This document shows positions 1-32,841 of a DNA stretch of 32,841 nt, piece after piece (position 1 is the first letter of the stretch; every line of letters starts with the position of its first letter). The notes beneath the pieces are model-generated. The model worked only from the letters and a program-made list of their open reading frames with translations, was not told where the DNA came from and did no database searches. The position numbers were made by a program, and so were the translations under genes. The stretch is from Comamonadaceae bacterium (GTDB lineage Bacteria > Pseudomonadota > Gammaproteobacteria > Burkholderiales > Burkholderiaceae_C), in the NCBI GenBank assembly GCA_003599455.1, contig QZKF01000048.1:1-32841 (forward strand), read 5' to 3'.

Positions 1-945
1 CATCGACCAGGTGATGGCCGAGAGCGAGCGCGGCGGCGCCTTGCGCGGCACCGCGCGCACGCTGCCGGGGCCGAGCAGGCCGGCGCGCAGCGCGGCCGCG
101 TCGCCGTTGAAGACCACGCTGTGGGCCGGCAGGCGCTCGCCGCTGGCGAGCTCCACACCGCACACGCGGCCCTGCTGCAGGTGGATGCGCGCGCAGGCGC
201 TGCGGTAGCGGAATACCGCGCCGCGCTCGCGCGCCAGCCGCTCCAGGCAGCGCGCCAGCGCGTGCATGCCGCCGTCGATGGACCACACGCCGTCGAGCTC
301 GACCTGCGCGATCAGCATCAGCGTGGCCGGTGCTTCCCACGGCGAGGAGCCGGTGTAGGTGGCGTAGCGGCCAAACAGCTGGCGCAGCCGCGGGTCGGTG
401 AAATGGCGGCCCAGGTTGTCCCACAGGCTGCGCATCGGGCCGAGCGCGGCCAACGTGGCCAGGCCGCGCAGCCCCAGGCCCACCGAGAGGCCGGCCATGC
501 TGGGCGCGGCGCTGCGGATGTACGGCCCTTCGAGCGCCTGGTACGCGGCCCTGGCCTGCGCGCAGAAGCCCTGGAAGCGTTTCGCTTCGTCCAGGCCCGC
601 GAAGCGCGCCACCGCGTTGAACGAGCGCGCCGGGTCGGCGAACAGTTCGAGCGAGCTGCCGTCGTCCCACCAGTGGCGCGCCAGCACCGGCAGCGGGCGG
701 ATGCGCAACTCGGCCTCCAGCGTGGTGCCCACCGCGGCGAAGATCCGGTCGAACACCCAGCGCATGGTGAACACCGTGGGGCCGCTGTCGATGGGCGCGC
801 CGTCCACCACCAACTGGCGCATCTTGCCGCCCGGCGCGTCGGCGGCTTCGAGCACGGTCACGTCCAGGCCCTGGTGCGCGAGCTGCAGCGCCGACACCAG
901 GCCCGCCATGCCCGCACCGACGACCACCACCCGGTGTTCAGCCAT
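1..945 (-). CDS. crtD: CrtD, hydroxy/methoxyneurosporene desaturase (partial, 3' end outside window)
   Basis: FAD-dependent carotenoid desaturase that introduces the C-3,4 double bond in the spheroidene/spirilloxanthin branch. The visible 315 codons begin MAEHRVVVVGAGMAGLVSAL, a Rossmann dinucleotide-binding motif (GxGxxG-type), then EAADAPGGKMRQL, typical of the CrtI/CrtD family. The segment around residues 45-60 (DSGPTVFTMRWVFDRIF) and the later LRQLFGRYATYTGSSPW are more CrtD-like than CrtI-like. The ATG at 945-943 overlaps the end of crtA by 8 bases, so the two are translationally coupled as the last visible genes of the puf-ispH-crtA-crtD run. The frame stays open to base 1, so roughly the last third of the protein is missing. 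CrtI is the alternative, judged less likely. Confidence 0.88.
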   Translation of the reverse strand, partial: MAEHRVVVVGAGMAGLVSALQLAHQGLDVTVLEAADAPGGKMRQLVVDGAPIDSGPTVFTMRWVFDRIFAAVGTTLEAELRIRPLPVLARHWWDDGSSLELFADPARSFNAVARFAGLDEAKRFQGFCAQARAAYQALEGPYIRSAAPSMAGLSVGLGLRGLATLAALGPMRSLWDNLGRHFTDPRLRQLFGRYATYTGSSPWEAPATLMLIAQVELDGVWSIDGGMHALARCLERLARERGAVFRYRSACARIHLQQGRVCGVELASGERLPAHSVVFNGDAAALRAGLLGPGSVRAVPRKAPPRSLSAITWSM

Positions 946-1759
946 GGGCGGTGTGCTCGGTGGGGGTGGCCGGCGGTGGCGGCGGTTCGGCCGGCTCGGG
1001 CGCCTCGGCGGAGCCGATGAGCGAGGGCGCGGGCCAGTGGCCGTGGTGCGCGAGCAGGCGCATGCGCACGAACAGCGACTCGGAAAAATAGCCATGGCGG
1101 TAGGCCGCCTCGATCGCGGCCTGGTGCGCGCCCTGGTGCGCGTAGGCCAGCATGGAGGGCGTGTCCTTCCACAGGCTGAAGGTGCACTGGCGCACCAGCG
1201 GCGCTTCGCCCAGGCCCATGGCCAGGGTGCAGCCCTGCGCGCTCTGCATGGCGGCCTGCGCGGCCGGCGCGTTGCGCCAGAACGCCATGGCCTTGGCCGG
1301 GCGGATGCTCGCGCGCGTGAGCGCGGCCAGCGGGCGCGGCGCGGCTTCGTCGTTGGCGGCGCGCGCGAAGCTGCCGAGCTGGGTGGCCGGCGTGGCGCCC
1401 CAGGCCTGCGCGTCCCACTGGCCGCGTGCCGAGAGCACTTCCAGCATGCCGCTCCAGAAGTCGCCCGCGCGCTCGCGCATGGCCTTCACGTGGGCGCCGG
1501 CGAGGAAGGCGCTGGCCTGGTCGGCGTGGTCGAACATGGCGATCAGGCCCTGGTGGCTCGCGCTGGGCCGCAGCCCGAAGCCGCCGCCGTGGCCGCTGCC
1601 CATGACCTTGGCGAAACACAGGCCGGGCGTGTCCTTGAGCGCGGAGGGGCCCTGCACCATGCGCATCCAGCCCCAGGCCTGGTGCTCGCGCAGGTAGTTC
1701 ACCAGCACCACGACCACCACCCCGGACAGGGTGATGACGTCGGGCGGGGTCTCCGTCAT
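938..1759 (-). CDS. crtA: CrtA, spheroidene monooxygenase
   Basis: Oxygenase that converts spheroidene to spheroidenone (2-keto group) under oxic conditions. The product is 273 residues, close to the family size. Recognisable family segments are the N-terminal VVVVVLVNY, residues 30-60 with GPSALKDTPGLCFAKVMGSG and GGFGLRP, and the C-terminal QCTFSLWKDTPSMLAYAHQ and YFSESLFVRM. The tail after about residue 245 is a Pro/Ala/Glu-rich extension with a run of prolines. It starts 9 bp after the ispH stop and its stop codon overlaps the crtD start. crtA together with crtD and crtF indicates a spheroidene/spheroidenone carotenoid set, which fits a facultatively oxic phototroph. Confidence 0.93.
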   Translation of the reverse strand: MTETPPDVITLSGVVVVVLVNYLREHQAWGWMRMVQGPSALKDTPGLCFAKVMGSGHGGGFGLRPSASHQGLIAMFDHADQASAFLAGAHVKAMRERAGDFWSGMLEVLSARGQWDAQAWGATPATQLGSFARAANDEAAPRPLAALTRASIRPAKAMAFWRNAPAAQAAMQSAQGCTLAMGLGEAPLVRQCTFSLWKDTPSMLAYAHQGAHQAAIEAAYRHGYFSESLFVRMRLLAHHGHWPAPSLIGSAEAPEPAEPPPPPATPTEHTAHG

Positions 1760-1768
1760 GCGAGCGAC

Positions 1769-2701
1769 CTAGTCAACGGGCAGCGCCAGTTCGGCCGGCA
1801 GGCGGAAGCTCACCTCTTCGCGCACGCCGGGCAGCTGCACCACCGGGCCGGCCTGCTGCGCCTGCAGCGCATCGACCACGCCCTGCACCAGCACCTCGGG
1901 CGTGGAGGCGCCGGAGGTGACACCCACGCGCGAGGCGCCGCGCAGCCAGGCGGGCTGGATCTCGTGCCGATCCTGCACCAGGATGGCGGGCACGCCCGCG
2001 CGCGCGGCGACCTCGCGCAGCCGGTTCGAGTTGGAGCTGTTGCGCGCGCCGACCACCAGCACCAGGTCGACCCGCGTGGCCAGCGCGCGCACCGCGGTCT
2101 GGCGGTTCTGCGTGGCGTAGCAGATGTCGTCCACCTCGGGGCCGACGATGTGCGGAAAGCGCGCCTGCAGCGCGGCGATGATCTCGCGCGTGTCGTCCAG
2201 GCTCAGCGTGGTCTGGGTCACGTAGGCCAGCGGCGTGTCGGTGGGCAGGTCCAGCGCGTGCACGTCGGCCACCGCGCCGAGCAGGTGCACCGGCGCGTCC
2301 ACCCGGCCCACGGTGCCCACCACCTCTTCGTGGCCGGCGTGGCCGATCATCAGCAGCGTCAGGCCCTGGCGCACGAAGCGCTGCGCCTGCTGGTGCACCT
2401 TGCTCACCAGCGGGCAGGTGGCGTCGATCGCGTGCAGCCCGCGCAGGCGGGCCTGTGCCACCACGGCGTTGGCCACGCCGTGCGCGCTGAACACCACGGT
2501 GGCGCCGGCGGGCACGTCGTCGAGGGCGTCGACGAAGACCGCGCCGCGCGCGCGAAGATCGTCCACGACCCACTGGTTGTGCACGATCTCGTGGAACACA
2601 TAGACCGGCGCGCCATGCAGGTAGAGCGCGCGCTCGACGATCTCGATGGCGCGCGTGACCCCGGCACAGAAACCACGCGGCTGGGCCAGGACGACTTGCA
2701 T
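1769..2701 (-). CDS. ispH: IspH/LytB, 4-hydroxy-3-methylbut-2-enyl diphosphate reductase
   Basis: Last enzyme of the MEP isoprenoid pathway, a [4Fe-4S] reductase making IPP and DMAPP. The 310-residue product has the three cluster cysteines in family context: C12 in PRGFCAG, C96 in DATCPLV and C194 in [11 protein letters not shown]. The NSSNSNRL and [10 protein letters not shown] motifs near the C-terminus are also present. The start at 2701 ([10 protein letters not shown]) fits the family N-terminus; an open frame upstream to 2869 is not family-like and overlaps pufC. It lies 40 bp after pufC and just before crtA. Such a copy inside a photosynthesis cluster probably feeds carotenoid and phytol synthesis beside a housekeeping copy elsewhere, which is an inference. 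Confidence 0.95.
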
Positions 2702-2741
2702 GATCGCGTGTCCCGGCGGTGGTGGGGTTGCCGGGCCGGCC

Positions 2742-3842
2742 CTACTTCGCCGGCGCGGGGGCCGCGGCCGCCGGGGCAGCTTCGGCAGTGGGTGCCGCCG
2801 GTGCCGCGGCGGGCGCGGTGTACGGGCGGTAGGCCGCGAGCTCGGGGTGGTCCTTGAGCATGGGCGCACCGAACAGCGGCTTGTAGGCGCCCTGGTGGCA
2901 GGTGGCGCAGTTGAGCTTGGGCGCGTCGCCGAGCTCGCCCTTGCGCTCGGGCGGGAAGGTGCTGGCCAGCGGCTCCATGTAGGCGAGGTTGAGGTCGCGC
3001 GCCATCTGGATGCCGTGGTACGCCGTCACGCGCTGGGGCGGGCCGCCTTCCCAGTTGCCGAAGTTGCGGGTGTTGTGGCAGTAGGTGCAGTTCACGCCGA
3101 GCGAGGCCGACATGTGCGTCATCAGCCCGTAGGTCTTCTCGGTGCGCTGGATGCTCTCGCCCTTTCCGGTGGGCAGGGCGGTGGTGGCGCCGACGCGGAT
3201 CGGCTCCTTGCCCAGCAGGTAGGGCGTGAACGGGTCGTTCGGCAGCGAGGCCAGCTTCACGCTCTGCGCCGGCGCGTTCTGCCCGGCCTTGTCGCCCATG
3301 AAGTTGGAGCCATAGGGTTGCGCGTCGGCGGTGAACCAGATGTCCTTGGGCACGGGCTGGCCGCGGTGGCAGGTGTAGCAGGTCACGCCGGTCTCGGCCA
3401 CGTGCGTTTTCCAGTCGGTGTTGATGTGCTGGGTCATCTGCACCATGCGGCGCGCCACCACCTTGGTGTAGAGGCTGTCGTCGGCCAGGTTGGCCGGGTT
3501 GTGGCAGTAGTTGCAGCCCTGCTCGGGCGCAACCCAGGCGGTCATGTTGACCATGAGGCGGGTGAACTCGCCCACGCTCAGGTCACCGAGCACTTTCACG
3601 TTCTGGTAGACCTGCCCGGCCTTGGGGCCGTCGGCGCTGGCCGCGGGCATGGCCACCGGCGCCTGGTTGGCGGCCACGGTGGCTTCGTGCAGGCGCGGGT
3701 TGTAGACCTGGACCATGCCGGTGCCGCGGTAGCCTTGCTGCACGGTGTCCATGGGCGGGCGCTCGCAGGCGCCGAGCAGCACCAGCGAACCCAGGGCCGC
3801 CAGCCGCAGCCAGGCGCGTGTGGAGAAGAGGGTGGTTTTCAT
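2742..3842 (-). CDS. pufC: PufC, tetraheme cytochrome c subunit of the photosynthetic reaction centre
   Basis: Periplasmic tetraheme cytochrome bound to the reaction centre; it re-reduces the oxidised special pair. The product has 366 residues. A signal sequence with lipobox LLGAC puts the lipidated cysteine at residue 26. Four CxxCH heme-binding motifs lie at about residues 110-114 (CNYCH), 155-159 (CYTCH), 252-256 (CTYCH) and 312-316 (CATCH), with nearby methionines (MVQM, MTHM) as likely axial ligands. The last ~30 residues are a low-complexity Ala/Pro tail. The ATG shares one base with the pufM stop (TGATG), so the two are coupled. Heme attachment requires the Ccm system, whose whole operon lies at 15244-22227. 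Confidence 0.97.
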
Positions 3843-4819
3843 CACTTCGCTCCTGGGGCAAGGGCCGGGTCCATCACGGCGGGGAACACGTCGGGGTAGG
3901 GCGGCGCCACGCCATGCTTGATGGCCCAGAGGTACCAGTTGTCGACCACCGTGCCGGTGAGCAGGATGCCGATGCCGCCGACCAGCGGGCACAGCACGGC
4001 GAACCACCAGGCCCAGCGGTGGATGGATTCCATGGTGGCGTTGAAGCCCATGGTCCAGCGCCAGAAGAGGGCGGCGCGCTCGCTCGCGGTGCCGCGGTCC
4101 ACGATCTGCTCGATCTCGCGCTCGCCACCGAAGCGGCTCACCGCGAGGATGGTGGCGCCGTGCATGGCGAACAGCAGCGTGGCGCCGTACAGGAAGGCGA
4201 TCGAGAGCGCGTGGAACGGGTTGTAGAACAGGTTGCCGTAGCGCAGCGAGAAGGCGGCCGTCCAGTCCAGGTGGGGGAAGATGCCGAAGGGCACGGCCTC
4301 GCTCCACGAACCCATGAGCACCGGGCGGATCAGGCCGAGCACCAGGAACAGCCAGATCGCCGCCGCGAAGGCCCAGGCCACATGGGTGCCCATGCCGAGC
4401 ACGCGCGCGCGCCGGTAGGTGCGCACCCACCAGAGCATCACCGAGATGGTGAGGAACAGGCCGGCGATCTGCCACCAGCCGCCCTGGTTGAGCGGCGCCA
4501 GGCCCAGGCCGTGGTCGGGTCCGGGCGGCTCCAGCGACAGCCAGAACAGCTGGCGCACGAACTGGATCGGGTCGTAGTTGACCGAGGCCAGCATGTTCAT
4601 GCCCATGATGTTGATGGCCAGGATGCCGAACATCAGCGAGGCGATGCCCAGGCCACCGAGGTAGATCGGGCCGATCTGCGCGTTGCCCAGCTTGCCGAGC
4701 CAGTAGAACGCGGCCGGCTCGTCGCCGGTGCGCGGGCTGTTGCCGTGCGGCAGCGGCACGCCGTGGTGCAGCGGGCCGACGGCCTGCACGGTGGTGAAGA
4801 GGTTCTGGTATTGCGACAT
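3842..4819 (-). CDS. pufM: PufM, reaction centre M subunit
   Basis: Membrane core subunit of the type-II (quinone) photosynthetic reaction centre, pairing with PufL to hold the bacteriochlorophylls, bacteriopheophytins, quinones and non-heme iron. The product has 325 residues, starts [12 protein letters not shown] and has five hydrophobic segments. Family-typical stretches include [18 protein letters not shown] near the N-terminus, [20 protein letters not shown] around residue 200 (special-pair histidine region) and [19 protein letters not shown] near residue 270. A strong Shine-Dalgarno (AAGGAGA) lies 6 bases before the ATG. It follows pufL after 27 bp and overlaps pufC by one base. Confidence 0.98.
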
Positions 4820-4846
4820 GTGTGTCTCCTTGGGGCCGTGCGGGCC

Positions 4847-5671
4847 TTAGCTCCAGATGGGCATGTTGAGCCACCAGCCCCACCACTCGGGCCAGCCGCG
4901 GCTCCAGAACGGGCCGCTGATCACGATGCACAGCGCGCTGAACAGCACGGCCGCCAGCGCCAGGAACAGGCCCAGGCGGTGGATGCCCAGGGTGCCGATG
5001 GAGTAGCCGATGGTGTCGCGGAAGAAGGTGTCCTCGTGCTCGGGCGTCTTCACCGTGCCACCGCCGCCGGGGTTGGTCGCCGAGAGGATCAGCGAGCCGT
5101 GCAGCGAGAGGGCGAAGGTGGTGGCGAAGAAGAAACTCACCGCGATCATGTGCGCGGGGTTGTAGTGGAAGTGCAGGTACTGGTAGCCCACGTTGGAGAC
5201 CCAGTCGAGGTGGCTGAAGATGCCGTAGGGGAAACCGTGGCCCCAGGCGCCCAGCAGCACCGGGCGGATCACGACCAGCGTGACATAGGCCAGGATGGCC
5301 ACGCTGAACGCGGCCGGCACGTGGTAGCCCATGCCCAGCTTGCGGCAGATCTCCACCTCGCGCAGCGCCCACGAACCGAAGGCGCCGATCGCGCACACGG
5401 TGATGAGCTGCCACAGGCCGCCTTCCATCAGCGGCGCGAAGCGCAGGCCGTAGGAGAGGTCGGGGGGCGCGATGCTGATCTGCCAGAGGTTCCAGGTCGG
5501 CCCTTGCGAGGCGCCCCAGAGAATCATGGCGGTGCCGAGGAACGCGAAGAACAGCGTCGTGACACCAAAGAAGCCGACATAGAACGGACCCACCCAGAAA
5601 TCGAACAGGTCGCCGCCAACCAGTGTTCCGCCTCGAACCCGGTATTTCTTTTCAAAGTTGAGCATGGCCAT
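4847..5671 (-). CDS. pufL: PufL, reaction centre L subunit
   Basis: Partner of PufM in the reaction-centre core. The 274-residue product begins [20 protein letters not shown], followed by [17 protein letters not shown], diagnostic for Puf[35 protein letters not shown] with the following PAHM, and [20 protein letters not shown] are further hallmark segments. Five membrane helices are expected and visible. The start has a strong AGGAGGG Shine-Dalgarno 6 bases upstream; a second ATG two codons later is possible. It is separated from pufA by a 118-bp spacer holding a perfect 11-bp hairpin. Confidence 0.98.
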
Positions 5672-5733
5672 GGATCGGCCCTCCTGTCTCGGATGGATTA
5701 GGTGCGCGCTTTTTTATTCGAGGGTGAGGGGGA

Positions 5734-5773
5734 GCAGATGCTGTGCTGGCCCACGCGCAGGGACAGCATCTGC
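5734..5773 (-). other. pufA-pufL intercistronic stem-loop
   Basis: A perfect 11-bp inverted repeat, GCAGATGCTGT (5734-5744) and ACAGCATCTGC (5763-5773), with an 18-base loop, lies 16 bp after the pufA stop. No U-run follows on the minus strand, so it is unlikely to be a plain terminator. In Rhodobacter a hairpin at the same place protects the pufBA part of the mRNA from 3'-5' decay, giving excess light-harvesting over reaction-centre protein. The same job is inferred here from position and structure. Confidence 0.8.
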
Positions 5774-5789
5774 ACACCTTCGGTGAAGT

Positions 5790-5984
5790 TCAGGACTTCA
5801 CTGCGGGAGTGGCCGCCGGCATGGTTTGTGCCGACTTCGCCGGACCCGCCTTGGGGCCGTCGAGCCAGTTGAATTTGTTCGTGCTGAGCAGGATGAGGTG
5901 AATCATCACGGCCACTGCGAACAGGAAAACGCCTTGGGCCACCATGGTCCTGAGCGGGTCGAAAAGTCGCCAAATTCTCCACAT
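5790..5984 (-). CDS. pufA: PufA, light-harvesting 1 alpha polypeptide
   Basis: Small single-span antenna protein that binds bacteriochlorophyll and carotenoid in the LH1 ring. It has 64 residues starting [15 protein letters not shown], the conserved alpha N-terminus. One hydrophobic helix runs from about residue 14 to 34 and contains the bacteriochlorophyll-ligating histidine H29 (MIHLILLST), followed by NKFNWLDG. The C-terminal ~20 residues are an Ala/Pro/Lys tail. A clear TAAGGAG Shine-Dalgarno is formed partly by the stop codon of the upstream 74-residue ORF, so translation of the two is probably linked. It is unusual that pufA is not directly next to pufB. Confidence 0.96.
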
Positions 5985-5996
5985 GATGTGAACTCC

Positions 5997-6221
5997 TTAA
6001 ATGATGTGGGACATGAGGGTGTAGACCGCGGCATGCACGCCCGAGAAGATGCTGGCCTTGTGCTCCGCGCCTGGCAGCCAGAGCTGCCAGTGCAGTCCGA
6101 CCAGCTGGCCGAGCATTGCAAGCGACAACAACAGCACGAAGCAGGGTGCAAAGATCAGCACGAACGACAACCTGTCGCCTCGGCTGGATGGCTTATGAGC
6201 CTCATAAGACATATCGTTCAT
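5997..6221 (-). CDS. Small membrane protein inserted between pufB and pufA (possible PufQ-like protein)
   Basis: A 74-residue ORF with a good Shine-Dalgarno (AAGGAAG) and GC-rich codon use like its neighbours. It begins 33 bp after pufB, and its TAA lies in the Shine-Dalgarno of pufA. The protein has a short polar N-terminus ending SSRGDRLS, a strong transmembrane helix at about residues 20-43, a WQLWLPGAEHK turn and a second hydrophobic C-terminal stretch (IFSGVHAAVYTLMSHII). It lacks the alpha/beta antenna signature (no LH1 histidine pattern with WRPWL or FNWL). Size, one helix and a hydrophobic tail after a conserved-looking turn loosely recall PufQ, a bacteriochlorophyll-delivery protein usually encoded before pufB. 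A PufX- or gamma-like LH1 accessory role is an alternative. Its existence as a gene is well supported; its function is not. Confidence 0.75.
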   Translation of the reverse strand: MNDMSYEAHKPSSRGDRLSFVLIFAPCFVLLLSLAMLGQLVGLHWQLWLPGAEHKASIFSGVHAAVYTLMSHII

Positions 6222-6254
6222 GGCAGTCTTCCTTTCATGACAGGGGTCTAGGAC

Positions 6255-6398
6255 TCAGAGCCAGGGCCGCCAGAACCAGACCAAGAGATGGGCCACCACG
6301 GCAATCGCCGTGAACCCAATAAAGCCTTGGATGTAGTACTGGTGGAACTCCTGAGCTTCCTCGTCGGTCAGGCCGGATATGGATGTCCGTTGTGACAT
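6255..6398 (-). CDS. pufB: PufB, light-harvesting 1 beta polypeptide
   Basis: LH1 beta antenna protein of 47 residues, partner of PufA. The sequence runs [20 protein letters not shown], then a membrane helix and ends [12 protein letters not shown]37 is the bacteriochlorophyll ligand, H19 is the second conserved histidine, and the WRPWL end is the family hallmark. The ATG at 6398 is chosen because of the AAGGAG Shine-Dalgarno 7 bases upstream; the longer open frame has no family similarity. It is the first gene of the puf group, 138 bp after the end of bchZ. Confidence 0.97.
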
Positions 6399-6411
6399 GC
6401 GATGCTCCTTT

Positions 6412-6540
6412 TCAATAAGGCCTGGTGGCCTGCGTTGCGCCCAACCCGCGCAACCTGGGCAGCCGCGGCGACATGCCACGACATGGGGGAGACCCGGCCT
6501 GTCGGCTCGAATCGGAAGGGGGTGTCATGAGATCGCTCAT
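6412..6540 (-). CDS. Short ORF overlapping the bchZ stop, at the position where pufQ lies in Rhodobacter
   Basis: A 42-codon frame beginning [14 protein letters not shown] and ending ATQATRPY. Its ATG overlaps the bchZ stop as ATGA, so it could be translated by re-initiation. The peptide is Pro/Arg/Gly-rich with no membrane helix, so it is not PufQ. It ends 13 bp before the pufB ATG, and its 3' part coincides with two hairpins. It may be a leader peptide, a degenerate remnant or simply chance. Not recognised. Confidence 0.25.
6418..6453 (-). other. Twin hairpins in the leader before pufB
   Basis: Two adjacent inverted repeats lie 20-55 bases upstream of the pufB ATG: AGGCC/GGCCT (6418-6422 and 6427-6431, loop TGGT) and TTGCGC/GCGCAA (6435-6440 and 6448-6453, 7-base loop). 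Neither is followed by a U-run. They could be a 5' stabilising or processing structure that sets apart the puf messages from bchZ. This is inferred from position only. Confidence 0.4.
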
Positions 6541-8006
6541 GCGGTCTCTCCCAGGCCCAGCTCGTGGCCTGCGGTGTTGACATGGGATTCGTTCACGGCG
6601 GTGTCGCCGCTTTCGCGCGCGCGCCGCTCGGCCTCGTCGCGCAGGCGCTTGGCGGCCGAGATCTGCACCAGCACGGGCTGGCTGGAAACGAGTGCATGCA
6701 GCCGTGCCTGGGCCGGGTCTTCCCAGGGGGTGGACAGGCCGGCGGCCGCGCCGCGCGCGAGCGTCGGGTCGACCTTGTCCATGTCGGTGCCCAGCGGCAG
6801 GATGTGGAACAGCGCGTCGAACAGCGCGTTGCACACCTCCTGGATCAGGTAGGTCGCGCCGCTGTAGCCCATGAAGGGTGTGCCGGTGTGGCGGCGGATG
6901 ATGGCGCCCGGGAACGAGGCCGGGATGAAGGCCGCGCGCATCGGGCCGCTGGCACCGGCCTCGGCCAGGTACATGCGCTCGTTGTAGCTGCCGAACAGGA
7001 TCAGCGGTGTCTTCTTCTGCACCTGCTCGCGCACTGCGGCGTTGTCGGTCTTGGCACCGGGGATGCGCGGCACCGCGAAGCGGCAGGGCAGGCCCATTTC
7101 GGTTTCCAGGAAGTGCTGCAGGCCGCGCGTGTAGGTCTCGTTGGCCACCACCGCGAAGCTGGCGGTGGCGAAGAAGTCCTGCGTGACGCTGCGCCACAGG
7201 TCCCACACCGGCTTGATGGTGGTGTGCTTCTCGCGCTCGATGAAGGGTTCCGGGTCCAGGCCCAGCAGCTCGCCGAGCTTGCGCAGGAACTTGGTGGTGC
7301 TGTGCAGGCCGATCGGCGCCTGCAGGTAGGGCCGGTCCAGCGCCTCGCAGAGCATGCGGCCGAACTCGCGGTACATGCAGATGTTCACGTCGGCCTCGAC
7401 CAGGCGCGAGACCTCGGCCAGGTGGCTGCCGAGCGGGAACACCAGGTTGATGTCGGCGCCGATGCCCTGCACCAGGCGGCGGATTTCGGCCAGGTCGCTC
7501 GGGCTGTTGAAGGTGCCGTAGCAGGGGCCGATGATGTTGACGCGCGGCTTCTCGCCGGCCTTGCGCTCGCGCGGTGGCACCTTCTTCATGCCGTACTCGC
7601 TCCAGAGCCAGAACATCGCGCGGTTGGCGCACTGCCACTGGTCTTCGTCGATGGTGCGCGGCAGGAAGCGCATGAGGTTGGTGCCCTCGGGCGTCACGCC
7701 GCCGCCGATCATTTCGGCGATCGAGCCGGTGACCACCACCGCGGGCAGCTCGGGGTCGAGCACCGCATGCGCGCGCTTCATCGAGCCTTCGGTGCCTTCG
7801 CGGCCCAGCTGTTCTTCGGCCAGGCCGGTCACCACGATGGGCAGCTCGTGCGGGGGCAGGGCGTCGGTGTAGTGCAGCACCGAGGTGACGGGCAGGTTCT
7901 CGCAACCCACCGGGCCATCGATCACGACCTGCAGACCCTTGATGGCGGTGAAGACATACACCGCGCCCCAGTAGCCTCCTGCGCGATCGTGGTCGAGTAC
8001 GAGCAT
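6537..8006 (-). CDS. bchZ: BchZ, chlorophyllide a reductase subunit Z
   Basis: One of the two catalytic (NifDK-like) subunits of chlorophyllide a oxidoreductase, which reduces the C7-C8 bond of ring B in bacteriochlorophyll a synthesis. The 489-residue product starts [20 protein letters not shown]. It contains the [20 protein letters not shown] segment, with a cluster-ligand cysteine of the BchY/BchZ heterotetramer, and ends in the typical [16 protein letters not shown] region. It follows bchY after 27 bp; the order bchX-bchY-bchZ matches other purple bacteria. Its stop overlaps the ATG of a 42-codon ORF leading to pufB. Confidence 0.97.
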
Positions 8007-8033
8007 GTCAGGCCTGCGCTTTCGTCGTGGGGG

Positions 8034-9578
8034 TCATGACATCTCCTCGGCTTTGCGTTTCTTCGCCTGCTTCTCGTTCTGGCGCCGGTTGTCCTTGCGG
8101 AACTCGGGGAACGGCCGCGGCACTTCTTCCCACACGCCGGCCTCATCGCCCTGGCCCACGCCGCCGAAGAAGGCCTTCATGGTGTTGAAGCGCGCCTGGT
8201 TGCCGATGGCGGCGTTGACCACCTGGATCAGCGAGCCGGCGCCGGCCACACCCATCAGCGGGCGGGCGGAAATGAGGTTGGTGAAGTACAGCGAGGGCAC
8301 GCTGGCTTCCTTGGCCGCCTGCACCACCGGCGTGGTGCCGATGGCGAGCTGCGGCTGGTATTCGTGCAGCGCGTCGAGGTCGTTTTCCAGCGAGGCCCGG
8401 AACTGCACCTGCACGCCTTTGGACTTGAGCCACTCGGCGTCGTGGGCGTTCCACGGCGTGGCCGGGCAGGCCGAGCCGACGTAGCGCAGGTCGGCGCCGC
8501 ACTCGACCAGCAGGCGGCCCACCAGCAGCTCGGAACCTTCGTAGCCGCTGAGCGTGATGCGGCCGTGGATCTTCTGCTGCGAGAGCACGCCGCGGATCGC
8601 GCCCAGCGACTGGTTGCGCGCGGTGTCGACCAGGGCCTGCGAGATGCCCATGGCCTGGCCGACGGCGCCCAGCCAGTCGTGCGTGCCGTCCACGCCCACC
8701 GGGGCCGAGCCCACGATGGGCCGGCCGGCGGCCTCGAACTCGCGGATGCTCGCGGTGTAGAACGGGTGGATCGCGGCGACCGCGGCGCCGTCGAGCGCGG
8801 CGTACAGCTCGCGCCACTCGCGGGTGGGCGCCACGGTGCCGACCGCGATGCCCATGGGCGCGATCATCTGCGCGATGCCCATGGGGTCGGCGGGGAACAT
8901 CTCGCCCAGCAGCGTGAGGGTGGGCAGGGCCTGGCGGCCCTGGCGCGGCGCGGCCACCGGGCCGGCCAGGATCTCGTCGCGGGCGTAGCGCAGCATGGCG
9001 CCTGTGAGCACGTCCTTGGCCTCGGCATGGGTCGGCACGCCGAAGCCGGGCACGTCGATGCCGATGATGCGCACGCCGTTGATGGACTTGGGCAGGATCT
9101 GCAGCGGCACACCGCTGGCGGTGGGCACGCAGAGGTTGATGATGACGATGGCGTCGAGCTTGGCCGGGTCTGCCTGCGCGTGCACCGCCTCGCGGATGTC
9201 CTCGAACAGCTTGCCGGTCACCAGCGATTCGCTGTTGAAGGGCACGTAGCCCACGCTGCGGCGTGCGCCGTAGAAGTGGCTGGTGAAGGTGAGGCCGTAC
9301 ACGCAGCAGGCCGAGCCGCTGAGGATGGTGGCGGTGCGGCGCATTCGCAGGCCCACGCGCAGCGAACCGAAGGCCGGGCACATGCTCTGGGGCTGGTCGT
9401 GCGGGCCGGCGTTCTCGCGCTTGGGGTAGTCCTTCGCGTACTGCGCCAGCACCTCGCTCTTGCCGGCCGATCGCGCGGCCGCCAGCAGCGTTTCACCACC
9501 GGCGTGGCAGCCCATGCCATCGCCCTCGATGGCGGGGCCCGCCTTCACGGGAATGATGGGGATGGAGGTGCCGCTCAT
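8034..9578 (-). CDS. bchY: BchY, chlorophyllide a reductase subunit Y
   Basis: Second catalytic subunit of chlorophyllide a reductase, partner of BchZ. The 514-residue product starts MSGTSIPIIPVKAG. Cysteines expected for the shared [4Fe-4S] cluster are seen in QSMCPAFGSL, SGSACCVYGL and VIINLCVPTASG. The C-terminus is a Lys/Arg/Glu-rich tail (KKRKAEEMS). The ATG at 9578 lies 4 bp after the bchX stop; the open frame upstream to 9896 is only the overlap with bchX in another frame. It belongs to the tightly packed bchCXYZ unit. Confidence 0.96.
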   Translation of the reverse strand: MSGTSIPIIPVKAGPAIEGDGMGCHAGGETLLAAARSAGKSEVLAQYAKDYPKRENAGPHDQPQSMCPAFGSLRVGLRMRRTATILSGSACCVYGLTFTSHFYGARRSVGYVPFNSESLVTGKLFEDIREAVHAQADPAKLDAIVIINLCVPTASGVPLQILPKSINGVRIIGIDVPGFGVPTHAEAKDVLTGAMLRYARDEILAGPVAAPRQGRQALPTLTLLGEMFPADPMGIAQMIAPMGIAVGTVAPTREWRELYAALDGAAVAAIHPFYTASIREFEAAGRPIVGSAPVGVDGTHDWLGAVGQAMGISQALVDTARNQSLGAIRGVLSQQKIHGRITLSGYEGSELLVGRLLVECGADLRYVGSACPATPWNAHDAEWLKSKGVQVQFRASLENDLDALHEYQPQLAIGTTPVVQAAKEASVPSLYFTNLISARPLMGVAGAGSLIQVVNAAIGNQARFNTMKAFFGGVGQGDEAGVWEEVPRPFPEFRKDNRRQNEKQAKKRKAEEMS

Positions 9579-9582
9579 GGTG

Positions 9583-10590
9583 TCAGACCTCGTCGTAGAC
9601 GACTTCCAGGCTGGGCTTGAGGGTCTCTTTCTTGCCGCACATGTCGAACTGCGTGGCCGGTTCGAGCACCACGTCGCGACCCACCGAGGCGGCTGAAAAA
9701 AGGCCGAGCAGGCCGTCTTGAGACATGGGTTTTGGCCGCATGGGCGTGGAGGTCCCCACGTTCTCGGCCAGCTCGGCAAACAGGGGGCCCCACACGGATT
9801 CCGGGCGGCCGATGATTTCGTAGCTCGCGCTCTTGCGGCGGATGTCGTCGTCGGCCGGGATGACCGAGAGCACCGGGATGCCGACCTGCTCGGCAAAGGC
9901 CATGGCCTCGCCGGTGCCGTCGTCGCGGTTGATCACCATGCCGGCCACGCCGACGTTGCCGCCGAGCTTGCGGAAGTACTCGACCGCGCTGCACACGTTG
10001 TTGGCCACGTAGAGCGACTGCAGGTCGTTGGAGGCGACGACGATGACCTTCTGGCACATGTCGCGCGCGATCGGCAGGCCGAAGCCGCCGCAGACCACGT
10101 CGCCCAGGAAGTCGAGCAGCACGTAGTCGAAGCCCCAGTCGTGGAAGCCGAGTTTTTCGAGCAGCTCGAAGCCGTGGATGATGCCGCGCCCGCCGCAGCC
10201 GCGGCCCACCTCGGGGCCACCGAGTTCCATCGCGTAGACGCCGTCGCGCTTGAAGCACACGTCGCCGATCTGCACCGCTTCGCCGGCCAGCTTCTTCTTC
10301 GACGAGGTCTCGATGATGGTGGGGCAGGCCCGGCCGCCGAACAGCAGGCTGGTGGTGTCGCTCTTGGGGTCGCAGCCGATCAGCAGCACCTTCTTGCCCT
10401 GCTGGGCCATCATGTAGCTGAGGTTGGCCAGCGTGAAGCTCTTGCCGATGCCGCCCTTGCCGTAGATCGCGATGATCTGCGTCTCTTTCTTCACCTCGCC
10501 GGTGTGCACCGGCTCGGGCTCGATCGCCGCTTCCTGGCGCAGCTGTTCCATGAACTGGGCCGGTTGCACGTTGACAGGCAGTGAGTTCAT
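9583..10590 (-). CDS. bchX: BchX, chlorophyllide a reductase iron protein
   Basis: NifH-like ATP-dependent electron donor to BchYZ. The 335-residue product has the P-loop YGKGGIGKS at about residues 43-51, switch-like CDPKSDTT and CGGRG with a [4Fe-4S]-ligating cysteine, and VCGGFGLP carrying the second conserved cluster cysteine. The ~37-residue N-terminal extension before the P-loop (rich in Glu/Gln) is usual for BchX and distinguishes it from BchL. The ATG shares one base with the bchC stop (TGATG). Confidence 0.97.
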   Translation of the reverse strand: MNSLPVNVQPAQFMEQLRQEAAIEPEPVHTGEVKKETQIIAIYGKGGIGKSFTLANLSYMMAQQGKKVLLIGCDPKSDTTSLLFGGRACPTIIETSSKKKLAGEAVQIGDVCFKRDGVYAMELGGPEVGRGCGGRGIIHGFELLEKLGFHDWGFDYVLLDFLGDVVCGGFGLPIARDMCQKVIVVASNDLQSLYVANNVCSAVEYFRKLGGNVGVAGMVINRDDGTGEAMAFAEQVGIPVLSVIPADDDIRRKSASYEIIGRPESVWGPLFAELAENVGTSTPMRPKPMSQDGLLGLFSAASVGRDVVLEPATQFDMCGKKETLKPSLEVVYDEV

Positions 10591-11537
10591 CAGTGTCTCC
10601 AGTCCAGAACCATCTTCAAACAGTGCGGGTCGCCGAAGGCGGTCGCATACGCGTCGCCGGCGCGGGCCGGTGTCGCGGTGTGGGTGAGCAAGCCGTCGAG
10701 CGAGAGCCGGCCGGTCTGCACCAGTTCGGTCACGGCCAGCAGGTCGGGGCGCTTCCATTCGGCGGCCACCCGGATCTGCGCTTCGCGCATGAAGGCGGGG
10801 GCGTAGGCGAAGGAGATGTCCTGCTTGTAGAAGCCGGCCAGCACCACCTCGCCGCCCTTGTCCAGGCGCGGGATCACGCGGTGCAGGATGTCGGCGTCGC
10901 CGCTCACGTCGTAGATGGCGCGGTAGTTCTTGCGGTCGTCTTCGTCGGGGTGCACCACGCTGTAGCCCTCGGCACCGTCGCGGCGCTGGGCCTGCGTTTC
11001 CCACACCACCGGGGCCGGGGCGCCGGCGGCCACGGTCAGGCGCGCCAGCAGGCGGCCCATCACGCCATGGCCCACGATCAGGTCGGGTGGGGTGTCGGGC
11101 GCGCGGGTGCCGCCGTAGCTCACCGTGTGGTACGCGGTGGCGGCCAGCGCCAGCAGCACCATGGAAGCGCCGGGCGCGGCGTCGAGCCGCACCACGCGGC
11201 TGGCCTGCACCACCAGGCGCGAGCCGGCACCGCCGAACAGGTTGTGCACGCCTTCGAAGCTGTAGGAGCCGGGCACGAAGACGTGGTCGCCGATGGCCAG
11301 CTGGCAGTCGCCCTGGGTGCGCACCACACGGCCCACCGTTTCGTAGCCGGGCACCAGCGGGTAGCCCATGCCGGGGAAGGGCGGCATGCTGCCGTCCCAG
11401 AGCAGGCGCTCGGTGCCGGTGCTGATGCCGCTGTACGCCACTTCCACTTCCACGTCGCCGTCGCCGAGGCTGCGAAGATCCAGGGACTGCACTGCGAGAT
11501 TGCAGGGACTCTGGAACACGATGGCGTCGGCTTTCAT
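10590..11537 (-). CDS. bchC: BchC, bacteriochlorophyllide a dehydrogenase
   Basis: Medium-chain dehydrogenase that oxidises the C3 hydroxyethyl group to acetyl late in bacteriochlorophyll a synthesis. The 315 residues show the GroES-like N-terminus (SGISTGTERLLWDGSMPPFP, PLVPGYETVGRVV) and nucleotide-binding LIVGHGVMGRLLARL around residue 155. The zinc-binding cysteines of ordinary alcohol dehydrogenases are not evident, as usual for BchC. There is no clear Shine-Dalgarno before the ATG at 11537. The paired PpsR-type boxes lie directly upstream and reach into the end of crtF. Confidence 0.95.
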   Translation of the reverse strand: MKADAIVFQSPCNLAVQSLDLRSLGDGDVEVEVAYSGISTGTERLLWDGSMPPFPGMGYPLVPGYETVGRVVRTQGDCQLAIGDHVFVPGSYSFEGVHNLFGGAGSRLVVQASRVVRLDAAPGASMVLLALAATAYHTVSYGGTRAPDTPPDLIVGHGVMGRLLARLTVAAGAPAPVVWETQAQRRDGAEGYSVVHPDEDDRKNYRAIYDVSGDADILHRVIPRLDKGGEVVLAGFYKQDISFAYAPAFMREAQIRVAAEWKRPDLLAVTELVQTGRLSLDGLLTHTATPARAGDAYATAFGDPHCLKMVLDWRH

Positions 11538-11541
11538 GAGT

Positions 11542-11585
11542 TGTATTTAATGATTGACATTGATATGTGTCAATTTAAATTGACG
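11542..11585 (-). promoter_or_regulatory. bchC promoter with tandem PpsR/CrtJ-type boxes
   Basis: Two palindromes lie between crtF and bchC. Box 1 is TGT-N12-ACA at 11542-11559; box 2 is TGTC-N10-GACG at 11568-11585 (one base off consensus). They are 8 bp apart, the arrangement known for cooperative CrtJ binding at the Rhodobacter capsulatus bchC promoter. On the minus strand TTGACA (11573-11568) is a candidate -35 and TAAATA (11549-11544) a candidate -10, 18 bp apart. If used, transcription would start at or next to the bchC ATG. A near-FNR motif, TTGAC-N4-ATCAA on the minus strand, occupies 11560-11573. Repression by PpsR under oxygen and light is inferred; no ppsR gene is in the window. 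Confidence 0.75.
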
Positions 11586-12781
11586 CATTCGGCGGTATTC
11601 GCGGGTAAACACCTAGCTTTGCGGCCGACCAGGATCTGGGCGTGCAGCGCAAAGCGGTTCGGCACGCGCTCGATGTGGGTGAAACCGGCCTCGGCCATCA
11701 GGGCCGACAGCGCCTCGGGCGTGCGCAGCCGGCCCGCGCCCATGGCGAGCAGATAGAAGTGGAAATAGGGGTCGCCGGGTTCGGGCGCGCCACCGGCCTC
11801 GGCCATGGGCTCGGCCAGCAGCAGCGCGCCGCCCAGGGGCAGGGCCTCGTGGATCGCGCGCAGCAGCGTGCGCACGGTGGCGTCGGGGTGGTCGTGCGCC
11901 ACGCGCAGCAGGGTCACCAGGTCGGCGCCGCGCGGCAGCGGTTCTTGCGTGAAGCTGCCGCCGTGGGTGCTGATGCGCCCGGCCAGGCCCGCGCGCTGCA
12001 CCGCGTCGGCCGCCAGCGCGGCCACCAGGGGCAGGTCGAACAGCTTCAGCTGCAGCTGCGGGTGCTGCCGCGCGAGCGCGCTGACCCAGCCGCCCATGCC
12101 GCCGCCCACGTCGAGCACCACGCGGTGTCCGGCAAACGGGTAGGCCGCGAGCAGCTCGTCGATCACGAAGCGCTGCGAGCTGGCCATGAGCGCCGAGTAG
12201 CGCGCGAACTGCGCTTCGGGCGCGGGCGGCTGCGCGCCACCGGCGTCCTCTTCGGTGTAAGGCCAGTAGCGGTGCATGTGCGCCTGGTTGGGGTCGCGCA
12301 GCAGGGCCAGCGGGTCGTGCAGGTCGTGGTACAGCACGGCGTTGTGCTCCACCATGTCGCGGATGCCGGCGTGCGAAACCACCGGCGCGCCCAGGCTGCC
12401 CAGGCCGTAGCGCGCGCCGCCGCGCCGCTCCAGCAGGCGCAGCGCCACGGCCGAGTCCAGCAGGCGCTGCAGCGAGGCGGTGGGCAGGCGGCACAGGCCA
12501 GCCAGTTCGTCGGCGGTGCGTGGCGCGGCGAGCACGTGCTCCAGCACGCGCAGGCGCACGCAGGCCAGCAGCACCTGCGAGTGCACGAAGCCGGCCATGA
12601 GGCCGAACAGCTGCGCCGAGCGCCGGCGCACCAGCCAGCGCGTGAGCGGGCTGGCGCTGGCCCAGCGGTTGAGCGCGGGGCTGGTCATCCAGCGGTCGAT
12701 GCGCCCGGCCAGCCGATCGCGCCACGAGGGGGGCGGCCCGTCGCCCGACAGCCCGGGCTTGGCGGCGTCCAGCGCGGCCAT
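11570..12781 (-). CDS. crtF: CrtF, demethylspheroidene O-methyltransferase
   Basis: SAM-dependent methyltransferase that methylates the 1-hydroxyl of acyclic carotenoids. The 403-residue product has an N-terminal winged-helix dimerisation region (about 100-170, LRVLEHVLAAPRTADELAGL) and a C-terminal Rossmann methyltransferase fold with the SAM motif VVLDVGGGMGGWVSAL at about 220 and RVAHDHPD near 310. It follows crtE after a 3-bp gap. Its last codons (AECVNLN) are AT-rich and form the distal PpsR box of the bchC promoter, so coding and operator sequence coincide there. Confidence 0.93.
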   Translation of the reverse strand: MAALDAAKPGLSGDGPPPSWRDRLAGRIDRWMTSPALNRWASASPLTRWLVRRRSAQLFGLMAGFVHSQVLLACVRLRVLEHVLAAPRTADELAGLCRLPTASLQRLLDSAVALRLLERRGGARYGLGSLGAPVVSHAGIRDMVEHNAVLYHDLHDPLALLRDPNQAHMHRYWPYTEEDAGGAQPPAPEAQFARYSALMASSQRFVIDELLAAYPFAGHRVVLDVGGGMGGWVSALARQHPQLQLKLFDLPLVAALAADAVQRAGLAGRISTHGGSFTQEPLPRGADLVTLLRVAHDHPDATVRTLLRAIHEALPLGGALLLAEPMAEAGGAPEPGDPYFHFYLLAMGAGRLRTPEALSALMAEAGFTHIERVPNRFALHAQILVGRKARCLPANTAECVNLN

Positions 12782-12784
12782 GGT

Positions 12785-13696
12785 TCAGGCCACCACGTGG
12801 CTCGCGGCCGGCGCCGCGCGGCGCTCGCGTTCGATGCGGTCGCAGGTGCTCTGCGGGATCAGCCGCTCGGACTCGTGCAGCACCAGCTGGCGCATGGCGC
12901 CGCGGCTCGGGCATTCGGGCACCGAGTCGATCGCGGCCTGCATGAGGCCGCGGAAATGGTCGATCGCACCCAGCAGGCCGAGGTTGGCCGCGGCGCTCGG
13001 TCGGCCGTGGTGCGCGTCCTGGCCGGCGGGCTTGCCGAGCTGGTCGGCCTGCAGCATCACGTCGCGGATGTCGTCGGCCACCTGGTAGGCCTCGCCCAGG
13101 CATTCGCCCAGCGCGCGCCAGCCCTGCGGGTCGGCGCCCGCGGCCTGCGCGCCGGCGCAGGTGGAGGCGACGAACAGCGCCCCGGTCTTGGCGCGCTGGT
13201 ACTGGCCCAGGTCCACGCGGTTCTCGCATTCCCAGGCCTGGCCGGCCACGATGCCGTCGGGCGCGCCAGTGCCGTCGCACACGGTCTGGATGAGGCCCGC
13301 CAGGCGCAGCGGATGGGCGGCGCCGGCGTGCGCCAGCGCCTGGTAGGCCATCACGATCAGGCCGTCGCCGGTGAGCAGGGCCAGTGGCTCGCCATACAGC
13401 TTGTGCACCGTGGGCTGGCCGCGCCGGGTGTCGGCGTCGTCGAAGCAGGGCATGTCGTCGTGCACCAGCGAGGCGCAGTGCAGCAGCTCGATCGCCACCG
13501 CCGCGGCGTCGGTGAGCGCGGGTGCGTCTTCGCCGCAGGCCCGGGCGACGGCCAGGCAGAGCTGGGGGCGGATGCGGGCGCCGCCGGGGAACACCGCGTG
13601 CCGCATGGCGGCCATCAGTCGGGGCGGGGCACTGGGGCTGCGCGCGCGCCCGAGTTGCTGGTCGAGCGCGTGCTGGATGCGTGACATCATGTCCAT
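12785..13696 (-). CDS. crtE: CrtE, geranylgeranyl diphosphate synthase
   Basis: Trans-prenyltransferase supplying C20 geranylgeranyl diphosphate for carotenoids and for the bacteriochlorophyll phytyl tail. Family motifs are present: GGARIRPQLCLA, the first Asp-rich motif HDDMPCFDDADTRRGQPT, and the second one in YQVADDIRD. The frame is open upstream to 13741 with candidate starts GTG 13741 and ATG 13738. ATG 13696 (MDMMSRIQHALDQQLG) is preferred because GAGGGG lies 3 bases before it and it gives the usual family N-terminus. In addition, both PpsR boxes and the likely promoter would otherwise lie inside or at the edge of the coding region. With the longer start the protein has about 14-15 extra residues. 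Confidence 0.92.
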   Translation of the reverse strand: MDMMSRIQHALDQQLGRARSPSAPPRLMAAMRHAVFPGGARIRPQLCLAVARACGEDAPALTDAAAVAIELLHCASLVHDDMPCFDDADTRRGQPTVHKLYGEPLALLTGDGLIVMAYQALAHAGAAHPLRLAGLIQTVCDGTGAPDGIVAGQAWECENRVDLGQYQRAKTGALFVASTCAGAQAAGADPQGWRALGECLGEAYQVADDIRDVMLQADQLGKPAGQDAHHGRPSAAANLGLLGAIDHFRGLMQAAIDSVPECPSRGAMRQLVLHESERLIPQSTCDRIERERRAAPAASHVVA

Positions 13697-13719
13697 GGGC
13701 CCCTCGTCGAGTGCCGCGA

Positions 13720-13763
13720 TGTCATCAATATGTGACATCACTAAATGTCAATTTAACATGACA
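13720..13763 (-). promoter_or_regulatory. crtE promoter with tandem perfect PpsR/CrtJ boxes
   Basis: Two perfect TGTC-N10-GACA palindromes lie at 13720-13737 and 13746-13763. The gap of 8 bp and start-to-start distance of 26 bp are identical to the pair before bchC. On the minus strand TTGACA (13751-13746) is a consensus -35, and TATTGA (13730-13725) a plausible -10 at 15 bp spacing. Oxygen/light-responsive repression by a PpsR homologue is the known role of such sites; here it is inferred. Confidence 0.8.
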
Positions 13764-13826
13764 CTTCGGAATATCCAAGGGACTTCGGTTGTGCGGTGCA
13801 ACCAGAAGCGGGAGGGCGCGCGCTGT

Positions 13827-15128
13827 TCAGGCCGCCGGCGGCACCACGGCCGGGCGTTCGGCGCCTTCGCGCGCCAGCCCGTACGGCCGCACCAGGTGCA
13901 CCACGTGCTCGGGCACCATGGTTTTCATGCGGGCGGGGGCCTCGCGCTGCAGGTGCAGCATGGTCTCCACCGCCTTCATTTCCACCCGCGCGCGGGCGAA
14001 CTCCAGCCCGCGCGGGCCGATGCGCGGCATCAGCCAGCCCACGATGGGGCGCAGCCAGTCGGGCATGCGGCGCAGCGGCAGGCCGCCGGCCGCGCGCTCC
14101 ACGTTTTTCAGGAAGCCGCGCACCGCGCCGGCGCGCTGGCCCGCGCTGCCCGGCGCCTGCGTCAGCACCTCGTCGCCCAGCAGGTCCAGCAGCGCCTGGC
14201 CGCGCGCGTTGCGCACCAGCAGCCACTGCGCGCCCTGGCCACCCATGTAGCCCACGGTGATGTCCGACAGCGCGTTGGTGTAGTCCACGCAGGTGCGGCA
14301 GGTCATCGGAAAAAAGTCTGGCGGCAGGGTGGACAGCGGGAGCTGAAGAAAGGGGATCTCGCGCACCGCGCCGTCCTTCATGCGGATCTCCACGTGGTAG
14401 TCGGCGCGGAACTCGAGGTAGCTGATGTCCTGCGGCCGCGGTGAGATCAGCGAGAGGAAATGGTGGAAGCGCTCGGTGGTGGTGTTGTCCGAGCAGGGCG
14501 TGCCGATCACGAACAGCCGCTCCAGCCCGAGCTCGCGCTCCAGCTCGGGCTGGATGGCGCGCAGCGCATAGACCTGGCACGGGATGCCGATGACGGCCAG
14601 CCGCTTGAAGCCCTGGCGCAGCGCGGGCTCCACCAGCGCGAGCAGCGGCGCGTAGCCCATGCGCATGCCCCGGCAGCGCGCCATGTCCTCGGGCCGCGTC
14701 ACCAGCACCGGCATCGGCCGCCAGGCGTCGTCGGGGTGCGGCGCCATCGCGATCACCGCGTCCACCTGGCCGGTCTGCAGCAGCTTCTCGGCGATGCGGG
14801 TGGTGATGCCGGTCCACTGCGCGCCGGCCAGCGGCGCGGCCAGCCGCGCCTGCAGCATCTGCCGGTGCGGGCCGAAGAACAGCTCGTCGCTGCTCGCCTC
14901 GCCCGGGCCGGGCAGGCGGCGCGCGCGGCCGTGCACGCGGCGCTCGAGCGCGGGGTAGTCGGGCTGGATGAACTGGCAGGCCTGGCCGCAGCGCTTGGGG
15001 TTGTCGGTGCGCGAGAGGCCGCAGTCGGTGCAGAAGTGGCGCGGCGGCGCCGGGGGCAGGTCGGGCGCGTCCCAGGGCGCCGGGTCGGGTGCGGTGGGCC
15101 TTGGGGTTTGCGGGTTTGTGTCAACCAT
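13827..15128 (-). CDS. bciB: BciB, ferredoxin-type divinyl chlorophyllide a 8-vinyl reductase
   Basis: Iron-sulfur flavoprotein of the F420-hydrogenase beta-subunit (FrhB) family; BciB reduces the 8-vinyl group of divinyl chlorophyllide with reduced ferredoxin. The 433-residue product has a Cys-rich N-terminus (HFCTDCGLS, RCGQACQFIQP at about 31-55) and DELFFGPHRQM. The FrhB core follows, with VIGIPCQVYALRA and FVIGTPCSDNTTTERFHHF at about 200-245. A second Cys motif, MTCRTCVDYTNALSDITVGY, lies near 295. The related 7-hydroxymethyl chlorophyll a reductase is an alternative, but context favours BciB. It is the first gene of the minus-strand run and has its own PpsR-type box. Confidence 0.85.
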   Translation of the reverse strand: MVDTNPQTPRPTAPDPAPWDAPDLPPAPPRHFCTDCGLSRTDNPKRCGQACQFIQPDYPALERRVHGRARRLPGPGEASSDELFFGPHRQMLQARLAAPLAGAQWTGITTRIAEKLLQTGQVDAVIAMAPHPDDAWRPMPVLVTRPEDMARCRGMRMGYAPLLALVEPALRQGFKRLAVIGIPCQVYALRAIQPELERELGLERLFVIGTPCSDNTTTERFHHFLSLISPRPQDISYLEFRADYHVEIRMKDGAVREIPFLQLPLSTLPPDFFPMTCRTCVDYTNALSDITVGYMGGQGAQWLLVRNARGQALLDLLGDEVLTQAPGSAGQRAGAVRGFLKNVERAAGGLPLRRMPDWLRPIVGWLMPRIGPRGLEFARARVEMKAVETMLHLQREAPARMKTMVPEHVVHLVRPYGLAREGAERPAVVPPAA

Positions 15129-15164
15129 GGACTGATGATATAAGTGTCACTATAAGTTGACAAC
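15119..15164 (-). promoter_or_regulatory. bciB promoter with PpsR/CrtJ box
   Basis: A perfect TGTC-N10-GACA palindrome lies at 15145-15162, 16 bp upstream of the bciB ATG. Exactly 26 bp away a TGTC half-site begins at 15119, but its other half (TGAT) does not match, so the tandem arrangement seen at crtE and bchC is only half kept. On the minus strand TTGTCA (15163-15158) and TATATC (15142-15137) are weak -35/-10 candidates. The box also faces the divergent ccm operon, so it could influence both directions. Confidence 0.7.
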
Positions 15165-15243
15165 GTGAATCGAGACCACCGGTGAACACCCCCACCCGCC
15201 GCCCCAGCCGGACGCTGGTTCGACCCCCTGCGCAGGCCGCGTC

Positions 15244-15868
15244 ATGACCGCGGCGCTGGCGCTGAACCGGGTGGCCTGCGTGCGCGGCGGCCGCACCACT
15301 GTTCAGTGGCCTCGATGTGCGGCTCGAGGGCGGCCAGCTGCTGCGGGTGGCCGGCGCCAACGGCGCGGGCAAGACCAGCCTGCTGCGCCTGATGTGCGGG
15401 CTGCTGGCGCCCAGCGAGGGCGAGGTGCTGTGGCGCGGCCAGCCGCTGGCGGCGCAGCGCGAGGCCTGGGGCCGCGAGCTGGTCTACCTGGGCCACGCGG
15501 CCGCCCTGAAAGACGATCTTTCCCCGCTCGACAACCTGCAGACCGCCTGCACCCTGGGCGGCCAGGACGTGGCGCGCGCCGACGCGCTGCAGGCCCTGGC
15601 CGACGCCGGCCTGCGCGGCTTCGAACGCAGCACCGCGCGCCGCCTCTCGCAGGGCCAGCGCCGCCGCTGCGGCCTGGCGCGCCTGGTGCTCGCGCGATCG
15701 GCCCCGCTGTGGGTGCTCGACGAACCCTTCAACGCGCTCGACAGCGCCGCCACCGCCTGGCTCGAAGGCCTGGTGCGCGGCCAGCTGCGCCGCGGCGGCG
15801 CGGTGGTGCTCACCAGCCACCAGGGCGTCGCGCTCGACGACGCCGTGCACCAGGTGCTGACGCTGTGA
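15244..15868 (+). CDS. ccmA: CcmA, heme-exporter ATP-binding protein, with an apparent +1 frameshift
   Basis: ATPase of the CcmABCD complex in system I cytochrome c maturation. After the frameshift the frame has Walker A (GANGAGKTSLL), the signature LSQGQRRR and Walker B (LWVLDEPFNALD) followed by the switch histidine (SHQG). The first 18 codons from ATG 15244 (MTAALALNRVACVRGGRT) look like a CcmA N-terminus, but the continuation LFSGLDVRLEGGQLLRVAG is in the +1 frame. Removing one base at about 15298 restores a continuous family-like protein of ~207 residues. No homopolymer is present at the site. Without correction the only downstream start is a GTG at 15317, which would lose the first ~25 residues before Walker A. 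Sequencing error or real mutation cannot be told apart here. Confidence 0.85.
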
Positions 15869-16590
15869 ACACCGCCGTGGTGGCCACCCCCGCGAGCGAG
15901 GCCACCGCGCCCGGCTGGCTGGCCGGCCTGCGCTGCGTGTTCCTGCGCGACCTGCGCATCGCCGCGCGCCGGCGCACCGACGCGCTGGGCGCGCTGCTGT
16001 TCTTCGTGATGGTGGTGAGCCTGTTCCCGCTCGGCGTGGGGCCCGAGCCCGCGCTGCTGCGCACCATGGCGCCGGGCGTGGTGTGGGTGGCGGCGCTGCT
16101 GGCCTGCACGCTGCCGCTGGCGCGCCTGTTTGCCGACGACCACCAGGACGGCACGCTGGAGCAGATGCTGATCGGCGCGCACCCGCTGCCGCTGCTGGTG
16201 CTGGGCAAGATCGCCGCGCACTGGTGCAGCTCGGTGCTGCCGCTGGTGCTGGTCTCGCCGCTGCTGGCGCTGCAGTTCGACCTCCCGGCCTCGGCCATCG
16301 GCGTGCTGATGCTCTCGCTGCTGCTGGGCACGCCGGTGCTCAGCCTGGTCGGCGCCATCGGCGCGGCGCTCACGCTGGGCCTGCGCGGCGCCGGCGTGCT
16401 GATGTCGCTGCTGGTGCTGCCGCTGCTGATGCCGGTGCTGATTTTCGGCGCCGGCGCGGTCGAGGCGCACACCGCCGGCCTGGACGTGGCCGGCCATTTC
16501 TCCCTGCTCGGCGCGATGCTGCTGCTCTCCCTGCTGGCGGCGCCGCTGGTGGGCAGCGTGGCGCTGCGCATTTCGATGGAGTCCGCATGA
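15865..16590 (+). CDS. ccmB: CcmB, heme exporter membrane subunit
   Basis: Integral membrane partner of CcmA in the CcmABCD transporter-like complex that releases holo-CcmE. The 241-residue product begins at GTG 15865, overlapping the ccmA stop (GTGA). After a ~20-residue polar N-terminus come the family segment FLRDLRIAARRRTDALGALL and LFADDHQDGTLEQMLIGAHP around residue 90. About six hydrophobic helices follow. Its stop overlaps the ccmC start (ATGA). Confidence 0.95.
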   Translation: MNTAVVATPASEATAPGWLAGLRCVFLRDLRIAARRRTDALGALLFFVMVVSLFPLGVGPEPALLRTMAPGVVWVAALLACTLPLARLFADDHQDGTLEQMLIGAHPLPLLVLGKIAAHWCSSVLPLVLVSPLLALQFDLPASAIGVLMLSLLLGTPVLSLVGAIGAALTLGLRGAGVLMSLLVLPLLMPVLIFGAGAVEAHTAGLDVAGHFSLLGAMLLLSLLAAPLVGSVALRISMESA

Positions 16591-17339
16591 GCCATTCCGC
16601 CCCGCGCATTCACTGGTTCCACTTCGCCGCGCCGCAGCGCTTCTACCCGCTCGCGGGCAAGCTCGTGCCCTGGTTCGGCGCGCTCGCGGCGCTGCTCACC
16701 GCGTTCGGCCTCTACCTGGGCCTGTGGCTCGCGCCCACCGACGCGCAGCAGGGCGAGGCCTACCGCATCATCTTCGTGCACGTGCCCACGGCCTGGATGT
16801 CGATGGTGGTCTACCTCGCGATGGCCATGTGGGCCGCCGCCGGCCTCATCTTCAACTCGCGCCTCTCCAGCATGATGGCCTGCGCGCTCGCGCCCACCGG
16901 CGCGCTCATGACCTTCCTCGCGCTGTGGACCGGCGCGCTCTGGGGCAAGCCCACCTGGGGCGCCTGGTGGGTGTGGGACGCGCGGCTCACCTCCGAGCTG
17001 GTGCTGCTGTTCCTCTACATCGGCTTCATCGCGCTGCACAGCGCGATCGACGACACCCGCCGCGCCGACCGCGCGGCCGGCCTGCTGGCCATCGTGGGCG
17101 TGGTCAACCTGCCCATCATCTATTTCTCGGTGCAGTGGTGGAACACGCTGCACCAGGGCGCATCGGTGAGCCTCACCAAGGCACCGAGCATGGCCACGCC
17201 CATGCTGCTGGGCATGCTGGTGATGGCGCTGGCCTGCTGGATGTACTGCATCGCCGTGGCGCTGGCCCGGGTGCGCGTGATCATGCTGGAACGCGAACGC
17301 CACACCGCCTGGGCGCGGCAGGCACTGGAGGCCGCATGA
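16587..17339 (+). CDS. ccmC: CcmC, heme delivery protein
   Basis: Heme-handling membrane protein that loads heme onto CcmE. The 250 residues have six predicted membrane helices and the WWD heme-binding domain [20 protein letters not shown] at about residues 125-145. Flanking histidines lie in FVHVPTAW and [11 protein letters not shown]. It overlaps ccmB and ccmD by 4 bases on each side, as is typical of this operon. Confidence 0.97.
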
Positions 17340-17521
17340 ACGGGACCGAACTGCGCGATTTTCTGGCCATGGGCGGCTACGGCCTCTACGTGTGGGGCTC
17401 GCTCGGCATGTGCGCCGCCGTGGTGGTGGCCGAGCTGCTGATGCTGCGCCTGCGCCGCCGGCTGCTGGTGCAGGAAGCGGGCGACACGCCGGACGCCGCC
17501 AGCGCGGAGCGCGCCGCATGA
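17336..17521 (+). CDS. ccmD: CcmD, small heme exporter protein D
   Basis: Small single-span protein of 61 residues that stabilises the CcmC-CcmE interaction. It reads [20 protein letters not shown] followed by a membrane helix and the basic LRLRRRLL, the usual CcmD layout, with an acidic/Ala C-terminal tail. It overlaps ccmC and ccmE by 4 bases. Confidence 0.92.
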
Positions 17522-17976
17522 CGCCGCGCCGCCGCCGCGCCGTGGCCGTGCTGGTGGGCCTGTGCACCGTGGGCGCGGCCAGCGCTCTGGTGCTCAACGC
17601 CTTCCGCAGCAACCTCGTGTTCTTCTTCAGCCCGAGCCAGGTGGTGGCCAACGAAGCGCCGCGCGAGCGCAGCTTCCGCGTCGGCGGGCTGGTGGAAACC
17701 GGCAGCGTGCAGCGCGATGCGAAGACGCTCACCGTGCGCTTCACCGTCACCGACACCGCCAAGACCGTGCCCGTGACCTACACCGGCCTGCTGCCCGACC
17801 TGTTCCAGGAAGGCAAGGGCGTGGTGGCGCAGGGCAAGCTCGGCGCCGACGGCGTGTTCCGCGCCGACCAGGTGCTGGCCAAGCACGACGAGAACTACAT
17901 GGCGCCCGAAGCCGCCGACGCGCTCGCGAAGGCGCGCGCGGGGCAGGGCACGCTGCAGGAAGGCGACCCCCGGTGA
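17518..17976 (+). CDS. ccmE: CcmE, periplasmic heme chaperone
   Basis: Carries heme covalently and passes it to apocytochromes through CcmFH. The 152-residue product starts [11 protein letters not shown] with an N-terminal anchor helix at about 8-27. A beta-barrel follows ([35 protein letters not shown]). The heme-binding histidine H123 lies in [12 protein letters not shown] with Y127 after it (HxxxY). Overlapping starts and stops on both sides couple it to ccmD and ccmF. Confidence 0.97.
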
Positions 17977-19976
17977 TCGCTGAGCTGGGCCACTTCGCGC
18001 TGGTGCTCGCGCTGGCCATGGCGCTGGTGCAAGGCGTGCTGCCCCTCGTGGGCGCGCAGCGCGGCAACGCACTCTGGATGGCGCTGGCCGTGCCGGCGGC
18101 GCGCGCGCAGTTCGGCCTGCTGCTGCTGGCCTACGCCTGCCTCACGCATGCCTTCGTCACGCACGACTTTTCCGTGGCGCTGGCCGCGCAGCATTCGCAC
18201 AGCGCGCTGCCCCTCGTTTACCGCCTGAGCGCGGTGTGGGGCAACCACGAGGGCTCCATCCTGCTGTGGGCGCTCATCCTGGGCGGTTGGACCTGCGCCG
18301 TCACCCTCTTTTCTCGCGGCATCGACGCGCCCATGAAGGCGCGCGTGATCGGCGTGATGGGGCTGATCAGCGTGGGCTTCCTGCTGTTCACGCTGTTCAC
18401 CTCCAACCCCTTCGAGCGCGTGTTCCCCGCGCCGCTGGACGGGCAGGACCTCAACCCCCTGCTGCAGGACCCGGGCATGGCGATCCACCCGCCCATGCTC
18501 TACATGGGCTACGTGGGCTTCGTGGTGGCGTTCGCGTTTGCCGTGGCCGCGCTGCTGGCGGGCCGGCTCGACACCGCTTGGGCGCACGCGTCCCGCCCGT
18601 GGACGCTGGCGGCCTGGAGCTTCCTCACCGTGGGCATCGCGCTCGGCAGCTTCTGGGCCTATTACGAACTTGGCTGGGGCGGCTGGTGGTTCTGGGACCC
18701 GGTGGAGAACGCGTCCTTCATGCCCTGGCTGGTGGGCACCGCGCTGATCCACTCGCTGATGGTCACCGAGAAGCGCGGCGCCTTCAAACGCTGGACCGCC
18801 TTGCTCGCCATCCTCGCGTTTTCGCTGTCGCTGCTGGGCACCTTCATCGTGCGCTCGGGCGTGCTGAGCTCGGTGCACGCCTTCGCCACCGACCCGGCGC
18901 GCGGCGTGTTCATCCTGGTGTTTCTGCTGGTGGTGGTGGGCGGTTCGCTGGCACTGTACGCGTGGCGCGCGCCGGGTGTGGGCGAGGGCGGCCGTTTCGG
19001 CCTGGTGTCGCGCGAAGGCTTCCTGCTCGCGAACAACCTGCTGCTGCTGGTGGCCACGGCGGCGGTGATGCTGGGCACGCTGTACCCGCTGTTCGTCGAC
19101 GCGCTGGGCCTGGGCAAGCTCTCGGTCGGTCCGCCGTATTTCAACGCGGTGTTCGTGCCGCTCATGGCGCCCGCGCTGTTTCTCATGGGCGTGGGCCCGC
19201 TGGCGCGCTGGCGCGAGGCGCGGGTGGGCGACATGGCGCGCCAGCTGCGCTGGGCCGCGGTGGTGAGCGCGGTGGCGGCGGTGGTCGCTGCGCTGTGGTG
19301 GCAGGTGACCTCGCCGTTCACCGGGCTGGGGCTGCTGCTCGCGGCCTGGGTGGCGGCCAGCACGCTGTGGGGCGCGGCGCAGCGCCTGCGCGCGCACCCG
19401 GCCGGCGCCTGGGGCGGGCTGCTCGCGCAGCCCGGGGCCTGGCTCGGCATGCTGGTGTCGCACCTGGGCGTGGCGGTGTTCATCGCCGGCGTGACGGTGG
19501 TGAGCAGCTTCAACACCGAGAACGACGTGCGCATGGAAGTGGGGCAGCGCGCCGAGGTCGGCGGCTACCGCTTCGAGCTGCAGAAGATGGACCTGGTGCA
19601 GGGGCCCAACTACACCTCGGCGCAGGCGCAGATGCGGGTCACGCGCGGCGGCGAGACGGTGGCCGTGCTGCGGCCCGAGCGCCGCATCTATGCCGTGAGC
19701 CGCATGCCGCTGACCGAGGTGGCGATTGACCGCGGCGTGCTGCGCGACCTGTACGTGGCGCTCGGCGAACCGGTGAGCGAGACCGCCTGGAGCGTGCGCC
19801 TGCACCACAAGCCGCTGGTGAACTGGATCTGGGGCGGCTGCCTGATGATGGCCATCGGCGGCCTGCTCGCCATGGCCGACCGCCGCTACCGCGCGGTGCG
19901 CGCGCGGCAGCGCGAGGCCGGCCACGCCACCGCGCCCGGGCTGGCGCCGCTGGTGGCGCGGAAGGTGCAGCCGTGA
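17973..19976 (+). CDS. ccmF: CcmF, heme lyase core subunit
   Basis: Large polytopic membrane protein (667 residues) that reduces the CcmE-bound heme and ligates it to apocytochrome c. It begins at GTG 17973 within the ccmE stop. The WWD domain [20 protein letters not shown] lies near residue 235, with family segments HNHEGS-like [18 protein letters not shown] near 90 and [17 protein letters not shown] near 170. About 14-15 hydrophobic helices are visible. Its stop overlaps the GTG start of ccmG. Confidence 0.97.
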
Positions 19977-20509
19977 AAGCCTCGCGCCTGCGTTTCCTGT
20001 GGCCGCTCGCGGTGTTCATGGTGCTCGTGGCCCTGCTCGGCGCCGGCCTGCAACTGAACCCGCGCGAAGTGCCTTCGCCCCTGGTGGGCCGGCCAGCGCC
20101 CGTCTTCAGCCTGCCCACGCTGGCCGCGCCCGAGCGCACGCTCGGCCCCGCCCAGTTGCGCGGGCAGGTCTGGGTGCTCAACGTGTGGGCCTCATGGTGC
20201 GTGGCCTGCCAGGCCGAACACCCGCTGCTGGTGGACCTCGCGAAATCCGGCCAGGTGACGCTGATCGGCCTGAACTACAAGGACCGCCGCGACCTCGCGC
20301 TGGGCTGGCTGGCGCGCCACGGCAACCCCTACCAGGCGACGCTGTCCGACACCGACGGCCGCGTGGGCCTGGACTTCGGCGTGTACGGCGTGCCGGAAAC
20401 CTATGTGATCGACCGCGACGGCGTGATCCGCCTCAAGCACACCGGCGAGCTCACGCGCGAGGTGTTGCAGACCCGGCTGCTGCCGCTGATCCGGCAACTG
20501 GAAGGCTGA
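19973..20509 (+). CDS. ccmG: CcmG/DsbE, thiol:disulfide interchange protein
   Basis: Membrane-anchored periplasmic thioredoxin-like protein that keeps the apocytochrome heme-binding cysteines reduced. The 178 residues begin at GTG 19973. There is an N-terminal anchor helix at about 8-27, then the thioredoxin fold with active site WCVAC (C76 and C79) in NVWASWCVACQAEHP and the cis-proline region GVYGVPETYVIDRDG. It follows the usual ccmF-ccmG-ccmH order. Confidence 0.97.
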   Translation: MKASRLRFLWPLAVFMVLVALLGAGLQLNPREVPSPLVGRPAPVFSLPTLAAPERTLGPAQLRGQVWVLNVWASWCVACQAEHPLLVDLAKSGQVTLIGLNYKDRRDLALGWLARHGNPYQATLSDTDGRVGLDFGVYGVPETYVIDRDGVIRLKHTGELTREVLQTRLLPLIRQLEG

Positions 20510-20512
20510 GCC

Positions 20513-20986
20513 ATGCGCGCCGTGCTGCTGTTCATGTGGTGCCTGTTCGCCAGCCCGGTGGGCGCGCAGGACAGCACCGCCACACCGGCCGCGGCCGACC
20601 CCGCGCTGGAAGCGCGCGTGATGGCGATTGCCGAAGAGCTGCGCTGCCTGGTCTGCCAGAACGAGACCGTGGCGGCCTCCCACGCCGAGCTCGCAGTGGA
20701 CCTGCGCGGGCAGATCCGCGAGCAGCTGCGCGGCGGCCGCAGCCAGGCCGAGATCCTGGCCTTCATGTCGCAGCGCTACGGCGATTTCGTGCTCTACCGC
20801 CCGCCGCTGAAAGCCGGCACCGCGTTGCTCTGGCTCGGGCCCTTCGTGCTGCTTGCGCTGGGGGGCCTGCTGCTGGTGCGCCACCTGCGCCGGCGCGCCG
20901 CTGAGCCCGCGAGCGCGGAGGGCCTGTCGCCCGCCGAGCTGCAGCGCGCCCAGCGTCTGCTGGACGAAGCCGGAGGCCACCCATGA
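20513..20986 (+). CDS. ccmH: CcmH, cytochrome c maturation thiol oxidoreductase
   Basis: Periplasm-facing protein that works with CcmG and CcmF in presenting apocytochrome. The 157-residue product has a signal peptide (about 1-18), the LRCLVCQN active-site motif (C45 and C48), a SQRYGDFVLYRPP segment and one C-terminal membrane helix at about 100-122. It is the short form of CcmH (CcmL-like); the TPR part is encoded separately as ccmI. It overlaps ccmI by 4 bases. Confidence 0.96.
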   Translation: MRAVLLFMWCLFASPVGAQDSTATPAAADPALEARVMAIAEELRCLVCQNETVAASHAELAVDLRGQIREQLRGGRSQAEILAFMSQRYGDFVLYRPPLKAGTALLWLGPFVLLALGGLLLVRHLRRRAAEPASAEGLSPAELQRAQRLLDEAGGHP

Positions 20987-22227
20987 CGACGCTGCCCTTG
21001 TTCATCGCACTCGCCGCGGGCGTGCTCGCGCTGGCCCTGTGGCCCCTGCTGCAGGTGCTGCGGCGCACGCCCGCCGCGAACATGGCCCGCGCCGGTGCGC
21101 CGCACCTCGGCCTGCTGCACGCCGAGCGCGCGCAGCTCGATGCCGACCGCGCGGCCGGCCGCATCGGCCCCGACGAACACGCCCAGGCGCAGGCCGAGCT
21201 GGCCCGCCGCGTGCTGCAGGAAACCAGCGCCATCGAGCCCGTGAACACCGGCGCCCAGCACCGCAAGCTCACCGCCGCTGTCCTGCTGCTTGCGGTGCCC
21301 GCGCTCGCCGTGGGCCTGTACGGCACGCTGGGCCAGCCCGGCGCGCTGCGCGAGGCGGCGTCACCCGCCACCGAAGGCGCCACGCTGGCCGACGTGGACA
21401 CCATGGTGCGCCAGATGCAGCAGGCGCTGGAGCGCCGCAGCGGCACGGGCAACGAAGCCGAAGACGCACAGGCCTGGGCCATGCTCGCGCGATCGCAAGC
21501 CGGCCTGCAGCGCCACGCGCAGGCGGCCGAAAGCTACTCGCGCGCCATCGCGCTCGACCCGCGCAACCCGCACCTGCTGGCCGACCGCGCCGACCTCATC
21601 AGCCTGCTGCAGGGCCCGGGCGCCAGCGCCGAGGCGGCGCAGCTCGTGCAGCGCGCGCTGGCCATCGACCCACAACACCCCAAGGCCCTGGCGCTGGCCG
21701 GCCGCGCCGCCTACGAGCAGCAGGACTTCGCGGCCGCCGACGCGTACTGGCGCCGCGCCCGCGCCGTGGCGCCGCCGGGCAGCGCGTTTGCCGACGGCCT
21801 GGACCGCAGCATCGAAGCGGCCCGCGCGGGGCTGCAGGCGAATGCATCGGCCGGCGCCAGCACCGCAACAGCGGCCAGCGCACCGGCCGGCATCAGCGGC
21901 CGCGTGGAAATCGCCCCCGCGCTGCGCGAGCGCCTGCAACCGGGCGACACCCTGTTCATCATCGCCCGCACCCCCCAGGGCCCGCGCCTGCCGCTGGCGG
22001 TGCTGCGCCTGCCGGCCACGGCCGCGCCCACCGAGTTCGCGCTGGGCGACGAACACGCCATGGCGGCCGACCACAAGCTCTCGGGGCAGGCGCAGGTGGT
22101 GGTGGAAGCACGCGTGAGCCGCTCGGGGAATGCGATGCCGCAGGCGGGCGATGTGCTGGGCAGGACCGGCACCATCGCCAGCACCGCGCGCGGCGTGCGG
22201 GTGGTGGTGGATCAGGTCGTGCCCTGA
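20983..22227 (+). CDS. ccmI: CcmI, cytochrome c maturation TPR protein
   Basis: Apocytochrome chaperone. The 414 residues comprise two N-terminal membrane helices (about 5-25 and 92-112) flanking a cytoplasmic Arg/Ala-rich loop. TPR-like repeats follow (DAQAWAMLARSQAGLQRH, AESYSRAIALDPRNPHLL and ALAIDPQHPKALALAGRAA). The C-terminal beta-rich domain begins with ISGRVEIAPALRERLQPGD and ends with GVRVVVDQVVP. The last nine codons with the stop are in the 31-bp sequence repeated at 25019-25049, beside the end of the MFS gene. Confidence 0.93.
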   Translation: MTTLPLFIALAAGVLALALWPLLQVLRRTPAANMARAGAPHLGLLHAERAQLDADRAAGRIGPDEHAQAQAELARRVLQETSAIEPVNTGAQHRKLTAAVLLLAVPALAVGLYGTLGQPGALREAASPATEGATLADVDTMVRQMQQALERRSGTGNEAEDAQAWAMLARSQAGLQRHAQAAESYSRAIALDPRNPHLLADRADLISLLQGPGASAEAAQLVQRALAIDPQHPKALALAGRAAYEQQDFAAADAYWRRARAVAPPGSAFADGLDRSIEAARAGLQANASAGASTATAASAPAGISGRVEIAPALRERLQPGDTLFIIARTPQGPRLPLAVLRLPATAAPTEFALGDEHAMAADHKLSGQAQVVVEARVSRSGNAMPQAGDVLGRTGTIASTARGVRVVVDQVVP

Positions 22228-22228
22228 G
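22198..22228 (+). repeat. 31-bp direct repeat, left copy (3' end of ccmI)
   Basis: Thirty-one bases, starting CGGGTGGTGGTGG and ending GTGCCCTGAG, are identical to 25019-25049 in the same orientation, 2,821 bp apart. The bases immediately outside differ on both sides (G/T before, G/C after). This copy contains the last codons and TGA of ccmI. See the right copy for the interpretation. Confidence 0.95.
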
Positions 22229-22243
22229 GCGGGCACAGCCCGC
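22229..22243 (+). terminator. Possible hairpin terminator after ccmI
   Basis: A perfect 6-bp GC stem (GCGGGC, ACA loop, GCCCGC) begins 2 bases after the ccmI stop and is followed by TTCG rather than a U-run. It is a weak intrinsic terminator at best. It starts directly outside the 31-bp repeat, so it came with the inserted segment. Confidence 0.4.
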
Positions 22244-22373
22244 TTCGTGGGCAACCGGTTCTGTTCGCTGAACAACAGACACGGTGTTTCCGGGCAGCGA
22301 CCATGAAGCGTCGCTTTCGAAGGCAGCGCGCGCCTCGCGCGGGTGCCCTCGCTCACGCCCCAGGAGAACACCC

Positions 22374-22769
22374 ATGAAACCGTCTGCCAATCCTCTGCCG
22401 AAGAACAGCACGCCCGTTGACGACGACCTGGCCGATCAGGCCCGGCCCGGCCACGGCATTCCGTCGCAAGACCCGGACCCCGCCGCACAGTCGCCGCTGA
22501 CACCCGGGGAAGCCAAACGCGAGGCCAACTCGGTGCTGGCCGGCGGCGGCGTGATGGTCGGCGCGGCCGCGGGTGCGGCCATCGGCAGCGTGGTGGCGGG
22601 CCCGGTGGGCGCGGTGGTGGCCGGCACGGTGGGAGCCGTGGCCGGCGCACTGGGTGGCGCCGCCGCCGGCACCCTGGCGAGCCCGGAGCCTGAGAGCGCA
22701 CCCGACAAGGTGCCCGGGAAGAAGCGCGCGCCTGCGCCCTCAGTGCCCACGATCAGCTTCATCAGGTGA
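22374..22769 (+). CDS. Small glycine-zipper protein of unknown function
   Basis: A 131-residue product starting MKPSANPLPKNS, chosen because of an AGGAG Shine-Dalgarno 8 bases upstream. Residues 1-50 are polar and Pro/Asp-rich. Residues ~54-102 are a Gly/Ala/Val stretch with small residues at regular intervals (GAAAGAAIGSVVAGPVGAVV), the glycine-zipper pattern of membrane-inserting or membrane-associated proteins. The tail is Pro/Lys-rich. No signal peptide or catalytic motif is seen. It lies alone in the inserted segment, converging with the 49-residue-repeat gene; the stops are 24 bp apart. Function not recognised. Confidence 0.7.
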   Translation: MKPSANPLPKNSTPVDDDLADQARPGHGIPSQDPDPAAQSPLTPGEAKREANSVLAGGGVMVGAAAGAAIGSVVAGPVGAVVAGTVGAVAGALGGAAAGTLASPEPESAPDKVPGKKRAPAPSVPTISFIR

Positions 22770-22793
22770 GCCGCACCAGCACTGCGAAGGTGC

Positions 22794-24935
22794 CTATTCC
22801 TCGGTGCGCCGCGCAATGCCCGAGACGATGCCCACGAGCAGCAGGCTGCCGATCCAGCCGAACAGGGTTTCGAACCAGATCAGCCACCGCACCTTATGCC
22901 CGTGGCTTCGAGCAAGCCACTCGTTCCATGCATCCTGCTGTGGCGTGGGCACCAGCGGTCCCCATGCCTTCTCCTGCCCCAGGTCGACCAGTGGCAGGAT
23001 GATGTCCAGCGAATAGACCCAGGGGCTGAAGGTCGAATACTCGGCGGGCAGGGGCCCACACAGGTACCAGTTGCCTGCATGCGGTGCGCCACTCGCCGCC
23101 GCTGCTGCTGCGGCCGGGCTGCCGGGTACGCAGTGGGCGTATCGCTCGTTCTGGAACACGAGCGGGTCCGATGGCCCGATGGCATTGTTCGGCGGCAGTG
23201 CCAGGCGCCAGTAAAAGACCGCGCAGATCAACCACACCAGGACCATCCAGCCCATCAGCCGCATCGGCCGGTAGCCGTAGCCGGCCAGCAAACCGAAAAG
23301 ACCATGGCCGACATGCGCAACGGCGCGCTTGCCCTTGGCCGGAAGTTTCCAGGTGCCCGGCGCCGTGCCCCCGATGCGGCCTGCCTTGCGCAACTGCTGC
23401 TCGAACGCAATGCCGACCTGGCGCGCTTCCTCGACGTGTCCCATGTCGCGCAGCACGCGCTGCAACTGGCGCCAGGGCTGGGGGCGGAAATCCTCTCCGC
23501 CGTCGGCCATGCCCAGATGCCCGGCACCTTGCTTGCGCAGCCAGTGCAGGCGGGCGGTGGCTCGCGTGGGCGCATCTCCGCCGAGCGTGCCGTAGCGCAG
23601 GCCATCCAGCACCGACCCCTCGGCCCAGGACTCGATCGCATCGATCAGTACCGCCACCTGCAGGTGACTGGCATTCACACGCACCGGCCGCTCAAGCCCG
23701 CGAAAGTGCCAGACGCCCTCCACAGTGGCACCATCAACAGAAAGCGCGTCGCCCTCCTTGACGTCGAACTGACCGCCCCTGCACGCCAGGTTGCCGCCGA
23801 TCTGTGCACCCAGCAGCCGCACCTTGCCGGTCGCCTTGAAGTCGTTGATGAAGAACACGCCGCCTTTCACGACCGCGCGATCGAAAGAAAGCGCGTCGCC
23901 CTCCTGGACCTCGAACTTCCCGCCTCTGCAATCCAGGTTGCCACTGATCAGTGCGCCCAGCAGCCGCACCTCGCCGATCGCCCTGAAGCCGCCGTTGAAG
24001 AACACGTCGCCCTCCACCATTGCGCCATCGGCGGAAATCGCCTCGCCCTCCTTGACCTCGAACTGCGCGCCGCTGCACTCCATGTTGCCGCTGATATGTG
24101 CGCCAATCAGCCGCACCTTGCCGAAGGCCTTGAAGCCGGCGTCGAAAAAAACGTCGCCTTTCACGACCGCGCGGTCGAAAGACAGCGCGTCGCCTTCCCG
24201 GGATTCGAACCGTCCGCTGCTGCACTCCATGTTGCCGCTGATCTGTGCACCCAGCAGCCGCACCTGGCCGCTCGCCTTGAAGCTGTTGTTGAAGAACACG
24301 TCGCCCTTCACGACCGCGCGGTCGAAAGACAGTGCGTCGCCCCCCTTGACCTCGAACTGCCCGCCCCCGCACGAGAGGTTTCCGCCGATCTGTGCACCCA
24401 GCAGCCGCACTTCGCCGGTGGCCTTGAAGCCGTTGCGAAGGGACAGCCCACCGTCGCACTGCAAACGGTCCGCATTGATGCCCTGAGTCAGGTAGCTGCC
24501 TTGCAACGTGATCAGTCCCTGCACCCGCGCGTCCTGGGCGAACAGGAGGTCGGTGAACCTGCAGTGCTTCAGATCCATGTTGTGCGGGATGCGGCAGCCA
24601 CCCAGATCGAGCTGACCCTCCACGAAGGCGCCCGCCAACTGCACCCCTTGTTCGTGCACGGGCGCTTGCTCGTCGCCTCCGAGCAGCAAGAAGCGCAGGA
24701 ACGGGGCGCGCACCCGCAGTTCGTCTTCGGGAGCCTCGGGTACCCGGGTACCCAGCCTGGCCACCGTGCCTTGCCGGCAGGCTTGCAACAGGCTTTCTTC
24801 CCCACGCAACAAAGGCTGGAAGTCGCGCAGCGACCGACCCACGGCCACCCTGGCAACGGGCACTCGGCGACGGCGCGCGAGGCTGCCGGGAGTGGGCTGT
24901 GGGTTTCGGTGGTTTGAAAACTTGTTCATGGGCAT
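22794..24935 (-). CDS. Membrane protein with five 49-residue beta-solenoid-like repeats
   Basis: A 713-residue protein. The N-terminus is basic with no signal peptide. From about residue 98 short pentapeptide-like strands appear, then five near-identical 49-residue repeats begin at residues 170, 219, 268, 317 and 366. Each carries F(K/R)AxGxVRLxGAxI, GNxxC, a GDALSFDRAVVKG-like turn and VFF. Residues ~440-540 are helical and charged. Two C-terminal membrane helices lie at about 560-580 and 682-706, separated by a probably periplasmic loop with an Ala run. This predicts a beta-helical domain on a two-helix anchor, presumably a binding scaffold. The start could also be ATG 24929. Such proteins occur as uncharacterised membrane proteins; no function can be assigned. 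Confidence 0.8.
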   Translation of the reverse strand: MPMNKFSNHRNPQPTPGSLARRRRVPVARVAVGRSLRDFQPLLRGEESLLQACRQGTVARLGTRVPEAPEDELRVRAPFLRFLLLGGDEQAPVHEQGVQLAGAFVEGQLDLGGCRIPHNMDLKHCRFTDLLFAQDARVQGLITLQGSYLTQGINADRLQCDGGLSLRNGFKATGEVRLLGAQIGGNLSCGGGQFEVKGGDALSFDRAVVKGDVFFNNSFKASGQVRLLGAQISGNMECSSGRFESREGDALSFDRAVVKGDVFFDAGFKAFGKVRLIGAHISGNMECSGAQFEVKEGEAISADGAMVEGDVFFNGGFRAIGEVRLLGALISGNLDCRGGKFEVQEGDALSFDRAVVKGGVFFINDFKATGKVRLLGAQIGGNLACRGGQFDVKEGDALSVDGATVEGVWHFRGLERPVRVNASHLQVAVLIDAIESWAEGSVLDGLRYGTLGGDAPTRATARLHWLRKQGAGHLGMADGGEDFRPQPWRQLQRVLRDMGHVEEARQVGIAFEQQLRKAGRIGGTAPGTWKLPAKGKRAVAHVGHGLFGLLAGYGYRPMRLMGWMVLVWLICAVFYWRLALPPNNAIGPSDPLVFQNERYAHCVPGSPAAAAAAASGAPHAGNWYLCGPLPAEYSTFSPWVYSLDIILPLVDLGQEKAWGPLVPTPQQDAWNEWLARSHGHKVRWLIWFETLFGWIGSLLLVGIVSGIARRTEE
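23703..24428 (-). repeat. Five tandem 147-bp coding repeats
   Basis: The repeats of the membrane protein are also conserved in DNA, with a 147-bp period. For example, segments around 23870, 24165 and 24312 all read GACCGCGCGRTCGAAAGA with minor changes. High identity suggests recent duplication or gene conversion, so copy number may vary among strains and is a place where short-read assemblies fail. Confidence 0.85.
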
Positions 24936-25018
24936 GACCTGTGCGGCATGTACATGAACGCAAGGCTAACGCAAAGCCGCCGCCCAGGGCGGTCCGATTC
25001 GACCATCAAGACCTTGAT

Positions 25019-25049
25019 CGGGTGGTGGTGGATCAGGTCGTGCCCTGAG
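25019..25049 (+). repeat. 31-bp direct repeat, right copy (3' end of the MFS gene)
   Basis: Identical to 22198-22228. On the minus strand this copy supplies the last codons and stop of the MFS gene (stop at 25035-25033). Joining the ccmI side to the MFS side through a single copy would give two convergent genes overlapping by 16 bp, both with their natural ends. The segment between is therefore best read as an insertion that duplicated 31 bp of target, or as integration at a 31-bp homology. No integrase or transposase gene lies inside. Confidence 0.9.
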
Positions 25050-26439
25050 CCATCTCGCGCCAGTGCAGGCGCACCTGCAGCGCGAGCGCCAGCAGGATCA
25101 GCCCGGTGGCGACCGCGAACGTCAGCCGCATGCCGGCGGCCACGGCGTCCGGACGCGCCGTCACCAGGTCGGCCGCGCCTGAGCCCAGCGCAAACACGGT
25201 GCCCATGACGGAGGCGCCCGTGATGAGGCCGAGGTTGCGCGACAGGTTGATGAGGCCGCCCGCGACGCCGCGCTGGTCTGCGCGGATGTTGTGCATGACG
25301 GCGGTGTTGTTGGCCGCCTGGAACAGCGCATAGCCGGCCGTGAGGGCGGCGAGCGGCGCGATGTAGCCGGGCACGCCGAACCGCGTCGCCAGCCAGGGCA
25401 GCACGGCAGAGCCGGCGGCCATGGCCACCAGCCCCGCCACGCCGACCCGGCGTGGGCCGAAGCGGTCGACCGCGCGCCCCGCCGGCACACCCGCCAGCGC
25501 CGCGACCAGCGGCCCCGTGGACATGACGAGCCCGATGGCGGCCGCGTCGAGTGCCAGCGCGCCCGAGAGGTAGAACGGACCGACCACCAGCGTGGCCATC
25601 ACCACGGTGGCCACCAGCGCGCTCGCCGCGAAGCCGCCGCCGAGCGCGGGTTGGCGGAACATGGCCAGCTGGATCAGGGGTGATGCCACCCGCGACTCGA
25701 CCCACACGAACAGGCCGGCACCCAGCAGCGCCGCGCCCAGCAACGTGACGTTGAGCAGGCCGAAGCTGCCGCGCCCCAGCGTCATGGCCAGCGCGTAACT
25801 CGCGAGGCTCAGCGCCAGCAGCAGTGTGCCGAGGTGGTCGAAGCGGGGGTGGCCGTCGTCCGCCTTCGCGCGCAGGCCATCGGCGGGCAGGCAGCGGTGC
25901 ACGAGCAGCACGGCCACCATGCCCAGCGGCACGTTGACGAGGAACATGAACGGCCAGCCGAAGCCGGCGATGAGCACGCCGCCCAGCGACGGGCCCAGTG
26001 CCGTGCCCACCGCGGACATGGTGCCGAGCAGCCCCATGGCGCTGCCCGCGCGGGCCTTGGGCACCGCGTCGGCCACCGACGCCATGGTGAGGGCCATCAT
26101 GATCGCGGCGCCGAAGCCCTGCGCCGTGCGCGCCGCGATCAGCAGCCCCAGCGTGGGCGCCAGGCTGCACAGCGCCGAGGCCACGGTGAACAGGGCGATG
26201 CCGGCGAGCAGCAGGCGCCGGCGACCGATCAGGTCACCCAGCCGCCCTGCGCTCACGATCAGGGTGGTGATGGCGAGCAGATAGGCCAGCACCACCCACT
26301 GCACCTGTTGAAAGGAGGCGCCGAAAGCCTCGGCCAGGGTGGGCAGGCCGACGTTGGCGATGCTGGTGCCCAGCGAGGAGAGCAGCATGGACAGCGAGAG
26401 ACTGGCCAGGGCCCATCGGGGGGATGAAAGTGCGTTCAC
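25033..26439 (-). CDS. MFS transporter, EmrB/QacA-like drug exporter family
   Basis: Proton-driven exporter of 468 residues with about 14 hydrophobic helices (DHA2 type). Motif A is present after helix 2 as GRLGDLIGRRRLLLAG, and the motif C-like stretch GTALGPSLGGVLIAGFGWPF at about 140-160 is typical of antiporters. The start is GTG 26439 (VNALSSPRWA) with an AAGGA Shine-Dalgarno 8 bases upstream; the longer open frame to 27156 runs through the divergent LysR gene and is not real. The substrate is unknown. The divergent LysR gene is the probable regulator. The last codons lie in the 31-bp repeat. Confidence 0.9.
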   Translation of the reverse strand: MNALSSPRWALASLSLSMLLSSLGTSIANVGLPTLAEAFGASFQQVQWVVLAYLLAITTLIVSAGRLGDLIGRRRLLLAGIALFTVASALCSLAPTLGLLIAARTAQGFGAAIMMALTMASVADAVPKARAGSAMGLLGTMSAVGTALGPSLGGVLIAGFGWPFMFLVNVPLGMVAVLLVHRCLPADGLRAKADDGHPRFDHLGTLLLALSLASYALAMTLGRGSFGLLNVTLLGAALLGAGLFVWVESRVASPLIQLAMFRQPALGGGFAASALVATVVMATLVVGPFYLSGALALDAAAIGLVMSTGPLVAALAGVPAGRAVDRFGPRRVGVAGLVAMAAGSAVLPWLATRFGVPGYIAPLAALTAGYALFQAANNTAVMHNIRADQRGVAGGLINLSRNLGLITGASVMGTVFALGSGAADLVTARPDAVAAGMRLTFAVATGLILLALALQVRLHWREMAQGTT

Positions 26440-26516
26440 GGTAGCGTCCTTCAAGGTATCGAAATGCGGTGACCTGAAGCGTAGGGATTTGGGTGAGGTG
26501 GCGGAAGACGCACGGT

Positions 26517-26529
26517 TTGCACTTTGCAA
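26517..26529. promoter_or_regulatory. Candidate LysR operator between the MFS and LysR genes
   Basis: TTGCA-CTT-TGCAA is a perfect interrupted palindrome in the 135-bp divergent intergenic region, 45 bp upstream of the LysR ATG. It lies in a larger imperfect dyad (GCAC...GTGC). LysR-type proteins bind T-N11-A dyads, and this one fits (T at 26516/26517 with A at 26528/26529). Binding is inferred. Confidence 0.45.
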
Positions 26530-26574
26530 GTGCGTTGGACGCCATGTCAGGCCCGGCTCTGCTATGGTTGGCCC

Positions 26575-27486
26575 ATGGCACGGCCCGATCTCAACCTGCT
26601 CGTCACGCTGGATGTGTTGCTCGCGGAAGGCAACGTGGCGCGCGCGGCGCAGCGGCTGCGGCTCAGCCCGTCGGCCATGAGCCGGGCCCTGGCGCGCTTG
26701 CGCGAGACGACGGGCGACCCACTGCTGGTGCGCGCGGGGCGGGGCCTGGTGCCCACGCCCCGCGCGCTCGAACTCCGCGAGAAGGTGGCCCAGCTGGTGC
26801 AGGATGCCGAAGCGGTGCTGCGGCCCACCGAGGCGCCCGACCTCAAGCAACTCGTGCGCACATTCACGATCCGCACCAGCGAGGGTTTTGTCGAGAACTT
26901 CGGGCCCGGGCTGATGGCCCGCGTGCGCAAACAAGCCCCCGGCGTGCGGCTGTGCTTCGTGCAGAAGCCGGACAAAGGCAGCGCACCGCTGCGGGAGGGG
27001 GCTGTGGATCTGGAAACCGGCGTGGTGGGCGAGGCCATGGGCCCGGAACTGCGGGTGCAGGCCCTGTTCCGCGACCGTTTCATCGGCGTGGTGAGGGCAG
27101 GGCACCCGCTCAGCAAACGCAAGATCACGTCCGCGCGCTACGCGGCGGGGCAGCACATCGGCGTCTCGCGGCGGGGGCTGGCCCAGGGGCCCATCGACGA
27201 AGCCCTGGGCGCGCTGGGCCTGGCGCGCGAGATCGTCACCGTGGTGGGGGGCTTCTCGACGGCGTTGGCGCTGGCCCGCGCTTCAGACCTCATCGCCAGC
27301 GTGCCCGAGCGGCACACCGGCGTGCTGCGCGAGGGCATGCACAGCTTTGCGCTGCCCATCCCCCTGCAGGAGTTCAGCGTGTCATTGCTGTGGCACCCCA
27401 GGTTGCAGGCCGACCCGGCGCACCGCTGGTTGCGCGGCCTTGTCGTCGAGGTGTGCGCGGCGCAGCCACAGGCGCCACAGGCCTGA
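26575..27486 (+). CDS. LysR-family transcriptional regulator
   Basis: A 303-residue regulator with an N-terminal winged helix-turn-helix (DLNLLVTLDVLLAEGNVARA, then LSPSAMSRALARLRE at about 33-47) and the RAGRGLVPTPRA wing. A C-terminal substrate-binding domain starts at about residue 95. It resembles the subgroup next to MFS exporters. The start at 26575 (MARPDLNLL) matches the family; an upstream ATG at 26524 would add 17 residues. It is divergent from the MFS gene and probably controls it. Its last 105 bases overlap the convergent DUF6622-like gene. Confidence 0.92.
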   Translation: MARPDLNLLVTLDVLLAEGNVARAAQRLRLSPSAMSRALARLRETTGDPLLVRAGRGLVPTPRALELREKVAQLVQDAEAVLRPTEAPDLKQLVRTFTIRTSEGFVENFGPGLMARVRKQAPGVRLCFVQKPDKGSAPLREGAVDLETGVVGEAMGPELRVQALFRDRFIGVVRAGHPLSKRKITSARYAAGQHIGVSRRGLAQGPIDEALGALGLAREIVTVVGGFSTALALARASDLIASVPERHTGVLREGMHSFALPIPLQEFSVSLLWHPRLQADPAHRWLRGLVVEVCAAQPQAPQA

Positions 27487-27990
27487 GGCGCGGCCGACGA
27501 AGACGCCGGTGAATGCGCCGTAGAGCGCGGCGACGGTCAGCACGTAGGGCGCTTCCTGCACCAGCTGCGGCGCCATGGCCAGATCCACCCCGACCACGTA
27601 CTTCACCAGGAAGATGCCCACGATCAGCAGCAGGGGGACGACGCTGCCCGGCAGCAGAAACAGGCGACGCGCCGGATCGTATTGCGCCGCAGCGCCGCGG
27701 CCGCGCGCGAGCAAGGCCACAGCGAAGGCGAGGGCCGCGGCGATGAGCCAGGCTGAGAGGGCCATGGCCCGGTGAGGCGAACCACCCAGGGCCGAGGCCG
27801 TGCCCGACACCGAGAAAAGGGTCATCGCCAGCGGCAGCAGCGACACCCGGAGCAGGCTGGCCGTGCGGTCGCGCAGCTGGCTGATGCCCAGCGCGAGCAG
27901 CCCCGCGAGCAGGCCCCACACCCACAACGGCGTACCGCGCAGAACCGGGACGATGGCTTCGGGGTGTTGGGTGAGGAGTTGCAGCAGCAT
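27382..27990 (-). CDS. DUF6622-like integral membrane protein
   Basis: A 202-residue protein starting MLLQLLTQHPEAIVPVLRG with about six hydrophobic helices, including LWVWGLLAGLLALGISQL, LLPLAMTLFSVSGTASALG and VVPLLLIVGIFLVKYVVGVD. The length and the N-terminal pattern recall the DUF6622 family of uncharacterised membrane proteins; this match is from memory. The C-terminal ~35 codons overlap the convergent LysR gene. Because the overlap is in GC-rich DNA, the true protein might end earlier only by frameshift, for which there is no evidence. Confidence 0.7.
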   Translation of the reverse strand: MLLQLLTQHPEAIVPVLRGTPLWVWGLLAGLLALGISQLRDRTASLLRVSLLPLAMTLFSVSGTASALGGSPHRAMALSAWLIAAALAFAVALLARGRGAAAQYDPARRLFLLPGSVVPLLLIVGIFLVKYVVGVDLAMAPQLVQEAPYVLTVAALYGAFTGVFVGRASGLWRLWLRRAHLDDKAAQPAVRRVGLQPGVPQQ

Positions 27991-28542
27991 GGGGTGTCCG
28001 GACGGAGAGGGTTGAAGGGCAGGCCGATGCCGGACTGTGCGTGGCGCGACCGCGCGGGGCGAGGCGGTTGCGACGAAACGGCGGGATCGGGGCGCGAACT
28101 GCGTCCGGACGGGGATGAGTTGCGGTGGCTGCGCGGCCGGGGAATGCGTGCTTGCTTGGGCCGCGGCCCTTCATCGGCTTCTCATGGCTGAGAGGCTAGA
28201 TTTGATGCAGGCCGGTGTCGTACAGGTGTTGCCGGTCCGGAGCTGGCTAGTCCGGCCGCTTCGGACTGGGCAATACCGTTCGATTCCGTTTGGCGAGTAG
28301 CGGCAACAGACGAGAGCTGTCTACGAGGGGGTGCATTTTTTCCGGCAGATTCACCTGTAGTGACCACCGCAGCTTTAGTGGTCTCAAGGCGCGATCTGAC
28401 GGCACCGGTGGCACATCTTGCCGCTCTAGTCCCCGCTGGCATTGTTTTGCCAACGCTTGCCCGGCTCGCTCGGCGCAGCGTCGATGCGAGAACAAGCGCA
28501 TCCTGTACAAAATTGCTCGGCTGACAAGCTCTGGTCGTTGAG
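27991..28542. other. Non-coding or decayed stretch at the edge of the accessory island
   Basis: No convincing gene. Up to about 28190 the DNA is GC-rich like the core; beyond that GC falls and short frames appear on both strands (e.g. minus 28247-28510, plus 28290-28541) without recognisable domains or good ribosome sites. The change in composition marks the left edge of the 28.2-30.3 kb island. A remnant of a decayed gene is possible but cannot be identified. Confidence 0.5.
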
Positions 28543-28872
28543 TTACGTTGCGGAGTCGAGTGCCCGCACGTAGCTGAAGTCGATACTCGTTCCGTCACGG
28601 CGCACGACAAAGAAGCACGTCGTTCGGCCCGGATGGTCGAGATCGACTCGTTTCTCGAAATAGGCCACCCCCGCACCGGCCTTTTTAGCTATGCCGGGAG
28701 GCAGGGCATTGTCATATGACGCAAGAAGTGCGGACAAGTCGTCGTGGTCCGCGTGGTCAGTCACACGTTGACCTACTGCGTACTTCGCAAGGATTTGTTT
28801 GAAATGGGAGTGAGCATCGCCCTTGCGTGGCCATGACTTGCCATTTGTGAGAGTGACAGGTTTTTTTGGCAT
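28543..28872 (-). CDS. DUF3223 domain protein
   Basis: A 109-residue protein starting MPKKPVTLTNGKSW. It shows the DUF3223 pattern: HFKQILAKYAVGQRVTDHAD, then DLSALLASYDN, GAGVAYFEKRVD and the C-terminal CFFVVRRDGTSIDFSYVRAL. This domain occurs alone in bacteria and at the ends of some plant nuclear proteins; its function is unknown. It begins 7 bp after the stop of the BstA-like gene in the same direction, so the two form one transcription unit. Base composition is lower in GC than the surrounding core. Confidence 0.8.
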   Translation of the reverse strand: MPKKPVTLTNGKSWPRKGDAHSHFKQILAKYAVGQRVTDHADHDDLSALLASYDNALPPGIAKKAGAGVAYFEKRVDLDHPGRTTCFFVVRRDGTSIDFSYVRALDSAT

Positions 28873-28879
28873 ATAACTT

Positions 28880-30019
28880 TTACTGGGTATAGGCGGCGAT
28901 AGCAAGCTGGGCGAAGGAGACTGGAAGTCTTTTCTCTTTTGCTTTGGACTCAATGTAGTTTGCGAACTTGCCACCAGCGATGTACGTTTCGCGGAACCAG
29001 CGACGGAATTCACCGAGGGCCATCTCCGGATAGCACCAAGAATCCTGTGGATTAGAAAGCGCCTGCGGGAAATAGTCCGGATAGTTGTGCTCGTACTTGA
29101 TCCGAGCACCGTAGACAGCCTCGCCCCCGTTGGATGACCAGTGTTTGCTCCAATGCTGCCCCACGCTTATGTCGGGCACGAACTTTTCGTCGATGTGCAG
29201 TCCTGCCTGGCCGAGCGTCACGATCATGTCGGCGATCTCCTTGAAGACACCAAAGTACCCATGAGGTACGGAGTTGTAGACGAGAGAGACTCGGTCATGG
29301 AAGTACTTCCATTTTTCCGGGAGAGCGTTTTCGGGGTCGTAGCCGACCTGCGTGTAGATGAACTCACGCAGCGCTCCCCCCGCCAAGAGGCGGTAGTTGC
29401 GCTTTGCCTCGTCTTTGATGTTGTTGCCGGCATCGAACGAGTAGTACTCGAGCAAGGCCAGACAAACAGTGTCGGGGTAGGCGTGGAAGTCCCCGCTTCG
29501 CTGCTCAATTTCGATGTATGGGCTGCTGACAGCGTTGTTATGGGAGGACAGAATTTCACGAATTTTTGATACCCGCGGTGTAGGGACCTCAAGCTCCCAC
29601 TCGTCGCTCACGTCTTGCACCACGCTGTGCACCACCCCGCAAAGGCGCGCCAAGCCTCGGCCTGTCAAGAACGGGGTGCCGTCTGAAAGCACGCCCATGC
29701 CGACCCCGTCAATCTCGACCTGCTTCTGGATGCCCAGATCGAGGCGCTTTTGATTGGCGGCCGCCTTACCCGGCATTTTCAGTACCTGATCGTTGATGCC
29801 TTTACGTTTTTGGGTGGCTGCCTCGACTTGACCCGCAACAAAATCTCCGGCCGTCAACCCAATGCCTCGCTCTCGCGCCAGGGAGAGCAAGGTGGGGTGC
29901 CACTTTGCCGGGATCACACCAACTTTGGCCCAGTAAGCGACGGTGCTCTGGCCCTTGTCAAGCGCAGTCGCAAGAGCTGATTGGCCGCCAAAAAGATCGA
30001 TGATGTCGCGAGCGTGCAT
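28880..30019 (-). CDS. BstA-like protein: N-terminal HTH plus putative abortive-infection domain
   Basis: A 379-residue protein. Residues 1-65 (IIDLFGGQSALATALDKGQS then VAYWAKVGVIPAKWHPTLLS) form a Cro-like helix-turn-helix in which GQSTVAYW is the recognition region. The middle (about 95-240) has LGIQKQVEIDGVGMGVLSDG and a charged helical part. The C-terminal ~140 residues (FHDRVSLVYNS, GYFGVFKEIADMI, VGQHWSKHW, YPDYFPQALSNPQDSWCYPE, FRRWFRETYIAGGKF) resemble the C-terminal domain of prophage BstA-type abortive infection proteins and phage P63C-like proteins. The match is from memory, so the family is likely but not certain. The lower GC and the lack of phage structural genes suggest a transferred defence cassette. 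Confidence 0.65.
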   Translation of the reverse strand: MHARDIIDLFGGQSALATALDKGQSTVAYWAKVGVIPAKWHPTLLSLARERGIGLTAGDFVAGQVEAATQKRKGINDQVLKMPGKAAANQKRLDLGIQKQVEIDGVGMGVLSDGTPFLTGRGLARLCGVVHSVVQDVSDEWELEVPTPRVSKIREILSSHNNAVSSPYIEIEQRSGDFHAYPDTVCLALLEYYSFDAGNNIKDEAKRNYRLLAGGALREFIYTQVGYDPENALPEKWKYFHDRVSLVYNSVPHGYFGVFKEIADMIVTLGQAGLHIDEKFVPDISVGQHWSKHWSSNGGEAVYGARIKYEHNYPDYFPQALSNPQDSWCYPEMALGEFRRWFRETYIAGGKFANYIESKAKEKRLPVSFAQLAIAAYTQ

Positions 30020-30046
30020 GGGGTTTAGCGAAATTGATGATTGGCC

Positions 30047-30074
30047 ATCATATCAAAAATTTTGATTGGTGCAA
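30047..30074 (-). promoter_or_regulatory. Promoter and operator of the BstA-like/DUF3223 unit
   Basis: On the minus strand TTGCAC (30074-30069) and TATGAT (30052-30047) are good -35/-10 elements with a 16-bp spacer. The perfect palindrome ATCAAAA-A-TTTTGAT (30052-30066) fills that spacer, and TGATG/CATCA half-sites flank it (30037-30050). CCAATCA occurs twice in direct orientation on the minus strand, inside and just downstream of the promoter. This layout suits autorepression by the HTH domain of the encoded protein. The start site would be about 20 bases before the ATG, with no clear Shine-Dalgarno. Confidence 0.65.
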
Positions 30075-30085
30075 CAAAAATCCTT

Positions 30086-30102
30086 GGGCTGAACATCAGC
30101 CC
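30086..30102 (-). terminator. Hairpin terminator between bchO and the BstA-like unit
   Basis: A perfect 7-bp stem (GGGCTGA, 3-base loop, TCAGCCC) is followed on the minus strand, 4 bases later, by ATTTTTG. It would stop transcripts coming from bchO about 250 bp after its stop and insulate the defence-like unit. Confidence 0.55.
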
Positions 30103-30350
30103 TACCCCTCTACACCAGACGCTCCATCCAGGGCACGGCCTTGGTACGGATGAATCCACGGTGGTCAGCGTTGCCGGTTGATGCCCAACCCGTCACTGGC
30201 AGAAAACGCTGCAAAGTCCTACAGCGGGAAGCTCCTACCCGAAGCAGCGATCCGTAGTCGGTCCCACAGTCGGGGCGGCAATACATGCACCTCCACACAC
30301 TTTGCGCCATAACCAAGGCCCGTGATGGGCGGACCCCCAGGGCGACGCCG
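30103..30350. other. Intergenic stretch downstream of bchO without a recognised gene
   Basis: About 250 bases of intermediate GC. A minus-strand frame (ending at 30110) encodes a peptide with CMYCRPDCG and ends FIRTKAVPWMERLV, but most of it overlaps bchO or lacks a start and ribosome site. It may be the decayed tail of a gene. Nothing else is seen. Confidence 0.4.
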
Positions 30351-31256
30351 TCAACCCACCTGCTGAACGACCAACTCCACCACCCGCCCAGGCCGCTCCT
30401 CATGCGCCAGGTGCCCCAGCCCGTCGAGCTGCACGCAGGCCCCGCGCGCCGCCGGCAGCAGGCGGGCCAGCACGCGGGGTGCCTGCTCGGGGGGCACGGT
30501 GCGGTCGCGGGTGCCCACGATCAGGTCCATGGGCACCGTGAGCTGCGGCAGGTGGTTCGACAGCGTCTGCAGGTCCCAGTTGGCCATCATGCCGAGCGCG
30601 CCGGCCGCGTGCGCGGGGCTGCGCACCAGGCGCTGGTAGAGCGCGATGCCGGTGGCGTCCAGCGTGGAGCCGGTGCCCTGCAGCAGGCGCTGCAGCACGG
30701 CGGGTTCGTTGGCGTGCCAGGCAAACAGGCGCGGCACCAGCGGGGCCGAGGCCAGCAGCTTGGCCACCGGCGAAAAGAACTGGCCGGCCAGGCCGCCCAG
30801 CGGCAGCAGCGCGGCGTTCAGGCCGATCAGGCGGCGGGGTGTGATGAGGCCGTCCAGGCACATGCGCACCGCGATCGCCGCGCCGGCCGAGTGGCCCACC
30901 ACCAGCGAGGGGCTCAGGCGCAGCGCTTGCAGCAGGCCGTGCACCGCGCGCGCCATGCCCGGCAGGGTGAGCTGCGGTGAACCCACACCGCCCGGCGGCA
31001 TGCCGGTGAAGGCGTGGCCCGGCAGGTCGAGCGAGAGCACCTCGGCGTGCCGCGCGAGCAGCGGCGCCACATCGCGCCACGAATGGGTGGAGGCGCCGGT
31101 GCCGTGCAGCAGCAGCGCGCAGGGCGCGCCCGGCCGGGGCCCGGCGAGGTGCTGCACATGCCAGTGCAGGCCACCGGCCTGCACGAAGCGGCTGTGCTGG
31201 CGCAAGGGCCAGTCCAGGCCGTCGACGTCCCAGTTCAGGTCGTTGGGGTTCGCCAT
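30351..31256 (-). CDS. bchO: BchO, alpha/beta-hydrolase associated with Mg-chelatase
   Basis: Alpha/beta-hydrolase fold protein of 301 residues always found with bchI/bchD in purple bacteria; an accessory role in magnesium insertion into protoporphyrin is assumed. Seen are the N-terminal DGLDWPLRQHSRFVQAGGLH, oxyanion-hole region LLLHGTGASTHSWRDVAPLL at about 47-66, LDLPGHAFTGMP, and the nucleophile elbow VVGHSAGAAIAV near residue 120. The acid/histidine part lies in VGTRDRTVPPEQ and GLGHLAHEERP. It starts 12 bp after the bchD stop. Confidence 0.92.
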   Translation of the reverse strand: MANPNDLNWDVDGLDWPLRQHSRFVQAGGLHWHVQHLAGPRPGAPCALLLHGTGASTHSWRDVAPLLARHAEVLSLDLPGHAFTGMPPGGVGSPQLTLPGMARAVHGLLQALRLSPSLVVGHSAGAAIAVRMCLDGLITPRRLIGLNAALLPLGGLAGQFFSPVAKLLASAPLVPRLFAWHANEPAVLQRLLQGTGSTLDATGIALYQRLVRSPAHAAGALGMMANWDLQTLSNHLPQLTVPMDLIVGTRDRTVPPEQAPRVLARLLPAARGACVQLDGLGHLAHEERPGRVVELVVQQVG

Positions 31257-31268
31257 GCCGTTGCGGGT

Positions 31269-31392
31269 TCAGCGCGCCGGCGTGGCGGGCGCGGTGGCCA
31301 GGCGCACCGCCTGCGACAGGCCTTCCGCGCCGGCGTGCGGCAGAGGCACGTAGGCCGCGCCCATGCGGCCGGCGAGTTCGCGCGCGCCGGCT
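31269..31392 (-). pseudogene. bchD: BchD, Mg-chelatase subunit D, C-terminal end only
   Basis: Only the last ~40 codons are present: ARELAGRMGAAYVPLPHAGA followed by EGLSQAVRLATAP. This matches the end of the von Willebrand A domain of BchD, and the bchD-bchO order is normal. The right edge lies between about 31377 and 31392. Beyond it the frame stays open into unrelated sequence (antisense of a peroxiredoxin fragment, then an AraC gene). bchD is therefore truncated here by rearrangement or by an assembly join. Confidence 0.8.
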
Positions 31393-31460
31393 GCGCGATC
31401 TACGGCGTGTCGCGCGACAGCCTCAAGTCGCACGAAAGTTTCAAGGCGAAGATGAATTTC
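31377..31460 (+). pseudogene. bcp: Fragment of a Bcp-type peroxiredoxin
   Basis: Plus-strand codons read FARAGCAIYGVSRDSLKSHE followed by SFKAKMNF. This is the well-conserved region after the peroxidatic cysteine in thioredoxin-dependent thiol peroxidases (Bcp/PrxQ). Only ~28 codons remain; there is no start, active site or C-terminus. GC-rich codon use resembles the photosynthetic host. It joins bchD at the left and AraC-like DNA at the right, the latter with about 6 bases (AATTTC) that fit both. Confidence 0.75.
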
Positions 31461-32201
31461 CTTGCCGCTTTGTTTGGTGTCAAGCAGCAGTTCGCAAGCG
31501 TGGCGGATTTTTTCCCGCGTAAGGTAAAGAAGCGGCGGCGTACCAAGTTCTTTTCTGAAAACACGGGAAAGGTGTGCCTGCGACACGTTTAGTTTTCGGG
31601 CCAGTTCCGCCACGTTAAAATTTTCCTCAAGATGGGTTTGAATAAAGCGGCGCGCCTCACGCACCAGCCACGCGTTAGCAGTTTCGCGTTTATCTTCCTC
31701 CCCAATATCCGCCAGATTAGAGAGCAGGCCATTTATTATCGAGGCGCCCTCGCCGGGTGTAACTTCGATAATCGAATTTGCGTAGCGCTGGTAGTTCCCA
31801 AAGCGTGCTATCAGAGGTGAATCCGGATTAAAGCGATAGATCGCGCCGAACCGGTTCACCAATTCTCGAACCATGTAAGTGGCTCCCGTAAAAGACACAA
31901 ACAGGTGTATCCAGGGTGTCGTGCTGTTTTCCGGAAAATAATAGCCGGTTTCCGGATCGTTTGCTTCGCATAGAAATCCGGTTCCCTTCGGCAGTAAATA
32001 CTCGCCGGAGGCATCATGGAAAATGCCCGCACCTTCCACTGTATACTGGAATATGCACACGGGGTGATTCCGCGTTTTTCCTTCGAACGCATAATTGGAC
32101 GTCATGACGTAATCCGATGCGACCGTCAATGGTTGGGCGAAGGCTTTTAGCGGTCGGGTGGTGTGAAACCTGACGCGCCATAGATTTTTGTGGATGTGCA
32201 C
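31455..32201 (-). pseudogene. AraC-family sugar regulator, truncated in its DNA-binding domain
   Basis: About 249 codons of an AraC/XylS-type regulator: N-terminal cupin-like sensor domain (TTRPLKAFAQPLTVASDYVM, then YTVEGAGIFHDASGEYLLPK and FPENSTTPWIHLFVSF) and the first helix-turn-helix (FNVAELARKLNVSQAHLSRV, near residues 190-210). It then reads CELLLDTKQSGKEI and breaks off where the second helix-turn-helix should begin, continuing open into the Bcp and bchD fragments. The start is taken as GTG 32201; ATG 32104 is an alternative. AT-rich codons differ sharply from the rest of the window. The divergent GH4 gene suggests a carbohydrate-use regulator. Confidence 0.8.
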
Positions 32202-32376
32202 TCTAATTCTGGCTACCTATTGGTTTAAAATATCAAAAATCGGTTCTAGCGAAAACTCTATCCTGATATATTATGCAATTATAGCATTAATGCGGCAATT
32301 TTTGAATCAAAAAATGTCTATATAGGTGTCAGGAAGCATCTTCTGTTGCTTGGATTGATAGCGAGGAGCATAGATT
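32202..32376. promoter_or_regulatory. AT-rich divergent control region between the AraC and GH4 genes
   Basis: This 175-bp spacer holds ATCAAAAA twice (near 32233 and 32306), a dyad ATGC-N7-GCAT (32273-32287) and TATATA near 32326 as a possible -10 for the GH4 gene. Individual sites cannot be assigned with certainty. Confidence 0.35.
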
Positions 32377-32841
32377 ATGAAAGTTGTAATTATCGGAGCC
32401 GGAAGCGCATTCGGAAGCAGGTTATCTGTGGATATTCTTTCCCGGGAGCCGTTGAGCGGTTGTACTATCGCACTTTGCGATATTGATAACAGTAAGGTAT
32501 GCACTACGCGGAACTATGTGCAGAAGGTGATCGACGGCAATAAATTGAAGTCAAAAGTTATCGCGGGAACTGATCGTAAAAAGCTTCTAAAGGGTGCGGA
32601 TTTCGTGGTTATCGCAGTTTCCATCGGCGGCCCCGCCTATTTCGACAACCCGTATGAATTCGAAATGGATATTCCGCGAAAATACGGTATTGTGCAGACT
32701 GTGGGCGATACGGTCGGGCCGGGCGGTATTTTCCGCGCACTTCGCACCGCGCCGGTTCTAATGGAAATGGTAGCGGATATTAATCGTTTGGCTCCTCGCG
32801 CTACAATCATCAATTACACTAACCCGATGGCAATTCTAACC
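32377..32841 (+). CDS. Glycoside hydrolase family 4 enzyme (alpha-galactosidase/alpha-glucosidase type), partial
   Basis: The first 155 codons of an NAD+- and Mn2+-dependent GH4 glycosidase. The N-terminal MKVVIIGAGSAFGSRLSVDI is the NAD-binding fold, LCDID closes it, and GDTVGPGGIFRALRTAPVL (about 115-133) and NYTNPMA (about 147-153) are GH4 hallmarks including the sugar-phosphate/metal site region. A GAGGAG Shine-Dalgarno lies 11 bases before the ATG. The melibiase/alpha-glucosidase/alpha-galacturonidase subgroup cannot be decided from the fragment. Codon use is AT-rich and unlike the photosynthesis genes. It continues past the window. Confidence 0.9.
   Translation, partial: MKVVIIGAGSAFGSRLSVDILSREPLSGCTIALCDIDNSKVCTTRNYVQKVIDGNKLKSKVIAGTDRKKLLKGADFVVIAVSIGGPAYFDNPYEFEMDIPRKYGIVQTVGDTVGPGGIFRALRTAPVLMEMVADINRLAPRATIINYTNPMAILT

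What the first reader, a model, noticed from the sequence alone, without database searches (positions are those of the whole stretch)
5997..6221. A 74-residue membrane protein gene sits between pufB and pufA
The alpha and beta antenna genes form an equimolar pair and are normally adjacent. Here a well-formed small gene with its own Shine-Dalgarno separates them, and its stop codon lies in the pufA ribosome site. Its stoichiometry should therefore approach that of the LH1 subunits. It has one strong helix plus a hydrophobic tail and no antenna signature. It may be a displaced PufQ-like protein or an unrecognised LH1 accessory subunit comparable in role to PufX or the Blastochloris gamma peptide. 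The gene is seen in the sequence; the role is inferred.
Basis: partly seen in the sequence, partly recalled or inferred. Interest (0 to 1): 0.72.

Follow-up and report, generated by a model that had tools for sequence, protein, structure and literature searches.

The report
Pigment-less twin of an antenna protein
The small gene between pufB and pufA encodes a relative of the light-harvesting beta protein that has lost the histidine which holds the pigment, and it is likely an overlooked, pigment-free building block of the light-harvesting ring in phototrophic Burkholderiales bacteria.

Summary
The gene is real, conserved and under purifying selection. It precedes pufA in all 80 named loci kept by a scan with this ORF, and in 37 of 45 assessable genomes found independently through pufL. 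In Rubrivivax gelatinosus and Roseateles depolymerans the literature calls the ORF at this place ORF2 and ORF74, function unknown. It is not PufQ. It is a paralogue of the LH1 beta polypeptide (PufB): profile comparison with long, tail-bearing PufB gives 99.3-99.4% probability over 60-68 gap-free columns, and the transmembrane and tail halves match separately. The bacteriochlorophyll-ligating histidine, kept in 114 of 114 PufB, survives in 1 of 105 ORF74 sequences (Gln in 88). The C-terminal tail is the most constrained part. Tail and gene are complementary: 37 of 37 genomes with ORF74 have a short PufB (47-50 aa); 5 without it carry the tail on PufB itself (76-78 aa); 3 have neither. Both main arrangements occur within one genus. 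Best reading: pufB duplicated, one copy kept the pigment, the other kept the tail and likely serves as a pigment-free LH1 subunit. Role, dose and location are inferred; no solved structure with this protein was found.

The parts
5997..6221 (-). ORF74: 74-aa PufB paralogue; hydrophobic stretch about residues 19-43, W45..W48-LPGAE linker, predicted C-terminal helix about 59-73
   Evidence: helices predicted at low confidence
6255..6398 (-). pufB, LH1 beta, 47 aa, short form ending at WRPWL
5790..5984 (-). pufA, LH1 alpha, 64 aa
6228..6235 (-). Shine-Dalgarno-like AAAGGAAG of ORF74
   Evidence: sequence
5993..5998 (-). Shine-Dalgarno-like AAGGAG of pufA, overlapping the ORF74 stop codon
   Evidence: sequence; gap from ORF stop to pufA start 9-22 nt in 116 loci, SD-like motif in 115 of 116
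5734..5773 (-). hairpin after pufA (11-bp perfect arms), candidate end or stabiliser of a pufB-ORF74-pufA mRNA
   Evidence: sequence; fold of 5680-5795 z -2.61, 2 of 200 shuffles as stable; role inferred
4847..5671 (-). pufL, downstream in the same operon
3842..4819 (-). pufM, downstream in the same operon
   Evidence: named from recall and its 28-32% match to pufL
6537..8006 (-). bchZ, upstream of pufB
   Evidence: name from recall and gene order

Best explanation
ORF74 is a paralogue of the LH1 beta polypeptide PufB that has lost the bacteriochlorophyll-ligating histidine but kept a C-terminal extension, and it likely works as a pigment-free third subunit of the LH1 ring whose predicted tail helix would do in trans what the same tail does in cis on long PufB proteins. 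Shown by sequence: homology to long PufB, loss of the histidine, constraint on the tail, and complementary distribution of tail and gene. Inferred: an ancestral pufB with a tail was duplicated; one copy shed the tail and stayed the pigment binder, the other shed the histidine and the N-terminal motif and kept the tail. Inferred: because it is translated between the beta and alpha genes, it is made at close to alpha-beta dose and packs with its helix parallel to beta, in or against the outer wall of the ring, bracing the periplasmic edge and affecting ring closure and quinone passage.
For: Profile-profile, ORF74 vs long PufB: 99.4%, E 1.2e-21, 68 columns and 99.3%, E 5e-20, 60 columns, both without gaps; TM halves alone 98.2%, tail halves alone 96.5%; 40 column shuffles scored at most 18.0 against 107.9 for the whole, 13.7 against 63.0 and 13.2 against 34.3 for the halves. 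Direct bridge: ORF74 of L137 and long PufB of L143, both genus g30, 34 of 73 identical without gaps, E 6e-25. For 117 of 117 ORF74 loci the best-scoring class is long Burkholderiales PufB; PufA reaches E<=1e-3 for 2 of 117. PDB search with the ORF74 profile: the 25 sequences at E<=0.01 are all LH antenna chains, beta-type where named, best 8z81_B 1.5e-15. In the window's own genome the ORF74 profile finds only ORF74 and pufB. Histidine: 114 of 114 PufB, 1 of 105 ORF74. Median dN/dS: ORF74 0.37; by part N-term 1.02, TM 0.40, tail 0.26. Distribution: 37 ORF74 with short PufB, 5 long PufB without ORF, 3 neither, 1 not assessable, of 46. Transcription: ORF74 of R. depolymerans is in the major 1-kb puf transcript with pufB and pufA and third in the table of genes reduced in the sigma-factor mutant (PMC10037100).
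Against: No protein evidence: I found no report of this polypeptide in a core complex, and I recall no third small LH1 polypeptide from Rubrivivax, which would be odd if it were equimolar. Three genomes (g68) have a short PufB and no ORF74, so the tail is not indispensable unless their upstream PufQ-like ORF replaces it. That PufQ-like group also matches ORF74 (96.9%; E<=1e-3 for 96 of 117 loci). Gln at the ligand site is itself conserved (88 of 105) and could ligate a chlorin, so 'pigment-free' is not proven. AlphaFold2 models are weak (mean pLDDT 64 and 70) and Foldseek is not significant. Charge distribution does not settle topology (N-terminus more positive in 40 of 105). The arrangements are interleaved on the PufL tree, so one clean duplication is not demonstrated. 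ORF74 itself has no Pfam or NCBIfam hit.
Confidence: 0.6

Rival explanations
1. Ring-gap subunit: one copy of ORF74 per core takes a beta-like place, cannot bind bacteriochlorophyll, and so stops ring closure and keeps a quinone gate open, like PufX or protein-W.
For: A beta-like helix without the ligand would break the pigment chain (inference); PufX and protein-W are precedents for gap subunits (PMC10214105, passages). The PDB listing shows entry 8k5o with one copy of a beta-domain chain (8k5o_4) beside 16 copies of another beta (8k5o_x) (its paper was not seen).
Against: A gene inside the pufBA segment is expected at antenna dose, not one per reaction centre (inference). Whether the Burkholderiales ring is closed was not tested here.
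Confidence: 0.18
2. Assembly factor: ORF74 binds transiently during LH1 assembly or bacteriochlorophyll delivery, as proposed for PufQ (recalled), and is absent from the mature core.
For: PufQ over the Pfam cut-off occurs in 13 of 398 phylum genomes, 12 of them in one family, and not in the window's genome. The PufQ-like ORFs upstream of pufB in g68 and in other classes match the ORF74 profile at 96.9%. ORF74 vs PufQ scores 24.5 against a shuffled maximum of 15.8. A profile of the PufQ-like ORFs finds in the window's genome only ORF74, weakly (17.9 bits, E 0.011).
Against: Much closer to long PufB than to either PufQ group; the PufQ-like alignment has a 5-column gap at the W..WLPG motif that ORF74 and PufB share; a transient helper need not be made at antenna dose.
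Confidence: 0.13
3. A second true antenna beta: Gln ligates bacteriochlorophyll and ORF74 pairs with PufA as an alternative beta.
For: Gln is conserved at the ligand site (88 of 105) and both Trp are kept in 104 and 101 of 105; JGI's own labels of 54 homologues 'light-harvesting complex 1 beta chain'.
Against: Thr, Lys, Ser, Leu or Gly stand there in 16 of 105; the EFH histidine and the Pro of WRPW are lost; the N-terminus evolves at dN/dS about 1.
Confidence: 0.06
4. A decaying duplicate kept only as a translational spacer that tunes the beta:alpha ratio.
For: Its stop overlaps the pufA ribosome site; N-terminal dN/dS is about 1.
Against: Tail dN/dS 0.26 and near-invariant W45, PGAE, V62, AVY and MS residues in 71 aligned sequences require a functional protein.
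Confidence: 0.03

Closest known systems
LH1 beta polypeptide PufB, long form with C-terminal tail (PDB sequences 8z81_B, 9m8m_B, 7xxf_B; Burkholderiales L148, L143)
   Same: Same length class (74 vs 76-78 aa), same W..W-LPG linker, same tail motif, gap-free profile alignment, same operon
   Different: ORF74 lacks the pigment histidine, the EFH histidine, the Pro of WRPW and the SGLT..EA N-terminal motif
ORF2 of Rubrivivax gelatinosus and ORF74 of Roseateles depolymerans
   Same: Same place before pufA; the homologue of R. gelatinosus DSM 1709 was found here (L072, 55% over residues 10-74)
   Different: The 2025 paper (strain IL144) calls ORF2 of unknown function and, in the section read, compared it with PufA proteins only and rejected that origin (PMC12817894 section 8). 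The IL144 and R. depolymerans sequences were not compared here
PufQ (PF05398) and PufQ-like ORFs upstream of pufB
   Same: Small, one hydrophobic stretch followed by a second C-terminal stretch, puf operon; PufQ-like ORFs score 96.9% in profile comparison
   Different: No Pfam hit, weaker profile match than long PufB, different place, no W..WLPG motif
PufX, protein-W, protein-U and gamma subunits of RC-LH1
   Same: Possible role as a non-antenna LH1 subunit
   Different: None appears among the PDB sequence hits; PufX is proposed to be related to the PufC N-terminus and gamma-like chains run opposite to alpha and beta (PMC9640540, abstract and passages)

Membership tests
LH1/LH2 antenna beta (PF00556, NF040862) | Match to the curated family model | tested here: not met
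   No Pfam or NCBIfam family up to E 10
LH1/LH2 antenna beta (PF00556, NF040862) | Common descent with PufB | tested here: met
   99.3-99.4% vs long PufB, shuffled controls far below; PDB hits at E<=0.01 are antenna chains
LH1/LH2 antenna beta (PF00556, NF040862) | Central bacteriochlorophyll-ligating histidine | tested here: not met
   1 of 105 ORF74 vs 114 of 114 PufB; Gln39 in the window
LH1/LH2 antenna beta (PF00556, NF040862) | Binds pigment and pairs with alpha | not testable with these tools
   needs biochemistry
PufQ | PF05398 match | tested here: not met
   no hit; best in own genome 15.9 bits against cut-off 22.1, in a 782-aa frame on another contig
PufQ | Gene between bchZ and pufB | tested here: not met
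   lies after pufB in 79 of 79 named loci that hold pufB
PufX | Match to a curated PufX model | tested here: not met
   no Pfam or NCBIfam family at all; that such a model exists is recalled
LH1 gamma / gamma-like | Sequence similarity to solved gamma chains | tested here: inconclusive
   no gamma chain named among the hits, but such chains are short
LH1 gamma / gamma-like | Helix antiparallel to beta | tested here: inconclusive
   charge bias gives no verdict; beta homology suggests parallel

The most novel reading that the evidence does not exclude
Burkholderiales invented a 'blank' antenna beta: a duplicated PufB that gave up its pigment to become a dedicated structural or quinone-gate subunit of the LH1 ring, splitting antenna and tail functions between two genes. 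It would be a non-antenna LH1 subunit derived from the antenna polypeptide itself, in phototrophs for which the sequence searches here showed no solved core complex that contains it.
Probability: 0.5. Interest if true: 0.8.

Novelty: new variant of a known kind. Interest (0 to 1): 0.64.

Why it matters
It gives an identity to a puf-operon gene listed as of unknown function in Rubrivivax gelatinosus, and predicts that RC-LH1 cores of phototrophic Burkholderiales contain an uncounted subunit. If it is a pigment-free beta, it shows how an antenna ring can recruit its own polypeptide for structure or quinone exchange, and species of one genus that carry long PufB instead of ORF74 provide a natural control.

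Tried and rejected

Void or limited results: the PufQ rows are void (empty file, old output read) and the script then stopped with an error; PufQ was redone. Dropped rows: named loci L045 and L068 (no pufL); L159 not assessable; G816 of the 31 phylum phototrophs not inspected; L163 left out of the tree (short). One search kept 80 of 170 relatives; one search scored at most 14 candidates per genome. The order and named sets overlap; distinct sequences were used for the histidine count. dN/dS by part rests on other pair sets (2407, 3475, 2772) than the whole-gene value (1741 of 6670), and pairs are not independent. Between drafts the rivals' odds were lowered so that all five sum to 1; no finding changed.

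Full report
The observation. The 74-aa ORF at 5997-6221 (-) is present as described, between pufB (6255-6398) and pufA (5790-5984), with AAAGGAAG six bases before its start and a stop codon inside the AAGGAG of pufA. pufB and pufA match their NCBIfam equivalogs; the ORF has no Pfam or NCBIfam hit.

It is conserved and keeps its place. A protein search gave 54 homologues and a 71-sequence profile gave 1440 proteins, PufB relatives among them. Among 100 relatives searched, 22 rows have E below 1e-5; all 22 lie in puf operons, 21 as the separate ORF and one (L022) as a long PufB. A scan of named genomes found 170 relatives and kept the best 80; in all 80 the ORF directly precedes pufA, and in 79 of 80 pufB is seen directly before it (the remaining contig, L086, holds no pufB). 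They include Rubrivivax gelatinosus DSM 1709, R. benzoatilyticus, Hydrogenophaga flava, Piscinibacter aquaticus, Aquincola tertiaricarbonis and Methylibium sp. Because these were found with the ORF itself, the independent figure is the pufL survey below. The window's genus is probably Hydrogenophaga: G029 of the same genus matches the Hydrogenophaga sp. IBVHS1 contig in length and place.

Survey. pufL occurs in 46 of 399 sampled genomes of the order. Of these, 37 have a short PufB (47-50 aa) plus the ORF, 5 have no such ORF but a long PufB (76-78 aa), 3 (genus g68) have a short PufB, no ORF at this place and a PufQ-like ORF before pufB, and 1 contig is not assessable. In genus g30, three genomes carry long PufB and five carry ORF74. 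Outside the order, 26 of 27 phototrophs in the phylum sample were inspected: 13 long and 13 short PufB, and no ORF74-scoring ORF between pufB and pufA. A profile search of 398 phylum genomes found the separate gene in the 4 Burkholderiales phototrophs present; the other rows are mostly PufB itself, some PufQ-like ORFs, and one 322-aa frame in a genome without pufL.

What it is. The extended PufB of the ORF-less genomes ends in the same tail as ORF74. Profile comparison of ORF74 with long PufB gives 99.4% (E 1.2e-21, 68 gap-free columns; with other alignments 99.3%). The two halves match separately (TM 98.2%, tail 96.5%), and 40 column shuffles of each never came near the observed scores. Short PufB gives 94-95%, PufA 6.5%, PufQ 39.5%, the upstream PufQ-like ORFs 96.9% with a gap where ORF74 and PufB share W..WLPG. 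Within genus g30, ORF74 of L137 and long PufB of L143 are 47% identical over 73 residues. For all 117 loci compared the best class is long Burkholderiales PufB (median 58 bits), ahead of alphaproteobacterial long PufB (46), short PufB (37) and PufQ-like ORFs (32). With the ORF74 profile, the 25 PDB sequences at E<=0.01 are all antenna chains.

What changed. At the position of the bacteriochlorophyll ligand (identity of that histidine is established knowledge of the LH family), 114 of 114 distinct PufB have His; of 105 distinct ORF74, 88 have Gln, 8 Thr, 3 Lys, 2 Ser, 2 Leu, 1 Gly and 1 His. The EFH histidine and the Pro of WRPW are lost, both Trp are kept (104 and 101 of 105). Median pairwise dN/dS is 0.37 for ORF74, 0.17 for pufB and 0.21 for pufA over 1741 of 6670 pairs (pairs are not independent); within ORF74 the tail is most constrained (0.26), then TM (0.40), and the N-terminus is free (1.02). 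The tail is moderately amphipathic as a helix (shuffle p 0.013 in the window; p<0.05 in half of 105).

How it likely works. Selection holds the tail, which other beta proteins carry in cis. The complementary pattern suggests duplication and division of labour: PufB keeps pigment binding, ORF74 keeps the tail. The operon place, the ribosome sites and the hairpin after pufA suggest antenna-level synthesis; in Roseateles depolymerans ORF74 shares the major 1-kb transcript with pufB and pufA (PMC10037100, passages read). I therefore favour a pigment-free LH1 subunit; a single ring-gap copy and an assembly factor are the main rivals. Incorporation, dose and topology are inferred.

Weak points. On the PufL tree long-PufB and ORF74 genomes are interleaved, so the change happened more than once, was reversed, or the operon moved between lineages. 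Structure models are weak. The three g68 genomes lack both forms of the tail. A PufQ-like profile also touches ORF74 weakly in the window's genome. I saw no protein-level evidence.

Literature and novelty. The gene is described as an ORF of unknown function in R. gelatinosus (ORF2); the authors asked whether it gave rise to PufA2 and rejected that (PMC12817894, section 8 read in full). Some homologues carry a JGI label 'light-harvesting complex 1 beta chain' (8 of 54 rows), so an automatic pipeline has already placed it near beta. In the ten paper searches of the open-access library I saw no title, abstract or passage that identifies it as a histidine-less beta; the older papers (Nagashima 1994, recalled; Suyama 2002, not held) could not be read. 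In the PDB sequence searches the closest L chain is 9m8m, and no chain matched ORF74 better than the beta chains.

Noticed in passing
L135, L140, L150 (Burkholderiales genus g68); L166-L171, L183, L187, L189 (other classes): A PufQ-like small ORF with a hydrophobic stretch and a C-terminal S-[VI]-[FL]-x-E-A stretch sits between bchZ and pufB; the one scanned has no Pfam PufQ match. The group scores 97% against the ORF74 profile and 95% against long PufB, so it may be a further branch of the same group.
   Followed up: partly
L143, L148, L153 versus L137, L138, L141, L145, L158 (genus g30): Within one genus some species carry long PufB and others short PufB plus ORF74: a natural experiment on the tail.
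   Followed up: partly
L146, L151, L158, L164: An unusual PufA and PufB pair (MWRYWRIVDPRKAII...; NPSGLTD.ECQEFH...) accompanies ORF74 in these genomes.
   Followed up: no
P0055, P0057 (metagenome proteins): 131-132 aa proteins that read as PufB followed by ORF74; true fusion or frame error is open.
   Followed up: no
window 5734-5773: Perfect 11-bp hairpin just after pufA, likely a processing or stabilising element of the pufB-ORF74-pufA mRNA.
   Followed up: partly
L105, L065: MAG records titled Bordetella parapertussis and Candidatus Fonsibacter lacus carry this Burkholderiales-type puf operon; the titles are probably wrong or the bins mixed.
   Followed up: no
window 938-1759, 1769-2569, 10590-11537, 30351-31256 (- strand); 15244-16590, 20983-22227 (+ strand): crtA-like (below its curated cut-off), ispH, bchC and bchO around the operon, and ccmB and ccmI cytochrome c maturation genes on the other strand.
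   Followed up: no
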